Positions 1 to 64,000 of a stretch of 64,000 nt of DNA are shown here, piece by piece (positions within the stretch are counted from its first letter, which is position 1; the number at the start of each line of letters is the position of its first letter). The notes below the pieces were generated by a model that was not told the DNA's origin, searched no databases, and worked only from the letters and a program-made list of their open reading frames with translations. Source of the DNA: Roseivivax sediminis (GTDB lineage: Bacteria; Pseudomonadota; Alphaproteobacteria; Rhodobacterales; Rhodobacteraceae). The stretch lies in assembly GCF_900112685.1 (NCBI RefSeq), contig NZ_FOMS01000007.1, forward strand, positions 186,001 through 250,000, in the 5' to 3' direction. The position numbers were made by a program, and so were the translations under genes.

Positions 1-774
1 GAAGGGCCCTTCGGAGATCGACTGGTGGATCGCCGCATCGTCGCTGCCGTAGAGCCAGATCGCATCGGTCAGGTTCGGCGCGCCGAGATCCTGCATGCCC
101 CGCGCGTCCTCGCCGTGGCAGGCGGCGCAGTTGTTGGCGAAAAGCTCCCCGCCCGGCCCGGAAAGCGGGTCGCCGCCGTCCGAGAGGCCCTGGACATGGG
201 TGACGAGCGTCTCGATCTCCTCTTCGGCGAGGATGTCGCCGAAGGCGGGCATCTGGCTGTAGCGCGCGTCGGGGTCGTCCTCGTTGCGGATGCCGTGGCG
301 CACGGTATAGGCGATCTCCTCGATCGTGCCGCCCCAGAGCCAGGCGTCGTCCAGGAGGTTGGGATAGCCCGTCGCGCCAGCCGCGCCCGAGCCGTGGCAT
401 TGCGAGCAATTGTTGCGGAAGACGGCAGCGCCGGCGTTGACGGCGAAGCCGTGCAGGTCCGGGTCGCCCTCGAGCGCGGCAAGCTCGGTGTCCACGATGC
501 CCTGGCGCATGTCGGCATTGGCGTCGCGCACCGCCGCGATTTCCTGCGCGACGTTCTCGCGCGTGGACCAGCCGAGCACCCCGGCCGTGGCGCCCGAGAC
601 GAGCGGCCAGGCGGGGAACAGGATGGTATAGATCACGCCCCAGACGATCGTGGCGTAGAAGGTCCAGAGCCACCAGCGCGGCAGCGGGTTGTTGTATTCC
701 TGGATGCCGTCCCAGCTGTGGCCGGTGGTCTCGACGTCCTGGTCCTCGGGTTTGTTACTCTTGTCGCTGCTCAT
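1..774 (-). CDS. ccoP: cbb3-type cytochrome c oxidase subunit III (partial)
   Basis: Diheme c-type subunit that passes electrons to the CcoO/CcoN core of the microaerobic cbb3 oxidase. The frame opens at an ATG at 774 and runs 258 codons without a stop to the window edge, so the C-terminus is missing. A short acidic N-terminus is followed by a Trp-rich membrane anchor (about residues 34-55). Two haem c sites are visible, CSQCH at residues 123-127 and CAACH at 216-220, as expected for CcoP. The start overlaps the ccoQ stop by 4 bases (ATGA), so it is translationally coupled last in the N-O-Q-P order. Confidence 0.97.
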   Translation of the reverse strand, partial: MSSDKSNKPEDQDVETTGHSWDGIQEYNNPLPRWWLWTFYATIVWGVIYTILFPAWPLVSGATAGVLGWSTRENVAQEIAAVRDANADMRQGIVDTELAALEGDPDLHGFAVNAGAAVFRNNCSQCHGSGAAGATGYPNLLDDAWLWGGTIEEIAYTVRHGIRNEDDPDARYSQMPAFGDILAEEEIETLVTHVQGLSDGGDPLSGPGGELFANNCAACHGEDARGMQDLGAPNLTDAIWLYGSDDAAIHQSISEGPF

Positions 775-998
775 CTCTCGCGCTCCTCGGAGAGGTTGGT
801 CCGGCCCGCTCCTCCGCCCTCGCGGGCGTCCTCGCGCGGGGGCGCGTCGTCGTCCCTCAGGATCGAGCGCGCGGCGTATTGGTGGATCGCGCGGCTGCCA
901 GGCCGCAGGACGAAGAGGATCGTGCCGACGAAGAAGCCGAAGAGCGCGAGAAGCGCCCAGCTGTCGGCGAAGTGGCGCATGAGGGAATAGGTGTCCAT
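771..998 (-). CDS. ccoQ: cbb3-type cytochrome c oxidase subunit IV (CcoQ)
   Basis: Small one-helix protein that stabilises the cbb3 oxidase complex. It has 75 residues, with a single hydrophobic segment at about residues 12-31 followed by a charged, Arg/Asp/Glu-rich cytoplasmic tail. A strong Shine-Dalgarno (AAGGAGG) lies 4 bases before the ATG at 998. The tail is somewhat long for CcoQ. Part of it (808-836) is encoded by DNA nearly identical to one half of the inverted repeat found between nrtA and nrtB at 18445-18506, so the tail may include an inserted repeat. Identity is given by the hydrophobic profile and the position between ccoO and ccoP. Confidence 0.92.
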   Translation of the reverse strand: MDTYSLMRHFADSWALLALFGFFVGTILFVLRPGSRAIHQYAARSILRDDDAPPREDAREGGGAGRTNLSEERER

Positions 999-1008
999 GA
1001 CGTCCTCC

Positions 1009-1824
1009 TTACCGGCTGGTCTCGGCGACGAAGGTCGAGAAATCGACCGTCGTGCCGAGCATCTGCAGATAGGCGATCAGCGCATCCATCTCGGTCAGTT
1101 CGGGCTGGCCGTCGAAGTTGCGCACCTGCGCGCCCGGGTAGCGTTCGAGAAGCCCGTCGTAGTCGCCCATCGGGTCGGCCTGGACGTGGAAGTCGGTATA
1201 GGCCGCCTCCAGCATCTCGTCCGAATAGGGCACGCCGACCAGCTTGTGGGTGGCCATCAGGTCCTCGATGTACTGCCCGTCGATATCCGCGCGCATCAGG
1301 TAGTCGTAATTCGGCATGACGCTTTCGGGCACGACGCTTTGCGGGTTGATGAAGTGGTCGACATGCCATTCGTCCGAGTAGCGCCCGCCGACGCGGGCGA
1401 GGTCGGGCCCCGTCCGCTTGGAGCCCCATTGGAACGGGTGGTCGTACATCGATTCCGCCGCCAGGGAGTAATGGCCGTACCGCTCCACCTCGTCGCGCAT
1501 CGGCCGGATCATCTGGCTGTGGCAGACGTAGCAGCCTTCGCGGATGTAGATGTCGCGCCCCGCCAGTTCGAGCGGCGAGTAGGGGCGCACGCCCTCCACC
1601 TCCTCGATCGTGTTCTCGAGCCAGAAGAGCGGCGCGATCTCCACGATGCCGCCGATGGTGACGACGAGGAAAGAGGTGACGAGCAGGAGCGTGGCGTTCT
1701 TCTCCAGGATCGCGTGCTTGTCGATCAGCTTGGTGTGGTGCGGCAGCTCGTTCGGGATGCCGCCGTCATCGGGCTGGGTGACCTTGGGGTCCTGGTCCGC
1801 CGGGGGGATCTTTTCGTTTGTCAT
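1009..1824 (-). CDS. ccoO: cbb3-type cytochrome c oxidase subunit II
   Basis: Membrane-anchored monohaem cytochrome c subunit of the cbb3 oxidase, 271 residues. One N-terminal membrane helix follows the sequence [14 protein letters not shown]. The haem c motif CYVCHSQ lies at about residue 98, followed by the characteristic [13 protein letters not shown] stretch that contains the second axial ligand region. The C-terminus has the conserved [15 protein letters not shown] sequence. It is separated by 6 bases from ccoN and 10 from ccoQ, consistent with one transcript driven from the FNR-controlled promoter upstream of ccoN. Confidence 0.97.
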
Positions 1825-1830
1825 CGGTGA

Positions 1831-3426
1831 TTACTCCGCAGGCACGGGGGCGTTGACCGGCCGGGCTTCGGGCTGACGGATCGTCATCCACATGTTCCAG
1901 ACCATGATCAGTCCGCCGGAGAGGTAGAGGACCCCGCCCAGACCGCGCACCACGTACATCGGGAACTTGGCGGCGACGGTGTCGGCGAAGGAGTTGACGA
2001 GGAAGCCGTTGGCGTCGACCTCGCGCCACATCAGGCCTTCCATGATGCCCGTGACCCACATCGACGCGGCGTAGAGAACGATGCCGATAGTGGCGAGCCA
2101 GAAGTGCCAGTTGATCGCGGCCATGGAATACATCCGCTCGCGTCCCCAGAGCTTCGGCGTCAGGAAGTAGAGGCAGCCGAAGGTGATGAGCCCGTTCCAG
2201 CCGAGCGCGCCGGAATGCACGTGGCCGATGGTCCAGTCGGTGTAGTGGCTGAGGCTGTTGACCGCGCGGATCGACATCATCGGCCCTTCGAAGGTCGACA
2301 TACCGTAGAAGGCGAGCGAAGCGACGAACATCCGGATGATCGGGTCGGTGCGGATCTTGTCCCACGCGCCTTCGAGGGTCATCAGGCCGTTGATCATGCC
2401 GCCCCACGACGGCATCCACAGCACGACCGAGAACACCATGCCCAGCGTCGCGGCCCAGTCGGGGAGCGCGGTGTAGTGCAGGTGGTGCGGACCCGCCCAG
2501 ATGTAGAGGAAGATCAGCGCCCAGAAGTGGATGATCGACAGCTTGTAGCTGTAGACCGGGCGCCCGGCCTGCTTCGGCACGAAATAGTACATCATGCCGA
2601 GGAAGCCCGCGGTCAGGAAGAAGCCGACGGCGTTGTGACCGTACCACCACTGGGTCATCGCGTCCTGGACGCCGGCGAAGACCTGCACCGACTTGGAACC
2701 CCAGATCGACACCGGGATCGACAGGTTGTTGACGACGTGCAGCATCGCGACGGTGACGATGAACGCCAGGAAGAACCAGTTGGCGACGTAGATGTGGGGC
2801 TCGCGCCGCTTGATGATCGTGCCGAGGAAGACGGCGAGGTAGGCGACCCAGACGATGGTCAGCCAGATGTCGACGTACCATTCGGGCTCTGCGTATTCCT
2901 TGGATTGGGTGGACCCCAGGAGATATCCGGTCGCGGCGAGCACGATGAAGAGCTGGTAGCCCCAGAACACGAACCACGCAGTGTTCCCGCCCCAGAGCCG
3001 CGCCGCGGAGGTGCGCTGAACCACGTAGAACGACGTCGCGATGAGGGCGTTGCCGCCGAAGGCAAAGATCACCGCGGAGGTGTGCAACGGCCGCAGGCGG
3101 CCGAAATTGGCGTAGCCCTGCGACCAGTCGAAGTTGAGGCCGGGAAAGGCCAGCTGGAAGGCGATGAAGGTGCCGACCAGAAAGCCGGCGATGCCCCAAA
3201 AGGCAGTGGCGATCACGCCGGCCCGGATCGGCCCGTCCATGTAGCCGGCCCGGTCGGCCGCGACCGCCGGTTCGTCGTAGCTGCGGATCTCCCACAGCAG
3301 CAGCCCCGCCGCGACCACCATGATGATGACCGCGTGGACGCTGTAGGCCAGGTCGCGCCCCCAATCCGCCGCTATGGCAGAGAAGATCACGATCAGCCCG
3401 TAAACTATCATGCGCAAGATGTTCAT
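1831..3426 (-). CDS. ccoN: cbb3-type cytochrome c oxidase subunit I
   Basis: Catalytic haem-copper subunit with about 12 transmembrane helices. The conserved His ligands lie in segments such as [28 protein letters not shown] and HWHFW-like regions near the C-terminus. The open frame extends upstream to 3522, but that extension begins inside a perfect FNR box (3509-3522), which cannot be both operator and coding start. The ATG at 3426 (protein [11 protein letters not shown], 531 residues) starts directly before the first helix and is chosen here. It is first gene of ccoNOQP and is expected to be induced at low oxygen by FnrL. Confidence 0.96.
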
Positions 3427-3508
3427 GTCGGTGCTGTCCCCACGATTGTTGTCCGCCGCGACCGGCGGAGTCCGCGGCCCGTAGACACCATCCGCCGGGG
3501 CAGACGCC

Positions 3509-3522
3509 TTGATCTGCATCAA
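3509..3522 (-). promoter_or_regulatory. FNR/FnrL box upstream of ccoN
   Basis: TTGATCTGCATCAA matches the FNR consensus TTGAT-N4-ATCAA without mismatch. Its centre is 89 bases upstream of the chosen ccoN ATG. If it sits at the class II position of -41.5, the transcript would begin near 3474 and have a leader of about 48 bases, which is reasonable. The same 14 bases recur at 4735-4748. Confidence 0.88.
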
Positions 3523-3975
3523 CCCGGTGTTACGGGCCGGTCAGAGTTGACTTGCATGAGGAAGGTTACGCAGTCGTGAAATTCCGCGTCCAGAGGCGTG
3601 GGGCGCGGGACCGGCATGACGTGTATCGGTGTGACCTGCACGCGTCACGGTTGCGCCCCAGGCCGGAACCGGCAGCTCGCCGGCTCCTTCGATGTTCGAT
3701 ATCAGGGGGTTGTAACGTCAGGCGGCCAAGGGAAACGAGCGGCAGAGGCGAGCATCGAAGGACCGACCCGCCCGTCGCGATCGCACCGGCGGCACACATT
3801 CGCAACAGAGCCGCCGCTGCGCCCTCGGCTCCGACCGGGGCCGCACTGGACGGAGCGCGGCTGTCGCCAGCGCGTGCTTCAGTCAACAAGCGCGTGGCCC
3901 GGGCCTCGCGTCCCCGAAGGCGGAACGAACGACCCGACCTCCGCCGATGCCCCGGCCACGCCCCCCCGCCGGGCG
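3523..3975. other. 453-bp region between ccoN promoter and fnrL 3' end, no gene supported
   Basis: Several short frames are open on both strands, as expected at this GC content, but none has a ribosome binding site, plausible composition or recognisable domain. A GTGAC-N8-GTCAC inverted repeat lies at 3631-3648, about 205 bases upstream of the ccoN start. It might bind another regulator of ccoN; this is only a guess. No U-tract terminator for fnrL was seen. Confidence 0.4.
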
Positions 3976-4713
3976 TCAGCTGATCACGCCGCCGTCATCG
4001 TCGTCGATCTCTAGCGCCAGGGCCTCGAAATCGGGGATCTGTACATCGCGGGCCGACGGGGTCGCGATCAGCCCGTCCTTGCGCAGGGCAGAGAATTGGC
4101 GGCTCGTGGTCTCGATCGTCAGGCCCAGGTAATCGGCGATGGTCTCTCGCGACAGCGGCAGATGCAGCGCCACGGCGCCGCCCGATACCGAACCGTCATG
4201 GGCCGCGGCCTCGCGCCGGGCGAGATTGACGAGGAAGTTGACCACCTTCTCGCGCGCCGTCATCCGGCCCAGCACCACCGCCCAGTCGCGCGCGGCGTCA
4301 AGCTCGTCGAGCGTCATCACCAGCATCCTGTGTGCGATGTTGGGCGCGCTGGTCACGAGCTCCTCGAACATGCGCCGCTCGAACCGGCATAGCGTCACCT
4401 CGCTCGCCGCCTCGATGTTGTAGGCCGAGGTCGGCCGCCCCGGACGTCCGATGAAGTCCGACGGCAACAGGAGGCCGACCATCTGGCGTCGCCCGTCCGC
4501 GAAGGTGCGCGACATCGTCGCGCAGCCCGCCACGATGGACGACAGGTGATCGAGCGGCTCTCCGGCCTCCGCCAGCATCGTGCCGCGCGGGAAGGTGCGG
4601 TAGCTCTTGGCCGCTTCCAGCCGCTCCAGCTCGCTCCGGTCCGCTTCGGCGCAGACGGCGCGATGCCGGATGGGACAGTGCAGGCAGGATTCCTTGGCGA
4701 GAGTCAGGTCCAT
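3976..4713 (-). CDS. fnrL: FnrL, oxygen-responsive Crp/Fnr-family regulator
   Basis: Global activator of low-oxygen genes carrying an oxygen-labile [4Fe-4S] cluster. The 245-residue protein has an N-terminal cysteine cluster (CLHCPIRHRAVC, Cys10, Cys13, Cys21) and a fourth Cys in SSIVAGCATMS near residue 63. A cyclic-nucleotide-like beta-roll and a C-terminal helix-turn-helix follow, with recognition helix ETTSRQFSALRKDG. The ATG at 4713, preceded by GGGAGCC, is preferred over an in-frame upstream start that would place coding sequence across the FNR box. The gene sits between ccoN and hemN, as in Rhodobacter species. An FNR box 22-35 bases before its start suggests negative autoregulation. 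Confidence 0.95.
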   Translation of the reverse strand: MDLTLAKESCLHCPIRHRAVCAEADRSELERLEAAKSYRTFPRGTMLAEAGEPLDHLSSIVAGCATMSRTFADGRRQMVGLLLPSDFIGRPGRPTSAYNIEAASEVTLCRFERRMFEELVTSAPNIAHRMLVMTLDELDAARDWAVVLGRMTAREKVVNFLVNLARREAAAHDGSVSGGAVALHLPLSRETIADYLGLTIETTSRQFSALRKDGLIATPSARDVQIPDFEALALEIDDDDGGVIS

Positions 4714-4734
4714 GGCTCCCGTGTAAATAACTGC

Positions 4735-4748
4735 TTGATCTGCATCAA
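4735..4748. promoter_or_regulatory. FNR box shared by fnrL and hemN
   Basis: A second perfect TTGATCTGCATCAA lies in the 70-bp gap between the divergent fnrL (start 4713) and hemN (start 4784) genes. A candidate fnrL -10 (TTATTT on the minus strand, 4725-4730) would place the box between -35 and -10, a repressing position. For hemN, a class II position of -41.5 would place the transcript start at or next to the start codon. Confidence 0.85.
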
Positions 4749-4783
4749 TGCGGGATCGGTCCGATACGGCCATTCGTCGCGTC

Positions 4784-6130
4784 ATGACCGATGATCCGCT
4801 GCATACCGCCCTGCTCGATGCCCGCGTTCCGCGCTATACCAGCTACCCGCCGGCCAACCGCTTCTCGGCGGATGTCGGCCCCGCCGACATGGCGGAATGG
4901 CTTGCCGCGGTGCCGCAGGGGGACCCGATCTCGGTCTACGTGCACGTGCCGTTCTGCCGCAGGCTATGCTGGTTCTGCGCCTGCCGCACGCAGGGCACGA
5001 CGACCGACACCCCGCTCGACCGCTACCTCGATCACCTCGACCGCGAGACGGCCATGGTCGCGGCCGCCCTGCCCCGCGGCACCACGATGCGCACCCTGCA
5101 CCTTGGCGGCGGCACCCCGACGATTCTGTCGCCGCAGCGGATCGCGCGACTCTCGGAGATCCTGCACGGTGCGTTCTCTCCGACGGCGGAGGCCGACATC
5201 AGTGTCGAGATCGACCCGATGGAGTGCGACGAGGCGCGGCTCGATGCGCTGCGGGCTTTGGGCATGACGCGGGTGTCGCTGGGCGTGCAGGACTTCGACC
5301 CCGCGGTGCAGGCAGCCATCGGCCGCACGCAACCGGTCGACGCGACCGCCCGGGTGGTCGAGGCGGCCCGCGCCCGCGGCACGCGGAGCCTCAACGTCGA
5401 CCTGGTCTACGGCCTGCCGCACCAGACGCCGGAGCGGCTCGCGGCAACGCTGAAGGAGGTTCTCGCGCTCGCGCCCGACCGGCTCGCGCTCTTCGGCTAT
5501 GCCCACGTGCCGTGGATGGCACGCCGGCAACGGATGATCCCGGAAGCGGCGCTGCCCCGCCCGGTGGAGCGGCTGGAACTGGCGAACCTTGCGCGTGAGA
5601 TGCTGACTGGCTCCGGCTACCGCGCCATCGGCATCGACCACTTCGCCCGCCCCGGCGACGCCATGGCGCGCGCCGCCGACGACGGAACGCTGCGGCGCAA
5701 TTTCCAGGGCTACACGACCGACGGCGCGGCGACGCTGGTCGGCCTCGGCCCGTCCTCGATCTCGCGCTTCACCCAGGGCTTCGCGCAGAACGCCCCGGCA
5801 ACCGGCGCCTGGCAGGCGGCCATCGACGCGGGCCGCCTCGCCACCGCGCGCGGTCATGCGCTGAGCGACCGCGACCGGCTGGTTGCGGAGGTGATCGAAC
5901 GCCTCATGTGCCATGGGCGTGTCGATCTCGGCGCGCTCACGGGTCGCCACCGCGCGCCGGTCGCGCCGCTTCTGGCCATTGCGCGCGCAGCGCTCGAAGA
6001 GCTTCCGGGCGCTGGCAGACTGGCGGGCGAGGTTCTGCACATCACCTGCCCGGCGGCCCTGAGGCTCGTCGCGGCGCGCTTCGATCCGGGCTTCGCGCCG
6101 GCGACGAACCTCTACAGCCAAGCCAGCTGA
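4784..6130 (+). CDS. hemN: oxygen-independent coproporphyrinogen III oxidase
   Basis: Radical SAM enzyme that decarboxylates coproporphyrinogen III to protoporphyrinogen IX without oxygen, needed for haem and, in phototrophs, bacteriochlorophyll. The protein of 448 residues has the family signature YVHVPFCRRLCWFCAC near residue 52, with CxxxCxxC ligands of the [4Fe-4S] cluster plus the extra Cys typical of HemN. LHLGGGTPT and the conserved GLPHQT follow, and a C-terminal HemN domain. The ATG at 4748 lies inside the FNR box, so the next ATG at 4784 is used (MTDDPLHTALL). It is divergent from fnrL and convergent with cysG. Confidence 0.95.
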   Translation: MTDDPLHTALLDARVPRYTSYPPANRFSADVGPADMAEWLAAVPQGDPISVYVHVPFCRRLCWFCACRTQGTTTDTPLDRYLDHLDRETAMVAAALPRGTTMRTLHLGGGTPTILSPQRIARLSEILHGAFSPTAEADISVEIDPMECDEARLDALRALGMTRVSLGVQDFDPAVQAAIGRTQPVDATARVVEAARARGTRSLNVDLVYGLPHQTPERLAATLKEVLALAPDRLALFGYAHVPWMARRQRMIPEAALPRPVERLELANLAREMLTGSGYRAIGIDHFARPGDAMARAADDGTLRRNFQGYTTDGAATLVGLGPSSISRFTQGFAQNAPATGAWQAAIDAGRLATARGHALSDRDRLVAEVIERLMCHGRVDLGALTGRHRAPVAPLLAIARAALEELPGAGRLAGEVLHITCPAALRLVAARFDPGFAPATNLYSQAS

Positions 6131-6262
6131 GCGGCGGCGCGCCCGGCGGCCCGGCGAAAGCGCTGGCGGCACGTTCGGGAGCCTCGGCGGGGGGGGGTTA
6201 TTCGGCCGGATGAACCTGCGGCCGCGCGAATGGCCCGACATGGGTCACGCGGAGTGGCGGGA

Positions 6263-7636
6263 TCATTCGGCGGCGATCACGGCGCTTTCTGTTTTGGCGG
6301 GCCAGGTGACGAGGATCGTCGCAACGCCGGTGACGTTCTCGCGCCGGAGCGCCGCCGGCAGATCGGCAAGCGTGCAGCGCAGGCTGCGCCCGCCGGGCTT
6401 GGAGACGCGGTGACCCACGACCACCTCCGCCTCGGCGGGCAGGCCGCGCGCCATGAGGCCGGCCGAGATCCGCCCGGCCTTCGCCGCCGCCATGTAGAAG
6501 GCCGTGGTGGTGCCGGGGCCGGCATGGCGCAGGCAGTCGGGATCGGGCGCGCCGGCGCGCGCGGCGCCGGTAGCGAGGACCAGCGTGTCGCTTTGCCCGC
6601 GCGAGGTCAGGGGTATGCCGGCCTCTGCCGCAGCAGCGGACGCGGCGGTGACGCCCGGCACGATCTCCACCTCGATGCCGGCGGCGCGGGCGGCGGCGAG
6701 TTCCTCGGCGAGGCGTCCGAAGATGCCGGGATCACCGGATTTCAGCCGCACCACCCGCCGGCCCTTGCGGGCCTCGGCGACGACGGCGGCGTCGATCCGC
6801 TCCTGCGGCCAGTCGTGGGCGCCGACCTGTTTGCCGACATGAACGCGCTCCGCGTCCCGGCGGGCAAGCTCCAGCGCGCCGGGATCGACGAGGCGGTCGT
6901 GGAAGATCACGTCCGCCTCCTGCAGGCGCGCGACGGCGCGCATGGTCAGAAGATCGAGTGCGCCCGGCCCGGCGCCGACATAGGCGATGGAGCCGGTACG
7001 GGGCGCGGGCGCCCTTGACATGGCGTCCTTGAGGCGGCTAGCCGCCTCGCGCTCCGCGCCGCGCTCCCAGGCGTCGCGCGCCGGGCCGTCGAAGGCCCAG
7101 GCCCAGAAAGCGCGGCGCCCTTCGCGCGGCACGGCGCGGGCGACGGCGCCGCGCAGGCGGCCGGCGAGCGCGGCGTAGCCGCCGAGAGTGGGCGCGAGCA
7201 TCCGCTCCACCTGCGTCTTGATCTGGCGGCCGAGCACCGGGGCGGTGCCCTCCGTCCCGATAGCGACGACCACCGGATCGCGGTCGACGATCGACGGCGT
7301 GGTGAGGTCGCACAGTTCGGGCCGGTCGACGACGTTGACCGGGCAGCGCGCCGCCTGCGCCAGCCCATGCGCCGCGGCGTCGAGGCCCGGGCAACCGGTG
7401 GCGACGAAGGCCATCGCGGCACCGGCGAAGGTCTGCGGCGTCAGCGGCGCGGGATCGTGGCGCGCGCGGCCGTTCGCGACGAGGCCCGCAAGCTCTGCCT
7501 CCAGGTCCGGCGCGGCGAGGGTGATGGCGGCGTCGGTCTTCAGCATCAGCCGGGTCTTCTGCGCCGCTTCCTCGCCGCCACCGACGATCACGACGCGGCG
7601 GCCGGTGGTGCGGATGAACATGGGAAAGCTTTTCAT
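6263..7636 (-). CDS. cysG: sirohaem synthase (uroporphyrinogen methyltransferase/dehydrogenase/ferrochelatase)
   Basis: Trifunctional enzyme making sirohaem, the prosthetic group of the NirB nitrite reductase encoded upstream in the same operon. It has 457 residues. The N-terminal CysG-B part (about 1-210) shows GRRVVIVGGGEEAAQK, an NAD site, and the dimerisation region. The C-terminal CysG-A methyltransferase (about 215-457) shows YVGAGPGALDLLT, VRLKSGDPGIFGR and VPGVTAASAAAA. The open frame extends far upstream of the true start; the ATG at 7636 is preceded by GGAGGACCCG. It is the last gene of the nitrate cluster and ends facing hemN. Confidence 0.96.
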   Translation of the reverse strand: MKSFPMFIRTTGRRVVIVGGGEEAAQKTRLMLKTDAAITLAAPDLEAELAGLVANGRARHDPAPLTPQTFAGAAMAFVATGCPGLDAAAHGLAQAARCPVNVVDRPELCDLTTPSIVDRDPVVVAIGTEGTAPVLGRQIKTQVERMLAPTLGGYAALAGRLRGAVARAVPREGRRAFWAWAFDGPARDAWERGAEREAASRLKDAMSRAPAPRTGSIAYVGAGPGALDLLTMRAVARLQEADVIFHDRLVDPGALELARRDAERVHVGKQVGAHDWPQERIDAAVVAEARKGRRVVRLKSGDPGIFGRLAEELAAARAAGIEVEIVPGVTAASAAAAEAGIPLTSRGQSDTLVLATGAARAGAPDPDCLRHAGPGTTTAFYMAAAKAGRISAGLMARGLPAEAEVVVGHRVSKPGGRSLRCTLADLPAALRRENVTGVATILVTWPAKTESAVIAAE

Positions 7637-7647
7637 CGGGTCCTCCG

Positions 7648-8598
7648 TCAGGCCGCGAGTCTGCGCCGGGCCGCCCAGAGCGTGCCGGCGTCGGCCTCCG
7701 CGCCCAGCGTGTCCAGCGCCAGGTCTGCGGTCGACAGCACTATGGCTTCGGCAAAGGGATCGCGCAGGGTCCCTTCCCAGAGCGCGCCGGGCGTGTCCGG
7801 CGCGTCGCTCAGGCGCTGGTGGCCGATCGTCTGGATGCCGGTTGTCCCGGTCCAGGGCGCGCCGCCGCGCAGGCCGAAGGTCTGGATGTCCTTGGCGGGA
7901 TGGTGTTCGAACTCGCCCCCGCCGCCCTTCAGGACGGTGAGATCGGCAAGGCCGAGAAGCGCCGCGGCGTCGGCCTGAAGCTCTCGGTAAGGCGGGTGGA
8001 ACACGCCCTGCACCGCCGCGCGGGCGCCACCGGGGTTCAGCATGCGCAGCACCGTGTTCACGCAGGACCGCAGGCCGAGCTTGTCGCGCAGGCGCAGGAG
8101 CGCGAAGAGCGGCGGCGAGAGGGTCTCTAGCGGCAGATAGGCGATGCCCGTGCCCTCCAGCGCCGGGCCGACCTCTGCCGGGGCGCGGGCCTCGGCGATG
8201 CCCAGCGCCGGCAGGGCATTGCGGACCGAGGCAGACTCCCCCTGGTGGCTGTTCCAGCCGTGGAGCAGCACGGGATATCCGGCCTCGGCCACCAGCCGCG
8301 CCGACAGCAGGAACCACGGCAGGCCCCGCGTGCGGCCGGCGGCGTAGCTCGGCCAGTCGAGCGCGGGTGCCGGACCGGTCCAGCCGGGCAGCGAGGCCTG
8401 CGCGGCATCGGTGAAACCGGCGATCTCGGGCGCCGTCTCGCCCTTCATCCGCATCAGCATCAGGATGGCGCCGACGGCCTCCGGGTCGGCCCCCTCGCGC
8501 AGCATCAGCGTCATCGCCTCGCGCGCCTCGTCTTGGGTGAAGGACCGCGCGCGGCCCTGCCCGCGGGCGAGGATGCGCACATAGGGTGCCAGGCTCAT
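7648..8598 (-). CDS. TrpD-like glycosyl transferase family protein (YbiB type)
   Basis: Member of the nucleoside phosphorylase/anthranilate phosphoribosyltransferase fold, similar in style to YbiB/TrpD2 proteins. It has 316 residues. An N-terminal helical domain (SFTQDEAREAMTLMLREGADP, about residues 18-38) is followed by an alpha/beta domain with the substituted loop LLHGWNSHQGESAS and a late KGGGGEFE motif. The tryptophan biosynthetic partners are absent, so synthesis of phosphoribosylanthranilate is unlikely. YbiB-like proteins are reported to bind nucleic acid. It overlaps nasA by 4 bases and precedes cysG by 11, so it is co-expressed with nitrate assimilation; its role there is unknown. 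Confidence 0.8.
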   Translation of the reverse strand: MSLAPYVRILARGQGRARSFTQDEAREAMTLMLREGADPEAVGAILMLMRMKGETAPEIAGFTDAAQASLPGWTGPAPALDWPSYAAGRTRGLPWFLLSARLVAEAGYPVLLHGWNSHQGESASVRNALPALGIAEARAPAEVGPALEGTGIAYLPLETLSPPLFALLRLRDKLGLRSCVNTVLRMLNPGGARAAVQGVFHPPYRELQADAAALLGLADLTVLKGGGGEFEHHPAKDIQTFGLRGGAPWTGTTGIQTIGHQRLSDAPDTPGALWEGTLRDPFAEAIVLSTADLALDTLGAEADAGTLWAARRRLAA

Positions 8599-11228
8599 TC
8601 CGCTGCCTCCTTTCGGCCGGCCCGGTCGAGAAGCGCCGCGATCTCGGGCCGGCAGGATCCGCAATTGGTTCCGGCCGAGAGCGCCGCGCCGATCGCCTCG
8701 ACGCTCATCAGCCCCTCGGTCTCGATCGCCGTCAGGATCGTGTTGACCCCGACCCCGAAGCACGAACAGAGCGTCGGCCCCGGATCCGGCATGTCCGCCG
8801 GCGCCTGCCCGCTGAGCGCGTGCGGCGCCTCGGCCCCCGGCAGGCCGGCGAGGTGGTCGCGCATCAGGCCCAGCGGCTCCGGCCCCGCGAAGACCGCCGC
8901 GAGCAACCGGCCGCCGTCGTGAAAGGCGATCCGCGCGGCTCCGCGCGCGGGGTCGACCACAGATTCCGCCGCCGCCTCCGGCAGGTCGAAGAGGCTGCGC
9001 GCCCACCCATCCCAGTCCGCGGGCGGGGTGCGCCCGGCGATCTCGACCCGCCAACCGGCGGCCGTCCTTGCCCGCGCCCAGTAATCGTCCCGCGGCGCCG
9101 GCATCGAAGCCGACACCGCGAAAGCGTAGTAGCCGGCCGCGAAGGGCGCAACGGCGCAGACCGAAGCCTTGCTTTCGGGCTGACCCGAGATCGGGTCGGT
9201 CGCCGCCGCGACCAGCGCGTCGATCCGGCCCGAGGGCGCGGTCTGACCGGTCCAGTGCATCGGCGCGAAGACCGTGCCGGGCTGCACCGAGTCGGTCACC
9301 TGAGCGCGCAGGATGGCGCGACCCGAGGGGCTCGTGACCTCGGCCAGCGTGTCGGGCGCGATCTTCAGGCGGCGCGCATCGGCCGGATGGATCTCCACGA
9401 ACGGCTCGGCGAGGTGCGCCGACAGGCGCGGCGAGAGTCCCGAGCGGGTCATCGTGTGCCACTGGTCGCGGATGCGCCCGGTGTTGAGCCGGAAGGGAAA
9501 GCGCGGCGCGTGGCGCGCGGCCGGCGCGCGCCACGCGACCGGCACCATGCGCATCCGCCCGCCGGGGTGGAAGGACCGGCCGTCCGCGAAAAACCGTCCG
9601 CCCTGCCGCGAGGCCACCGGCCAGCGCACCGGCGCCAGGCGGTCGTAATCGCTGTCGGAGATCCCGGCGAGGCCGGAGATGTCGAAGTCGAGCCCGAAGC
9701 CCCCGGCGATCCCCGACAGGGCGGCATGTTCGCGGAAGATCTCGGCCGGGCCGGAATAGTCGAAGGTGCGCGGCCAGCCCATGCGGCGGCCGATCTCGGC
9801 CATGTGCCACCAGTCGGGCCGCGCCTGCCCCGGCGCCGCGCGCACCGCCCGCTGGCGCGAGATCGTGCGGTCAGAATTGGTCACGGTGCCCGATTTCTCG
9901 GACCACGCCGCCGCCGGCAGGAGCACATGGGCCTCCCGCGCGGTGTCGGTCTCCGCGGTGATGTCCGAGACCACGGTGAAGTCGCAGGCGGCGATGGCGT
10001 CCTGCACCGCGTCGGCCTCGGGCAGGGTCACGGCGGGGTTGGAGTGCATCACCCAGAGCGCCTTGATCCGGCCCTCGGCCACGGCGCGGAACATCTCCAC
10101 CGCCTTGAGGCCGGGCCGGTCGGGCACGGCGGGCGCGTCCCAGAAGGACCGCACGGCGGCGCGGTGGCCGGGATCCTCCAGCGCCATGTGGCAGGCGAGC
10201 ATGTTGGCAAGGCCCCCGACCTCGCGCCCGCCCATCGCGTTGGGCTGGCCGGTGACGGAGAACGGCCCCATCCCCGGCTTGCCGATCCGCCCCGTGGCGA
10301 GGTGGCAGTTGAGGATCGCGTTGACCTTGTCGGTGCCGGCGCTCGACTGGTTCACGCCCTGGCTGTACACGGTCACGACCTTCTCGTGGCCGAGCCACAT
10401 CTTGCAGAACCGCGCGATCAGGTCGGAGCGCAGGCCGGTCGGCTCGGCGGAGGCGGCCATCGCCTTGGTCACCGCCGCGTCGAAACCCTCCACCTGCCTG
10501 ATGTAATCGCGATCGAACGCGCCGCCTTCGTAGATCGCCGCGAGCAGGAGGTTGAACAGCGCCACGTCGGAGCCGAGCGCCAGCGGCAGGTGCAGATCCG
10601 CGCCGTCGCAGGTCGCCGTGCGGCGCGGGTCGACCACGACGATCTTCGTGCCCTTCGCCGCCTTGGCCGCCAGCACCCGCTGGTGCAGCACCGGGTGGCA
10701 CCACGCGAGGTTCGAGCCCACCAGCACGATCAGATCCGCCTCTTCGAGATCCTCGTAGGTGCCGGGCACGGTATCGGTGCCGAAGGCGCGGCGGTGCCCC
10801 GCGACCGTGGAGGCCATGCAGAGCCGCGAATTGGTGTCGATATTGGCCGAGCCGATGAAGCCCTTCATCAGCTTGTTGGCGACGTAGTAATCCTCTGTCA
10901 GCATCTGGCCGGAGACGTAGAAGGCGACGCTGTCGGGCCCGTGATCGGCGATCGTCCGGCGGAAGCGGTGGGCGACGAGGTCCAGCGTCTCGTCCCAGCC
11001 GCGCTCCTGCCCGTTCACCTGCGGCGCCAGCAGCCGGCCCTCCAGACCCACCGTCTCGCCCAGCGCGGCGCCCTTTGAGCACAGGCGCCCGCGGTTCGCT
11101 GGATGCTCCGGGTCGCCCTTCACCGCGACGCCCCCTGCCCCGTCTTGCCGGAGCAGGATACCGCACCCGACCCCGCAATAGGGGCAGGTGGAGCGCACCT
11201 CAGCGGCAATCTCGGGGCCCACGCTCAT
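8595..11228 (-). CDS. nasA: assimilatory nitrate reductase, catalytic subunit
   Basis: Cytoplasmic molybdenum (bis-MGD) enzyme reducing nitrate to nitrite, 877 residues. The N-terminal [4Fe-4S] site is STCPYCGVGCGI (about residues 14-25), followed by the MopB core (for example NIDTNSRLCMAS and GVNQSSAGTDKVNAI). A molybdopterin dinucleotide-binding domain with FRLNTGRIRDQWHTMTRSG comes next. A C-terminal BFD-like [2Fe-2S] domain (CSCFGVG ... CGSCRPE, about residues 817-860) may be the electron entry site. It overlaps nirD and the TrpD-like gene by 4 bases on each side (ATGA junctions). Confidence 0.96.
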   Translation of the reverse strand: MSVGPEIAAEVRSTCPYCGVGCGILLRQDGAGGVAVKGDPEHPANRGRLCSKGAALGETVGLEGRLLAPQVNGQERGWDETLDLVAHRFRRTIADHGPDSVAFYVSGQMLTEDYYVANKLMKGFIGSANIDTNSRLCMASTVAGHRRAFGTDTVPGTYEDLEEADLIVLVGSNLAWCHPVLHQRVLAAKAAKGTKIVVVDPRRTATCDGADLHLPLALGSDVALFNLLLAAIYEGGAFDRDYIRQVEGFDAAVTKAMAASAEPTGLRSDLIARFCKMWLGHEKVVTVYSQGVNQSSAGTDKVNAILNCHLATGRIGKPGMGPFSVTGQPNAMGGREVGGLANMLACHMALEDPGHRAAVRSFWDAPAVPDRPGLKAVEMFRAVAEGRIKALWVMHSNPAVTLPEADAVQDAIAACDFTVVSDITAETDTAREAHVLLPAAAWSEKSGTVTNSDRTISRQRAVRAAPGQARPDWWHMAEIGRRMGWPRTFDYSGPAEIFREHAALSGIAGGFGLDFDISGLAGISDSDYDRLAPVRWPVASRQGGRFFADGRSFHPGGRMRMVPVAWRAPAARHAPRFPFRLNTGRIRDQWHTMTRSGLSPRLSAHLAEPFVEIHPADARRLKIAPDTLAEVTSPSGRAILRAQVTDSVQPGTVFAPMHWTGQTAPSGRIDALVAAATDPISGQPESKASVCAVAPFAAGYYAFAVSASMPAPRDDYWARARTAAGWRVEIAGRTPPADWDGWARSLFDLPEAAAESVVDPARGAARIAFHDGGRLLAAVFAGPEPLGLMRDHLAGLPGAEAPHALSGQAPADMPDPGPTLCSCFGVGVNTILTAIETEGLMSVEAIGAALSAGTNCGSCRPEIAALLDRAGRKEAAE

Positions 11229-11557
11229 GCCGCGCGCCCCACGGCGAGCGCGTCGCCGTCGATCAGGATGCGCCCGCCCTCTAGCCGAACCGGGTAGGTG
11301 GCGATGCGGCCGTCGTCGGCGCCCTCCGCCTCCCCGGTCTCCAGGTCGAAGACCCAGTTGTGCAAGGGGCACGTGACCTTGCGGCCGTGCACGATGCCCT
11401 CGGAGAGCGGGCCGCCCTTGTGCGGGCAGGTGTTGGAGGCGGCGAAGACCTCCTCCGGCCCGGTGCGGAAGAGCGCGACGCAGCCCGCGCGGGTCCGCAC
11501 GATGCGCGCGCCGCGTTCGGGCACGTCGTCGATGGCGCCAAGGTCGATCCAGCTCAT
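11225..11557 (-). CDS. nirD: nitrite reductase (NADH) small subunit
   Basis: Rieske-fold small subunit of the assimilatory NADH-nitrite reductase, 110 residues. Unlike many NirD proteins, it keeps both [2Fe-2S] ligand pairs: Cys-x-His in NTCPHKGGPL and Cys-x-x-His in TCPLHNW. The start ATG at 11557 overlaps the nirB stop by 4 bases, and its stop overlaps the nasA start by 4. This arrangement implies coupled translation of NirB, NirD and NasA. Confidence 0.94.
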   Translation of the reverse strand: MSWIDLGAIDDVPERGARIVRTRAGCVALFRTGPEEVFAASNTCPHKGGPLSEGIVHGRKVTCPLHNWVFDLETGEAEGADDGRIATYPVRLEGGRILIDGDALAVGRAA

Positions 11558-13995
11558 TCCGCAGCCTCCAGGGTCAGATCGGCGAGCGGGGCGAATGTCC
11601 GCTCCGCCTCGGGGGTGGCATGTTCGGCCCATGGGTCTTTCTGGTAGACCGATTGCGACAGGTCGAACCGCGCGACCAGCGCGGCACGCGTCTCCGCATC
11701 GCCCAGCGTCTCCTGCACCCACGGCAGGCCCACCTTGGCGAGCCACTTGTAGGGCCGGTCGAGATACTTGCCGTGCTCGCGGTAGAGCTGGACGAAGGCG
11801 ACGGTCCACTCGATCGCCTCGTCCTCCGTGGCGACCTTCACCAGCGGCTCCACCTCCTTGACATCCATGCCGGCGGCGCCGCCGACGCCGATCTCGAACC
11901 CACTGTCGACGCAGACGATGCCGACGTCCTTGCACGTCGCCTCCGCGCAATTGCGGGGGCAGCCGGAAACCGCCATCTTCACCTTGTGCGGCGTCCACGA
12001 ACCCCAGAGCCGCTTTTCCAGTTTCACCCCGAGGCCGGTGGAATCCTGCGTGCCGAACCGGCAATGATCGGTGCCGACACAGGTCTTCACGGTGCGCAGC
12101 CCCTTGGAATAGGCGTGGCCCGAGACGAGGCCGGCGGCGTTGAGATCGCCCCAGATCTTCGGCAGATCCTCCCCCTTCACGCCCAGAAGGTCGATGCGCT
12201 GCCCGCCGGTGACCTTCACCGTGGGCACGTCGTACTTCTCGGCCGCGTCGGCGATGGCGCGCAGCTCCTGCGGGGTGGTGATCCCGCCCCACATGCGCGG
12301 CACCACGCTGAACGTGCCGTCCTTCTGGATGTTGGCGTGCTTGCGCTCGTTGACGAACCGGCTCTGCGGGTCGTCGGCGTATTCGAGCGGCCAGTCGGCC
12401 AGCAGGTAGAAGTTCACCGCCGGGCGGCAGACATGGCAGCCGTTCGGCGTGGACCAGCCAAGCTCCTGCCAGACCGCCGGCTGCGATTTCAGCTCGCGCG
12501 CCTTGATGAGGCGCCGCACATCCTCGTGCGTGAGCTCGGTGCAGCCGCAGATCGGCTGCGCCGTCGGCATGGCGAAGTCGTCGCCGAGCGTCGCGGCGAG
12601 CACCTGTTCGACGAGCCCCGTGCAGGTCCCGCAGGAAGCCGACGCTTTCGTCGTCGCCTTCACGTCGGCGAGGCTGGTGGCCCCGCCCTCGATCGCCTCC
12701 ACGATCCGGCCCTTGCAGACGCCGTTGCAGCCGCAGATCTCTGCGTCAGCCGGCAAGGCTGCAACGGCGGCCAAAGGGTCCGCTGTGGCCCCTCCTCCCT
12801 GGTAGGCGGGGCCGAAGATCAGCGTCTCGCGCATCTCCGAGACGTCCTCGCCGTCCTTGATGAGACCGAAGAACCAGTTGCCGTCGGCGGTGTCGCCGTA
12901 CATCACCGCGCCGATCAGCCTGTCGTCCTCGATCACCAGCCGCTTGTAGACGCCGCGCGCGGGGTCGCGGTAGACGATGTCCTCGCGCCCCTCGCCGTCG
13001 GCGAAATCCCCTGCGCTGAAGAGGTCGACGCCGGTGACCTTGAGCTTGGTCGAAAGCTGCTTCTGCCGGAACTCCGCCGCCTCCCCGATCAGCGTCTGCG
13101 CCGCGACCTTCGCCTGATCATAGAGAGGCGCGACGAGGCCGAAGATCGCGCCCCGGTGCTCGATGCACTCGCCCACGGCAAGGATGTCCTCGTCCGAGGT
13201 GATCATCGCGTCGTCGACGTGGATGCCCTTGCCGGTGGCCAGCCCGCTCTCCTTGGCAAGCTGCACGGCGGGCCGGATGCCGACCGCCATCACCACGAGA
13301 TCGGCGGGGAGTTCCGTGCCGTCCTCCAGCCGGACGGCCTCTACCCGGTCCTCTCCGACGATCTCCTTCGTCGAGGCGCCGGTCCTTACGGTGATGCCGC
13401 GCGATTCCAGATCCTTCTGCAGCAGGTAGCCGGCCGCCTCGTCGAGCTGGCGTTCCATCAGGTGCCCGGCGAGGTGCAGCACGGTCACCTCCATCCCCCG
13501 AAGACGCAGGCCCGCCGCGGCTTCGAGGCCGAGAAGCCCGCCGCCGATCACCACCGCTTTCGCGCCTTGCATCCCCGACGCCTCGATCATCGCGTTGGTG
13601 TCGTCGAGATCGCGATAGGCGATCACGCCGGGCAGATCATGGCCCGGGCACGGGATGATGAACGGGCTCGACCCCGTGGCGAGGATAAGCTTGTCGTAGG
13701 GCACCTCCCCGTGCTCTCCGACGACGACCTTCCGGTCCCGGTCGATGCGCTGCACCTTTTCCCCGAACCGGCAGGCGATGCCGCGCTCTTCGTACCAGCC
13801 GTCGTCATGGGTGACGATCTCGGCATAGCTCTTCTCGCCCGACAAGACGGGCGAGAGCATGATGCGGTTGTAATTGCCGCGCGGCTCGGCGTTGAAGAGC
13901 GTGATGCTCCAGTCGTCCGGCGCGGTGTCCGTCAGGTGCTCCAGCGCACGGCCAGAGGCCATGCCGGCACCGATCACGACGAGGTTCCGGGTCAT
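11554..13995 (-). CDS. nirB: nitrite reductase (NADH) large subunit
   Basis: Cytoplasmic sirohaem enzyme reducing nitrite to ammonium with NADH, 813 residues. Domains in order are an FAD/NAD(P) oxidoreductase (VVIGAGMASG near residue 6; VVIGGGLLGLEAA near 150), BFD-like [2Fe-2S] segments (CGCNGVCKG ... CGTCTG around 420-455, then ICGCTEL near 484), and a sirohaem/[4Fe-4S] domain. The ligands of the last domain are CVGTDHCRFG and CPRNCAEATCKD. Sirohaem is supplied by cysG in the same cluster and electrons may be shared with NasA through its BFD domain. The start at 13995 is preceded by the GAF gene with a 15-base gap. Confidence 0.97.
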   Translation of the reverse strand: MTRNLVVIGAGMASGRALEHLTDTAPDDWSITLFNAEPRGNYNRIMLSPVLSGEKSYAEIVTHDDGWYEERGIACRFGEKVQRIDRDRKVVVGEHGEVPYDKLILATGSSPFIIPCPGHDLPGVIAYRDLDDTNAMIEASGMQGAKAVVIGGGLLGLEAAAGLRLRGMEVTVLHLAGHLMERQLDEAAGYLLQKDLESRGITVRTGASTKEIVGEDRVEAVRLEDGTELPADLVVMAVGIRPAVQLAKESGLATGKGIHVDDAMITSDEDILAVGECIEHRGAIFGLVAPLYDQAKVAAQTLIGEAAEFRQKQLSTKLKVTGVDLFSAGDFADGEGREDIVYRDPARGVYKRLVIEDDRLIGAVMYGDTADGNWFFGLIKDGEDVSEMRETLIFGPAYQGGGATADPLAAVAALPADAEICGCNGVCKGRIVEAIEGGATSLADVKATTKASASCGTCTGLVEQVLAATLGDDFAMPTAQPICGCTELTHEDVRRLIKARELKSQPAVWQELGWSTPNGCHVCRPAVNFYLLADWPLEYADDPQSRFVNERKHANIQKDGTFSVVPRMWGGITTPQELRAIADAAEKYDVPTVKVTGGQRIDLLGVKGEDLPKIWGDLNAAGLVSGHAYSKGLRTVKTCVGTDHCRFGTQDSTGLGVKLEKRLWGSWTPHKVKMAVSGCPRNCAEATCKDVGIVCVDSGFEIGVGGAAGMDVKEVEPLVKVATEDEAIEWTVAFVQLYREHGKYLDRPYKWLAKVGLPWVQETLGDAETRAALVARFDLSQSVYQKDPWAEHATPEAERTFAPLADLTLEAAE

Positions 13996-14010
13996 CTGTC
14001 CCTCGCTTTC

Positions 14011-14946
14011 TCAGCAATACCAGGCGACGACGAAGGCCATCTCGTCGCCGCGGAAGATCGGAAGCGCCACCAGGGAGGCATAGCCGTGCCCGGCGGCCTG
14101 GGTGGCGGGTTCGGCCAGCGGCACGCCCGAGCCCAGCACGCGCCCGATGGCGCCCTGCCAGGCCGCGACGCGCCGCGGCTCTTCTTGCGTGTCATCGGTC
14201 CAGAGCGGGCCCTCGCGCTCGCAAAGCCCGTCGATCAGCACCGCGCCGCCGCGGCTGCCGACCTTGGCGGCGCGCGCGTCCCAGATCTCGAACCGCCGCG
14301 CGATGGGGGTGCCGCGCGCCGACAGGAGCGTCAGCACGCAGGTCTCACCGCCCGGACGCGGCACCGGCAGGCCGAGCCCGGTGGTCAGCCCGGCCTTGCC
14401 GGCGCTGTCGGCGCGGATGAAGCGGTAGCCCGAGCCGAGATCGCGCATCAGCGTCGGCGTGCCGCTCGCCCACACCCCGCCGGGTAGCCCCTGCCCCTTG
14501 GGGAAATGCGTGTGCTGCGACACCCATTCGAAGTGCTTGGCGGCGCCGTAATAGCCGTCGTCCAGCATCAGGAGGCCCTCGGCCTCGGTCCAGACCTCGA
14601 TGGCGCCGGTGCACGTGTCGTCATCGGCGCAGAGCGTCACCAGCACCGCCTTCAGCGACTTGCCGGCAAAGACCGGGATGGCGACGGCGCTGGTCAGCCC
14701 GGCTGCCTTCGCGGCCTCGGTGCGCTTGAAGTACGAGCCGTCGAAGCCCTTGAGCACGATGGGTTTGCCCTCGGCCCAGGCACGGCCCGGCAACCCCTCG
14801 CCCCTGGCGAAGCTGGTGCGGCGGGAGGCTTCCTCGAACGCCCGCATGGGCCCGTAATCGCCCCCGGAGAGCCGCAGCGTGTCGCCCTCGGGGACCCAGA
14901 CCTCGGAGACCTCCACGAAGGTTTTGGTTTGAACGGCGGCATCCAT
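14011..14946 (-). CDS. tandem GAF-domain protein of the nitrate operon
   Basis: No enzyme domain is visible. The 311-residue protein is built of two similar GAF-like units (about residues 8-145 and 150-300). Each contains an F-x-x-G-x-GLPG-x-x-W motif (FARGEGLPGRAWAEG and FPKGQGLPGGVWASG). GAF domains bind small ligands or redox cofactors; by its place directly before nirB it may sense nitrate, nitrite or redox state, but this is inference. The ATG at 14946 with GGAGG nine bases upstream is preferred over an in-frame TTG at 14967. It is the likely first gene of the GAF-nirB-nirD-nasA-trpD-like-cysG operon. Confidence 0.8.
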   Translation of the reverse strand: MDAAVQTKTFVEVSEVWVPEGDTLRLSGGDYGPMRAFEEASRRTSFARGEGLPGRAWAEGKPIVLKGFDGSYFKRTEAAKAAGLTSAVAIPVFAGKSLKAVLVTLCADDDTCTGAIEVWTEAEGLLMLDDGYYGAAKHFEWVSQHTHFPKGQGLPGGVWASGTPTLMRDLGSGYRFIRADSAGKAGLTTGLGLPVPRPGGETCVLTLLSARGTPIARRFEIWDARAAKVGSRGGAVLIDGLCEREGPLWTDDTQEEPRRVAAWQGAIGRVLGSGVPLAEPATQAAGHGYASLVALPIFRGDEMAFVVAWYC

Positions 14947-15061
14947 TAGCGCGGTCCTCCGTGGCAAGGGGACCGAAGCCCTCGCTTAGATTCTACATGC
15001 GGTAGTTCAAGGATCGGCACGCCCAATACATAGCTTTCCACAGAAACATACATTTTGCCTG

Positions 15062-15081
15062 ACACGTTGAATTCGTCGTGT
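15062..15081. promoter_or_regulatory. dyad upstream of brnT, candidate autoregulatory operator
   Basis: A 20-bp imperfect palindrome consists of ACACG, two bases, GAATTC, two bases and CGTGT. Sixteen of 20 positions obey the symmetry, and it ends 38 bases before the brnT start. Toxin-antitoxin operons of this family are normally repressed by their own complex, so this is a reasonable operator. No confident -10/-35 pair was recognised. Confidence 0.45.
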
Positions 15082-15119
15082 TTTGGCCGTGCACAGCAAC
15101 ATTTTGTGGTCACTGCGAC

Positions 15120-15407
15120 ATGTGGGAATGGGACGAGGCCAAGAACCGGCACAACATCGCGGCGCGCGGGATCGACTTCGCCGACGCGCGGCGCATCGAC
15201 TGGTCCACCGCCCAGATCTTCACCGACGACCGGACCGATTACGGTGAGGACAGGTTCCTGGCCCGTGGCACGATCGACGGACGGCTTCACATCCTCGTCT
15301 ATACTTTGCGCGACGACCGACTGAGGGTTATATCTCTCAGGAAAGCCAATCGCAGAGAACGCCGCGCCTATGTCGCAGAAACCGGACGATCCCTCGGAAG
15401 CCTCTGA
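15120..15407 (+). CDS. brnT: BrnT-family RNase toxin
   Basis: BrnT toxins are small RelE-fold ribonucleases that inhibit translation and are held inactive by BrnA. The 95-residue protein has the family N-terminus (EWDEAKNRHNIAARGIDFADA), the central DDRTDYGEDRF and a C-terminal LRVISLRKANRRERRAY that carries the conserved basic cluster. The ATG at 15120 gives the usual length; an upstream ATG at 15078 would run back through the dyad operator region. The gene is on the opposite strand to the nitrate genes on both sides and its 3' end overlaps the next gene by 38 bases. Confidence 0.85.
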   Translation: MWEWDEAKNRHNIAARGIDFADARRIDWSTAQIFTDDRTDYGEDRFLARGTIDGRLHILVYTLRDDRLRVISLRKANRRERRAYVAETGRSLGSL

Positions 15408-15642
15408 CGCGCTCAGCCCGGAATGGACGGAGTACGAGTCCGCGTGGGCCGTGGATGTGGCCGAGTTCGGCGGCCCGCTCGAAGCGTCGCGCTTCCTGCT
15501 CCGGCGCAAGCGCATCTTCAGGGAGGCGGCGGCGCTAGGCATCCCGAAGGAAATGCTGACACCGTTCGCCCCGAACCGGCCCGGGTTCGAGCAGCGCGTG
15601 CACGATGCATTCGGCAAGCTCGCAGGGGTGGCCGCGGAATAG
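15370..15642 (+). CDS. putative antitoxin partner of BrnT (not a typical BrnA)
   Basis: Ninety residues, beginning inside the end of brnT, as antitoxins of this system do. The N-terminus (SDALSPEWTEYESAW) resembles the toxin-binding segment of BrnA proteins. The rest (ASRFLLRRKRIFREAAALGI and a C-terminal helix) lacks the ribbon-helix-helix DNA-binding sequence that BrnA normally carries, so it is either a divergent antitoxin or a different small protein in the antitoxin's place. It ends 4 bases before the convergent nrtCD stop. Confidence 0.6.
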   Translation: MSQKPDDPSEASDALSPEWTEYESAWAVDVAEFGGPLEASRFLLRRKRIFREAAALGIPKEMLTPFAPNRPGFEQRVHDAFGKLAGVAAE

Positions 15643-15646
15643 GCCA

Positions 15647-17326
15647 TCACGCCGCCTCCTTCTTGCCGACGGCCTTCGCCTTGGGCGTCGCGCCGTGCTC
15701 GTATTCCTCGAGGAAGGTCAGGACCTGCTCGCGGTAGAGGTAGTAGTCGGGGTGCTCCAGCAGCGCCTTGCGGGTGCGCGGGCGCGGCAGGTCGACGTTG
15801 ACGATCTTGCCGATGGTGGCCTGCGGGCCGTTGGTCATCATCACCACGCGGTCGGCGAGAAGGATCGCCTCGTCGACGTCGTGGGTCACGCAGATCGCCG
15901 TGACCTTGGTGCGCGACCAGACCTCCATCAGCACTTCCTGAAGCTCCCAGCGCGTGAGGCTGTCGAGCATCCCGAACGGCTCGTCCAGAAGCAGCAGTTT
16001 CGGCGAGAGCGCGAAGGCGCGCGCGATGCCGACGCGCTGCTTCATGCCGTTGGAGAGCGAATGCGCCGGGCGGTCCATCGCGTCGGCAAGGCCCACCCGT
16101 TCGAGGTAGTATTCGACCACCTCCTGCCGCTCGGACTGGCTGGCGCGCGGGTAGACGCGGTCGACGCCGACCGCCACGTTCTCCTTCGCCGAGAGCCACG
16201 GGAAGAGCGAGGGCGACTGGAAGACCACGGCGCGCTCGGGGTCCGCGCCCTCCACGTGCCGGCCGTCGAGCTTGATCGCGCCCTCGGAGATGTCGTTGAG
16301 CCCGGCCGCCATGGTCAGCACCGTGGACTTGCCGCAGCCGGAATGACCGATCAGCGAGACGAACTCGCCCTTGTTCATCTTCAGGTCGAAATCCTCGACC
16401 ACGGTCAGCGGGCCGTTGGGCGTCGGGTAGACCTTGTGCAGTTGGGAGAAGTCGAGGAAGCGCTCCTCGATCATGCCCTCGGTCGCCCTGGCCTGCGCCT
16501 TGGGCAGCTCGTGGATCGGCGTGACGTCCGGCAGCCGGCGCGTCTCCTCGACCTTGGAGGCGATGCCGACATCCATCAGGTACTTCGTGACGTCGGCGCG
16601 CAGCGTCTGGAAGCGGGTGTCGTGGTTCATCTCGCCGCGGTCGCGGGGACGCGGGATCGACACGCGGAACTCCTGCCCGAGCGTGCCGTCGGGATTGAGC
16701 GCGATGATCCGGTCGGCGAGGATGATCGCCTCGTCGACGTCGTTGGTGATCAGAACGCAGGTTTTCTTGTCCTGCTCCCAGATCTGCTCGATCTCGTCGG
16801 CGAGGTTGGCGCGCGTCAGCGCATCGAGCGCCGAGAGCGGCTCGTCGAGCAGCAGAACCTCGGGGTTCATCGCCAGCGCGCGGGCCACGTTGACCCGTTG
16901 CCGCATGCCGCCCGACAGCTCTGCCGGGCGGCGGGACGCGGCATGGCCGAGACCGACCATCTTCACGTAATGCGCCACCTTCTCGGCCTTCTTCGCGCCC
17001 GAGAGGTTCGGAAAGACCGTGTCAACGGCCAGCCGCACGTTGCCCGCGACGGTCAGCCACGGCATCAGCGAATAGTTCTGGAAGATCACGCCGCGCTCCG
17101 GCCCCGGCCCCTCGACCGGCTTGCCGCGGAAGGTGACGCTGCCAGAGGTCGGGGCCTCGAGCCCCGCCATCAGGTTGATCAGCGTCGTCTTGCCGGTCCC
17201 AGAGAACCCGAGGAGCACGAGGAATTCGCCCTCCGCGACCTCGAGGTCGATGGCGCGCAGCACGTCCTCTCGATGGGTGCCCTCGCCGAAGCTCTTGGAG
17301 ACATTGTCGAACTTGAGAATGCTCAT
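15647..17326 (-). CDS. nrtCD: nitrate/nitrite ABC transporter, fused double ATP-binding protein
   Basis: Energy-coupling component of nitrate uptake; two complete ABC domains lie in one chain of 559 residues. Domain 1 (about 4-235) has Walker A GFSGTGKTT, signature LSGGMRQRV and Walker B VLLLDEP. Domain 2 (about 295-545) has GHSGCGKST, LSNGMKQRV and LLLLDEPFGMLDS. Cyanobacterial NrtC carries a binding-protein-like domain instead; here the partner is a second NrtD-like ABC. An in-frame GTG at 17335 overlaps the nrtB stop; the ATG at 17326 has GGTGAG before it and is preferred. Last gene of nrtA-nrtB-nrtCD. Confidence 0.9.
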   Translation of the reverse strand: MSILKFDNVSKSFGEGTHREDVLRAIDLEVAEGEFLVLLGFSGTGKTTLINLMAGLEAPTSGSVTFRGKPVEGPGPERGVIFQNYSLMPWLTVAGNVRLAVDTVFPNLSGAKKAEKVAHYVKMVGLGHAASRRPAELSGGMRQRVNVARALAMNPEVLLLDEPLSALDALTRANLADEIEQIWEQDKKTCVLITNDVDEAIILADRIIALNPDGTLGQEFRVSIPRPRDRGEMNHDTRFQTLRADVTKYLMDVGIASKVEETRRLPDVTPIHELPKAQARATEGMIEERFLDFSQLHKVYPTPNGPLTVVEDFDLKMNKGEFVSLIGHSGCGKSTVLTMAAGLNDISEGAIKLDGRHVEGADPERAVVFQSPSLFPWLSAKENVAVGVDRVYPRASQSERQEVVEYYLERVGLADAMDRPAHSLSNGMKQRVGIARAFALSPKLLLLDEPFGMLDSLTRWELQEVLMEVWSRTKVTAICVTHDVDEAILLADRVVMMTNGPQATIGKIVNVDLPRPRTRKALLEHPDYYLYREQVLTFLEEYEHGATPKAKAVGKKEAA

Positions 17327-17331
17327 GACGC

Positions 17332-18414
17332 TCACCGGTTACTGGAGAAGGTGAAGGCGGCCTGGATCGCGTACATCAGCCGGTCGAGCGCGAAGCCGAT
17401 GAGGCCGATGGTGAAGACCGCGACCATGATCCGCGCGAGGCTCGACGACGAGCCGTTCTGGAACTCGTCCCAGACGAACTTGCCGAGGCCGGGGTTCTGG
17501 GCCAGCATCTCGGCCGCGATCAGGACCATCCAGCCGACGCCGAGCGACAGGCGCAGCCCGGTGAAGATCAGCGGAAGCGCGGATGGCAGCACCAGCTTGG
17601 TGATCTTGGTCCAGGTGTTCATCTTCAGGACCTTGGAGACGTTCACCAGATCCTTGTCGATGGACGCCACGCCCAGCGCTGTGTTGATCAGCGTCGGCCA
17701 GAGCGAGCAGAGCGTCACGGTGATCGCGGAAACCAGGAACGACTTCTCGAAGAGCCCGTCATTGGTGGCGTAGACGGCCGAGACGATCATCGTGACGATC
17801 GGCAGCCAGGCCAGCGGACTGACTGGCTTGAAGACCTGGATGATCGGATTGAGCGCGGCGTTCGCGGTGGGCGAGAGGCCGGCGAGGATGCCCAGCGGCA
17901 CCGCGACCGCGGTGGCGATCAGGAAGCCGAAGAACACCGTGCGGATCGAGGTGGCAATCTGCTGGTAATAGGACGGCGCGCCGGTATAGGCGACGTCCTT
18001 GACGTCCTCGGGGCGGCCCGCCTCGATCATGCGCTGGTTGCGCTCGGCCACCATCGTCTCGAACTTCTCGCGCCGCTCGCCGGTGCGCACGGCGTCCGCG
18101 TGAAGGCCCTGGGCCTCGTCCCAGACGGCAGCCGGCCCCGGCACGGCGCCGAGCGAGGTCTGCACCTGAGGGGCGAGCACCGCCCAGAGGGCGAGAAAGC
18201 CGAGAATGGCGAGGACGGGCACGCCGAGCAGGCGCCAGATCTCGCCCATCTGGCCCTTCGGGTTGTCGCCGGCGGCGGCCTTGAGGACCGGGGTCATCCA
18301 GGCGAGGCCGAGGACGCGGAACCACGCGTCGGCCTTGTTGATGCGGGTGAAACGGCGGGCGCGGCGCGCCTCGCGGTGGTCGGCTTCTATCGTGCTCGGA
18401 TCGACGGCGGTCAT
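17332..18414 (-). CDS. nrtB: nitrate ABC transporter permease
   Basis: Inner-membrane permease of the nitrate importer, 360 residues. A hydrophilic N-terminus (about 1-55) is followed by a first helix, a periplasmic loop of about 60 residues and the binding-protein-dependent transport domain with its usual six-helix core. The EAA-type loop is KVLKMNTWTKITKLVLPSALPLIFTG. The start at 18414 has AGGAG eight bases upstream; the in-frame ATG at 18432 lacks a good site. Between this gene and nrtA lies the cloverleaf-forming repeat at 18445-18506. Confidence 0.92.
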   Translation of the reverse strand: MTAVDPSTIEADHREARRARRFTRINKADAWFRVLGLAWMTPVLKAAAGDNPKGQMGEIWRLLGVPVLAILGFLALWAVLAPQVQTSLGAVPGPAAVWDEAQGLHADAVRTGERREKFETMVAERNQRMIEAGRPEDVKDVAYTGAPSYYQQIATSIRTVFFGFLIATAVAVPLGILAGLSPTANAALNPIIQVFKPVSPLAWLPIVTMIVSAVYATNDGLFEKSFLVSAITVTLCSLWPTLINTALGVASIDKDLVNVSKVLKMNTWTKITKLVLPSALPLIFTGLRLSLGVGWMVLIAAEMLAQNPGLGKFVWDEFQNGSSSSLARIMVAVFTIGLIGFALDRLMYAIQAAFTFSSNR

Positions 18415-18444
18415 GGTCGGATCTCCTGGCATTGGGTGCGTGGA

Positions 18445-18506
18445 GCAGCTCCTCGAGCCCGTCCGGGCTCTCCTCGCGAGGACGCCCGTCAGGGCGGAGG
18501 AGCTGC
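18445..18506. repeat. cloverleaf-forming inverted repeat between nrtA and nrtB
   Basis: Perfect 10-base outer arms (18445-18454 and 18497-18506) enclose three more perfect hairpins. These are GAGCCC/GGGCTC with a 4-base loop (18455-18470), CCTCG/CGAGG (18472-18481) and CGCCC/GGGCG with a 4-base loop (18483-18496). Almost every base is paired. A 29-base half of the element, read on the minus strand, matches 808-836 within ccoQ with two differences. This suggests a dispersed REP-like element. In the nrtA-nrtB mRNA it could protect the nrtA 3' end or reduce read-through. Confidence 0.75.
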
Positions 18507-18515
18507 CGCGGGGCC

Positions 18516-19883
18516 TCAGCCCTGGACTTCGCCGCCGACGATGCGCTGCTCGCCCTTCAGCCCGATATCGAGGCTGTCGAGGTACGCATTGGGCGTGCGG
18601 CCGTCGTAGGGGATGCCGTCGATGATGTCCTCGGGCGGGGTCGGCGCCTTGTAGCCGTCGCTGTCCCAGGGGAAGTCGGCCTCGTCGGCGAGCCCGTCAT
18701 CGACCAGCGCCCGCGCCGCCTCGAGATAGATCTCCGGCTTGTAGACCGACTTGGCGACCTCGTCGTACCAGCTGTCGGGCTGCGGCTCCGCGATCTGGCC
18801 CCAGCGGCGCATCTGCGTGAGGTACCACACCGCGTCCGAATAGAACGGGTACGTCGCGTTGTAGCGGAAGAACACGTTGAAGTCGGGCACCTCGCGCACG
18901 TCGCCCTTCTCGTATTCGAACGTGCCGGTCATCGAGTTGGCGATCACCTCCTCGTCGGCGCCGACATATTCGGGGCGCGACAGGATCTCGACCGCCTCCT
19001 CGCGGTTGGCGTTCTCGTTCTCGTCGAGCCACATTGCCGCGCGGATCAGCGCCTTGGTCACCGCGAGCGTGGTGTTGGGGTTCTCTTCGGCGAACCCCGC
19101 GGTGATGCCGAACACCTTCTCGGGGTTGTTCTTCCAAATCTCGTAATCGGTGATGACCGGCACCCCGACGCCCTTGAACACCGCCTGCTGGTTCCAGGGC
19201 TCGCCCACGCAATAGCCGTAGATCGTGCCGGCCTCGAGCGTCGCGGGCATCTGCGGCGGCGGTGTCACCGACAGGAACACGTCGGCCTGCACCTGCCCCG
19301 TCGCGTCGCCGTCGGCGTAAAAGCCCGGATGCAGCCCGCCGGCGGCAAGCCAGTAGCGCAGTTCGTAATTGTGTGTGGAGACCGGGAAGACCATGCCCAT
19401 GTTGAAGGGCCGGCCGCTGGAATTGTAGTCCTCCACCACCGGCGCCAGAGCTTCGGCGCTGATCGGGTGCTGCGGCAGGCCGTCCTCGTTTTCCGGGATG
19501 TTCGGCTTCATCTCCGCCCAGACCTCGTTCGACACGGTGATGCCGTTGCCGTTGAGGTCCATCGAGAACGGGGTGACGATATGCGCCTCGGTGCCGTAGC
19601 CGATGGTCGCGGCCAGCGGCTGACCGGCGAGCATGTGCGCCCCGTCAAGCTGCCCGTCGATCACGCCGTCCAGCAGAACCTTCCAGTTGGCCTGCGCCTC
19701 CAGCGTCACGAACAGCCCCTCGTCGAGGAAATAGCCCTGTTCGTAGGCCACCGCGAGCGGCGCCATGTCGGTCAGCTTGATGAAGCCGAAGGTCAGTTCG
19801 TCCTTCTCGAGGTCGAGCATCTGGGCAAGCGCCGGAGAGGTCAGCGCGGTCGAGGCCGCAAGTCCGATGATGAGATGTTTCAT
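18516..19883 (-). CDS. nrtA: nitrate ABC transporter substrate-binding protein
   Basis: Periplasmic nitrate/nitrite receptor of the NrtA/CmpA family, 455 residues from the ATG at 19883. A typical signal peptide ([20 protein letters not shown], cleavage after residue 20) is followed by [21 protein letters not shown] and the conserved [13 protein letters not shown]. An in-frame start at 19895 (MDTG) is also possible. The open frame upstream crosses the leader terminator and is not coding. It lacks the lipobox seen in cyanobacterial NrtA. It is expected to be made only when NasT relieves the attenuator at 19936-19991. Confidence 0.93.
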
Positions 19884-19935
19884 CCCTGTATCCATCCTTG
19901 GCCGTCTTCCCCTGTCCGGAAGACGAGCAGACAAC

Positions 19936-19985
19936 AAAAAAGCCGCTGACGCGCCCTGCCGCATTCGGCAGAGGGTCGAGCGGCT
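19936..19985 (-). terminator. intrinsic terminator in the nrtA leader (attenuator)
   Basis: On the minus strand AGCCGCT (19979-19985) pairs with AGCGGCT (19941-19947), extended by GAC/GTC after a one-base bulge. It encloses a second stable stem and is followed at once by six U residues (19936-19941). It lies 52 bases upstream of the nrtA ATG with no gene between nasS and it, so it can only act on nrtA transcription. Confidence 0.85.
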
Positions 19986-19991
19986 GTGCTC
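19956..19991 (-). promoter_or_regulatory. ANTAR-type antiterminator hairpins P1-P2, NasT target
   Basis: P1 (19978-19991) is GAGC, hexaloop ACAGCC, GCUC, with A at loop position 1 and G at position 4 as ANTAR proteins require. P2 (19956-19971), six bases downstream, is CUGCCG, loop AAUG, CGGCAG. The 5' arm of the terminator (19979-19985) is contained in P1, so P1 and the terminator cannot form together. nasT, which encodes the ANTAR protein, lies immediately upstream. The P2 loop is shorter than the usual six bases. Confidence 0.7.
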
Positions 19992-20121
19992 ACGTGTCCC
20001 GGTCGTCGGGAGATATCTTCGGAAAGAGGTCTCGGCGGACGCCATTGCCCGGCCGACACCTCATGCTATGCGCGACAGCCGGACATCGCGCAACGGCGGC
20101 CAGGCGGAAACGGCGCCGGCC

Positions 20122-20135
20122 CTGCCGCATTGCAG
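20122..20135 (-). promoter_or_regulatory. additional ANTAR-like hexaloop hairpin after nasS
   Basis: CUGC, hexaloop AAUGCG, GCAG lies 34-47 bases downstream of the nasS stop. The loop has A at position 1 and G at position 4. The surrounding 13 bases GCCCTGCCGCATT (20119-20131) recur exactly in P2 of the terminator-proximal pair (19953-19965). It may be a second NasT site or a relic of duplication. Confidence 0.4.
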
Positions 20136-20168
20136 CACATTTCGGCGCGATTGTTCAGATCTTGGGCA

Positions 20169-21344
20169 TCATGAAAGCGCGGGATCGAAGACCTGGCCGT
20201 CGAAGAAGGTGTCACGGGCCAGAATCAACCTCCCCGAGCGCGAACCTGCCGGCGTGTCCGCCGACAGTGCCCCTTCCAGCCGCGAGGAGGCCGAAGGAAT
20301 ATCGCACTGCGTCGGCGCCATCGCCGCGCGGAAATAGTCCGAGCGGAACCGCTCCGCCGCCGCGGCGGCCGCCTGCGCCCGGTCGAGGCCGGTGCGCGCC
20401 GAAAGCTGCGCGCCGATCCAAGCGCCCTGGCTGCGCCAGGGGAAGTTCGCGCAGAAGCGATGGAATTCCACGAAGCGCGGCACCTGCCGTTCCTCCCCGC
20501 GCGCGGACACCACGATGCGCCCGCTCAGGGCCCGCTCGATCAGCTCCGCGGCGATGCCCAGATGCTCGGCGCGGCTCAGAAGCTCCGCCGCGATGGTGAG
20601 CGAGCCGGGATCGGACAGCCAGCGCCCCGCCCGCCACACCGCACGGATCAGACGGCCGCGCAGGTCGGGCTCCGCCGTCGCCCAGTCGGCGCGCACCGCG
20701 AGCACCTTCTCGGGCGAGAACGCCCAGATCGCCGCCCCCGGCAGAAGCAGCGTCGCGCCGCCCGTCTCCACCGCGTAGGAGCCCCAGGGCTCGCCCACGC
20801 AGAAGGCATCGATCTCCCCGGCCTTCAGCGCATCGGCCATCGTCGCCGGCGGGAAGGTGCGCACCGACAGGTTCTGCGGCGCGGGCAGACCCAGCGCCGA
20901 GAGCCAGTAGAACATCAGCTCGGCATGCATGGAGAACGGGAACGGCACGCCGACGCGCAGCGGCGCATCCGCCGCCGCGATCAGCGCGCGGCCCGCGGCG
21001 CCGGCGTCGTCGAAGGCGAAATCGTGCCCGGCGGCGCGCAACCGCTCGGCCATCGCCGCGCTGACGCCGACGACGTTGCCGTTGACCGACAGCACCGACA
21101 CCGCGTCCAGGGTCGTCGCGGTCCCGCCGAGGCCCAGTGCCTGCGCCACCGGCACCGGCGACAGAAGGTGCGCCGCCTCGACATGTCCGAAGCTCAGAAG
21201 ATCGCGCACCGCCGACCACGATGGCGCACGTCGCAGATCGAGGCTGAGACCCTCCTCTGCGGCGAAGCCCATGCGCTCGGCGACGATCAGCGGGGCGGCA
21301 TCCACCAACGGGTTGAACGCGACGGAGAGTGTGACCGTCCTCAT
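20169..21344 (-). CDS. nasS: NasS, cytoplasmic nitrate sensor
   Basis: Belongs to the NrtA/CmpA binding-protein family but has no signal peptide (starts MRTVTLSVAFNPLVDAAPL), so it stays in the cytoplasm. In Azotobacter and Paracoccus, NasS holds NasT inactive and releases it when nitrate or nitrite binds. The 391-residue protein shows FNPLVDAAPLIVAERMGFA and the family motif AFCVGEPWGSYAV, which aligns with the YCVGEPW of NrtA. It overlaps nasT by 4 bases, so both partners are made together. Confidence 0.9.
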   Translation of the reverse strand: MRTVTLSVAFNPLVDAAPLIVAERMGFAAEEGLSLDLRRAPSWSAVRDLLSFGHVEAAHLLSPVPVAQALGLGGTATTLDAVSVLSVNGNVVGVSAAMAERLRAAGHDFAFDDAGAAGRALIAAADAPLRVGVPFPFSMHAELMFYWLSALGLPAPQNLSVRTFPPATMADALKAGEIDAFCVGEPWGSYAVETGGATLLLPGAAIWAFSPEKVLAVRADWATAEPDLRGRLIRAVWRAGRWLSDPGSLTIAAELLSRAEHLGIAAELIERALSGRIVVSARGEERQVPRFVEFHRFCANFPWRSQGAWIGAQLSARTGLDRAQAAAAAAERFRSDYFRAAMAPTQCDIPSASSRLEGALSADTPAGSRSGRLILARDTFFDGQVFDPALS

Positions 21345-21925
21345 CCCAGCAGCCCCGCCGAGGTTACCAGTGCCTCGGCCACGTCGGCCACGCGCCGGCC
21401 GCGGTCCATCGCGGTCTTGCGCAGGAGCGCGTAGGCCTCGTCCTCGCTGATCCCCCGCGCGCGCATGATCATGCCCTTGGCGCGGTCGATGACCTTGCGT
21501 TCCTCCAGCGCGCGCTTGGCCTCTGCCAGTTCCATCCGCATGCGCTGGAACATGCGGAAGCGCGCGATAGCGGCGTCGAGCACCGGCTTCAGGCGCCGCG
21601 GCTCCATCCCGTCCACGACATAGGCGGACACGCCCGCCTCGATCGCCGCCGCCGACAGCCCCTCCTCGGAACGGTCGACGAACATCGCCACCGGCCGATC
21701 GAGCGGGCCGGATGCGAGCGCCAGTTCCTCGAGCTGATCGCGCGAGGGATTGGCCATGTCGATCAGCACCACGTCGGGCGCGTGATCGCGGATATTGCCG
21801 GCCAGCGAAGCCGGCTCCGACAGGATGCGGATGTGGAAATCACCCGCGTCGTTCAGCGAATCGACGATCTGCAGCGCGCGTTCGCGGTCGGGTTCGACGA
21901 CGATGATGGAAAGCCGCTCGGACAT
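21341..21925 (-). CDS. nasT: NasT, ANTAR-domain RNA-binding antiterminator
   Basis: Response-regulator-like protein with a C-terminal ANTAR domain that binds leader RNA and prevents termination. It has 194 residues. The receiver-like domain (about 1-125) starts LSIIVVEPDRERALQ and keeps an Asp in VVLIDMANPS. A coiled linker leads to the ANTAR domain (about 130-190), KVIDRAKGMIMRARGISEDEAYALLR. The ATG at 21925 is used; an in-frame GTG at 21943 is possible. Its target is the hairpin pair in the nrtA leader. An NtrC-like site lies about 70-80 bases upstream. Confidence 0.92.
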   Translation of the reverse strand: MSERLSIIVVEPDRERALQIVDSLNDAGDFHIRILSEPASLAGNIRDHAPDVVLIDMANPSRDQLEELALASGPLDRPVAMFVDRSEEGLSAAAIEAGVSAYVVDGMEPRRLKPVLDAAIARFRMFQRMRMELAEAKRALEERKVIDRAKGMIMRARGISEDEAYALLRKTAMDRGRRVADVAEALVTSAGLLG

Positions 21926-21962
21926 GGCTTCATCTGTCGGCACCCGGCAGCGCGGTGTAAAG

Positions 21963-21993
21963 GCAGCGCGCCGCAGGAAGGTTGGCGCGCTGC
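21963..21993 (-). promoter_or_regulatory. strong hairpin in the nasT upstream region
   Basis: Perfect 10-bp arms (GCAGCGCGCC and GGCGCGCTGC) enclose an 11-base loop, and CUUU follows on the nasT strand. The U-tract is weak for a terminator, and no ANTAR-type hexaloop is present. It overlaps the end of the NtrC-like site, so it could also be part of a DNA-level control element. Confidence 0.4.
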
Positions 21994-22006
21994 ACCTGAA
22001 CCGTGC
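21992..22006. promoter_or_regulatory. NtrC-like binding site upstream of nasT
   Basis: GCAC-N7-GTGC matches the two half-sites of the NtrC consensus GCACYA-N3-TRGTGC in spacing and sequence; the inner bases match less well. Nitrate assimilation genes of Rhodobacter relatives are normally under NtrC nitrogen control, and no clear -24/-12 promoter was found. Confidence 0.45.
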
Positions 22007-22047
22007 GAAGCGCTCAATTCGCAGGCATCGAGCCTCGACACCGCCTC

Positions 22048-22326
22048 CTACGGGTCGTTCGCGGCGAGCAGACCGAGGAACTGCGCATCGATGATCGCAA
22101 CCCGCAAGCGCCAGGCCTGCGCCTTTCTCACGGTAGAGAGTACGGATTCCAGCTTTTGGACTGCCTTGGGGTCAACGTGGTCCGAGCAGCCTTTAAGGTC
22201 GTTCAGAGCTTCGTTCGCCTCATCCAGAGCCGCCAGTGTCTGCTCTGCGGCATTGCGTTTCTCGCGACATCCCTGCGCCAAACGCACCGGAGCAATCCTG
22301 CGTTTCCGATCAACGACGATTTCCAC
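22048..22326 (-). CDS. small hypothetical protein
   Basis: Not recognised. The 92-residue protein starts at a GTG (22326) with a strong AGGAGGAG site seven bases upstream, which supports it as a gene. It is predicted mostly helical, with a heptad-like stretch NAAEQTLAALDEANEALNDL, and has no signal peptide or membrane segment. Codon use (many third-position A/T) is unlike the surrounding genes, which points to recent transfer. It lies alone between nasT and two tRNA-Val genes, and no integrase or repeats were found nearby. Confidence 0.6.
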   Translation of the reverse strand: MEIVVDRKRRIAPVRLAQGCREKRNAAEQTLAALDEANEALNDLKGCSDHVDPKAVQKLESVLSTVRKAQAWRLRVAIIDAQFLGLLAANDP

Positions 22327-22659
22327 GGCGTCTCCTCCTCAGCCATTTGAAACACTTGGCGCTCCCCTCAGGTACGAGTCACCGATTCAACCGTGGCGAA
22401 AATAAGTCGGACCAAACGCAACCACGTTCTTGCGCAATCCCAAGAGATGCAAGATTTGCGGAAGCGTGCCGCGGACCCGAGCCCGTGATGCAGCAATTCG
22501 CGACCGGACGGCGGCGCATTGCGCTTCCGTAGGACGCCCAAGCCCGATGTCGCCAAGCTCGAGGAAGGACAGCCGGCCCCTGCTGCTGCCCGAGTATGGC
22601 AAACGTCCCGACCGAACCGGAAGGCTCGCCCGGGGTGAAAACAGATGAGCTTTGAATAA
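22327..22659. other. 333-bp region between small gene and tRNA-Val, nothing recognised
   Basis: Contains only chance open frames, one of which runs into the tRNA gene. No hairpin with U-tract, no repeat and no promoter that I can support. Confidence 0.4.
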
Positions 22660-22735
22660 TGGTGGGTCGTGACGGATTCGAACCGCCGACATTCTCGGTG
22701 TAAACGAGACGCTCTACCAGCTGAGCTAACGACCC
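22660..22735 (-). tRNA. tRNA-Val (anticodon TAC)
   Basis: Full cloverleaf on the minus strand. The acceptor stem is GGGTCGT/ACGACCC, the D arm contains GCTCAGCTGGTAGAGC, and the anticodon stem TCTCG/CGAGA has loop TTTACAC (anticodon TAC). The T arm GGCGG-TTCGAAT-CCGTC follows, then discriminator A and an encoded CCA. Length 76. Confidence 0.97.
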
Positions 22736-22952
22736 CCGGGCACGGCGTGACGCCAGTGCGGTTCGGGTCTAGCCCGGCGACAGCGGCGTATCAAGAACCT
22801 TCGAGTCCCCCCGGCGCGACACGCGCGGATCGCAACTTCAGAGCTCCCGAGTGCGGCTCGACTGTCCTCGCTGGACACGGCCAATCCGTCCGCTTGTGCC
22901 CCTTGGGGACAGCGGTTCTGGCGTCGTTGGGGCGGTCATACCAAGGGGAGGA

Positions 22953-23027
22953 TGGTGGGTGATAGAGGATTTGAACCTCTGACATCTTCGATGTGAACGA
23001 AGCGCTCTACCACTGAGCTAATCACCC
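22953..23027 (-). tRNA. tRNA-Val (anticodon CAC)
   Basis: Full cloverleaf on the minus strand. The acceptor stem is GGGTGAT/ATCACCC, the D arm GCTCAGTGGTAGAGC, and the anticodon stem CTTCG/CGAAG has loop TTCACAT (anticodon CAC). The T arm AGAGG-TTCAAAT-CCTCT follows, with discriminator A and encoded CCA. It lies 217 bases from the other valine tRNA; together they read GUA/GUN and GUG codons. Confidence 0.97.
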
Positions 23028-23386
23028 GGTGGCGTGCCTCTTAGACTCACTCGGACGCGTGTGCAAGAGGGTCGTCGCCTTCCTTCCGATCTCGGAGATG
23101 TGCCGTTGCGAGACCGGGGTTCGCGGAAAACGGCGCCACGATCGACGCCATGCCACGCCCCGTCATCCGGGAGCCAAGCCGAGCATCGTCGGGTCGCGGG
23201 TCGGCGATCGTGACGTCGGAGCGGCAGCGCTTCTTGTCGGCCACGACCGGGCGACCTCTGAGCATCGCGCCGAGCGGCAGCCAATCGCTGGCCCCGGGCG
23301 CGGCCCGGCGACGCGCGAAGGCCTGACGGCCCTTGCCCGGCGCAAGGGTCCGGGCCAGCGCAGCGCGCCCCCGTCCCATTGCGCAC
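23028..23386. other. 359-bp gap between tRNA-Val(CAC) and the lon terminator, nothing recognised
   Basis: No frame here has a ribosome binding site or recognisable product. The region upstream of the tRNA should hold its promoter but I cannot place it. Confidence 0.35.
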
Positions 23387-23420
23387 AAGAGAAAGGCCGC
23401 ACCCCCGAAAGGATGCGGCC
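23387..23420 (-). terminator. intrinsic terminator of lon
   Basis: On the minus strand a 10-bp stem (GGCCGCATCC with GGGTGCGGCC, one U-G pair) and a short loop are followed by UUUCUCUU. It begins 26 bases after the lon stop codon. Confidence 0.85.
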
Positions 23421-23446
23421 CTGAACGTCCGGATGCAAATTCCGGA

Positions 23447-25858
23447 TCAGTGCGCCACGGCGCCCTGGTCCTTGCTGTCCTCCGCCCGGGTCATGGCCTC
23501 GACAGCGGTTTCTTCCTCGGCCTCGTCCCAGTCGACGGCCTCGGGCTCGCGGATCAGGGCCAGCTTCAGCACCTCGGAGACATGCTCCACCGGGATGATC
23601 TCAAGCCCGTCCTTCACGTTGTCGGGCAGCTCGGCCAGATCCTTCTCGTTCTCCTTGGGGATGAGAACGGTCTTGATCCCGCCGCGGAGCGCCGCGAGCA
23701 GCTTTTCCTTCAGCCCGCCGATGGCGCTGGCATTGCCGCGCAGCGTCACCTCGCCGGTCATCGCGATGTCCTTGCGGACCGGGATGCCGGTCAGAACCGA
23801 CACGATGGCCGTGACCATCGCCAGACCCGCGGACGGGCCGTCCTTGGGCGTCGCGCCGTCGGGCACGTGGACGTGGATGTCCCACTTCTCGAAGCGCGGC
23901 GGCTTGACGCCGATCTGCGGCGACACCGACCGCACGTAGGAGGAGGCCGCGTCGATGGACTCCTTCATCACGTCGCCGAGCGTGCCGGTGGTCTTCATCC
24001 GGCCCTTGCCCGGCAGGCGCAACGCCTCGATGTGCAGCAGATCGCCGCCCACCGACGTGTACGCCAACCCCGTGACCACGCCGACCTGATGCTCGTCCTC
24101 GGCCAGCCCGTAGCGATGCTTGCGCACGCCCAGGAAGTCCGGGAGGTTCTCGGCCGTCACCGTGACGGTCTCGGCCTCCTTCTTGACGATCTTGGTCACC
24201 GCCTTGCGCGCGATCTTGGCCAGTTCGCGTTCGAGGTTCCGCACCCCGGCCTCGCGGGTGTAGTAGCGGATCGTGTCGATCAGCGCCTGGTCCTCGACCA
24301 CGAACTCGGTCTCTTTCAGCCCGTGGTTCTTCACCTGCTTGGGCAGCAGGTGCCGCTTGGCGATCTCGGCCTTCTCGTCCTCGGTGTAGCCCGACAGCGG
24401 GATGATCTCCATCCGGTCCAGAAGCGGCCCCGGCATGTTGTAGGAGTTCGCCGTGGTCAGGAACATCACGTTCGACAGGTCGTACTCGACCTCGAGGTAG
24501 TGGTCCACGAAGGTCGCATTCTGCTCGGGGTCGAGCACCTCGAGCATCGCCGATGCCGGGTCGCCGCGGAAGTCCTGACCCATCTTGTCGATCTCGTCGA
24601 GCAGGATCAGCGGGTTGGTCGTCTTGGCCTTCTTCAGCGCCTGGATGATCTTGCCCGGCATGGAGCCGATATAGGTCCGGCGGTGGCCGCGGATCTCGGA
24701 TTCGTCACGCACGCCGCCCAGCGAGATGCGGATGAACTCGCGCCCCGTGGCCTTGGCGACCGACTGGCCGAGCGACGTCTTGCCGACGCCCGGAGGGCCG
24801 ACGAGGCACATGATCGGCCCCTTCAGCTTCTTGGAGCGCTGCTGAACCGCGAGATACTCGACGATCCGCTCCTTCACCTTCTCGAGGCTGTAGTGATCGT
24901 CGTCGAGGATCTTCTCGGCGCGGCCGAGGTCCTTCTTGACCTTGGACTTCTTGCCCCAAGGGATCGACAGCATCCAGTCGAGGTAGTTGCGTACCACCGT
25001 CGCCTCGGCGGACATCGGACTCATGTTCTTGAGCTTCTTGATTTCCGCTTCGGCCTTTTCCTTGGCCTCGGTCGACAGCTTGGTCTCGGAGATCCGCTTC
25101 TCGAGCTCCTGCACCTCGTTCTGGCCATCCTCGCCGTCGCCGAGTTCCTTCTGAATGGCCTTCATCTGCTCATTCAGGTAGTACTCCCGCTGCGTGCGCT
25201 CCATCTGGCTCTTGACGCGGGTCTTGATCTTCTTCTCGACCTGCAGGACCGACATCTCGCCCTGCATCAGGCCGTACACCTTCTCAAGCCGGTCGGACAC
25301 GGCGAGCGTTTCCAGAAGCTCCTGCTTCTGGTTCACCTCGATCCCCAGATGCCCGGCGACCAGATCGGCGAGCTTCGCCGGCTCGGTTGTCTCGCTGACG
25401 GCGGAGAGCGCTTCTTCGGGGATGTTCTTCTTGATCTTGGCATACCGGGCGAACTCGTCCGCGACGGACCGCACGAGCGCGGTGATCGACGTGGCGTCGC
25501 CCGGCATCTCGTGCATGTATTCGGCCTTCGCCTCGAAGAACTCCGCGTTCTCCAGGTATTCGGTGATCTTCACCCGCGCCTGCCCCTCGACCAGAACCTT
25601 CACGGTACCGTCGGGCAGCTTGAGAAGCTGCAGAACGTTGGCCAGCACGCCTGCGGTGTAGATCTGCTCGGAGGTGGGATCGTCCTCCGCCGGGTCGACC
25701 TGGCTTGCCAGCAGGATCTGCTTGTCGTCCTGCATGACCTCCTCGAGCGCGCGCACGGACTTGTCGCGCCCGACGAAGAGCGGAACGATCATGTGCGGGA
25801 ACACCACGATGTCCCGCAGCGGGAGCACCGGGTAGGAGGCGTTGAGGGGATGTTCCAT
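23447..25858 (-). CDS. lon: Lon endopeptidase (ATP-dependent)
   Basis: Cytoplasmic AAA+ serine protease degrading damaged and regulatory proteins, 803 residues. It has an N-terminal substrate domain starting at [20 protein letters not shown], coiled coil around 190-270, Walker [12 protein letters not shown], Walker [12 protein letters not shown] and the proteolytic domain. The catalytic Ser is in PKDGPSAG and the Lys in [11 protein letters not shown]. The length is normal for Lon, and a Ser/Glu/Asp-rich tail ends it. It stands alone with its own terminator and a candidate heat-shock promoter. Confidence 0.98.
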
Positions 25859-25936
25859 GGGCTTTCCTTCTGATCGGCAAGACGGCCCGGCCCCGCTTTG
25901 CGGCAGCGCTTACCGTCCCCTTCTTGGTGCTATGAC

Positions 25937-25963
25937 CTGTGGTCGAGCGTAACGCTTTTCAAG
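25937..25963 (-). promoter_or_regulatory. candidate sigma-32 promoter of lon
   Basis: On the minus strand CTTGAA (25958-25963) matches the RpoH -35 element. After 15 bases comes CCACAG (25937-25942), a weak match to the -10 CCATNT. Lon is a classical RpoH target, but the -10 is poor and a sigma-70 promoter is not excluded. Confidence 0.4.
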
Positions 25964-26077
25964 CGGCGCGCGCCAGAGCCTTTTGGTTCAACCTAGCGCA
26001 AGGTGCCGGGCACACCACCGCAACACCCGGGTCACGCGAACGGATACCACCCCAAGATGTGGTGCCGCCTGTCCGGG

Positions 26078-27274
26078 TCAGGGCGCCCCGAACCGCCTTA
26101 TCCAGCGGCCCCTGCGCGCGGCGTCACGGGCGGCCATCGCTGTCAGCGCGGCGTCCGGGTCGGGCGGAGGCAGCATGGACCGGTCCTCTCCGATGGCGCG
26201 CAATGCCTGGGTGTACCAGGCAGTCAACCCGCCGGGCGGGCGACTGTCGAAGCGCGGAAAGGCCGGCTCCCGCCCCGCCCGCCAGCTTTCGGGCAGCGCG
26301 GGGTCGAGTGCGAAGGCTCGCGCCAGCCCGACCGCGTCGGCATCGCCCGAGGCCACGATCCCGGCGGCCTCTGCGCGGGTCTTGATACCGCCGGTGAGCA
26401 TCACCGGTGCGGATACGACCCGCTTCGCCCGCGCCGCGACGTCCCGGAAATATGCACCGCCCCCACTTCCGTCCGACGCCGCCGGGGCGCCCGGGAAATA
26501 CGTTCCGCCGGAGATGTCGATCAGGTCGAGCCCCAGACCCTCAAGCGACGAAAGGACTTCGAGCGCATCGCCTTCGGTGGTGCCGCCTTCCAGCCGGTCG
26601 GTGGCGTTGATCTTGAGCCCCACGGGAAAGGCCGGGCCGACGCCCGCGCGCACCGCCTCCACCACTTCCAGCAGGAGCCGCATCCGGCGGCGGAGCGATC
26701 CGCCATACTCGTCGTCCCGGCGGTTGAAGAGCGGCGAGAGGAACTGGCTGAGCAGGAAGCCGTGCGCGGCGTGGATCTCGACGCCCGAGAACCCCGCTTG
26801 CCGCGCCCGCTGCGCGGCGCCGGCATAGATCTGCGGCAGCGCCCGGATCTCGTCGGCGCCGATCTCGGCGCAGTTCAGCCCCGGCAGGTCCAGCGCGGAC
26901 GGCCCACGCGGGCGCCCGATCTCCGGCGGGGTGAGCGCGCCGGCATGACCGAGCTGCGCCCAGAGATGGGTGCCGCCCCTGCGCCCGCTCCGGGTCAGTT
27001 TCGCAAAATCCTCGGGATCGGCTTCGGGCGCCAGCACGAGATTGCCCGGCGCCTCGGCCGCGTCAGTCAGCGGCTGCACCTCCCCCACGATGCACAGCGC
27101 TGCGCCCCCTTCGGCCCAGCGCGCGTAGAGCCGCGCCTGCACGTCCGTCGGCCGCCCGGCCCCGTCGCCGAGCGCGTCGGACATTGCCGCCTTGAGCACG
27201 CGGTGTGACAGCCGCGCCCCGCAAGGCAGATCGAGCGGGGTGAAGAGCGGATCGGATGATGCGGGATCTTTCAT
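26078..27274 (-). CDS. NADH:flavin oxidoreductase, Old Yellow Enzyme family
   Basis: FMN-dependent TIM-barrel reductase of 398 residues; the substrate is unknown. It shows the FMN/substrate segments LWAQLGHAGA, GVEIHAAHGFLLSQFLSPLFNRRDDEYGG and MLTGGIKTRAEAAGIV. It resembles the xenobiotic reductase/2,4-dienoyl-CoA reductase branch but lacks the C-terminal FeS/FAD domains of the latter. The ATG at 27274 has GGAGG before it; the longer open frame runs into the next gene. It follows the second OYE gene by 107 bases, on the same strand. Confidence 0.88.
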   Translation of the reverse strand: MKDPASSDPLFTPLDLPCGARLSHRVLKAAMSDALGDGAGRPTDVQARLYARWAEGGAALCIVGEVQPLTDAAEAPGNLVLAPEADPEDFAKLTRSGRRGGTHLWAQLGHAGALTPPEIGRPRGPSALDLPGLNCAEIGADEIRALPQIYAGAAQRARQAGFSGVEIHAAHGFLLSQFLSPLFNRRDDEYGGSLRRRMRLLLEVVEAVRAGVGPAFPVGLKINATDRLEGGTTEGDALEVLSSLEGLGLDLIDISGGTYFPGAPAASDGSGGGAYFRDVAARAKRVVSAPVMLTGGIKTRAEAAGIVASGDADAVGLARAFALDPALPESWRAGREPAFPRFDSRPPGGLTAWYTQALRAIGEDRSMLPPPDPDAALTAMAARDAARRGRWIRRFGAP

Positions 27275-27380
27275 GCGCGCCTCCAGCTCAATCGCAGGCT
27301 TATCAGCGCGCATGGGTTCGGGCAAACGCGGCGGCCGGTTCCTGCCGGTTACTTGGACCGGTTCAGCCGCCGCGGCCTGC

Positions 27381-28493
27381 TCATTCAGCGGCCGTGGAGG
27401 CCTGTGCGTCGTCGAGGAACGGATAGTCGGTGTAGCCCTCGCGCCCACCGCCGTAGAAGGTCGACTTGTCGGCGGCGTTCAGCTCCGCGCCCAGCTCAAG
27501 CCGCCTCGGCAGGTCGGGGTTGGCGATGAACGGCACGCCGAACGCGACGAGGTCGGTATCGCCCCGCTCCACCCGTTCGACGGCCATCTCTCGGTCGTAG
27601 CCGTTATTGCCCATCCAGGTGGTGCCGACGCGATCCTTCAGCTCGCGCAAGGTCACGCCCTCGGGCAGATCGCGCGGGCCGCCGGTCTGGCCTTCGATCA
27701 TGTGCACGTAGGCAAGGCCCAGCGGATGCAGCACGTCCGCGAGATGCCGCGCTAGCGCCGCAGGGTCACTGTCGGTGGCGTCGTTCGCCCCCGAGAACGG
27801 CGAGATCCGCACGCCTGTGCGCCCCGCGCCCCAGACGCCCGTCACCACGTCCAGCACCTCTTCCAGAAGGCGCGAGCGATTCTCGAACGAGCCGCCATAG
27901 GCGTCGTCGCGCTGGTTGATCCCGTCCTTGAGGAACTGGTCGATCAGGTAGCCGTTCGCGGCGTGCACCTCGACCCCGTCGAAGCCCGCGGCTTTCGCGT
28001 TATCGGCCGCGATGCGGTATTCCTCCACGATGCGCGGCAGCTCGTCGAGGCGCAGCGCCCGCGGCTCCGACACGTCGACCATCTGCGTGCCGTCGAAGGT
28101 CGGCGCGTTCGCCCGGATTGCCGAGGGCGCGACCGGCGGCTGCCCGCCCGGCTGCAGCGAGGTGTGAGAGATCCGGCCGACATGCCAGAGCTGCAGCACG
28201 ATCTTGCCGCCCGCATCGTGCACCGCGTCGGTCACCTGGCGCCAGGCGTCGATCTGCGCCTGCGAATGGATGCCCGGCGTCCAGGCATAGCCCTTGCCCT
28301 CTGGTGTGATCTGCGTTGCCTCGGTGACGATCAGGCCCGCGCCGGCGCGCTGGCGGTAATACTCGACATGCATGTCCATCGGGGCATCGTCGTCGTTCAT
28401 CGCGCGATTGCGCGTGAGCGGCGCCATGACGATGCGGTTCTTCAGTTCGATATCGCCGGCCTTCGCCGGCGTGAACAACTTGGCCTCGGTCAT
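27381..28493 (-). CDS. alkene reductase, N-ethylmaleimide reductase-like OYE
   Basis: Classical Old Yellow Enzyme of 370 residues that reduces activated C=C bonds or nitro compounds with NAD(P)H. Motifs are NRIVMAPLTRNRA (FMN phosphate region), LWHVGRISH with the His of the substrate pocket, GVEVHAANGYLIDQFLKDGINQRDDAYGG, and VAFGVPFIANPDLPRR. It resembles E. coli NemA in length and motif order. The start ATG at 28493 is preceded by AAAGGAT. It probably shares a transcript with the second OYE gene downstream, suggesting a detoxification pair. Confidence 0.9.
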   Translation of the reverse strand: MTEAKLFTPAKAGDIELKNRIVMAPLTRNRAMNDDDAPMDMHVEYYRQRAGAGLIVTEATQITPEGKGYAWTPGIHSQAQIDAWRQVTDAVHDAGGKIVLQLWHVGRISHTSLQPGGQPPVAPSAIRANAPTFDGTQMVDVSEPRALRLDELPRIVEEYRIAADNAKAAGFDGVEVHAANGYLIDQFLKDGINQRDDAYGGSFENRSRLLEEVLDVVTGVWGAGRTGVRISPFSGANDATDSDPAALARHLADVLHPLGLAYVHMIEGQTGGPRDLPEGVTLRELKDRVGTTWMGNNGYDREMAVERVERGDTDLVAFGVPFIANPDLPRRLELGAELNAADKSTFYGGGREGYTDYPFLDDAQASTAAE

Positions 28494-28809
28494 CGCGGGA
28501 TCCTTTCGGATGAGGTGCGTGAATTCCAGATTCCGTCCACTTAGGCATCCTCGCGGTCGCAACCAGTTGTCGCAGCGGCACCCGGGTATGCGCACCGGGT
28601 AGACCGGAACACCTATTTGCCCCGCAAATTCATTGTCTTGCGAGGCGTTTTGCACCAATGGCGCCACGCAACACAGCCACCCTGCGCCATTGCACAGCCC
28701 GGGCCGACCTGCCGGCCCCGGTCTTGCCCCCTGTTGCAAAAGGGTCATTTTACTTTCACAGACGCGCCGACTACGACGCGGCGTCACGAACGGACCGGAG
28801 GCCAATCCC
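28494..28809. other. divergent promoter region between nemA-like gene and sqdB
   Basis: The 316-bp region must hold the start signals of both genes. Besides the Pho box at 28742-28759, a near repeat of CACCCGGGTA and CACCGGGTA lies around 28576-28603 closer to the reductase gene, which might be a repressor site. No small gene is supported here. Confidence 0.4.
28742..28759 (+). promoter_or_regulatory. candidate Pho box upstream of sqdB
   Basis: GGGTCAT-TTTA-CTTTCAC fits the PhoB direct-repeat consensus CTGTCAT-A/T-rich 4 bp-CTGTCAC at 11 of 14 repeat positions with correct spacing. It ends 50 bases before the sqdB ATG. Replacement of phospholipid by sulfolipid under phosphate limitation is well established. 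Confidence 0.55.
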
Positions 28810-30027
28810 ATGCGCATCGCCATTCTCGGAGGGGACGGCTTTGTCGGCTGGCCCACCTGCCTGCACCTTTCGGCCCAGGGCCACGAGGTGCATATCGTCG
28901 ACAACCTGTCGCGCCGCTGGATCGACACCGAGCTTGGCGTGCAGTCGCTGACCCCGATGGATTCCATCCAGGAACGCTGCCGCATCTGGAAAGAGGTGTC
29001 GGGCGAGGTCCTGCACTTCCACCTGCTGGATCTTGCCAAGGAATACGAGCGCCTCAAGGCTTGGCTGGTCGATCACCAGCCCGACGCGGTGATCCACTTC
29101 GCCGAACAGCGCGCCGCCCCCTATTCGATGAAGACCGACCGCCACAAGGTCTACACCGTCAACAACAACGTCAGCGCGACGCATAACCTGTTGGCTGCGA
29201 TGGTGGAATCTGGCATCGACGCGCATCTGGTGCATCTCGGCACGATGGGCGTCTACGGCTATTCCAGCGTCGGCGCGCCGATCCCCGAGGGCTATCTCGA
29301 CATCGAGATCGACACGCCCACCGGCAAGAAGGCGCAGGAGGTGCTCTACCCGACGAAGCCCGGCTCGGTCTATCACATGACCAAGTCGCTCGATCAGATC
29401 CTGTTCCAGTTCTATGCCCAGAACGACGGGCTGAGGATCACCGACCTGCACCAAGGCATCGTCTGGGGGACGCATACCGACCAGACGCGGCGGCACGACC
29501 AGCTCATCAACCGCTTCGACTATGACGGCGATTACGGCACGGTGCTCAACCGCTTCCTGATCCAGGCGGCGATCGACTACCCGCTGACGGTGCACGGCAC
29601 CGGCGGGCAGACCCGTGCCTTCATCCACATCCAGGACTCGGTGCGCTGCATCGAGCTGGCGCTGAACGATGCGCCCGAGGCCGGCGAGCGGGTGAAGATC
29701 TTCAACCAGATGACCGAAACGCACCGCGTCCGCGATCTGGCCGAACTGGTGGCGAAGCTCACCGACGCGGAAGTCGCCTACCTTCCGAACCCGCGCAAGG
29801 AAGCCCCCGAGAACGACCTGATCGTGAAGAACGACCAGTTCCTCGCGCTCGGCCTCGACCCGACCACGCTGGCCGAGGGGCTGCTGGCCGAGGTCGTCGA
29901 CGTCGCCAAGAAATACGCCCACCGCATCGACCGAAGCCGCGTGCCGGCGGTGTCGGCCTGGACGAAGGATCTCGGCTCTCGCGTGGAGCGCGACCCCGAG
30001 GGCAAGTCGCTCAAATCGGTGTCGTGA
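28810..30027 (+). CDS. sqdB: UDP-sulfoquinovose synthase
   Basis: Makes UDP-sulfoquinovose from UDP-glucose and sulfite, the head-group donor of sulfoquinovosyl diacylglycerol. It is an extended SDR enzyme of 405 residues with N-terminal NAD motif ILGGDGFVGWPTC, the active-site HLGTMGVYG, and the Tyr-x3-Lys pair in YHMTKSLDQ. It also shows the conserved TRRHDQLINRFDYDGDYGTVLNRFL and GQTRAFIHIQD. The frame opens earlier but the ATG at 28810 directly precedes the Rossmann motif. sqdD overlaps its stop by 4 bases; order sqdB-D-C as in Rhodobacter sphaeroides. Confidence 0.96.
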   Translation: MRIAILGGDGFVGWPTCLHLSAQGHEVHIVDNLSRRWIDTELGVQSLTPMDSIQERCRIWKEVSGEVLHFHLLDLAKEYERLKAWLVDHQPDAVIHFAEQRAAPYSMKTDRHKVYTVNNNVSATHNLLAAMVESGIDAHLVHLGTMGVYGYSSVGAPIPEGYLDIEIDTPTGKKAQEVLYPTKPGSVYHMTKSLDQILFQFYAQNDGLRITDLHQGIVWGTHTDQTRRHDQLINRFDYDGDYGTVLNRFLIQAAIDYPLTVHGTGGQTRAFIHIQDSVRCIELALNDAPEAGERVKIFNQMTETHRVRDLAELVAKLTDAEVAYLPNPRKEAPENDLIVKNDQFLALGLDPTTLAEGLLAEVVDVAKKYAHRIDRSRVPAVSAWTKDLGSRVERDPEGKSLKSVS

Positions 30028-30854
30028 GCCCGCTGCGCCCCGAAGGCCCGGCCCGCGCGACCCGGGCCTTCGTCACGCTCGTCACCAATGCCGATTTCGC
30101 CCGCGGGGCGGCGGCGCTGCTGCACTCGCTCGCGCTGACCGGCACCGGGGCCGACCGGGTGGTCCTTCACACCGAGGCGGTGCCGGAGGACGCACTTGCG
30201 ATCTTGCGCGAGCGTGGTGCGCGGCTGATCGAAACGGATCTGCTGCCGACCAGCGCCGCGTTCAACGAGGCGCATGCCAAGGACCAGATCCACGGCCGCA
30301 ACCCTTTCACCAAGGGCGAAAAGCCCCCCTTCCACACCCCGCTCGACAATTTCGCCAAGCTGCGGCTCTGGCAGACGGAGTACGAGCGGGTCGTCTTCCT
30401 CGATGCCGACACGCTGGTGCTGCGGAACATCGACAGGCTGTTCGACTATCCGGAGTTCTCTGCGGCGCCCAACGTCTATGAAGGGCTGGCCGACTTTCAC
30501 CGCATGAATTCCGGCGTCTTCACGGCCCGGCCCTCCGCCGCGACCTTCGAGGCGATGCTTGCCCGCCTCGACGCGCCCGGCGCGTTCTGGCGACGCACCG
30601 ACCAGACCTTCCTGCAGGATTACTTCCCCGACTGGCACGGCCTGCCGGTCTTCGACAACATGCTGCAATATGTCTGGTTCAACCTGCCCGATCTCTGGGA
30701 CTGGCAGGCGATCCGCGTGCTGCATTTCCAGTACGAAAAACCGTGGCAGGACCACGCCAAGGCGGACCGGCTGCGCCCCCTCATCGACCTCTGGCGCGCC
30801 CATGAGCGCGGCGAGACGCCGGAGCTCTCGGCCCTGCCCGCCCCATGCGCGTAG
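30024..30854 (+). CDS. sqdD: sulfolipid biosynthesis glycosyltransferase SqdD
   Basis: GT8/glycogenin-like glycosyltransferase proposed to transfer sulfoquinovose to a lipid or intermediate acceptor. It has 276 residues. AFVTLVTNADFARGAAALLHS forms the nucleotide-sugar fold, VVFLDADTLVLRNID contains the DxD metal motif, and late HFQYEKPW matches the family. The start is a GTG at 30024 overlapping the sqdB stop, so it is coupled; no independent ribosome binding site is needed. It overlaps sqdC by 10 bases. Confidence 0.9.
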   Translation: MSPLRPEGPARATRAFVTLVTNADFARGAAALLHSLALTGTGADRVVLHTEAVPEDALAILRERGARLIETDLLPTSAAFNEAHAKDQIHGRNPFTKGEKPPFHTPLDNFAKLRLWQTEYERVVFLDADTLVLRNIDRLFDYPEFSAAPNVYEGLADFHRMNSGVFTARPSAATFEAMLARLDAPGAFWRRTDQTFLQDYFPDWHGLPVFDNMLQYVWFNLPDLWDWQAIRVLHFQYEKPWQDHAKADRLRPLIDLWRAHERGETPELSALPAPCA

Positions 30855-31723
30855 CGATCACCGGCGCCACCGGCTATGTCGGCCGATTCTTCGTCGCCGC
30901 GGCGCTGGCGCGGGGCCACGAGGTGACCGCCCTGACCCGCAGCGCGCCCGAGGGACCGGTCCGGCACCTGCCCTACGATCTCTCCGCGCCGGTCCCGGAC
31001 CTCACAGGCCATGACCTGCTGGTGCACACCGCCTTCGCCCACGTCCCCGGCCGCTACCGGGGCGGCGAGGGCGAGGATCCGGCCGGCTTTCTCGCCGCGA
31101 ACCTTGGCGGGACGCGCAGGCTCTTCGAGGCTGCCGTGGCGGCCGGCGTGCCGCGCGTGGCCTTCCTGTCCTCCCGCGCGGTCTTTGACGGCCTGCCCGG
31201 CGGCACCCACCTGCCTGAAGACCTGCCGCCCGAGCCGGCATCTCTCTACGGCAAGGCGAAGCTCTCCGCCGAGGAGCATCTTGCCGCCCTGCCGCTCACC
31301 GGCTGGTCCCTGCGCGCCACCGGGGTCTTCGGGCTGGAGCCCTCGGACCTCGCCCGCCCCGCGCCGCCCGCTTGGCGCAAATGGCACGCGGAGCTGACGG
31401 AAGCCTTCGCCGGACACGCTCCCGATCCCCGCCGGGGCACGGAGGTGCATGGACGCGACCTCGCGGACGCGCTGTTTCTGCTGGCGGAGGCCGACGCGCC
31501 CGGTGGACCGGTCCATGTCTCCGACATCCTCCTCGACCGGCGCGAGCTGATCGAGGCCGCGGCGGCCGCCGCGCAGCGCCCCCTGCCGCTCCCCGAGACC
31601 TCGGACGCGCCGGTCAGCGCGCTGGGCTGCGGCCGCCTCTCCGCCTTCGGCTGGGCGCCCTCGGGGCGCGCGCGTCTCCACGCGGAGATGCCCGCGCTCC
31701 TGTCCGCCTACGGGCTCGCCTAG
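30845..31723 (+). CDS. sqdC: sulfolipid operon NAD(P)-dependent epimerase/reductase SqdC
   Basis: SDR-like protein of 292 residues with N-terminal dinucleotide motif ITGATGYVGRFF and the Tyr-x3-Lys pair in SLYGKAKLSAEEH. In R. sphaeroides loss of sqdC leads to sulfoquinovosyl-dihydroxyacetone, so it probably acts late in sulfolipid formation. The assignment here rests on fold plus position third in sqdB-D-C. The C-terminus is Ala/Leu-rich, without a membrane segment. Confidence 0.85.
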   Translation: MRVAITGATGYVGRFFVAAALARGHEVTALTRSAPEGPVRHLPYDLSAPVPDLTGHDLLVHTAFAHVPGRYRGGEGEDPAGFLAANLGGTRRLFEAAVAAGVPRVAFLSSRAVFDGLPGGTHLPEDLPPEPASLYGKAKLSAEEHLAALPLTGWSLRATGVFGLEPSDLARPAPPAWRKWHAELTEAFAGHAPDPRRGTEVHGRDLADALFLLAEADAPGGPVHVSDILLDRRELIEAAAAAAQRPLPLPETSDAPVSALGCGRLSAFGWAPSGRARLHAEMPALLSAYGLA

Positions 31724-31764
31724 ACCCTCTGGCGCTCCGTCCCGATCCCGGCCACAAGGCGGAG

Positions 31765-34040
<2,276 letters not shown>

Positions 34041-34062
34041 GCCCGCCACACCGAACGGAAAA

Positions 34063-34089
34063 TCGCGCCGCGCCACCGGGGCGGCGCGA
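34063..34089 (+). terminator. hairpin after eno, possible terminator without U-tract
   Basis: Perfect 9-bp arms TCGCGCCGC/GCGGCGCGA enclose a 9-base loop, starting 22 bases after the eno stop. No U-run follows, so it may instead only protect the mRNA end. Confidence 0.45.
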
Positions 34090-34141
34090 ACGAACCGGCC
34101 GCCCCGCGCGTTGACGGCGAAACACACCGCAAAGGGCCAAG

Positions 34142-34771
34142 ATGACCGGCTGGATCACCTCCTTGATGGAACAGAGCAGCTACGCCGCCGCCGCGTTCCT
34201 GATGTTCCTCGAAAACGTCTTCCCCCCGATCCCGTCCGAGATCGTGCTGCCGCTCGCCGGTTTCATCGCCCACCGCGACGGGCTGAGCCTCGTGCTGATG
34301 ATCGCCACCGGCAGCGCCGGGTCCCTGGCGGGGGCGGTACTGTGGTATTATCTCGGGGCATGGATCGGGCTCGATCGTCTCAAGTCCTTCGCACGCAAGT
34401 ACGGCCGCTGGCTGACGCTTACCCCGGGCGAGATCGACGCCGCCGACGCCTGGTTCGACAACCACGGCGGCAAGGCCGTGTTCATCGGGCGCCTGGTGCC
34501 CGGTATCCGCACCTTCATCTCCGTACCTGCCGGTCTCTCGGGCATGGGCATGGGCAAGTTCCTGAGCTACACGGCGGCCGGTACGGTTATCTGGACGACG
34601 TTCCTGACCGTCGCGGGCTGGTTCCTCGGCCGCAATTACGCGGCGGTCTCGGGCTGGCTCGCCCCGGTGTCCAACGTCGTTCTCGTGGTGCTCGTCGGCT
34701 GGTATCTCTACCGCGTCGCCACCTTCCGCCGCACAATCCGGCGCGAGGACGAAAAGCGCGACAGGGCCTAA
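34142..34771 (+). CDS. DedA-family membrane protein
   Basis: Inner-membrane protein of the DedA/VTT superfamily (lipid scramblase or undecaprenyl-phosphate recycling types), 209 residues. It has the family signatures ENVFPPIPSEIVLPLAGFIA near the N-terminus and FIGRLVPGIRTFISVPAG (about residues 117-134), with three further helices. The C-terminus is strongly basic. The precise substrate is unknown. Tail-to-tail overlap of 4 bases with ccmE. Confidence 0.92.
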   Translation: MTGWITSLMEQSSYAAAAFLMFLENVFPPIPSEIVLPLAGFIAHRDGLSLVLMIATGSAGSLAGAVLWYYLGAWIGLDRLKSFARKYGRWLTLTPGEIDAADAWFDNHGGKAVFIGRLVPGIRTFISVPAGLSGMGMGKFLSYTAAGTVIWTTFLTVAGWFLGRNYAAVSGWLAPVSNVVLVVLVGWYLYRVATFRRTIRREDEKRDRA

Positions 34772-35223
34772 CTGCCCGCCTCCGGCGCCTGGTAGACGCC
34801 CTGCTCCTTCAGCGCGTCCACGACCTCCTTGGGCATGTAGGTCTCGTCGTGCTTGGCCAGGATCTCGGTCGCCTCGAAGGTGCCGTCCACGTAGCGGCCG
34901 GTGCCGACCATGCCCTGGTTCTCCTCGAAGAGATCCGGCAGCACGCCGGTGAAAACGACCGGCACGCTCGCCCCGCCATCGGTCACGGCGAACGACACCC
35001 GCTCGCCCTGTCCACGCACGAGCGTGCCCTCTTCCACCAACCCACCGATGCGGAACACCTCGTCGGCGCGCGGCGGCTCGGCCATCACCTCGCTCGGGGA
35101 GCGGAAGAAGTTGATGCCGTCGCGCATCGCGTAGCCGATGAGCGCCGTCGACACGACCAGCGCCACCGCCGCCAGCGCCACCACCTGGATCCGGCGTCTC
35201 TTCTTCAGCCTCGCAAGTGCCAT
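34768..35223 (-). CDS. ccmE: cytochrome c-type biogenesis haem chaperone CcmE
   Basis: Membrane-anchored periplasmic chaperone that binds haem covalently and delivers it to apocytochromes c, which include CcoO and CcoP in this window. It has 151 residues, with N-terminal basic segment LKKRRRIQ, a signal anchor (about 15-36), and an OB-fold. The haem-binding His is in EILAKHDETYMPKEV. The ATG at 35223 with AGAGG eight bases upstream is preferred to an in-frame TTG at 35229. It stands apart from other ccm genes. Confidence 0.95.
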   Translation of the reverse strand: MALARLKKRRRIQVVALAAVALVVSTALIGYAMRDGINFFRSPSEVMAEPPRADEVFRIGGLVEEGTLVRGQGERVSFAVTDGGASVPVVFTGVLPDLFEENQGMVGTGRYVDGTFEATEILAKHDETYMPKEVVDALKEQGVYQAPEAGS

Positions 35224-35308
35224 GCCCAATCCTCTGCTGTTCCGTATCCAATATAGGCGATCCGCCCCGGCTACGAAAAGCGGCCGCGCGCCGCAGCCGC
35301 CCGGCGGA

Positions 35309-36337
35309 TCATGGGAAGCAGGGCGCCAGCATCAACCCGGCCGTCTCCGCCTCGCCCAGCATCAGGTTCGCGTTCTGCACCGCCTGCCCCGAAGACCCCT
35401 TGGTGAGGTTGTCGAGCGCGGCGACCACGATGGCCCGCCCGCCGATCCGGTCCCCGGTCACGCCGATATGGCAGAAGTTCGAGCCGCGCACATGATGCGT
35501 CGACGGCGTCTCGCCCATCGGCAGGACGTGCAGGAACGGCTCGTCCGCATAAGCCGCGGCCAGCGCGCCATGCACCGTCTCCGCCTCGCCCGACACGTAG
35601 GCGGTGGCGAGGATACCGCGATTCATCGGCAGAAGATGCGGCGTGAACTGCACCCGGACCTCGCGCCCTGCGATGGCGGAAAATTCCTGATCGAACTCGC
35701 CCAGATGCCGGTGCGTGCCGCCCACCGCGTAGGCGTTCGTGCCCTCCGACAGCTCGGCGTGCAGAAGGTTTTCCTTCAGCGACCGCCCGGCCCCGCTGAC
35801 CCCGCATTTCAGATCGAGGATGATGTCGTCCAGTCCGATCGCCCCGGCCGCGATCAGCGGACGCAGCGCGAACTGCCCGGTCGCCGCATTGCAACCGGTA
35901 CCGGCGACGAGCCGCGCCAAGGCGATCTCCTCGCGGTAGAACTCGGTCAGGCCGTAGACGGCCTCCTTCTGCATCTGCGTCGCGGCGTGGGCGTTGCCGT
36001 ACCATTGCGCATAGGCCTCGGGATCCCGCAGCCGGAAATCGGCAGACAGATCGACGATCTTCAGATGCTCCGGCAGTTGGGAGATCACCTCCTGGCTCGT
36101 CTTGTGCGGGAGCGCGCAGAAGCACAGGTCGATGCCGCCGAAGTCGATCTCTTCCCAGGTTACGAGCTTCGGCAGATCGAGATGGCGCAGATGCGGAAAC
36201 ACCGCCGCCATCTCCTGCCCAGCCCTGGAATTGGCGGCAAGCGCGCGGATTTCGAAAGACGGATGCGTGGCGATCAGGCGGATAAGCTCCGCGCCGGTAT
36301 AGCCCGACGCGCCGATGATGGCGATCCTGTGGGTCAT
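35309..36337 (-). CDS. argC: N-acetyl-gamma-glutamyl-phosphate reductase
   Basis: Third step of arginine (ornithine) biosynthesis, NADPH-dependent; 342 residues. N-terminal NADP motif [16 protein letters not shown], active-site Cys in [13 protein letters not shown], and the conserved [11 protein letters not shown] and [15 protein letters not shown]. It also supplies ornithine for the ornithine lipid made by the olsB/olsA pair elsewhere in the window. Monocistronic in appearance; the neighbour murI ends 149 bases upstream with its own terminator-like hairpin. Confidence 0.96.
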
Positions 36338-36425
36338 GGCCTGTCTCCTTCCGGCGCTCTTCGCGCGCCTTCTAACCCGTCCCGCACGCCAAGACCATGG
36401 CGCCAGACCCCTTAGCGCCTCCCGG

Positions 36426-36477
36426 CTTCTTTGGGCCGCAAATACTCTCAGGGCGTGCGGGGGCGGAACGCCCCCGC
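36426..36477 (-). terminator. murI 3'-end hairpin followed by TATTT motif
   Basis: On the minus strand perfect 9-bp arms GCGGGGGCG/CGCCCCCGC with loop TTC are followed nine bases later by GAGTATTTGCGGCCCAAAG. It begins 8 bases after the murI stop. A matching layout follows the indolepyruvate oxidoreductase gene (37541-37589). Confidence 0.65.
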
Positions 36478-36485
36478 CGGTCGGC

Positions 36486-37295
36486 TCATGCCGCCTCGAA
36501 CACGATCTGCCGGCGCAGGAACTGCGTCGCCTGCCCCGAGACCTTGCGCGGATCGCCGGTGGTCAGGAACTTCGCCGTCCCGTCCCCGGCGCGTCCGGGA
36601 TGGCGTTTGAGGTAATCTTCAAGGCTCTCGGCCACCACCTGGGCCTGGCTGAACACCTTGACCCGGGGGCCCAGCGCCTCCCGGAACACTTCCTCGAGAA
36701 GCGGATAATGCGTGCAACCCAGCATGGCGGCCTCGGGATGCGGCATCTTGCGCTTGAGCGCATCGACGTGCGAGCGCACCAGCGCCTCGGCGAGGATCAT
36801 GTCGCCCTCCTCGATCGCATCGACGAGCCCGCCGCAGGCCTGCGCCTCCACGTCGACGCCCACCGCGCGGAAGGACAGTTCGCGCTGGAAGGCGCGGCTG
36901 CGCACCGTCGCCGGTGTCGCGAACAGCGCCACGCAATTCACCGCGACCTCCCGCGGCGGCGAATTGTCGCCCCAGCGCCGCTCGGTCAGCGCCTCGATCA
37001 GCGGCACGAAGACGCCGAGGACGCGCTTGCCCTCGGGGATCCAGGCCGCCTGCATCCGGCGCAGGGCCGCAGCGCTCGCGGTGTTGCAGGCCAGGATCAC
37101 CAGGTCGCAGCCCTCGTCAAAGAGCCGCTGCACCCCGGCGGTGGTCAGCCGGTAGATATCATCCGCGTTGCGGACGCCATAGGGCGCATTGGCATTGTCG
37201 CCGAGATAGACGAACGGCACCTCGGGCAGATGCCGCGACACCGCGTCCAGAACCGTGAGGCCGCCGAGCCCCGAATCGAAGATGCCTACTGCCAT
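36486..37295 (-). CDS. murI: glutamate racemase
   Basis: Converts L- to D-glutamate for peptidoglycan; 269 residues. It shows the three signature regions with the catalytic Cys pair: [12 protein letters not shown] at the N-terminus, [15 protein letters not shown], and [14 protein letters not shown]. The ATG at 37295, directly before the first motif, is chosen; the open frame extends 18 codons upstream without a signal to support it. It is preceded by a 48-codon hypothetical gene on the same strand. Confidence 0.95.
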
Positions 37296-37358
37296 GCGCC
37301 CTGCCTCGCCTTGTCCGGGCGGCCTCTGGCGCGCGGCCTCCGCGCACATCTGCCTGCC

Positions 37359-37505
37359 CTACCGATGCTTCTCCTCGAACTCCAAACCGGTATCGAGCGA
37401 TGCCGGCGGAGTCGGGGACAAGCCATAGGTCGACGCGCGCAGGAATTCCATCAGGTCGCGCGTATCCCGGGCGCGGCGGGCGCGCATGAACAGCGCCGGA
37501 TACAT
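37359..37505 (-). CDS. small hypothetical protein
   Basis: Not recognised. The 48 residues from the ATG at 37505 are basic at the N-terminus (MYPALFMRARRARDTRDLM) and acidic at the C-terminus. Third codon positions are nearly all G or C, matching neighbouring genes and supporting real coding. An in-frame ATG at 37541 would add 12 residues but overlaps the 3'-end motif of the preceding gene. It lies 63 bases upstream of murI, perhaps in its operon. Confidence 0.5.
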   Translation of the reverse strand: MYPALFMRARRARDTRDLMEFLRASTYGLSPTPPASLDTGLEFEEKHR

Positions 37506-37540
37506 CGCGACACGCCGGGGCGTACGCGCCGCGCCGCCCA

Positions 37541-37589
37541 TTCATCTGCCCGGAAATATCCCGGGGAGCGCGAGGGGCTGGCCCCTCGC
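37541..37589 (-). terminator. 3'-end hairpin and TATTT motif after the indolepyruvate oxidoreductase
   Basis: Perfect 8-bp arms GCGAGGGG/CCCCTCGC with loop CCAG on the minus strand are followed after 8 bases by GGGATATTTCCGGGCAGATG. It begins 15 bases downstream of the stop codon at 37605. Confidence 0.6.
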
Positions 37590-37604
37590 TCCGCCATGCG
37601 ACAT

Positions 37605-40600
37605 CTATTCCGCCGCGCGGGCCAGCGCCGTGCCGCCATCGCGTAGCGCCGCCAGCAGTTCCTCGCGCCGCCTCCTGGCCTTTTCCGCGTTCGCCGCCTT
37701 GACCGGCCCGAAGCCGCGGATCGTGCGCGGCAACTCGGCCAGCGCGACCAGCGCGTCCCGCGTCCCGGGGCGCGCCTGCGGCAGCCATTCGGCCATGTCG
37801 GCCTCGTATTGCCGGATCAGCGCGCGCTCCATCCGGCGCTCCTCGGACCGGCCGAACGGATCGAAAGGCGTGCCGCGCAGCCATTTCAGACGCGCGAGCA
37901 GGCGGAAATTGCGCAGCATGCCCTCGCCGTAGCGCTTCTTGACAGGGCGGCCGTCGGCGCCCTCCTTGGCCAGGATCGGCGGGGCGAGATGGAAGTGCAT
38001 GCGGAATTTACCGTCGAAGGCCGCCTCGGCCTTCGCGCGGGTCTCCAGGTGGAGCCGCGCGACCTCGTACTCATCCTTGTAGGACAGCAGCTTGTGATAG
38101 CCGCGCGCGACCGCCTCGCGCAGCTTCGGGTCCTCCACGCGATCCACCATCGCGCGGTAGCGCCGGGCGAGGCGCTTGCCCTGGTAGGCGGTCAGGTGCG
38201 CGGCGCGCGCCTCTATCCGCTCTTCGAGCGTCTTCGGCCTGTCCACCACGTTCGGCACCGCCACGCGGGCCGCCTCCTCGGGGTGCACCATCGCCCAGCG
38301 GCCGATCTCGAAGGCGCGGGTGTTGCCCTCCACGGCCGCGCCGTTGAGCTCGATGGCCCGCAGGATCGCGGCTTTCGGCAGCGGCACGAGGCCCCGCTGC
38401 CAGGCCGCGCCAAGCAGCATCACGTTGGAGAAGATGGAATCGCCCAGTGTGGCGCGCGCCAGTTCCGACGCGTCGAAGAGGTCCAGCCGGTCCTTCATCC
38501 GCCGCTCCAGCGCCAGCTTCAGTCGGTCGGCCGGAAGCGCGAACTCGGTGTTGCGGGTAAACTCTCCCGTCGGTGTCTCGTGGCTGTTGACCACGGCGCC
38601 GGTGCGGCCCGTGGCGCATAGCCCCAGCGTCTTCGACCCGGCGCTCACCACCAGATCGCCGCCGATAAGCGCGTCGGCCTCCCCGGTCGCCACGCGCACC
38701 GCGCTGATGTCCTCGGGCGCCTTGGCCAGCCGCAAGTGGATGTGCACCGCGCCGCCCTTCTGGGCGAGGCCGGCCATCTCCATCATGCCGGCGCCCATGC
38801 CGGCGATCTGCGCCGCCTGCGCCATCACCGCGCCCACGGTCACGACCCCGGTGCCGCCGACACCGGTGACGATCACGTTCCAGGTCTTGTCGATGCCCGG
38901 CACCTTCGGTTCCGGCAGATCCGGCAGCATCAAGTCGGTGGTCGCGCCCTTCTTCGGCTGCGCCCCTTCGAGCGTGACGAAAGACGGGCAGAACCCGTTG
39001 AGGCAGGAGAAATCCTTGTTGCAGGCCGACTGGTCGATCTCGCGCTTGCGGCCGAACTCGGTCTCCTTCGGGGCGATGGCGACACAGTTGGACTGCACTC
39101 CGCAATCACCGCAGCCCTCGCAGACATCGGTGTTGATGAAGACGCGAGTGTCGGGGTCGGGAAATTCACGGCGCTTGCGGCGCCGCCGCTTCTCGGCCGC
39201 GCAGGTCTGCACGTAGAGGATCGCGGTGACGCCGGGGACCTCGCGCAGCTCCTTCTGCACGGTCTCCAGCTCGGCCCGTTCGTGCCAGCCGACCGATTTG
39301 GGGAAATGCGCGCGCTCGGGCTCTTCTTTCTCGTCGTAGACGACCTCGATCCGGCCGACGCCCATCGCCTCGAGCTCCCGGGCGATGCGACCCGGGGTCA
39401 GCCCGCCTTCGTTCTTCTGCCCGCCGGTCATCGCGACGGCATCGTTGTAGAGGATCTTGTAGGTGATGTTCGTCCCGGCGGCGAGCGCCGCGCGGATCGC
39501 CTGTTTCCCCGAATGGTTGTAGGTGCCGTCGCCGATGTTCTGGAAGACGTGCGGCGTCTTCGAGAACGGCGCCTCGCCGATCCAGTTCGCCCCTTCGGCG
39601 CCCATATGGGTGAAGCCGGTGGTACTGCGGTCCATCCATTGCACCATGTAGTGACAGCCGATCCCGGCATAGCCGCGGCTGCCCTCGGGCACCTTGGTGG
39701 AGGTGTTGTGCGGGCAGCCGGCGCAGTAATAGGGCAGCCGCGCCGCGATCTCTTCCACGTTGTCCGCCTTGCGCGCTTCGGCCAGCGTCGCGAGGCCGGC
39801 CTTCACGGCCTCGGTGCCACGCCCCTCCTCGATCAGGATCTCGCCCAACTTCTCGGCGATCCAGACGGGATCGAGCGCGCCGCGCGTCGGGAACAGCTCC
39901 TCGCGGTGCATGCCGCCGGCGCCGCCCTTGTACCATCCATAGACGCGCCGCCCCCGGCGGTCGTCGAAGATCGCCTCCTTCACCTGCACCTCGATCAGCT
40001 TGCGCTTCTCCTCGACGATGATGATGAGGTCGAGCCCCTCGGCCCAGTCGTGGAAGCCCTGCATGTCGAGGGGGAAGGTTTGCCCGACCTTGTAGGTGGT
40101 GATCCCGAGCCGCTCGGCCTCCGCCTCGTCGATGCCCAGGAGGGTCAGCGCATGGGTGAGGTCGAGCCAGTTCTTGCCCGCTGCCACGAGGCCGATCTTC
40201 GCGCCCGGCTTGCCCCAGGCACGCTTGTCCATGCGGTTGGCATGGCTGAACGCCTCCGCCGCGAAGCGCTTGTGGTCGATCATCCGCGCCTCCTGCAGGT
40301 GCGGGGTGTCGCCCAGCCGGATGTTCAACCCGCCCTCGGGCATGGCGAAATCGGACGGGTCCACGAGGCGCATCCGGTCCGGGCGCCCGTCGACCACCGC
40401 CGTCGCCTCCACCGTGTCCTTCATGGTCTTGAGGCCGACCCAGAGCCCGGCGAACCGGGAGAGCGCATAGCCGTAGATGCCGTAATCGAGGATCTCCTGC
40501 ACACCGGCGGGGCTGACCACCGGCATATAGGCGTCCACGAGCGCCCATTCGGACTGGTGCAGCACGGTGGAGCTCTCTCCCGTGTGGTCGTCGCCCATGG

Positions 40601-41027
40601 CCATCAGCACACCGCCGTGTTGCGAGGTGCCGGCCATGTTGGCGTGCCGCATCACGTCGCCGGACCGGTCCACCCCCGGGCCCTTGCCGTACCAGAGCCC
40701 GAAGACGCCGTCGTACTTGCCCTCCCCCCGCAGTTCGGCCTGCTGGCTGCCCCAGAGCTGCGTGGCGGCCAGATCCTCGTTCAACCCCTCCTTGAAAAGG
40801 ATATTCGCCGCTTCGAGCCATTTGCCGGCGCGCTTCATCTGCAGGTCCACCGCGCCGAGCGGCGAGCCGCGATAGCCCGTCACGTAACCGGCGGTGTCCA
40901 GCCCCGCCGTCTCGTCGCGCGCTTTCTGCATCAGCATCAGCCGCACAAGCGCCTGCGTGCCGTTCAAGAGCACTCGATCCTTGCCAATGTCGAAGCGGTC
41001 GTTCAGGGAAATGTCATGTGTGCTCAT
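37605..41027 (-). CDS. fused indolepyruvate ferredoxin oxidoreductase
   Basis: Oxidatively decarboxylates aryl pyruvates (from aromatic amino acids) to aryl-acetyl-CoA using thiamine diphosphate and FeS clusters. A single chain of 1140 residues combines the alpha (pyrimidine-binding and TPP) and beta/gamma parts. The TPP domain contains YYCAGCPHNTSTKVPEGSRG and NIGDGTYNHSG (about 440-540). Cysteine clusters CEGCGDCGVQSNC and CNKDFSCLNGFC lie near 650-700, and the gamma domain begins at VTGVGGTGVVTVG. The ATG at 41027 has GGGAGG eight bases upstream. Divergent from a lysR gene that may control it. Confidence 0.94.
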   Translation of the reverse strand: MSTHDISLNDRFDIGKDRVLLNGTQALVRLMLMQKARDETAGLDTAGYVTGYRGSPLGAVDLQMKRAGKWLEAANILFKEGLNEDLAATQLWGSQQAELRGEGKYDGVFGLWYGKGPGVDRSGDVMRHANMAGTSQHGGVLMAMGDDHTGESSTVLHQSEWALVDAYMPVVSPAGVQEILDYGIYGYALSRFAGLWVGLKTMKDTVEATAVVDGRPDRMRLVDPSDFAMPEGGLNIRLGDTPHLQEARMIDHKRFAAEAFSHANRMDKRAWGKPGAKIGLVAAGKNWLDLTHALTLLGIDEAEAERLGITTYKVGQTFPLDMQGFHDWAEGLDLIIIVEEKRKLIEVQVKEAIFDDRRGRRVYGWYKGGAGGMHREELFPTRGALDPVWIAEKLGEILIEEGRGTEAVKAGLATLAEARKADNVEEIAARLPYYCAGCPHNTSTKVPEGSRGYAGIGCHYMVQWMDRSTTGFTHMGAEGANWIGEAPFSKTPHVFQNIGDGTYNHSGKQAIRAALAAGTNITYKILYNDAVAMTGGQKNEGGLTPGRIARELEAMGVGRIEVVYDEKEEPERAHFPKSVGWHERAELETVQKELREVPGVTAILYVQTCAAEKRRRRKRREFPDPDTRVFINTDVCEGCGDCGVQSNCVAIAPKETEFGRKREIDQSACNKDFSCLNGFCPSFVTLEGAQPKKGATTDLMLPDLPEPKVPGIDKTWNVIVTGVGGTGVVTVGAVMAQAAQIAGMGAGMMEMAGLAQKGGAVHIHLRLAKAPEDISAVRVATGEADALIGGDLVVSAGSKTLGLCATGRTGAVVNSHETPTGEFTRNTEFALPADRLKLALERRMKDRLDLFDASELARATLGDSIFSNVMLLGAAWQRGLVPLPKAAILRAIELNGAAVEGNTRAFEIGRWAMVHPEEAARVAVPNVVDRPKTLEERIEARAAHLTAYQGKRLARRYRAMVDRVEDPKLREAVARGYHKLLSYKDEYEVARLHLETRAKAEAAFDGKFRMHFHLAPPILAKEGADGRPVKKRYGEGMLRNFRLLARLKWLRGTPFDPFGRSEERRMERALIRQYEADMAEWLPQARPGTRDALVALAELPRTIRGFGPVKAANAEKARRRREELLAALRDGGTALARAAE

Positions 41028-41127
41028 CGTGCGCCTCCCGCCGCTCAATGATCCATCCATTTCAGGAATCTAGGTCAAATAGCCTGACGCGCACAGGAAT
41101 TTTTCGGGCCTTTTCTGCGCTGCGGCA

Positions 41128-41139
41128 TAGAACATTCTA
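41128..41139. promoter_or_regulatory. palindrome between indolepyruvate oxidoreductase and lysR
   Basis: TAGAA-CA-TTCTA is a perfect 12-bp palindrome in the 165-bp divergent gap, 54 bases before the lysR start. LysR regulators usually bind A/T-rich dyads in such divergent promoters; the assignment to the adjacent LysR is inferred. Confidence 0.4.
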
Positions 41140-41192
41140 CATGTATTCATTATTTCGGGGTACAGCACACAGAATGCTCGAAAGTTGATCGG

Positions 41193-42098
41193 ATGGATTG
41201 GGACAAGCTCAGAATCTTTCACGCGGTGGCCGATGCCGGTTCGCTCACCCATGCCGGCGACGCGCTGCACCTGTCGCAATCGGCGGTGTCCCGGCAAATT
41301 CGCGCGCTGGAGGAATCGCTCAACACCACCCTCTTCCACCGCCACGCACGGGGCCTGATCCTCACCGAACAGGGGGAGCTGCTGTTCGATGCGACCTCCT
41401 CCATGGTTAAGCGGCTGGAAGCGGCGACCGCCCGCATCCACGACAGCGAAGAGGAAGTCTTCGGCGAGTTGCGGGTGACCACCACGACCGGCTTCGGCTC
41501 GCTGTGGCTCGCCCCGAGGCTGCAGAAGCTCTACGACAAGCATCCCGAGCTCAACATCGACCTGATGCTGGAAGAGCGCGTGCTCGACCTGCCGATGCGC
41601 GAGGCCGATGTCGCCATCCGCATGAAGGAACCAAGCCAGGCGGACCTCATCCGCAAACGCCTGATGTCGGTGAAGATGCGCCTCTACGCCGCGCCCGACT
41701 ACCTCGACCGCTTCGGCACGCCCCGCACGCTCGAGGAGCTGTCCGGCCACCGCCTGATCTGCCAGAATCCGCGCTCAGCGCAGGTCACCGCCGGGTTGCA
41801 GCTGGTCCAGAACCTCCTGACCCACGACATCCACGGCACGCTGACCGTGAACAATTACTTCGGCGTGCTGCAGGCGGTGATATCCAGCCTCGGCATCGGC
41901 GTGCTGCCCGATTACATCATCGAGGATTTCCCCTCGGTCGTGCGCGTGCTGCCGGACGTGGAGTCCAACGAGGTGCCGGTCTTCCTCGCCTACCCCGAGG
42001 AGCTGCGCCAGTCCAAGCGCATCGCCGCCTTCCGCGATTTCGTGCAGGAAGAAATCGTCGCCCACCGCACCAGCCGGAAGGCCATGGGCGCCGAGTGA
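41193..42098 (+). CDS. LysR-family transcriptional regulator
   Basis: 301 residues with N-terminal winged helix-turn-helix (about 1-60, LHLSQSAVSRQIRALEESL) and an inducer-binding domain (about 90-290, starting GELRVTTTTGFGSLWLAPRL). The gene is divergent from the indolepyruvate oxidoreductase with 165 bp between them. A regulator of that gene, or of redox/aromatic metabolism, is likely, but the inducer is not known. The next 230 bases to a strong terminator hold no further protein gene. Confidence 0.93.
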   Translation: MDWDKLRIFHAVADAGSLTHAGDALHLSQSAVSRQIRALEESLNTTLFHRHARGLILTEQGELLFDATSSMVKRLEAATARIHDSEEEVFGELRVTTTTGFGSLWLAPRLQKLYDKHPELNIDLMLEERVLDLPMREADVAIRMKEPSQADLIRKRLMSVKMRLYAAPDYLDRFGTPRTLEELSGHRLICQNPRSAQVTAGLQLVQNLLTHDIHGTLTVNNYFGVLQAVISSLGIGVLPDYIIEDFPSVVRVLPDVESNEVPVFLAYPEELRQSKRIAAFRDFVQEEIVAHRTSRKAMGAE

Positions 42099-42145
42099 AC
42101 GCGCCCACCTCCTGCACGCAGCCTTTGCGTGTGGCCTTCGTCTAC

Positions 42146-42160
42146 ACACGTTAAACGTGT
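42146..42160. promoter_or_regulatory. 15-bp perfect palindrome downstream of lysR
   Basis: ACACGTT-A-AACGTGT has 7-base perfect arms around a single A. It lies 47 bases after the lysR stop and before the candidate sRNA. It could be an operator for that transcript; as RNA it would have no loop, so a DNA-level role is likelier. Confidence 0.4.
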
Positions 42161-42239
42161 CTTGCATGTGACGCATAGCGGCAATGCCCAGCAGCCGCAG
42201 CGCTTTCGCTTGCGCGACTCAAACGCGATGCCTAATTCA

Positions 42240-42327
42240 GCAATCGAACGATGCAACGCCCTTCGGGGCAGCATGTTCATACCTCCCTGTTGGACTTCGG
42301 CCGAGCTTTGTGCTCGGCCTTTTTTTT
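42240..42327 (+). ncRNA. candidate small RNA ending in a strong terminator (5' end not defined)
   Basis: A UUCG-capped hairpin (GCCC-TTCG-GGGC, 42258-42269) is followed by about 29 mostly unpaired bases containing ATACCTCCCTGTTGG. Next is an intrinsic terminator of 8-bp arms GGCCGAGC/GCTCGGCC (42299-42319) and eight T residues. The CCTCCC stretch is complementary to Shine-Dalgarno sequences, as in many alphaproteobacterial trans-acting sRNAs. Alternatively it is only the 3' untranslated region of lysR. The 5' end lies somewhere between 42165 and 42245; I cannot place the promoter. Confidence 0.45.
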
Positions 42328-42424
42328 GGTGCCCCCCCGCCACACAACCTGCCGGGGTGGCAGTCGCACGGTACGGGCACGATTCCGCCCCCCCGATCGG
42401 CATCGCGCCCTACACTCTCCAGCC

Positions 42425-43330
42425 ATGAAGACCGCGCTTCGTCTCCTCGCTCTCGTCCTCGCGCTACCGCTGATCCTGGCCTGCGCACTCCACATCGCCA
42501 ATTCGGGAAGCGGCGCGCTGCCGCCGCGCGCCGAAGGCGCCCTGCGCGTGGCCACGCACAATGTCCATTACATCCGGGCGCGGCACGAGACCGGCCGCTG
42601 GTCTGTTGGTGACTGGCAGGGGCGCGCGCCGTCGCTCGACGCCGCTTTTAAGGCGATGGAGGCCGACCTTGTCGCCTTCCAGGAGATGGAGACCTTCTCG
42701 GGCGGCAACAGCGACGACGTCAATCTGGCCCGGAGCTACCTGCTGGACCGCAATCCCGGCTATGCCGCCGCTGCTATCGGCGACTGGCGCGATTTTCCCT
42801 CGACCCAGCCGATCTTCTACCGCACAGATCGGTTGTCGCTGCGCGACCAGGGCTGGTTCTTCTTCTCGGAGACGCCCGAGCGGATCTACGCGCGCAGCTT
42901 CGACGGCTCCTATCCCGCCTTTGCGTCCTGGGCGGAATTCGCCACCACCTCAGGCCGGGCGTTCCGCGTGCTCAACGTGCATTTCGACGCCGCCAGCGGC
43001 GACAACCGGCTGAAATCCGCGGAGCTCGTCGTGCGCCGCCTCGCCGCATGGCCCTCGGACATTCCCGTCCTGCTCCTCGGCGATCTCAACGCCCGCGCTG
43101 GCGCGCCGACGCTGGACATACTTGAAGAGGCCGGGTTCGACTTCGCGCCGACGGAGGGCGCGACGTACCATTTCGACCGGGGGGTCAACCTCTTCGGCGC
43201 CATCGACCACATCGCCTCGGGCGCCGGCCTGACGCGCGTCGGAGGTCCGGTCGTCCTGCGCCGCCGCTTCGCCGGCGACTGGCCTTCGGACCACTACCCC
43301 GTCATCGCCGATTATCGCCTGGGCGACTGA
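42425..43330 (+). CDS. endonuclease/exonuclease/phosphatase family protein, exported
   Basis: 301 residues with an N-terminal hydrophobic segment (MKTALRLLALVLALPLILAC), which could be a signal peptide or, ending in LILAC, a lipoprotein-like signal. The EEP fold follows: VATHNVHYIRA, DLVAFQEMETF with the metal-binding Glu, LLLGDLNARAG, and C-terminal WPSDHYPVIADYRL with the catalytic Asp-His. Family members hydrolyse phosphodiesters of nucleic acids or phospholipids; the substrate here is unknown. Convergent with uxuA. Confidence 0.88.
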   Translation: MKTALRLLALVLALPLILACALHIANSGSGALPPRAEGALRVATHNVHYIRARHETGRWSVGDWQGRAPSLDAAFKAMEADLVAFQEMETFSGGNSDDVNLARSYLLDRNPGYAAAAIGDWRDFPSTQPIFYRTDRLSLRDQGWFFFSETPERIYARSFDGSYPAFASWAEFATTSGRAFRVLNVHFDAASGDNRLKSAELVVRRLAAWPSDIPVLLLGDLNARAGAPTLDILEEAGFDFAPTEGATYHFDRGVNLFGAIDHIASGAGLTRVGGPVVLRRRFAGDWPSDHYPVIADYRLGD

Positions 43331-43447
43331 CGGGATGCGCCGCCGTGCCCGACCGGATACCTGCCGGCCGATGGCTTTCAGCGCAGGAGGAGGCGGCACC
43401 ATTCGCAGGGTTTTCCCATCCGGCCCGGGCCGGGCGGCGGCGCCACG

Positions 43448-44602
43448 CTAGGACGCCAACGCCGCCGCCACGCCGCGCAGCTCGGCCAGCCCGCGCAGCC
43501 GTCCGATATAGGGATAGCCGGCGCGCATTCCCCGCTCCCGGTCCCAGGCGATCATGTGGCCGTGGTCGGGGCGCATGGGGATCGCCGCGCCGCGCCGCGC
43601 TTCTAGGCTGAGCGCGCGGCGCACGATCTCCACGAGGCCCGCATCGCCGCCGAGATGCTCGGCCTCGTGGAAGCTGATGCCGTCCGCTTCCCGCCGGGTA
43701 GAGCGCAGGTGAAGGAAATGCACCCGGTTTCCGAAGCGGTCGATCATGCGCGGCAGGTCGTTGTCGGCACGCACGCCAAGCGAGCCGGTGCAGAAGGTCA
43801 GACCGTTCGCCGGAGTGTCCGCGTGCGCCAGGATGGCGGCAAGATCGGATTCGGTCGACACCACCCGCGGCAGACCGAACAGCGGGAACGGCGGGTCGTC
43901 GGGGTGGATGGCGAGCTTCACGCCCGCTTCTTCCGCCGCCGGCAGCACGCGGTCGAGGAAGGCGAAGAGGTTGGCGCGCAGCCCCTCGGCCCCGATGCCG
44001 CGATAGGCGGCGATGCGGTCGCGGAACGCCTCCAGCGTCCAGCTTTCCTCGGCCCCCGGCAGCCCGGCGATGATCGTGTCCGTGAGCCGCTTCCGACCCG
44101 CATCGCCCAGAGACGCGGCCCGCTTCGCCGCCTCTTCGGCGATATCGGGCCGGTGATCGGCCGCCGCGACGTCGCGGGCGAGGACATGGATGTCGAAGAC
44201 CGCCGCATCGACGGCGTCGTAACGCAGGCAGCGCGCGCCGTCCTCCAATGCGTGCGAAAGGTCGGTGCGCGTCCAGTCCAGCACCGGCATGAAATTGTAG
44301 CAGACGGTGCCGATGCCGGCCGCACCCACGGCGCGCAGGCTTTCGGCCCAGGCGTCTGCATGGGCCTGCCAGCCCGGCGCACCGGTCTTGATGTCCTCGT
44401 GCACCGGAATGCTCTCGACCACATTCCAGTCGAGCCCGGCATTGGCGATCATCTCCTGCCGCGCTGCGACCTCGTCTTTCGTCCAGACCGTGCCGGCCGG
44501 CTGGCCGTGCAGCGCGGTGACGATGCCGCGCGCCCCGGCCTGCCGGATGTCGGAGAGGGTCACGGGGTCGTCGGGGCCGAACCAGCGCCAGGATTCGATC
44601 AT
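43448..44602 (-). CDS. uxuA: mannonate dehydratase
   Basis: Dehydrates D-mannonate to 2-keto-3-deoxygluconate, the exit step of the D-glucuronate pathway; 384 residues, normal length. N-terminal MIESWRWFGPDDPVTLSDIRQAGARGIVTALH, substrate/metal residues in KLAIHPDDPPFPLFGLPRVVST, TGSLGVRADNDLP, VHFLHLRST and the C-terminal MRPDHGHMIAWD all match UxuA. It is the last gene of the leftward half of the glucuronide locus. uxuB and uxaC are not in the window. Confidence 0.96.
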   Translation of the reverse strand: MIESWRWFGPDDPVTLSDIRQAGARGIVTALHGQPAGTVWTKDEVAARQEMIANAGLDWNVVESIPVHEDIKTGAPGWQAHADAWAESLRAVGAAGIGTVCYNFMPVLDWTRTDLSHALEDGARCLRYDAVDAAVFDIHVLARDVAAADHRPDIAEEAAKRAASLGDAGRKRLTDTIIAGLPGAEESWTLEAFRDRIAAYRGIGAEGLRANLFAFLDRVLPAAEEAGVKLAIHPDDPPFPLFGLPRVVSTESDLAAILAHADTPANGLTFCTGSLGVRADNDLPRMIDRFGNRVHFLHLRSTRREADGISFHEAEHLGGDAGLVEIVRRALSLEARRGAAIPMRPDHGHMIAWDRERGMRAGYPYIGRLRGLAELRGVAAALAS

Positions 44603-44637
44603 GGAATGTATTTCCTCTTTCGCGATGCGGCTTGGGG

Positions 44638-45369
44638 TCAGCCGGTCCGCGTGACCGGCTCGAACAGGTACCCGTCGAAGGACGGATCATCGACATCCGA
44701 GAGCGTCATCAGCGTGTCCCGCACATTGCCGAGATGGCGCCACATCGCCGCGCGGGCCGCCCCCTCGTTGCGCGCCTGAAGACCGGCGAGAACGGCCTCG
44801 TGGTCGTCCAGCCAGGACCGACGGTACGTCGTCTCGAAGATGCGGTTGTGCAGCTTGGCCCACATCGGGCTCTGCTCGCGCTTGCGCCACAGCTCCTCGA
44901 CCATATCCACCAGGACAGAGTTCTGGGTGGCCTGCGCCACGAGCCGGTGGAACTCGCGGTCGCCGGAATAATCGGCGTCGCCGCGCGCAAGGTCGGCGCG
45001 TTCGCGTTCCAGCGCCTCGCGCAGATGCAGGATGTCGGACTTGGTGACGTTTCGCGCGGCAAAGCCTGCGATCTCGGCCTCTACGAGCTGGCGCGCCTGC
45101 AAGAGCTCGAACGGCCCGATATCGTCGCGCACAGGCGCAGCCGTCTCGGGCGCAGCCACCGAGACGTAGACGCCGGAGCCCTTGCGGACCTCCACCGCGC
45201 CCTCGATCTCCAGCAGGATAAGCGCCTCCCGCACGAGAGAGCGGGACACGTTCAGCCGCTCCGACAGCCCGCGCTCGGGCGGCAGGCGGTCGCCCTCTCC
45301 GAGACGCGCATCCGCGATCAGCCCGCGGATGGCCTGCGCGACGTCCTGGTATTGCCGCCGGCCGGTCAT
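44638..45369 (-). CDS. GntR-family (FadR subfamily) regulator, UxuR/ExuR-like
   Basis: 243 residues; an N-terminal winged helix (about 5-75, LPPERGLSERLNVSRSLVREALILLEIEG) and an all-helical FCD ligand domain (about 95-225) with metal-type His residues in GDREFHRLVAQAT. By position between uxuA and the beta-glucuronidase gene it is the probable repressor of the locus, with a hexuronate pathway compound as inducer. The TGGT-N2-ACCA sites at 48191-48265 are its likely operators. It overlaps the preceding gene by 4 bases. Confidence 0.9.
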   Translation of the reverse strand: MTGRRQYQDVAQAIRGLIADARLGEGDRLPPERGLSERLNVSRSLVREALILLEIEGAVEVRKGSGVYVSVAAPETAAPVRDDIGPFELLQARQLVEAEIAGFAARNVTKSDILHLREALERERADLARGDADYSGDREFHRLVAQATQNSVLVDMVEELWRKREQSPMWAKLHNRIFETTYRRSWLDDHEAVLAGLQARNEGAARAAMWRHLGNVRDTLMTLSDVDDPSFDGYLFEPVTRTG

Positions 45370-47156
45370 TGCCCGGTCTCCTCGGTCGCGCGGCGCTCGG
45401 CGTAATGCGCCGCGAGGACGTGGAATGCGGGCTTCTTCGTGCGCTTGTCGGCCGCGATCAGACCCTTGCGGTTCCAGCCGCGCTGGAACACGTTCTGGCG
45501 CCGCTCGACCCGGAAATCGTAGAGGATCCAGGGTGACATGCCCTTGACGTAATCGAGCGTGCGCAGCGTCGCGATCTGCTTCTCGTAGACCTCGGCCTGG
45601 TAGGCGACGGAGAACAGGCCCGTCTCGGGCCCGGCCTCGTGGTCGCCGTCCGCGCCGGTCTCGGAGATGACCACTGGCCGGTCGGGGGCGGAGTTCTCTC
45701 CGATCACGGCCAGTTCGTCGAAATTCTCGTCATACCAGCCGTAATATTCGTTGATCCCGATCACGTCGATATGCGCGGCGAGCCGATCCTCGATCTTCAG
45801 CTTGCGGTGATTGACGAGGCAGGCCGCGCCGATCAGGCGCGTCGGGTCCTCCGCGCGGCACGTGTCCGCGAGGTGGCGCATGAAAGACAGGCGCGCATCG
45901 GTGTCGGGGTTCTCGTTGCCGATGGACCAGATCGCAACGCTCGCCCGGTTGCGGTCACGGCGGATGAGCTCGCGCAACTGGTTGGTCGCGTCGGCCCGGG
46001 TGTCGGGGTTGGCAAAGTCGATGGCCCAGTAGACCGGGATTTCCTCCCAGAGCAGCAGGCCCATCTCGTCGGCGATCTGCGGCGCGCGTTCGTGATGCGG
46101 GTAATGCGCGAGCCGGACGAAGTTGCAGCCAAGCTCTAGCGCGTGTTCGAAGCGGCGGCGGATATCGGCCTCGCTCGTGAGCTTGCCGGTCTCCGCGTCG
46201 TCCTCGTGGACGGAGATGCCGCGCAGGAAAAGCGGCTTGCCGTTGAGCACGATGTCGGTGCCGCGCCGCTCGACCGTGCGGAATCCGACGCGGTCGCGCA
46301 CGATGTCCTCGCCCACGGTGCAGGTCACGTCGTACAGGCGCGGCGTCTCCGGCGACCAGAGGTCCGGCGCGGCATCGAACGCCGCCTCCCCCTGCCCGCC
46401 GGACAGCGCGATCGAAGCATCGATGCCAAGCTCGGGGATCTCGATCCGCGCGGCTTCGGCGGGGCCGTCGGCTGTCATGCTGACACGGATCTTGCCGCCG
46501 TCGAGCCGCACGAAGAGATCTCGGATTACCGTCTCCGGCGTCTCGAACAGCTCAACCTCGCGGTAGACGCCGCCGTAATTGAACCAGTCGGTATTGCGCA
46601 TCGGCACCCGGTCCAGCGTCCGCGTGTTGTTCACGCAGAGCATGATCCAGTTCTCGCCCTCCGCCAGCGCGTCTGTCACCTCGACGCAGAACGGGGTCGA
46701 GCCGCCGTAATGGTTGCCGAGGAAGGCGCCGTTCACGAACACCTTGCAATCGTATTGCGCGGCGCCGATCCGCAGGAAACGGCGCCGCCCCTTGTCCAGG
46801 GGGTCCACGGTGACCGGCCGGCTGTACCAGGCCGAGCCCTCGAAGAAGTACCACTTCTCCTTGAGCATCTGCCAGCACGACGGGACCGGCACCGTCTCGC
46901 CCTCGTGGGGGTCGTAATCCCACGGCTCGATCCGATCCTCCGGGCGGGACGGCGTCATGGCGTACCATTTCTGCCTGAGCCCGGTATCGAGAAGGTCCAC
47001 GCAGAACAGCCAGTCCCCATCCAAGGACCGGCTTTGCCGGCCCCCGGTGAAGATCATCGTATCCGCATTCAGGTTCTGCAGGTTGAAGGGCCGGTCATAG
47101 GCCTCGTCATGCAGCGCCTGCAGCGCGTTCTCCGCGATGTCGGATCGTTCGAGCAT
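45366..47156 (-). CDS. GH2 glycosidase, beta-glucuronidase type
   Basis: 596 residues with the three-part GH2 layout: sugar-binding jelly roll (about 35-185), immunoglobulin-like domain (190-285) and TIM barrel (290-590). The acid/base Glu is in SIGNENPD and the nucleophile Glu in VVISETGADG. YYGWYDENFDE and WNRKGLIAADKRTKKPAFHVL resemble bacterial beta-glucuronidases (UidA), whose N-x-K motif is seen as NRKG. No signal peptide, so it acts on imported glucuronides. Its product glucuronate would feed towards uxuA. It follows the TRAP binding protein by 7 bases. Confidence 0.88.
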   Translation of the reverse strand: MLERSDIAENALQALHDEAYDRPFNLQNLNADTMIFTGGRQSRSLDGDWLFCVDLLDTGLRQKWYAMTPSRPEDRIEPWDYDPHEGETVPVPSCWQMLKEKWYFFEGSAWYSRPVTVDPLDKGRRRFLRIGAAQYDCKVFVNGAFLGNHYGGSTPFCVEVTDALAEGENWIMLCVNNTRTLDRVPMRNTDWFNYGGVYREVELFETPETVIRDLFVRLDGGKIRVSMTADGPAEAARIEIPELGIDASIALSGGQGEAAFDAAPDLWSPETPRLYDVTCTVGEDIVRDRVGFRTVERRGTDIVLNGKPLFLRGISVHEDDAETGKLTSEADIRRRFEHALELGCNFVRLAHYPHHERAPQIADEMGLLLWEEIPVYWAIDFANPDTRADATNQLRELIRRDRNRASVAIWSIGNENPDTDARLSFMRHLADTCRAEDPTRLIGAACLVNHRKLKIEDRLAAHIDVIGINEYYGWYDENFDELAVIGENSAPDRPVVISETGADGDHEAGPETGLFSVAYQAEVYEKQIATLRTLDYVKGMSPWILYDFRVERRQNVFQRGWNRKGLIAADKRTKKPAFHVLAAHYAERRATEETGQ

Positions 47157-47163
47157 GGCCGGC

Positions 47164-48150
47164 TCAGGAGCCCGAGCCGTCGCCCGCGGCGGCCTGGATG
47201 CGCTCGATCAGGTCGGCCACGGTGTCGGACTGGGACGCGACCTCGTCGTACATCGGCTGCACAACCTCGACGAAGGGGGCCTTGTCGACCTCGTGCACCT
47301 CGACGCCGAGCTCGCTTTTGGCCTGCTCGATGGCCGCATCGGAGGCTTCTGCCCAATCCTCGCCGTGACGCTCCTGCATTTCGGCGGCGGCGGTCATCAG
47401 CGCCTCCTGCTCCGCCTCGCTCATGTTGTCCCAGGCGCAGTTGGAGATCAGGACGACCGACGGAATGATCGTGTGCTCGTCGAGCGAGAAGTCCGACACG
47501 ACCTCGCCATGGCGTGCGGAGGTCAGTGCGGTCGGGTTGTTCTCGGCCGCGTCGACGACACCCTGCTGCAGGGCGCTGTAAAGCTCGCCCCAGGAGATCG
47601 GCGTGGGGTTGCCGCCGAGCAGCTCGACCATCCGGATCGCCGACGGCGACGGCTGCACGCGCACCTTCACGCCGTCGAGGTCGGCCGGCGACAGGATCGG
47701 CTTCTGGCCGTAGAACGACCGCGCGCCCTCGGTCAGGAAGGCCACGCCGCGGAAGCCGTTGTCTTCCGACGCGGCAAGGATGTCCTGGCCGATCTCGCCC
47801 GAGATCACCTGTTCGAAGTGATCTTCGGAATCGAAGATGTAGGGCAGGTTGATGGCCGAGTAGCTTTCCTCGAACGCTTCGAGCTCGGAGGCGTTGGACC
47901 GCGCCATCTCGAGCGAGCAGTTCTGCAGCAGCTCCATCGATTCGCGCTGGGTGCCGAGTTGCCCGTTGGGGAAGATCTGGATCTGCACCTCACCGTCGGT
48001 CAGCTCGGACACGCGGTCGGCCATGAACTGCATGGAGACGTGCGTGGGGTGATCCTCGGGATTGTTGTGGTTGAGACGCAGCGTGTCGGCCTGGGCCGCC
48101 GTGGCCAGCGCCGCGACGGCTGTCGTCGCGAAAAGAGCGTTAAATTTCAT
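47164..48150 (-). CDS. TRAP transporter substrate-binding protein (DctP family)
   Basis: 328 residues from the ATG at 48150, with GGGAGG upstream and a clear signal peptide (MKFNALFATTAVAALATAAQA). The mature protein starts DTLRLNHNNPEDHP. It shows the DctP pattern FPNGQLGTQRESMELLQN, the conserved Arg in VKVRVQPSPS that contacts the carboxylate of the ligand, and GELYSALQQGVVDAAENN. Neighbouring genes suggest a glucuronide or uronate oligosaccharide/monosaccharide as ligand. Its permease genes lie on the other strand across the shared promoter. Confidence 0.93.
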   Translation of the reverse strand: MKFNALFATTAVAALATAAQADTLRLNHNNPEDHPTHVSMQFMADRVSELTDGEVQIQIFPNGQLGTQRESMELLQNCSLEMARSNASELEAFEESYSAINLPYIFDSEDHFEQVISGEIGQDILAASEDNGFRGVAFLTEGARSFYGQKPILSPADLDGVKVRVQPSPSAIRMVELLGGNPTPISWGELYSALQQGVVDAAENNPTALTSARHGEVVSDFSLDEHTIIPSVVLISNCAWDNMSEAEQEALMTAAAEMQERHGEDWAEASDAAIEQAKSELGVEVHEVDKAPFVEVVQPMYDEVASQSDTVADLIERIQAAAGDGSGS

Positions 48151-48190
48151 GGTGTCCTCCCGGAATGTCGCAAGATCTGGTCGCCCAGAC

Positions 48191-48265
48191 TGGTCGACCA
48201 ATCAACCGGAACATGGCTGCGACCGCGCCATCTAGTCAACCGGTTTGTGTAAATTGGTTGACCAA
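48191..48265. promoter_or_regulatory. operators in the divergent TRAP promoter region
   Basis: Two near-identical palindromes, TGGTCGACCA (48191-48200) and TTGGTTGACCAA (48254-48265), have centres 64 bp apart. A degraded third copy CTAGTCAACCGG lies at 48232-48243. The TGGT-N2-ACCA pattern matches FadR-subfamily GntR sites, including those of UxuR. They lie between the starts of the TRAP binding protein (48150, leftward) and the small permease (48366, rightward). Confidence 0.7.
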
Positions 48266-48365
48266 AGCGCCCGTGACTGAAAGGTTGCGCGAAATTCTCG
48301 GCACGGGGAGGAGGCGAGATGTCGGCACTTCACGGACATAGACGCACGGTGCGGCGAGGCACGCC

Positions 48366-48869
48366 ATGAAATCGGCAGTCGACGTCTCCCTGCGGGTCAT
48401 CATCATCGCGATCTTCGCCACGCTCGTCGTCTGCGTGAGCTGGCAGGTGGTCAGCCGCTACGTCTTCGGAACACCCAGCGTGCTGACCGACGAGATCGCC
48501 CGCTTCCTGTTCATGTGGCTCGCCCTGATCGGCGGCGCCTACACATTCGGCGCGCGGCGGCACCTCGCCATCGACCTTCTGACCGACTCGCTGAAGGGCC
48601 GGGCGAAGCTCGCCTCCGAAGCGTCGATCCTGACCGTCGTCGCGGTGTTCGCGGCGATCGTGATGGTCTGGGGCGGCAGCACGCTGGTCGCGCGCACCTT
48701 GGCCTCCGGCCAGGTGACCCCGGCGCTGCGCATCTCCATGGGCTGGGTCTACGGGGCCATCCCGTTCTCGGGCGCGGTGATCGTGTATTACTGCGCCCTC
48801 TTCTTCGCCGAAATCGCCCGGGGGCGCCTGCCGGGCGCCGAGGGCGAGGTCGACCTGCCGCTGGAATGA
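48366..48869 (+). CDS. TRAP transporter small permease (DctQ family)
   Basis: 167 residues, four predicted helices. Family features are VVSRYVFGTPSVLTDEIARFLFMWLALIGGAYTFG, with the conserved Trp/Arg around the first loop, and GWVYGAIPFSGAVIVYY near the end. It bridges the binding protein encoded on the other strand and the large permease 10 bases downstream. First gene of the rightward arm of the glucuronide locus. Confidence 0.93.
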   Translation: MKSAVDVSLRVIIIAIFATLVVCVSWQVVSRYVFGTPSVLTDEIARFLFMWLALIGGAYTFGARRHLAIDLLTDSLKGRAKLASEASILTVVAVFAAIVMVWGGSTLVARTLASGQVTPALRISMGWVYGAIPFSGAVIVYYCALFFAEIARGRLPGAEGEVDLPLE

Positions 48870-48879
48870 GGAGGCGCAC

Positions 48880-50184
48880 GTGAGCTACGCGATCTGGGTC
48901 CTGTTCGGCTCCTTCGTCGTCTTCATGGCGATGGGCGTGCCGATCGCCTTCGCCATCGGGTCCGCGGCGACGCTGACCTTCCTTCTGTTCATGAGCTTCG
49001 AGCAGTCGATCTTCATCGTCGCCCAGCAGATGGCGTCGGGGCTCGACAGCTTCACGCTGCTGGCGATCCCGTTCTTCATCCTGGCGGGCAACATCATGAA
49101 CCGCGGCGGCATCGCGCTGCGGCTGATCGACTTCGCCAAGGTTCTGGCCGGCCGCCTGCCCGGCGCGCTGGCCCATTGCAACGTCATCGCCAACATGATG
49201 TTCGGCGCGATCTCGGGCTCGGCCGTTGCCTCCGCCGCGGCGGTCGGCGGCGTCATGGCGCCCCTGCAGGAGCGCGAAGGTTACGACCGGAGCTATTCGG
49301 CGGCGGTCAACATCGCCTCCTGCCCCACCGGCCTTTTGATCCCGCCGTCGGCTACGCTCATCATCTACTCGCTGATCACCGGCGGCACCTCCATCGCGGC
49401 GCTGTTCGTCGCGGGATACCTGCCGGGGCTGCTGATGGGCGGCGGGCTGATGCTGGTCGCCGGCATCATCGCCAAGCGGCGCGGCTACCCCGTCTCCCCC
49501 CGCCCCAGCCGGGGCGAGGTGTTCCGCGCGGCGCGCGACGCGATCCTGCCGCTGGGCCTGATCGTCGTCATCATGGGCGGCATCATCTCGGGCATCTTCA
49601 CGGCGACCGAGGCGTCGGCCGCGGCGGTGATCTACGCGCTGGTCCTCGCGCTTGTCTGGTACCGCGAGATCAGCGTGCGCGACCTGCCCCGGATCATCAT
49701 GGAATCGGCCGTCACGACGTCGGTCGTGCTGCTGATGATCGGCGCGTCCATCGCGATGAGCCGGGCGATGGCCTTCGGGATGATCCCGAACACGATCTCC
49801 GATCTGCTGCTCGGCATCTCGGACAATCCGCTGGCGATCCTCCTTGCGATCAACGTCACGCTCCTCTTGATCGGCACGTTCATGGACATGACACCGGCGC
49901 TCTTGATCTTCACGCCGATCTTCATGCCGGTGGTGGGCGATCTCGGGATGGACCCGGTGCATTTCGGCATCGTGATGACCTTCAACCTCTGCATCGGCAT
50001 CTGCACGCCGCCCGTCGGCTCCGCGCTCTTTGTCGGTTGCTCCGTCGGGGGGACCTCCATCGCCAAGGTGATCCGCCCGCTTCTTCCCCTCTACGCGGTG
50101 CTGGTGACGCTGCTGCTCGTGGTGACCTACGTGCCCGAGATCAGCCTCTTCCTGCCGCGCGTTCTGCTTGGATACGGCTCATGA
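48880..50184 (+). CDS. TRAP transporter large permease (DctM family)
   Basis: Sodium-coupled translocation subunit, 434 residues, about 12 helices. Typical motifs are LLAIPFFILAGNIMNRGGIALRLI, GAISGSAVASAAAVGGVM, ASCPTGLLIPPSATLIIYS and the late PVGSALFVG. The start is a GTG at 48880 preceded by GAGGAGG. The stop overlaps the GH31 start by 4 bases, coupling import to intracellular hydrolysis. Confidence 0.95.
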   Translation: MSYAIWVLFGSFVVFMAMGVPIAFAIGSAATLTFLLFMSFEQSIFIVAQQMASGLDSFTLLAIPFFILAGNIMNRGGIALRLIDFAKVLAGRLPGALAHCNVIANMMFGAISGSAVASAAAVGGVMAPLQEREGYDRSYSAAVNIASCPTGLLIPPSATLIIYSLITGGTSIAALFVAGYLPGLLMGGGLMLVAGIIAKRRGYPVSPRPSRGEVFRAARDAILPLGLIVVIMGGIISGIFTATEASAAAVIYALVLALVWYREISVRDLPRIIMESAVTTSVVLLMIGASIAMSRAMAFGMIPNTISDLLLGISDNPLAILLAINVTLLLIGTFMDMTPALLIFTPIFMPVVGDLGMDPVHFGIVMTFNLCIGICTPPVGSALFVGCSVGGTSIAKVIRPLLPLYAVLVTLLLVVTYVPEISLFLPRVLLGYGS

Positions 50185-52541
50185 AGACTCTGCGCAACTG
50201 GACCCTCCACGACCGTCACGACGCGGGCTGCGATCTTCTGGTCGAGGGCCGGCACATCCTGCGCATCCGCGCGCTGGAGGACGACCTGATCCGGGTGTCG
50301 CTTCTGAAGAACGGCGCCTGGCGGCTGGACCGCACCTGGACCGTCGCGCCGGGCGGCGCGATGCCATGGGAAGGGCGCGCGCGCGACGACCTGTCGGGCT
50401 TTTCCTGCCCGGCGGTGACGATCCGCGAAGGCGACGCTCTCGAGATCGAGACCGCGCGGCTGCAGTTGACGATCCGCACGCCGCTGCAGCTCTGCTGGGC
50501 TGCGTGGATCGGCGATGAATGGGTCCCCTTCACCGAGGAACGCCCGACCGGCGGCACGCTGATGGGCACCGACGATCACCGCCACGGCCATTTCCTGCGC
50601 CGCTATCCCGGTGAACGGATTCACGGCCTCGGCGAAAAGGCGGGCGATCTGGAGCGGACCGGCAAGCGTTACGAGATGCGCAATCTCGACGCCATGGGTT
50701 ACGACGCGGAGACGACCGATCCGCTCTACAAGCACGTGCCGTTCACGATGACCCAGACCGAAGGCGCCGGCGCCTGGTCGATCTTCTACGACAACCTCGC
50801 CTCGTGCTGGTTCGACCTCGGCAACGAGCTCGACAATTACCACCTCGCCTATCGCGGGGTCCGGGCCGAGGACGGCGATCTCGACTACTATGTCCGCTGG
50901 GCGCCGCAGATGCTGGACCTCGTGAAGGGCCAGGTGCGGCTGACCGGCGGAACCGCCTTCCCGCCGCGCTGGACGCTGGGCTATTCCGGCTCCACCATGA
51001 GCTACACCGACGCGCCCGACGCGCAGGCGCAGCTCGAAGGGTTCCTGACCCGGATCGAGGAGCACGACATCCCCTGCGACAGCTTCCAGATGTCGTCGGG
51101 CTACACCTCCATCGGGCCGAAGCGCTACGTCTTCAACTGGAACACCGAAAAGGTACCGGACGTGGACGCGATGACCGCGAAGTTCCGCGACGCGGGCGTG
51201 CATCTCATCGCCAACATCAAGCCGTGCCTCCTGCAGGACCATCCGCGCTACGACGAGGTGGCGAAGGCGGGCCTTTTCGTGCGCGACAGCGAGGCACCGG
51301 ACCAGCCCGAGCGGTCGAGCTTCTGGGACGACGAGGGCTCTCACCTCGATTTCACCAATGCCGATGCGGTGACATGGTGGAAGGAGGGCGTGACCCGTCA
51401 GCTTCTTGAACACGGCATCGGGTCGACCTGGAACGACAACAACGAATACGAGATCTGGGACCGCAAGGCGCGCTGCGACGGTTTCGGCGATCCGGTCGAT
51501 ATCGGCCTCATCCGGCCGGTCATGCCGATCCTGATGACCCGCGCCTCCGAAGAGGCGCAGCGCGCCCATGCGCCAGGCCGGCGCCCCTACCTCATCTCGC
51601 GGTCGGGCGCGCCGGGGCTTCAGCGGCATGCGCAGACCTGGTCGGGCGACAACCGCACCGACTGGAAGACGATCCGCTACAACATCCGCACCGGGCTCGG
51701 CATGAGCCTGTCGGGCTTTTACAACATCGGCCACGACGTCGGCGGCTTTGCCGGCCCGCGCCCGGGGCCGGAGCTGTTCCTGCGCTGGGTGCAGAACGGC
51801 ATCTTCCATCCGCGCTTCACGATCCATTCGTGGAACGACGACGGCACGGTTAACGAGCCGTGGATGTATCCCGAGGTGCTGCCGCAGATCCGCGACGCGC
51901 TGGCGCTGCGCTACCGGCTCCTGCCCTACCTCTACACCTGCCTTTGGCAGGCGGTGACGCAGGACGAGCCGATGCTGCGGCCGCTCTTCCTCGACCACCC
52001 GGACGATCCGGCGGCGTGGGAAGAGCGCGACGAGTTCCTGCTTGGCCGCGATCTGCTGGTCGCAAACGTCCTCGACGAAGGCGCGACGGAGCGGACGGTG
52101 CACCTGCCGCTCAACGGCACCGGCTGGTGGGATTTCCACGCCGGGACCTGGCACCAGCCGGGCGAGGTCGTGGTGCAGAAGGTCGGCCTCGGCTCCGTGC
52201 CGCTCTTCGTCCGCGCGGGTGCGGTGCTGCCGATGTCGGGCGGCGCCATGCGCGCCGATCCTGGCGCGGAGGCAGAGCGGCAGCTTCACCTTTTCCCGGC
52301 GCCCGAAGGCGCTGCGGGCTGCGGCGTTCTCTACGAGGATGACGGGATCAGCGAGGACGCTCCGCACAGCCTTCTGGCCTTCACCTTGGAGGGCGGCGAG
52401 ACGCTGTCGCTGGACTGGCAGCAGCACGGCAACCGCGAGCCGGTGCTCGGCACCGCGCGGGTGATCCTGCCCGCCGGGGAGCATCGCCTCCTGCGCGTTC
52501 GCGGCGCCGACATGGACTCGGGCGACGAGATCGCGCTCTGA
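50181..52541 (+). CDS. GH31 family alpha-glycosidase
   Basis: 786 residues with no signal peptide: N-terminal beta-sandwich (about 1-240), TIM barrel (about 250-580) and C-terminal beta domains. The barrel contains TWNDNNEYEIW, which aligns with the nucleophile Asp region of GH31, and TWSGDNRTDW with the acid/base Asp. The exact linkage is not clear: alpha-glucosidase, alpha-xylosidase and sulfoquinovosidase all belong to GH31. Coupling to the TRAP permease suggests hydrolysis of an imported alpha-linked uronate-containing sugar. A terminator follows at 52638. Confidence 0.9.
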   Translation: MKTLRNWTLHDRHDAGCDLLVEGRHILRIRALEDDLIRVSLLKNGAWRLDRTWTVAPGGAMPWEGRARDDLSGFSCPAVTIREGDALEIETARLQLTIRTPLQLCWAAWIGDEWVPFTEERPTGGTLMGTDDHRHGHFLRRYPGERIHGLGEKAGDLERTGKRYEMRNLDAMGYDAETTDPLYKHVPFTMTQTEGAGAWSIFYDNLASCWFDLGNELDNYHLAYRGVRAEDGDLDYYVRWAPQMLDLVKGQVRLTGGTAFPPRWTLGYSGSTMSYTDAPDAQAQLEGFLTRIEEHDIPCDSFQMSSGYTSIGPKRYVFNWNTEKVPDVDAMTAKFRDAGVHLIANIKPCLLQDHPRYDEVAKAGLFVRDSEAPDQPERSSFWDDEGSHLDFTNADAVTWWKEGVTRQLLEHGIGSTWNDNNEYEIWDRKARCDGFGDPVDIGLIRPVMPILMTRASEEAQRAHAPGRRPYLISRSGAPGLQRHAQTWSGDNRTDWKTIRYNIRTGLGMSLSGFYNIGHDVGGFAGPRPGPELFLRWVQNGIFHPRFTIHSWNDDGTVNEPWMYPEVLPQIRDALALRYRLLPYLYTCLWQAVTQDEPMLRPLFLDHPDDPAAWEERDEFLLGRDLLVANVLDEGATERTVHLPLNGTGWWDFHAGTWHQPGEVVVQKVGLGSVPLFVRAGAVLPMSGGAMRADPGAEAERQLHLFPAPEGAAGCGVLYEDDGISEDAPHSLLAFTLEGGETLSLDWQQHGNREPVLGTARVILPAGEHRLLRVRGADMDSGDEIAL

Positions 52542-52637
52542 CGGCCGGCGCGCGGATGCGGCCGCCGGCGGGATCGTGACATCAGCTCGGGGGCTTGCCC
52601 GGCCTGCCCGCCAGCGCGCCGGCAAGCCAAATGCATG

Positions 52638-52668
52638 GTGCTTCGGGTTGTGCCCGAAACACTTTTTT
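52638..52668 (+). terminator. intrinsic terminator of the dctQ-dctM-GH31 operon
   Basis: GTG-C-TTCGGG pairs with CCCGAA-A-CAC (one internal mismatch), with a 5-base loop, followed by six T residues. It lies 97 bases after the GH31 stop and upstream of minC. Confidence 0.8.
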
Positions 52669-52726
52669 CCGGATGGCGGGTTCTCGCTGACGTCGCGCAA
52701 AGCGCCTTTCGCGCCGGCCCGATTCC

Positions 52727-53551
52727 ATGAGAATGTCTCGATCCAACAAGAGCGGTGCGGCCCCTGAGTCGCGATCCGCCAGCGAGCAGGAGCAGCGGTC
52801 CGACGTGTCTCACCGATACGCCCAGGCCCGGCATGGGGACATGCCGGCCCAGATATCCCATTTCCAGATCCGCGGCCGGTTTCTCACGGCCCTGTCGCTG
52901 CGTGTCGAACCGGGCGGCGACGATGCCGCGTTCTATTCGCAGCTCGACGAGCAGTTGCAAAAGACGCCGCACTTCTTCGACGGCGCGCCGATGGTGCTCG
53001 ACCTGTCGCACGCGCCGGCGCTGGCGCAGGCCGGGCGGCTCGGATCGCTCGTGGCGAACCTGCGGCGTCGCAAGCTGCGCGTCTTCGGCGTGCAGGCGGC
53101 CGCGGATCTCTCCGAGGACGCGCTGCAGGATCTCGGGCTGATCCCGGTGGCCGCGGGCAAGGACGCACCGCTGCCCTCCGAGACTCCCGGCGCCCGCCGC
53201 TCGCGCGGCGCCAAGCTCGGTGTCGAGAACAAGCTCGTGCGCGGGACGGTGCGGTCGGGCCAGACGGTGGTCTGCGACAGCGGCGACCTGACGGTGATCG
53301 GATCGGTCGGATCGGGCGCGGAGCTGGTGGCCGGCGGCAATATCCACGTCTACGGAAGGCTGCGCGGCCGCGCCATGGCCGGCGCCCATGGCGACGAAAG
53401 CGCGCGGATCTTCTGCCAGAGTCTCGACGCCGAACTGGTGGCTATCGCCGGCCTCTACCAGACCAGCGAGACGCTGGAGGACACGTTCCGCGAACGCCCC
53501 ACACATATCTATCTGGAGGACGAGAGATTGCGCATGGAGGTCATTGGATGA
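52727..53551 (+). CDS. minC: septum site-determining protein MinC
   Basis: Inhibitor of FtsZ assembly at the cell poles, activated by MinD. 274 residues: variable N-terminus, MinC-N domain (about 40-135, IRGRFLTALSLRVEP) and the C-terminal beta-helix (about 165-270) with VRSGQTVVCDSGDLTVIGSV and ELVAGGNIHVYGRLRGRAMAG. No strong ribosome binding site is seen and a second ATG two codons on is equally possible. First of minC-D-E, overlapping minD by 4 bases. Confidence 0.96.
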   Translation: MRMSRSNKSGAAPESRSASEQEQRSDVSHRYAQARHGDMPAQISHFQIRGRFLTALSLRVEPGGDDAAFYSQLDEQLQKTPHFFDGAPMVLDLSHAPALAQAGRLGSLVANLRRRKLRVFGVQAAADLSEDALQDLGLIPVAAGKDAPLPSETPGARRSRGAKLGVENKLVRGTVRSGQTVVCDSGDLTVIGSVGSGAELVAGGNIHVYGRLRGRAMAGAHGDESARIFCQSLDAELVAIAGLYQTSETLEDTFRERPTHIYLEDERLRMEVIG

Positions 53552-54396
53552 CGAGCGATCTGAAGCAGGAGCCGCCCCTCGGCCGGGTCGTCGTGATCAC
53601 GTCCGGCAAGGGCGGCGTCGGCAAGACGACGTCCGCCGCGGCGATCTCGGCCGGGCTGGCCAAGCAGGGATACCGCACGGTCGTGATCGACTTCGACGTC
53701 GGCCTGCGTAACCTCGACATGACCATGGGGTGCGAGCGCCGCGTGGTGTTCGACTTCATCAACGTGATCCAGGGCGACGCGCGGCTGAAGCAGGCGCTGA
53801 TCAAGGACAAGCGGCTCGACACGCTGTCGATCCTGCCCACGTCGCAGACCCGCGACAAGGACGCGCTGACCAAGGAGGGTGTCGAGAAGGTGCTGGACGA
53901 GCTCAAGAAGGAGTTCGACTACATCGTCTGCGACAGCCCCGCAGGGATCGAGCACGGCGCCCAGATGGCGATGTACTTCGCCGACGAGGCGGTCGTCGTG
54001 ACCAACCCCGAAGTGTCCTCGGTGCGCGACAGCGACCGGGTGCTCGGCCTTCTCAGCAGCCAGACCAAGCGGGCCGAGAGCGAGGGCGCCGAGCCGGTGA
54101 AGGCGCAGGTCCTCCTGACACGGCACGACCAGACGCGCGTCGATACCGGCGAGATGATGAACGTCGAGGACGTGCTTGAGATCCTCGCCGTGCCGCTTCT
54201 GGGCGTGATCCCCGAAAGCCAGGCGATCCTGCGGGCGTCGAACCTCGGCATGCCGGTGGTACTCGACCAGCCCTCGGCGGCCTCGCGCGCCTACGAGGAC
54301 GCGGTCCGCCGCCTGACCGGCGACGAGGTCGAGATGCGCATCGAGGGCGAGCGCCGCCCGGGCCTCTTCAACCGGCTGTTCGGGCGGGCGTCATGA
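53548..54396 (+). CDS. minD: septum site-determining ATPase MinD
   Basis: Membrane-associated ParA-type ATPase whose cycle with MinE positions MinC. 282 residues; deviant Walker A with both lysines, SGKGGVGKTT (about residues 16-25), switch I near VVIDFDVGLRNLDMTMGCE, switch II in YIVCDSPAGIEHGA, and a C-terminal amphipathic helix rich in Arg and Phe (PGLFNRLFGRAS) for membrane binding. ATGA overlaps on both sides indicate coupled translation. Confidence 0.98.
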   Translation: MTSDLKQEPPLGRVVVITSGKGGVGKTTSAAAISAGLAKQGYRTVVIDFDVGLRNLDMTMGCERRVVFDFINVIQGDARLKQALIKDKRLDTLSILPTSQTRDKDALTKEGVEKVLDELKKEFDYIVCDSPAGIEHGAQMAMYFADEAVVVTNPEVSSVRDSDRVLGLLSSQTKRAESEGAEPVKAQVLLTRHDQTRVDTGEMMNVEDVLEILAVPLLGVIPESQAILRASNLGMPVVLDQPSAASRAYEDAVRRLTGDEVEMRIEGERRPGLFNRLFGRAS

Positions 54397-54674
54397 ACCT
54401 GTTCGCCTTCGCCCGCAAACAGCGCCGCGCCCGCAGCGCCGACACCGCGAAGGACCGCCTTCAGGTCCTTCTCGCCCACGAGCGCAGCAGCGGCTCGGGG
54501 TCCGGAGAGGCGGACTACCTGCCGAAGCTTCAGCGCGACATCGTCGCGGCGATCCGCAAGCACGTGGAGATCGCCGACGACGACGTCGATGTCCGGATGG
54601 AGCGCGGCGACCAGATGTCGAGCCTGGAGATCAACATCGATCTGCCGCAGTCGCCCAAGAAGGCGGCCGGCTGA
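54393..54674 (+). CDS. minE: cell division topological specificity factor MinE
   Basis: Stimulates MinD ATPase and releases MinCD from midcell. 93 residues. The N-terminal membrane and MinD-binding segment (MNLFAFARKQRRARSADTAKDRLQVLLAHE) is followed by the dimerisation domain with YLPKLQRDIVAAIRKHVEI. Length and motif order are typical. Last gene of minCDE; a hairpin follows at 54686. Confidence 0.97.
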   Translation: MNLFAFARKQRRARSADTAKDRLQVLLAHERSSGSGSGEADYLPKLQRDIVAAIRKHVEIADDDVDVRMERGDQMSSLEINIDLPQSPKKAAG

Positions 54675-54685
54675 TATCGCGGCGC

Positions 54686-54705
54686 GGCGGGCCGGGGCCC
54701 GCCGC
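54686..54705. terminator. hairpin between convergent minE and the small membrane protein gene
   Basis: Perfect 9-bp arms CGGCGGGCC/GGCCCGCCG with a GG loop lie in the 49-bp convergent gap. There is no U-tract on either strand, so bidirectional termination is possible but unproven. Confidence 0.4.
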
Positions 54706-54723
54706 CCAGTGCACCGCGGCGGT

Positions 54724-54999
54724 CTAGCTTCGCCCGGTCAGCGCCCGCACGATCGCAAGCACGACGATCGCGCCGACCGCGGCCACCACCATCAGCAGCA
54801 AGAGGCCCCCGGCCGCCAGCACGCCGATCCCGACGGCGGCGAGGATGAACGGCGTGGCCACCGCCGCGATCACGCCGATCGCGAGGTAGAGCGGCATGTT
54901 GCGCCCGGCGATCCGCCCGGCAAGGTAACCTGCGGCGAGCCCGATCAGCACCAGAAGAACCAGTGCCACCACGCCGATCGCGTCGAGAAGTGCTTCCAT
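54724..54999 (-). CDS. small three-helix membrane protein
   Basis: 91 residues from the ATG at 54999, with AAGGA eight bases upstream; a longer frame upstream is not supported. Nearly all hydrophobic, with three predicted helices (about 5-24, 36-55, 60-86), Gly-rich first helix VLIGLAAGYLAGRIAG and basic end ALTGRS. The first helix recalls GlsB/YeaQ-type transglycosylase-associated proteins, but similarity is loose. Function not known. Confidence 0.65.
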   Translation of the reverse strand: MEALLDAIGVVALVLLVLIGLAAGYLAGRIAGRNMPLYLAIGVIAAVATPFILAAVGIGVLAAGGLLLLMVVAAVGAIVVLAIVRALTGRS

Positions 55000-55136
55000 C
55001 TTCGGGGTCCTTACACCGTATCTGTCACGGCTCTTGTGGCAGGTGAAACGCCGGGCGTCCATTGCCCGCGGCGCCTTTCCCCATGGTCCTGCCCGCTGTC
55101 CAGCCATGCACCCGGCGAAATCCGAGATTGACAATA

Positions 55137-55153
55137 AGTCATACTGTATGACT
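55137..55153 (+). promoter_or_regulatory. palindromic operator at the ytfQ promoter
   Basis: AGTCATACTGTATGACT is a perfect 17-bp palindrome (7-base arms around CTG). It starts 3 bases after a consensus -35 TTGACA (55128-55133), thus covering the spacer/-10 region, and ends 38 bases before the ytfQ ATG. The arrangement implies repression. The GntR protein encoded last in this operon is the obvious candidate. Confidence 0.65.
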
Positions 55154-55191
55154 ACGCTGCGTCAGCCCTCGGGCGAATTCGGGAGGAAATC

Positions 55192-56139
55192 ATGATCAAG
55201 ACGTTATTGGCGACCGCCGCGGCGGTCTCTCTGGGTGCGGCCGCCCAGGCCCAGACCATCGGCTTTTCGCAAATCGGATCGGAATCGGGCTGGCGCGCGG
55301 CCGAGACCACGCTGACGCGTCAGCAGGCAGAGGAACGCGGCATCGACCTGCGTTTCTCGGACGCCCAGCAGCGGCAGGAAAACCAGATCGCGGCGATCCG
55401 GTCCTTCATCGCGCAGGGCGTCGATGCCATCCTGCTCGCCCCCGTCGTGGCGACCGGGTGGGACTCGGTGCTCGAGGAAGCCCAGGAAGCCGAGATCCCG
55501 GTGGTGCTGCTCGACCGGCAGGTGGACAGCTCTGAGGATCTGTACCTGACGGCCGTCGGCTCCGACCTCGTGCACGAGGGCGAGGTCGCGGGACAGTGGC
55601 TGGTGGATACGGTCGGGGACGACGAATGCCGCGTGGTTGAGCTTCAGGGCACCACCGGATCCTCTCCGGCGATCGACCGCAAGACCGGGTTCGAAAACGC
55701 CATCGAGGGCCACGACAACATCGAGATCGTGCGCAGCCAGACCGGCGATTTCACCCGCACCGGCGGCAAGGAAGTCATGGAGAGCTTCCTGCAGGCCGAA
55801 GGCGGCGGCGGCGAGATCTGCGCGCTCTACGCCCATAACGACGACATGGCGATCGGCGCGATTCAGGCCATGAAAGAAGCCGGCGTGAACCCCGGCGAGG
55901 ACGTGCTCGTCGTGTCCATCGACGCGGTGCCGGACATCTTCCAGGCGATGGCCAACGGCGACGCCAACGCGACCGTGGAGCTGACGCCGAACATGGCCGG
56001 TCCGGCCTTCGACGCGCTCGAGGCGTACATGGAGGACGGCACCGAGCCGGAGAAGTTCATCCAGACCGAGTCGAAGCTCTACACCCAAGACGACGATCCG
56101 ATGGCCGAATACGAGGCCCGCAAGGATCTCGGCTACTGA
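55192..56139 (+). CDS. ytfQ: sugar ABC transporter substrate-binding protein, YtfQ-like
   Basis: Periplasmic binding protein of the pentose/hexose (CUT2, LacI-like) class, 315 residues. Signal peptide MIKTLLATAAAVSLGAAAQA, then TIGFSQIGSESGWRAAETT, SFIAQGVDAILLAPVV, VVLLDRQVD and YAHNDDMAIGAIQAMKEAG. These match the galactofuranose-binding YtfQ of E. coli, so galactofuranose is the likely ligand; other furanoses are possible. Good ribosome binding site GGGAGGAAATC. Followed by ABC and two permease genes in the order ytfQ-R-T-yjfF. Confidence 0.9.
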   Translation: MIKTLLATAAAVSLGAAAQAQTIGFSQIGSESGWRAAETTLTRQQAEERGIDLRFSDAQQRQENQIAAIRSFIAQGVDAILLAPVVATGWDSVLEEAQEAEIPVVLLDRQVDSSEDLYLTAVGSDLVHEGEVAGQWLVDTVGDDECRVVELQGTTGSSPAIDRKTGFENAIEGHDNIEIVRSQTGDFTRTGGKEVMESFLQAEGGGGEICALYAHNDDMAIGAIQAMKEAGVNPGEDVLVVSIDAVPDIFQAMANGDANATVELTPNMAGPAFDALEAYMEDGTEPEKFIQTESKLYTQDDDPMAEYEARKDLGY

Positions 56140-56244
56140 TCCGGTGATCGCAAAGGCCGGGGCGGCACCCCTGCCCCGGCTTCTTCGCGGTCCGTGCCCG
56201 CCGCCGCGGCCGGTCCGGACCGCGCCCTGTTTCGGAGGGGCGCC

Positions 56245-57762
56245 ATGCTTCTGACCATCCGGTCCCTGACCAAGACGTTTCCGGGCACCCGCGCGCTCGA
56301 CGCCGTCGATTTCGATCTGCGCGCCGGAGAGGTCCACGCGCTCCTGGGCGAGAACGGTGCCGGCAAGTCGACGCTGATCAAGTGCCTGACCGGCGCCTAC
56401 CAGCGCGACGAGGGCGAGCTGCACCTGGACGGCGCGCCGATTTCGCCGGCCAGCACGCAAGAGGCGCAGGCACTCGGCATCGGCACCGTCTACCAGGAGG
56501 TGAACCTGCTTCCGAACCTGTCGGTGGCGGAGAACCTGACCTTCGGCCGCCAGCCGACCCGCTTCGGCATGATCGACCAGCGCGCCATGCGCCACCAGGC
56601 GGAGGAACTGCTCTCGGGATACGGGCTCGGCGTCGACGTGCGCCGCGATCTCGGCAGCTACTCGGTGGCGGTGCAGCAGCTCGTCGCCATCGCGCGGGCG
56701 GTGGCGCTGTCGGGCAAGGTGCTGATCCTCGACGAGCCGACGGCGAGCCTCGATGCGCGCGAGACGGCGATGCTGTTCGACGTGATGCGCGGGCTGCGCG
56801 ACCGGGGCCTCGGAATCGTCTTCATCTCGCACTTCCTCGACCAGGTCTACGAGGTCGCGGACCGCGCGACCGTCCTGCGCAACGGCCAGCGCATCGTCAC
56901 CGAGGAGACCGCGCGCCTCGACCGGCTGCGCCTGATCGAACACATGCTGGGCCACGAACTGGAAGAGCAGACGACCGAAGGCGCGCGCCACGCGGCGCAG
57001 CCCGCCGCGCCGGATGAGCGCGCGCTGCACTTCGATGGCTTCGGCCGGCGCGGAAAGATCGAGCCGTTCGATCTGTCGATCGGCCGCGGCGAGGTCGTGG
57101 GCCTCGCCGGTCTTCTGGGCGCGGGCCGGACTGAGACCGCCGAAGTCCTGTTCGGCGTGCATCCCGCGCAATCCGGCACGGCGCGGGCACCCGAAGGACC
57201 GCTGGACCTCGGCAATCCGCGCGCGGCCATTGCCGCCGGCTTCGGCTTCGCGCCCGAGGACCGCAAGACCGACGGCATCGTCGCCGACCTGTCGGTGCGC
57301 GAGAACATCGCGCTGGCACTGCAGGCGCGGCGCGGCTGGGCACGCCCCCTGCCCCGCGCAGAGCAGAACCGCCTCGCCGAGCACTACATCCAGCGGCTCG
57401 ATATCCGCACCTCGGACGCCGAGAAGGCGGTCGGGGACCTGTCGGGCGGCAACCAGCAGAAGGTGGTGCTGGCCCGCTGGCTGGCGATGAACCCGCGGTT
57501 CTTCATCCTCGACGAGCCGACGCGCGGCATCGACGTCGGCGCCCACGCGGAAATCCTGCGCCTGATCGAGGAGGTCACAGAGGACGGCATGTCGATCCTG
57601 GTCATTTCCTCGGAGCTCGAGGAGCTCGTGGCGGTGGCGGACCGGGTGATCGTCGTGCGGGACCGGCGCCACGTCGCGGAACTGACCGGCACGGAGATCG
57701 CCACCGACCGGATCGTGCGCGCCATTGCCGCGCCCGACGCCAAAGCCGGGGAGGCCGCCTGA
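56245..57762 (+). CDS. ytfR: sugar ABC transporter ATP-binding protein, YtfR-like
   Basis: Double ABC protein of the CUT2 class, 505 residues. Domain 1 has Walker A LLGENGAGKSTLIK and Walker B VLILDEPTASLDA; its signature region is SYSVAVQQLVAIAR, deviating from LSGGQ. Domain 2 has GLLGAGRTETAE in place of a normal Walker A, typical of the class, with signature LSGGNQQKVVLARWLAMNP. Start ATG at 56245 with GGAGG upstream; the stop overlaps the ytfT start by one base. Confidence 0.94.
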   Translation: MLLTIRSLTKTFPGTRALDAVDFDLRAGEVHALLGENGAGKSTLIKCLTGAYQRDEGELHLDGAPISPASTQEAQALGIGTVYQEVNLLPNLSVAENLTFGRQPTRFGMIDQRAMRHQAEELLSGYGLGVDVRRDLGSYSVAVQQLVAIARAVALSGKVLILDEPTASLDARETAMLFDVMRGLRDRGLGIVFISHFLDQVYEVADRATVLRNGQRIVTEETARLDRLRLIEHMLGHELEEQTTEGARHAAQPAAPDERALHFDGFGRRGKIEPFDLSIGRGEVVGLAGLLGAGRTETAEVLFGVHPAQSGTARAPEGPLDLGNPRAAIAAGFGFAPEDRKTDGIVADLSVRENIALALQARRGWARPLPRAEQNRLAEHYIQRLDIRTSDAEKAVGDLSGGNQQKVVLARWLAMNPRFFILDEPTRGIDVGAHAEILRLIEEVTEDGMSILVISSELEELVAVADRVIVVRDRRHVAELTGTEIATDRIVRAIAAPDAKAGEAA

Positions 57763-58787
57763 TGCCGCAAGCGATCCGACGCGTCCTGCCGCAGCTTCTG
57801 ACCCTTCTGGCGGTGATCCTGCTGGTCTCCGCCTTCTTTCCGGGGTTCCTGCAGGTCGACTACGAACGCGGGCGCCTTGTCGGGCCGATCATCGACGTGA
57901 TCAAGCGCGGCGCGCCCGTGGCGCTTCTGGCCGTGGGTATGACGCTGGTGATCGCCACGCGGGGCATCGACCTGTCGGTCGGCGCGACCATGGCCATCTG
58001 CGGTGCCTGCGCCGCCTGGGCGATCTCGAGCGGATACGGCCTGATCCCGGCCCTCGCCGTGGCGCTGGCCGCCGGGCTTCTGGCCGGTCTCTGGAACGGC
58101 ACCCTCGTCGCCGTCTTCGGCATCCAGCCGATCGTCGCGACGCTGATCCTGATGACAGCCGGACGCGGCGTCGCGCAGCTCATCACCGAGGGCCGCATCC
58201 TGACCTTCACCCATGACGGATTCGCCTTCTTCGGCTCCGGCGCGATCCTCGGCCTGCCGGCGCCGGCGGTGATCTGGGTCCTCGCCGCGATCCTCTTCAC
58301 GCTGCTGGTGCGGCGCACGGCGCTTGGCCTGCTGATCGAATCCATCGGCATCAACCGCCGCGCCAGCACGCTTGCCGGCATCAACAGCCGCGTCCTGCTG
58401 ATCGCGGTCTACATGGCGTCGGGCTTCTGCGCCGCCTGGGCCGGCATCATCGCCACCGCCGACATCCGCGGCGCGGACGCCAACAATTCCGGCCTCTGGC
58501 TCGAACTCGACGCGATCCTTGCCGTGGTGATCGGAGGCAATTCGCTGCTGGGCGGGCGGTTTTCCATCGCCGCGTCGGTCCTCGGAGCGATGATCATCCA
58601 GGCCATCGACACCGGCATCCTGCTGGCCGGCTTCCCGTCGGAGTTCAACCTCGTCATCAAGGCGGCACTGGTTCTGGTGATCCTCGTCCTGCAATCGCCG
58701 AGCCTCGCGCCCCGGATGGCGCGGGCCGCCCGGCGCCGACGGGGAACGCCTGTCGGACGCACCGCCGCAAGGGAGGCCGGAGAATGA
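57762..58787 (+). CDS. ytfT: sugar ABC transporter permease, YtfT-like
   Basis: CUT2 permease, 341 residues, eight to ten helices. Conserved segments LLAVGMTLVIATRGIDLSVGATMAICG and GGNSLLGGRFSIAASVLGAM identify the family. First of two different permeases; it overlaps yjfF by 4 bases. The C-terminal tail is basic (ARAARRRRGTPVG) and cytoplasmic. Confidence 0.93.
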   Translation: MPQAIRRVLPQLLTLLAVILLVSAFFPGFLQVDYERGRLVGPIIDVIKRGAPVALLAVGMTLVIATRGIDLSVGATMAICGACAAWAISSGYGLIPALAVALAAGLLAGLWNGTLVAVFGIQPIVATLILMTAGRGVAQLITEGRILTFTHDGFAFFGSGAILGLPAPAVIWVLAAILFTLLVRRTALGLLIESIGINRRASTLAGINSRVLLIAVYMASGFCAAWAGIIATADIRGADANNSGLWLELDAILAVVIGGNSLLGGRFSIAASVLGAMIIQAIDTGILLAGFPSEFNLVIKAALVLVILVLQSPSLAPRMARAARRRRGTPVGRTAAREAGE

Positions 58788-59761
58788 CCGCGCGCAGCCT
58801 GCCGCTTTTCGCGACCATCGCGATCTTCCTGCTGGCCTACCTCGTCTGCTACCTGCAGTTTCCCGCGATGCTGTCGACGCGGGTGATCGGCAACTTGTTG
58901 ACCGACAACGCCTATCTGGGGATCACCGCGGTCGGCATGACCATCGTGATCCTGTCGGGCGGGATCGACCTGTCGGTCGGATCCGTGATCGCCTTCGCCG
59001 GCGTCTTCATCGCCGTTATGCTGCGCGACACCGGGCTGCACCCTCTCGTGGTCTTCACGCTGCTCCTGGCGATCACCACGGCCTTCGGCGCGGCGATGGG
59101 CGGGCTGATCCACGTGCTGGCCATGCCGCCCTTCATCGTGACGCTGGCAGGCATGTTCCTGGCCCGCGGCGCCGGCTACATGATCTCGGTCGATTCCGTG
59201 CCCATCGACCATCCGTTCTACGACGTGCTGAAAGATGCCTATTACCTGATGCCCGGCAAGGGGCGGCTGACGCTGATCGGTGTGGTGATGCTGCTGTCGG
59301 TGGGTGCCGGCATGGTGATTGCCCACCGCACGCGGTTCGGCACCAACGTCTTCGCGCTCGGCGGCGGGGTACAGACCGCGCGGCTGATGGGCGTGGACGT
59401 GGGACGCACGACGATCCTGATCTACGCCTTCTCGGGATTCATGGCGGGGCTTTCGGGCGTCGTGTTTTCGATCTACACGGCCTCGGGCTATCCGCTCGCC
59501 ATGGTGGGGACGGAGCTCAACGCCATCGCCGCGGTGGTAATCGGCGGCACGATCCTCACCGGCGGGGCGGGATACGTCTTCGGAACACTCGTCGGGGTGC
59601 TGACCATGGGGCTGATCCAGACCTATATCGTCTTCGACGGCTCGCTCTCGAGCTGGTGGACGAAGATCGTGATCGGGGCATTGCTGCTGTTGTTCATTCT
59701 CCTGCAAAAGGGGCTCTTGCGCCTCAACGCGCGCCGGCAGGCCGCACGGTCGATGGCATGA
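58784..59761 (+). CDS. yjfF: sugar ABC transporter permease, YjfF-like
   Basis: Second CUT2 permease of the importer, 325 residues. It shows ITAVGMTIVILSGGIDLSVGSVIAFAG and the Gly-rich IGGTILTGGAGYVFGTLVGVLTMG. Pairs with YtfT in a heteromeric channel, as in the E. coli ytfQRT-yjfF system. The stop overlaps the GntR regulator start by 4 bases. Confidence 0.93.
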   Translation: MTARSLPLFATIAIFLLAYLVCYLQFPAMLSTRVIGNLLTDNAYLGITAVGMTIVILSGGIDLSVGSVIAFAGVFIAVMLRDTGLHPLVVFTLLLAITTAFGAAMGGLIHVLAMPPFIVTLAGMFLARGAGYMISVDSVPIDHPFYDVLKDAYYLMPGKGRLTLIGVVMLLSVGAGMVIAHRTRFGTNVFALGGGVQTARLMGVDVGRTTILIYAFSGFMAGLSGVVFSIYTASGYPLAMVGTELNAIAAVVIGGTILTGGAGYVFGTLVGVLTMGLIQTYIVFDGSLSSWWTKIVIGALLLLFILLQKGLLRLNARRQAARSMA

Positions 59762-60507
59762 CGGACCTCCTGCGCACGGCCCTCGACGGCGGCGGGGTGC
59801 GCAACTCGCACGCGCTGGTGGTCGAGGGGTTGGGGCACGGCATGGTCGCGGGCCAGTACCCCGAGGGCAGCCTGCTGCCTAACGACGAGGAGCTTGCAAA
59901 GACCTTCGGCGTGTCGCGCACGGTGCTGCGCGAGGCGATGAAGACACTCGCCGCCAAGGGCATGATCGAGCCCCGCAGCCGCGTCGGCACCCGCGTGAAG
60001 CCGCGGCGGGCCTGGAACCTGTTCGACCAGCAGGTGCTGGCCTGGCATCTCGACGGCGACGTGAGCCCCGATTTCCTGGCCCAGCTCTTCGAGATGCGGC
60101 TCTCTTTCGAGCCCTTCGCCGCCGGCCTCGCGGCCGAGCGTGCGGGGCCGGAGGCGCTCGCTGCACTCTACGCGCAATGCGACGCGATGGCCGAGGCGAA
60201 AGACGAACGGGCCTTCGCCCTCGCCGACCTGGAATTTCACCGCTGCGTGCACGAGGCCGCGGCGAACGCCTTCTTCCACACGGTCATCACGCTGATCGAG
60301 GCCGCGATGCTCGTGGCCTTGCGCCTCAGTTCTCCCGCTGCGGATCCCGGCAGCAAGGCCGGATCGGCCCAGCGGCACCGCGACATCGCCGACGTCATCG
60401 CCGCCGGCAAGCGGCGTGAAGCCGAGATGGCGATGGCCGCAGTGATCGAGGAAGGCTGGGACCGGATTTCGCGCAATCCCGTCCGAAGCGCGCGAAGCTC
60501 GACCTGA
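59758..60507 (+). CDS. GntR-family (FadR subfamily) regulator of the ytf operon
   Basis: 249 residues: winged helix (about 15-85, LPNDEELAKTFGVSRTVLREAMKTLAAKG) and FCD ligand domain (about 100-235) with DLEFHRCVHEAA. The ATG at 59758 overlaps the yjfF stop, so the regulator is expressed with the importer and likely represses it through the palindrome at 55137-55153. The inducer would be a product of the imported sugar. It resembles DgoR/LldR-like regulators; exact specificity unknown. Confidence 0.9.
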   Translation: MTDLLRTALDGGGVRNSHALVVEGLGHGMVAGQYPEGSLLPNDEELAKTFGVSRTVLREAMKTLAAKGMIEPRSRVGTRVKPRRAWNLFDQQVLAWHLDGDVSPDFLAQLFEMRLSFEPFAAGLAAERAGPEALAALYAQCDAMAEAKDERAFALADLEFHRCVHEAAANAFFHTVITLIEAAMLVALRLSSPAADPGSKAGSAQRHRDIADVIAAGKRREAEMAMAAVIEEGWDRISRNPVRSARSST

Positions 60508-60662
60508 TCGGGATGAAGCGCCTTTCGCCGGACCTCCACCGGAGCCCGCGGATCGGCCCGGCGTAGCGCAGAGGCCCAACCGGCGCCGGCACCGTGCGGC
60601 GGCCGCTTTCCAATCCCGGGCAGCTTCGTTATCACCGCGCAAATTCCTGCCGGAGCGTCCCA

Positions 60663-61280
60663 ATGGCCCAGACAGAAGAGCCGCAACTCTACCTGCTCAC
60701 CCCGCCCGCCTTCGACCTCGGCACCTTTCCCGACCGTCTGGCGCGCGTGCTCGACGCCGCGCCTATCGCGTGCCTGCGGCTTTCGCTCGCGACGCGCGAC
60801 GAGGACACCATCCTGCGTGCCGCCGACGCGATCCGCGACGTCGCCCATGCGCGCGACGTCGCGCTCGTCATCGACACGCACGTGGTGCTGGCCGAGCGGC
60901 TCGGGCTCGACGGCGTGCACCTGCCGGACGGGGCCCGATCGGTGCGTGCGGCGCGCAAGGCGCTCGGCGCCGACGCCATCGTCGGCAGCCATTGCGGCAC
61001 CTCTCGCCATGCCGGCATGAACGCGGGGGAGGCCGGCGCGGACTACGTCGCTTTCGGCCCCGTCTCCGGCGCGCTCGGCGACGGCAGCACGGCAGAGCCG
61101 GAGCTCTTTGCCTGGTGGAGCGAGATGATCGAGCTGCCGGTCGTCGCCGAAGGCGGGCTCGACGCCGAGCACATCCGCAGCCTTGCGCCCGTGACCGACT
61201 TCTTCGCCCTGGGCGAGGAGATCTGGCAGGAAGAGGACGCCGCCGCCGCACTGGGCGATCTGATCGCCGCGATGCGCTAG
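60663..61280 (+). CDS. thiamine phosphate synthase-like protein
   Basis: TIM-barrel protein of 205 residues resembling ThiE, which joins the pyrimidine and thiazole halves of thiamine. Recognisable parts are LYLLTPPAF, VALVIDTHVVLAERLGLDGVHLP, IVGSHCGTSRHAGMNAGEAGADYVAFGPV and VVAEGGLDAEHI. Key ThiE residues around the pyrophosphate site are only partly kept, so it may be a paralogue (TenI-like). It stands alone, without other thiamine genes; the ATG at 60663 is preferred over upstream in-frame starts. Confidence 0.75.
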   Translation: MAQTEEPQLYLLTPPAFDLGTFPDRLARVLDAAPIACLRLSLATRDEDTILRAADAIRDVAHARDVALVIDTHVVLAERLGLDGVHLPDGARSVRAARKALGADAIVGSHCGTSRHAGMNAGEAGADYVAFGPVSGALGDGSTAEPELFAWWSEMIELPVVAEGGLDAEHIRSLAPVTDFFALGEEIWQEEDAAAALGDLIAAMR

Positions 61281-61282
61281 GA

Positions 61283-62107
61283 TCACATCTGCGACGGCGC
61301 GTGATCGTCGCGCACGATCGTTTCGAGCCGGTGGGCCAGCGTCTTCCGGTTGGGCACTTCGTCCACTGGCACCGTTTCGTGGAACAGCACATCGACGCTG
61401 CCGTGCCGCCGCATCGCCAGGACCTCCAGCAGGTTCGCACCGAACGACATGTCGCCCCACCAGCCATAGGCATCGTGGGGCGCGCCCTCGGGCGGACGAT
61501 AGCTCACCGTGACGGGCTGGATCTCCGCGACGTGGCGCAGGCCGTCGGCGAAGAAGGCCTGGAACAGCGTCGTCTTGAACGGGAGCACGCGGCAGCCGTC
61601 GGTCGATGTGCCCTCGGGAAAGAACAGCAGGTGCTGGCCCGCGGTGATGCGCTCCTCGATCAGGGCGGTCTGCATCGCCGCCTCGCGCGCCTCGCGCCGG
61701 ATGAACAGCGTTCCGGTCGCCCGCGCCAGCCAGCCGATTCCGGGCCAGCCCGCCACCTCCGCCTTGGACACGAAGACGACGTTGGCCGAGGCATTCAGCA
61801 CGAAGATGTCGAGCCACGAGGAATGGTTGGCCACCATCGCGCCGATCCCCGTCATCGGCGCTCCGCGTCGCCGCAGCCGCAGGCCGAGGATCGCCACGGC
61901 CCCGGTGCAGACGCCCCGCGTGATCCATGGCGTGACCGGCCGGTGCGGCCCGCAGAGCGGCCGCTCCACCAGTCGTACCATAAGCAGCACGCCAAGCCCG
62001 CCGAAGACCAGCAGAGCCATCGGGATGCCGCGCGCCAGCGCGCGGAGCCAGCCGCCCGCGCCCGGTCGCACCGGGGGCCGGTCGGGCACCCCGCGCCAGG
62101 TGCTCAC
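61283..62107 (-). CDS. olsA: lyso-ornithine lipid O-acyltransferase / 1-acylglycerol-3-phosphate acyltransferase
   Basis: PlsC-family acyltransferase, 274 residues. An N-terminal membrane region (about 20-75), then the HX4D catalytic motif NHSSWLD near residue 96 and FPEGTSTDG near 172. The start is taken as GTG at 62107, overlapping the olsB stop (GTGA); the longer frame to 62173 would lie wholly inside olsB. Directly coupled to olsB, it most likely adds the second acyl chain in ornithine lipid synthesis, though a role in phosphatidic acid formation is also possible. Confidence 0.88.
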   Translation of the reverse strand: MSTWRGVPDRPPVRPGAGGWLRALARGIPMALLVFGGLGVLLMVRLVERPLCGPHRPVTPWITRGVCTGAVAILGLRLRRRGAPMTGIGAMVANHSSWLDIFVLNASANVVFVSKAEVAGWPGIGWLARATGTLFIRREAREAAMQTALIEERITAGQHLLFFPEGTSTDGCRVLPFKTTLFQAFFADGLRHVAEIQPVTVSYRPPEGAPHDAYGWWGDMSFGANLLEVLAMRRHGSVDVLFHETVPVDEVPNRKTLAHRLETIVRDDHAPSQM

Positions 62108-62865
62108 GACCGGTCTCTGCCGTAGATCTCGCGGCCACGGGCGCTCAGCCGCCCGGTATCCATCACGAGGCACACGTCCACGGTGTTGAAAGCATGGTCG
62201 ACGAAGGCGCCCTCGCCCACCACGCCGCCGAGCCGCAGATACGCCTTGATCAGCGCCGGCGTCTCGAGCACGGCGCGGCGGCGGTCGGTCTCGGCTTCCG
62301 ACAGAAGGTCCATCGGCTGGAAGCAGTGGGAGCGTACGCGCAGCTCCGGCGGCGCGAGGTGGCGGTGGTGCAGGTTCGACAGCGGATGGGAGAGCGCCGC
62401 CACGTCGGTGCCGTGAAAGCTCGCCACTCCGAAGAGGATGTCGATGCGGTGCTGCGTGACGTAGTCCGCGAGCGCCTGCCAGAGCGCCATCATCCCCGCC
62501 CCGCCGCGATAGTCGCGATGCAGGCAGGAGCGCCCGAGCTCCAGCAGCCGCTTGCCGGACGCGCGCAGCGGCGCGAGGTCGTATTCGTCATCGCAGTAGA
62601 AGCGGCCGAACGCCTCCGCCTGCTCGCCCCGGATCAGTCGATAGACCCCGACGACCGCGTCGCCACGGGCCTCGTCGATCAACAGCAGGTGATCGGCCGG
62701 GGCGTCGAAGCCGTCGGCCTCAAGCCGCGCGGCGTGGTCGACGCCCTCGCCGCCGCCGCCCAGTTCCGCGACGAAGACCTCGTAGCGCAGGGCTTGCGCG
62801 GCCCGCAGATCCGCCTCGGTCTCGGCCAGGCGCACGGCGAAGACGGGAGCGGTGCTGACGTTCAT
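62104..62865 (-). CDS. olsB: L-ornithine N-alpha-acyltransferase
   Basis: Transfers a 3-hydroxyacyl group from ACP to ornithine, first step of ornithine lipid synthesis. GNAT-like fold; 253 residues from the ATG at 62865. RLAETEADLRAAQALRYEVFVAELG at the N-terminus, LLLIDEARGDAVVGVYRLI, and ELGRSCLHRDYRGGAGMMALWQALADYV match the family. In-frame ATGs at 62913 and 62931 are possible alternatives; none has a strong ribosome binding site. A CtrA-like site lies about 90-100 bases upstream. Confidence 0.88.
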   Translation of the reverse strand: MNVSTAPVFAVRLAETEADLRAAQALRYEVFVAELGGGGEGVDHAARLEADGFDAPADHLLLIDEARGDAVVGVYRLIRGEQAEAFGRFYCDDEYDLAPLRASGKRLLELGRSCLHRDYRGGAGMMALWQALADYVTQHRIDILFGVASFHGTDVAALSHPLSNLHHRHLAPPELRVRSHCFQPMDLLSEAETDRRRAVLETPALIKAYLRLGGVVGEGAFVDHAFNTVDVCLVMDTGRLSARGREIYGRDRS

Positions 62866-62952
62866 CGGGTCTCGGCTGGTCTGGGACGCGGTCACGCCAC
62901 GGCTCTTAGGCATGCGGCGGCGCTTTTGCAAACCGATCCGGCGGCCGGGATC

Positions 62953-62969
62953 TTAACCCTTGCGTAACC
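62953..62969. promoter_or_regulatory. CtrA-like binding site upstream of olsB
   Basis: TTAA-N7-GTAACC differs from the full CtrA consensus TTAA-N7-TTAACC at one position. It lies between the DUF3553 gene and olsB. chpT, which relays phosphate to CtrA, is a near neighbour. A single occurrence of such a short motif can be chance. Confidence 0.35.
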
Positions 62970-62984
62970 ATGAGCCGCTAGCGT

Positions 62985-63164
62985 CTACTCGAAGACGGGA
63001 AGGAGGGTTACGCGTTTGCCATCGATCACGACCTTGCCTTCCTCGCGGAAGTTCACGGTAATCCGGCCGCCGATGTTGGATTGTACCTGCCCCGTGCCCC
63101 AATCCGGCCGTTCGGGGTGCTGGACGAGCATTCCCGGCTCCAGCATCGCATTGAGGTCGTCCAT
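62985..63164 (-). CDS. DUF3553 family small protein
   Basis: A 59-residue protein from an ATG at 63164, with AAAGGAG six bases upstream. The sequence has LEPGMLVQHPERPDWGTGQVQS and ITVNFREEGKVVIDGKRV, the short beta-barrel pattern of DUF3553 proteins, which resemble the CarD/SH3-like and UvrD C-terminal interaction modules. Function not established; a nucleic-acid or RNA polymerase-related role is possible. Divergent from chpT with 44 bases between starts. Confidence 0.8.
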   Translation of the reverse strand: MDDLNAMLEPGMLVQHPERPDWGTGQVQSNIGGRITVNFREEGKVVIDGKRVTLLPVFE

Positions 63165-63208
63165 GCGTACTCCTTTCGCCCGACGCGCGGGCTGGTCCGG
63201 GGGCGCCG

Positions 63209-63811
63209 ATGTCGGAGTCTAACGCCGATCTGGCGCAGTTGATAGGCTCGCGCATCTGCCACGATCTGATCTCTCCGGTCGGGGCGATCAACAACGGGGT
63301 GGAGCTTCTGTCGATGACCGCCGGGATGCCGCCCGACCCCGAGGAAATGTCGTTGATCGAGACCTCGGCGCGCGCGGCGGCGGCGCGGATCAAGCTGTTC
63401 CGCATCGCCTTCGGTGCGGCGGGTACCGAGGAAGCGGTGCGCCGGTCCGAGATGCGTGCGATCCTCACCGACGTCACCGCCGACAAGCGGCTCGACGTGG
63501 ACCTGTCGCTCGACGGCGACCCGCCCCGGACGGAGGCGCAGCTGGGCCTTCTGGCGTTGCTCTGCGTCGACGCCGCCCTGACTCACGGCGGCCTCGTGCA
63601 GGCAAGCTGGCAATCCGGGCGCTGGCACCTCACGACCGAGGCCGAACCCCGCAAATACGCACCCGGCCTCTGGTCGATCCTGACGGACGGGGCCGCAGAG
63701 GACGTCACCCCGGCCGAGGTACAGTTCCGGCTGCTGGCAGACCGCGCGGCCGAAATGGGCCGCGCGATCACGGTGGAAGATGGAGAGACCGCCCTGACGC
63801 TGACGGTCTGA
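63209..63811 (+). CDS. chpT: histidine phosphotransferase ChpT
   Basis: Relays phosphate from CckA to CtrA (and CpdR) in the alphaproteobacterial cell-cycle/motility pathway. 200 residues: a DHp-like helical hairpin with the phospho-accepting His in GSRICHDLISPVGAINNGVELL (His18) and a degenerate ATPase-like C-terminal domain (about 80-200). In Rhodobacterales this pathway mainly controls motility and gene transfer agents. Start ATG at 63209. Convergent with proA, 5 bases apart. Confidence 0.93.
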   Translation: MSESNADLAQLIGSRICHDLISPVGAINNGVELLSMTAGMPPDPEEMSLIETSARAAAARIKLFRIAFGAAGTEEAVRRSEMRAILTDVTADKRLDVDLSLDGDPPRTEAQLGLLALLCVDAALTHGGLVQASWQSGRWHLTTEAEPRKYAPGLWSILTDGAAEDVTPAEVQFRLLADRAAEMGRAITVEDGETALTLTV

Positions 63812-63816
63812 ACGGC

Positions 63817-64000
63817 TCAGGCCCGCGTCGTTCCGTCCCCCTCGACGAGGTATTTGAAGCTCGTCAGCTGCTCTGCCCCGACAGGCCCGCGCGCGTGCAT
63901 CTTGCCCGTCGCGATGCCGATCTCCGCGCCCATGCCGAACTCCCCGCCATCGGCGAACTGGGTGGAGGCGTTGCGCATCAGGATCGCGCTGTCCAGCCGC
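63817..64000 (-). CDS. proA: gamma-glutamyl phosphate reductase (C-terminal part)
   Basis: The last 60 codons of proA; the rest lies beyond the window. Residues read [45 protein letters not shown], the strongly conserved end of ProA, second enzyme of proline biosynthesis. The stop is at 63817-63819. Confidence 0.95.

Follow-up and report, generated by a model that had tools for sequence, protein, structure and literature searches.

How might transcription of the nrtABC genes be made to respond to nitrate at this locus, and which RNA hairpins would carry that response? On the minus strand of the 64,000-nt stretch of DNA analysed here (the window), nasT, nasS, nrtA, an nrtB-like permease gene and an nrtC-like double ATPase gene lie consecutively. 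The product of nasT (21341 to 21943, minus strand) is an ANTAR antiterminator (PF03861, 78 bits; EutV chain 6wsh, E 1.9e-15), and the cognate protein expected of an ANTAR RNA is thus encoded beside the leader. nasS (20169 to 21344, minus strand; PF13379) was named as a nitrate/nitrite sensor gene by its place in the gene order and by analogy with nasTS systems in the literature. The original prediction had placed nasT and nasS upstream of the leader, and genes for NasT and a NasS-like protein were found there. nrtA (18516 to 19895, minus strand; PF13379, 313.7 bits), named from gene order and annotated relatives and given a start codon of our choosing, is the first gene 3' of the leader; the permease and ATPase genes (15647 to 18432, minus strand) matched TIGR01183 below and TIGR01184 above cut-off. 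The leader element itself sits in the 273-base interval between nasS and nrtA.

On the sequence comparisons that follow, the nrtABC leader is very probably a NasT-controlled, nitrate-responsive transcription attenuator, known in kind and occurring here in a three-hairpin, sometimes four-hairpin, form. The core of the original prediction, an ANTAR attenuator linked to NasT and NasS in front of nrtA with an antiterminator overlapping a terminator, was retained, while its hairpin anatomy had to be redrawn. What would be new is the form with three tandem hairpins; ANTAR antitermination by NasT is known.

Downstream of the nrtC-like gene lie a GAF-domain ORF (14011-14967) and nirB, encoding the siroheme nitrite reductase large subunit (11554 to 13995, minus strand; TIGR02374, 879.5 bits, above cut-off). 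An ORF of the BrnT toxin family (15078-15407; PF04365, 82.5 bits) is found on the plus strand between the nrtC-like gene and nirB. Because this ORF intervenes, a common transcript reaching nirB stays conjectural.

Comparison set

A scan for NasS gave 80 loci, which we take to be Rhodobacterales; 78 of these, together with the window, supplied 79 leaders directly 5' of nrtA. Two loci were excluded for want of an nrtA match at 60% identity (L047 and L073), of which L047 does contain the element (66.5 bits). Four P1 hairpins (L010, L026, L075, L080) and three P2 hairpins (L010, L076, L080) were placed by hand. Alignment A1 comprised 74 of the 79 leaders, leaving out L020, L023 and L039 (long linkers) and L078 and L079 (no middle hairpin). 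Mononucleotide shuffles served as controls for spacing and CCUCC, for the terminator apical stem and for the inverted repeat, and dinucleotide shuffles for linker hairpins and strict P1.

The terminator and its antiterminator hairpin

An intrinsic terminator occupies 19935 to 19985 of the minus strand. Its 5' arm (19979-19985, AGCCGCU) pairs with its 3' arm (19941-19947, AGCGGCU) at a run of six U (19936-19941), and the 63 bases from 19931 to 19993 are more stably folded than all but one of 200 dinucleotide shuffles (z = -3.13). The terminator was missed by a simple terminator scanner, whose loop limit is 8 bases. The 5' arm lies within a hairpin, GAGC-ACAGCC-GCUC (19978 to 19991, minus strand; loop 19982-19987), so that both the six-U terminator and the ACAGCC hairpin enclosing its 5' arm are where they had been predicted. 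This hairpin had been labelled P1. The ANTAR literature, in the parts available, assigns the hairpin at the foot of the terminator to the P2 position (PMC3369931, PMC8934654, PMC3369936), and the hairpin must be called a canonical P2: near-invariant, with A at loop position 1 and G at position 4 (A1 and G4), it stands at the terminator foot and pairs with a terminator arm in all 79 leaders. A P2-type A1/G4 hexaloop overlapping an intrinsic terminator, as in the definition of ANTAR antiterminator RNAs (Ramesh 2012), is therefore present.

In alignment A1, 100% of P2 stem cells are paired. P1 and P2 loop tallies over the 79 leaders (P1: A1 76, G1 3, G4 79; P2: A1 79, G4 79) are not independent evidence, because both hairpins were searched for by their A1/G4 loops; the covariation of P1 and P2, given below, does count as independent support. 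Forming P2 instead of the terminator costs 8.1 kcal/mol in the window, the terminator being favoured when the two are folded jointly, and is energetically costly in 79/79 leaders (median 10.3 kcal/mol). Where the third base of the P2 loop is G, its terminator partner is C in eight of nine leaders; where it is C (n=3), the terminator pair is kept in one and absent in two.

The terminator tip of relatives (for instance L002 and L024) carries CCUCC in 41 of 79 leaders, against 7.3 in mononucleotide shuffles, and CUCCUCC in 27 of 79, against 0.4. The motif resembles an anti-Shine-Dalgarno sequence, and the transcript that ends at the terminator might serve as a small RNA.

The upstream P1 hairpin

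The switch extends beyond the 19936-19991 originally assigned to it, as far as 20055. A hairpin at 20033 to 20055 (minus strand) has the hexaloop AAUGGC (20041-20046; A1, G4), closed by C-G, and is marked as P1 by conservation and covariation; the upstream A1/G4 hexaloop that completes the definition of Ramesh 2012 is thus found at this position. When strict criteria are applied, 53/79 leaders have a P1 at the most common distance, against 0.3 in dinucleotide shuffles, and the P1 closing pair is C-G in most. In 73 leaders of the 79, the P1 and P2 loops are separated by 41-53 nt; the exceptions are the window at 59 nt, with its P1 loop 5' of the P2 loop and a P1-P2 linker of 45 nt, and five others at 28, 29, 68, 76 and 76 nt. 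The window's loop distance is about 10 above the mode, and the extra bases, at 20012-20032, could fold into a small hairpin of their own.

Covariation points to the same structure. In alignment A1, both sides of column pair 6-23 have changed in 23 of 71 distinct rows and both sides of pair 9-20 in 16, and across P1, P2 and the hairpin M that lies between them 135 cells are altered on both sides, against 55.8 when shuffled.

Further upstream, an inverted repeat, TGCTGCAATGCGGCA (20123 to 20137, no strand assigned), is a candidate promoter-side DNA site. Similar repeats were found in 21 of 79 leaders, against 0.09 in mononucleotide shuffles, for a pattern devised after the leaders had been viewed. 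They keep a near-constant distance to P1, starting a median of 80 nt ahead of its 5' edge. The repeat is possibly an operator or promoter element.

The terminator apical stem

The second hairpin predicted six bases after the first does exist (19956 to 19971, minus strand; CUGCCG-AAUG-CGGCAG). It is the tip of the terminator and not P2, nor is it a conserved ANTAR hairpin. In the apical part of the terminator, L043 alone among the 79 leaders has an A1/G4 hexaloop (1.0 in mononucleotide shuffles), and the window and L027 alone have an A..G tetraloop hairpin (also 1.0). No leader other than that of the window shows the AAUG loop in its C-G frame. The idea that this short loop defines a variant of the motif therefore falls away. 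Both hairpins can coexist in the window once the terminator arm is omitted, which would allow the original assignment of P1 to 19978-19991 and of a tetraloop P2 to 19956-19971. Given an apical loop that is no commoner than chance and a genuine P1 upstream, we regard that assignment as next to untenable.

A third hairpin between P1 and P2

Between P1 and P2 lies hairpin M (19997 to 20011, minus strand), UCCCG-ACGAC-CGGGA, a pentaloop with a conserved G. A hairpin of at least four pairs is present in the P1-P2 linker of 68/77 long-linker leaders, against 19.4 in dinucleotide shuffles, and in the other nine leaders of this set, which represents the window's clade, no hairpin of four pairs was found. 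Among the 74 leaders aligned for the clade, 67 retain the M loop G. With five bases and G at position 3, the window's loop departs from the six-base A1/G4 form; within the clade the loop ranges from 4 to 7 bases, being five in 31/77 leaders, and takes the A1/G4 hexaloop form in 14/77, against 1.2 in dinucleotide shuffles.

The middle hairpin is often of full ANTAR type, for example GGUC-AAUGCU-GGCC, in genomes that encode NasT and are without a match to our covariance model of the array (R1, below). Of 44 such genomes 43 were fetched; G159 was set aside for its broken NasT, and L148 lacked a nasS match. The remaining 42 leaders form the sister set. In 24 of them a script resolved P1 and P2, and in 11 of the 42, several of them Paracoccus-like, it detected no P2 with a terminator. 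An A1/G4 hexaloop is present in 16 of the 24 parsed linkers (0.34 in dinucleotide shuffles), and in 20 of 24 if G is also allowed at position 1 (0.55). In alignment A3, which holds 28 sister-set leaders (L136 excluded by judgement; L146, L167, L226, L227 and L229 added by hand), the M loop has A1 in 21, G1 in 7, G4 in 27 and a closing C-G in 25.

The M stem letters co-vary in pairs across relatives, including in the model-fitted alignment (71 loci or window). On a simple alignment M alone gives 28 doubly changed cells, against 14.1 shuffled, and its covariation score is 0.200, below the 0.222 obtained after a shift of one column; the signal is indistinct there because the loop varies in length and shifts the register. 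For the complete structure in A3, cells altered on both sides number 57, compared with 15.7 after shuffling. An RNAalifold consensus recovered P1 and P2 and did not predict M. The conservation and covariation expected among relatives that keep nasST-nrtA were thus seen for P1, for P2 as redefined here and for M, most clearly in the sister set, and not for the hairpin originally called P2.

Because M has the hexaloop form in sister lineages, we infer that it may be an additional NasT docking site. It might instead be a spacer or pause hairpin that brings P1 and P2 close together or slows polymerase without touching NasT, a role that the variable loop of the window's clade would suit, as would the reported importance of the P1-P2 distance (PMC3369931, PMC8934654, as far as their accessible text goes). 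G4 and a closing C-G would be superfluous in a spacer, however, and the sister-set M mostly obeys the ANTAR loop rules, in a sample of 28 leaders of which 23 had been chosen without regard to M; the retention of the loop G in the window's clade speaks the same way. We consider such a spacer unlikely, though to be taken seriously. Far less plausible is a reading of M as a transcription-factor binding site in DNA, an inverted repeat in place of an RNA hairpin. The window's M is indeed a perfect inverted repeat, and regulation by NtrC has been reported upstream of Paracoccus nasT (PMC5424462, in the part available). Against this stand the paired stem changes among relatives, a sister-set loop that is better conserved than its arms, and the position of M between two RNA hairpins, hence within the presumed transcript; the repeat at 20123-20137 is the better candidate for a DNA site.

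Spacing and modularity

In the published ANTAR elements described in the accessible text of PMC3369931 and PMC8934654 there are two hairpins, joined in the eut leaders of E. faecalis by linkers of 5-12 nt, whereas the P1-P2 linkers of the present leaders have a median length of 35 nt (45 nt in the window) and enclose a third hairpin. The short linker of the two-hairpin definition is accordingly absent between P1 and P2 and roughly present only between neighbouring hairpins, and we class the leader as an ANTAR variant because its P1-P2 linker exceeds the eut range. EutV is reported to be harmed by a 14-nt linker (PMC3369931) and by 20 added linker nt (PMC8934654), in the portions available. M could be placed in 89 of 101 long-linker leaders; there the median gaps are 14 nt for P1-M (taking the P1 stem as 4 bp, though in many leaders it is longer), 6 nt for M-P2 and 35 nt for P1-P2. 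That neighbouring gaps approach the 5-12 nt of eut while P1-P2 lies beyond the tolerance of EutV is our main reason for thinking M part of a relay.

The number of hairpins varies. L078 and L079 have a P1-P2 linker of 14-15 nt and no M, the sole short linkers among the 79 leaders; L020, L023, L039, L175 and L220 appear to have two middle hairpins, hence four in total. L129 and L130 were considered as further leaders lacking M and rejected, since the longer sequences L226 and L227 reveal another hairpin upstream. We tentatively suggest, at somewhat less than even confidence, that Rhodobacterales NasT leaders are modular ANTAR arrays of two, three or four hairpins, with NasT passed along them or bound as an oligomer to all. 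In such an array the span up to the terminator could lengthen without any single step becoming long. The EutV structure paper argues, in its accessible text, that one hairpin is bound at a time and then handed off (PMC8934654); were the arrays modular, this hand-off would become a general, extendable relay. How an ANTAR dimer handles two hairpins remains debated, and the natural two-, three- and four-hairpin arrays offer a ready test set.

Proposed mechanism and related systems

In Paracoccus, NasS and NasT are reported to separate on nitrate or nitrite, and NasT to bind the nasA leader (PMC3795266, available part). By the mechanism proposed here, NasS would hold NasT when nitrate is absent, the 3' half of P2 would pair with AGCGGCU, and polymerase would halt at the run of U. 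Were nitrate or nitrite present, NasT would be set free to bind the leader and stabilise P2, which would prevent the terminator. The binding site would be the 5'-3' array P1-M-P2. Since the steps from hairpin to hairpin are short, NasT probably takes P1, then M, then P2 as each emerges from polymerase. NasT residues R149, K150 and R154 align with EutV R142, K143 and K147 (chain numbering taken as offset by two), for which RNA contact is reported in the accessible text of PMC8934654.

The leader resembles those of eutP, nasF and amiE, as far as the available text describes them (PMC3369931, PMC8934654), in its A1/G4 hexaloops, in a last hairpin overlapping the terminator and in control by an ANTAR protein. 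It is also like the P. denitrificans nasA leader, which shares its regulators and gene order and is bound by NasT; two hairpins, HI and HII, are named in the accessible parts of those reports (PMC3795266, PMC5424462), and HI is stated to be required for nas expression and induction (PMC5424462). On the P. denitrificans plasmid NZ_CP141053.1 (L237) we found three ANTAR-like hairpins, at 4470-4485, 4496-4509 and 4519-4532, with the loops AACGGC, AATGAT and GACGAT. The first contains an AscI site, such as was employed for cloning in the published work, and HI, which was deleted there, probably corresponds to P1. On that reading, and reasoning across strains, the remaining pair of hairpins would be insufficient without P1 even at a normal distance.

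The PPE1-5' RNA of M. tuberculosis likewise has three predicted hairpins and an ANTAR-domain partner, PdtaR; it differs in being described as titrating PdtaR in trans, with hairpins around a start codon and no role as a leader terminator, and neither A1/G4 loops nor spacing come up in the available part of the report (PMC8131098). Bradyrhizobium diazoefficiens NasT (PMC6759348) is alike in antitermination of nitrogen genes and differs in its operons (nos and others). A full-text literature search, with subscription papers mostly and supplements outside its reach, returned no three-hairpin ANTAR leader in titles or abstract openings, the nearest case being the PPE1-5' RNA, and an earlier mention is possible. 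No Rfam family reached its gathering cut-off in the leader (best weak match 15.2 bits, cut-off 40).

Distribution and association with NasT

Across 292 genomes of the order, R1, the P1-M-P2 covariance model, gave matches in 106 (E of at most 0.01), the E-values being rough and the training species possibly recurring among the genomes searched. NasT is present in 149 of the 292: RNA and NasT occur together in 105, the RNA alone in one (G212), NasT alone in 44 and neither in 142. Of the 113 R1 matches, 104 lie within 3 kb of nasT. The other nine comprise seven matches preceding siroheme-synthesis genes, an nrtA leader in G042 with nasT 3.5 kb away, and one match in G212 (L175). At 2633-2730 of L175 there is a four-hairpin leader, and a NasT search of G212 gave no match; this leader is perhaps a leftover. 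In the window's own genome the R1 regulon search yielded one credible match, the next (22 bits) covering P1 only. Over 190 genomes of the class, eight genomes outside the family gave a match at E up to 0.05; one was credible (G397, 5.7e-5) and the other seven had E 0.011-0.045.

The array precedes siroheme-synthesis genes of cysG/cobA type in L118, L119, L121, L123, L124, L126 and L128. Two of these genes were confirmed by NCBIfam (cysG; cobA/cysG C-terminal type) and five by eye, from the same protein starts. They are probably a second NasT target, which would link nitrate sensing with the synthesis of siroheme, the nitrite reductase cofactor.

Among 40 regions taken from other groups, seven loci yielded eight two-hairpin arrays with the array script (linkers 3-11 nt), and L186 (its first hairpin weak) and L217 yielded three-hairpin arrays. 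The script drew a blank in 31 of the 40, where the leader may lie elsewhere or have been overlooked by it. The array gives searches for ANTAR targets a pattern to look for across a large group of bacteria from sea and soil.

Two further observations concern the same genome. It encodes a second ANTAR protein, of AmiR type (L082, contig C14; PF21332 and PF03861), and the ORF directly before it is, by eye, presumably an AmiC-type binding protein. Within the window, a SorX small RNA (RF02784, 49.3 bits) was detected at 42257-42325 on the plus strand.
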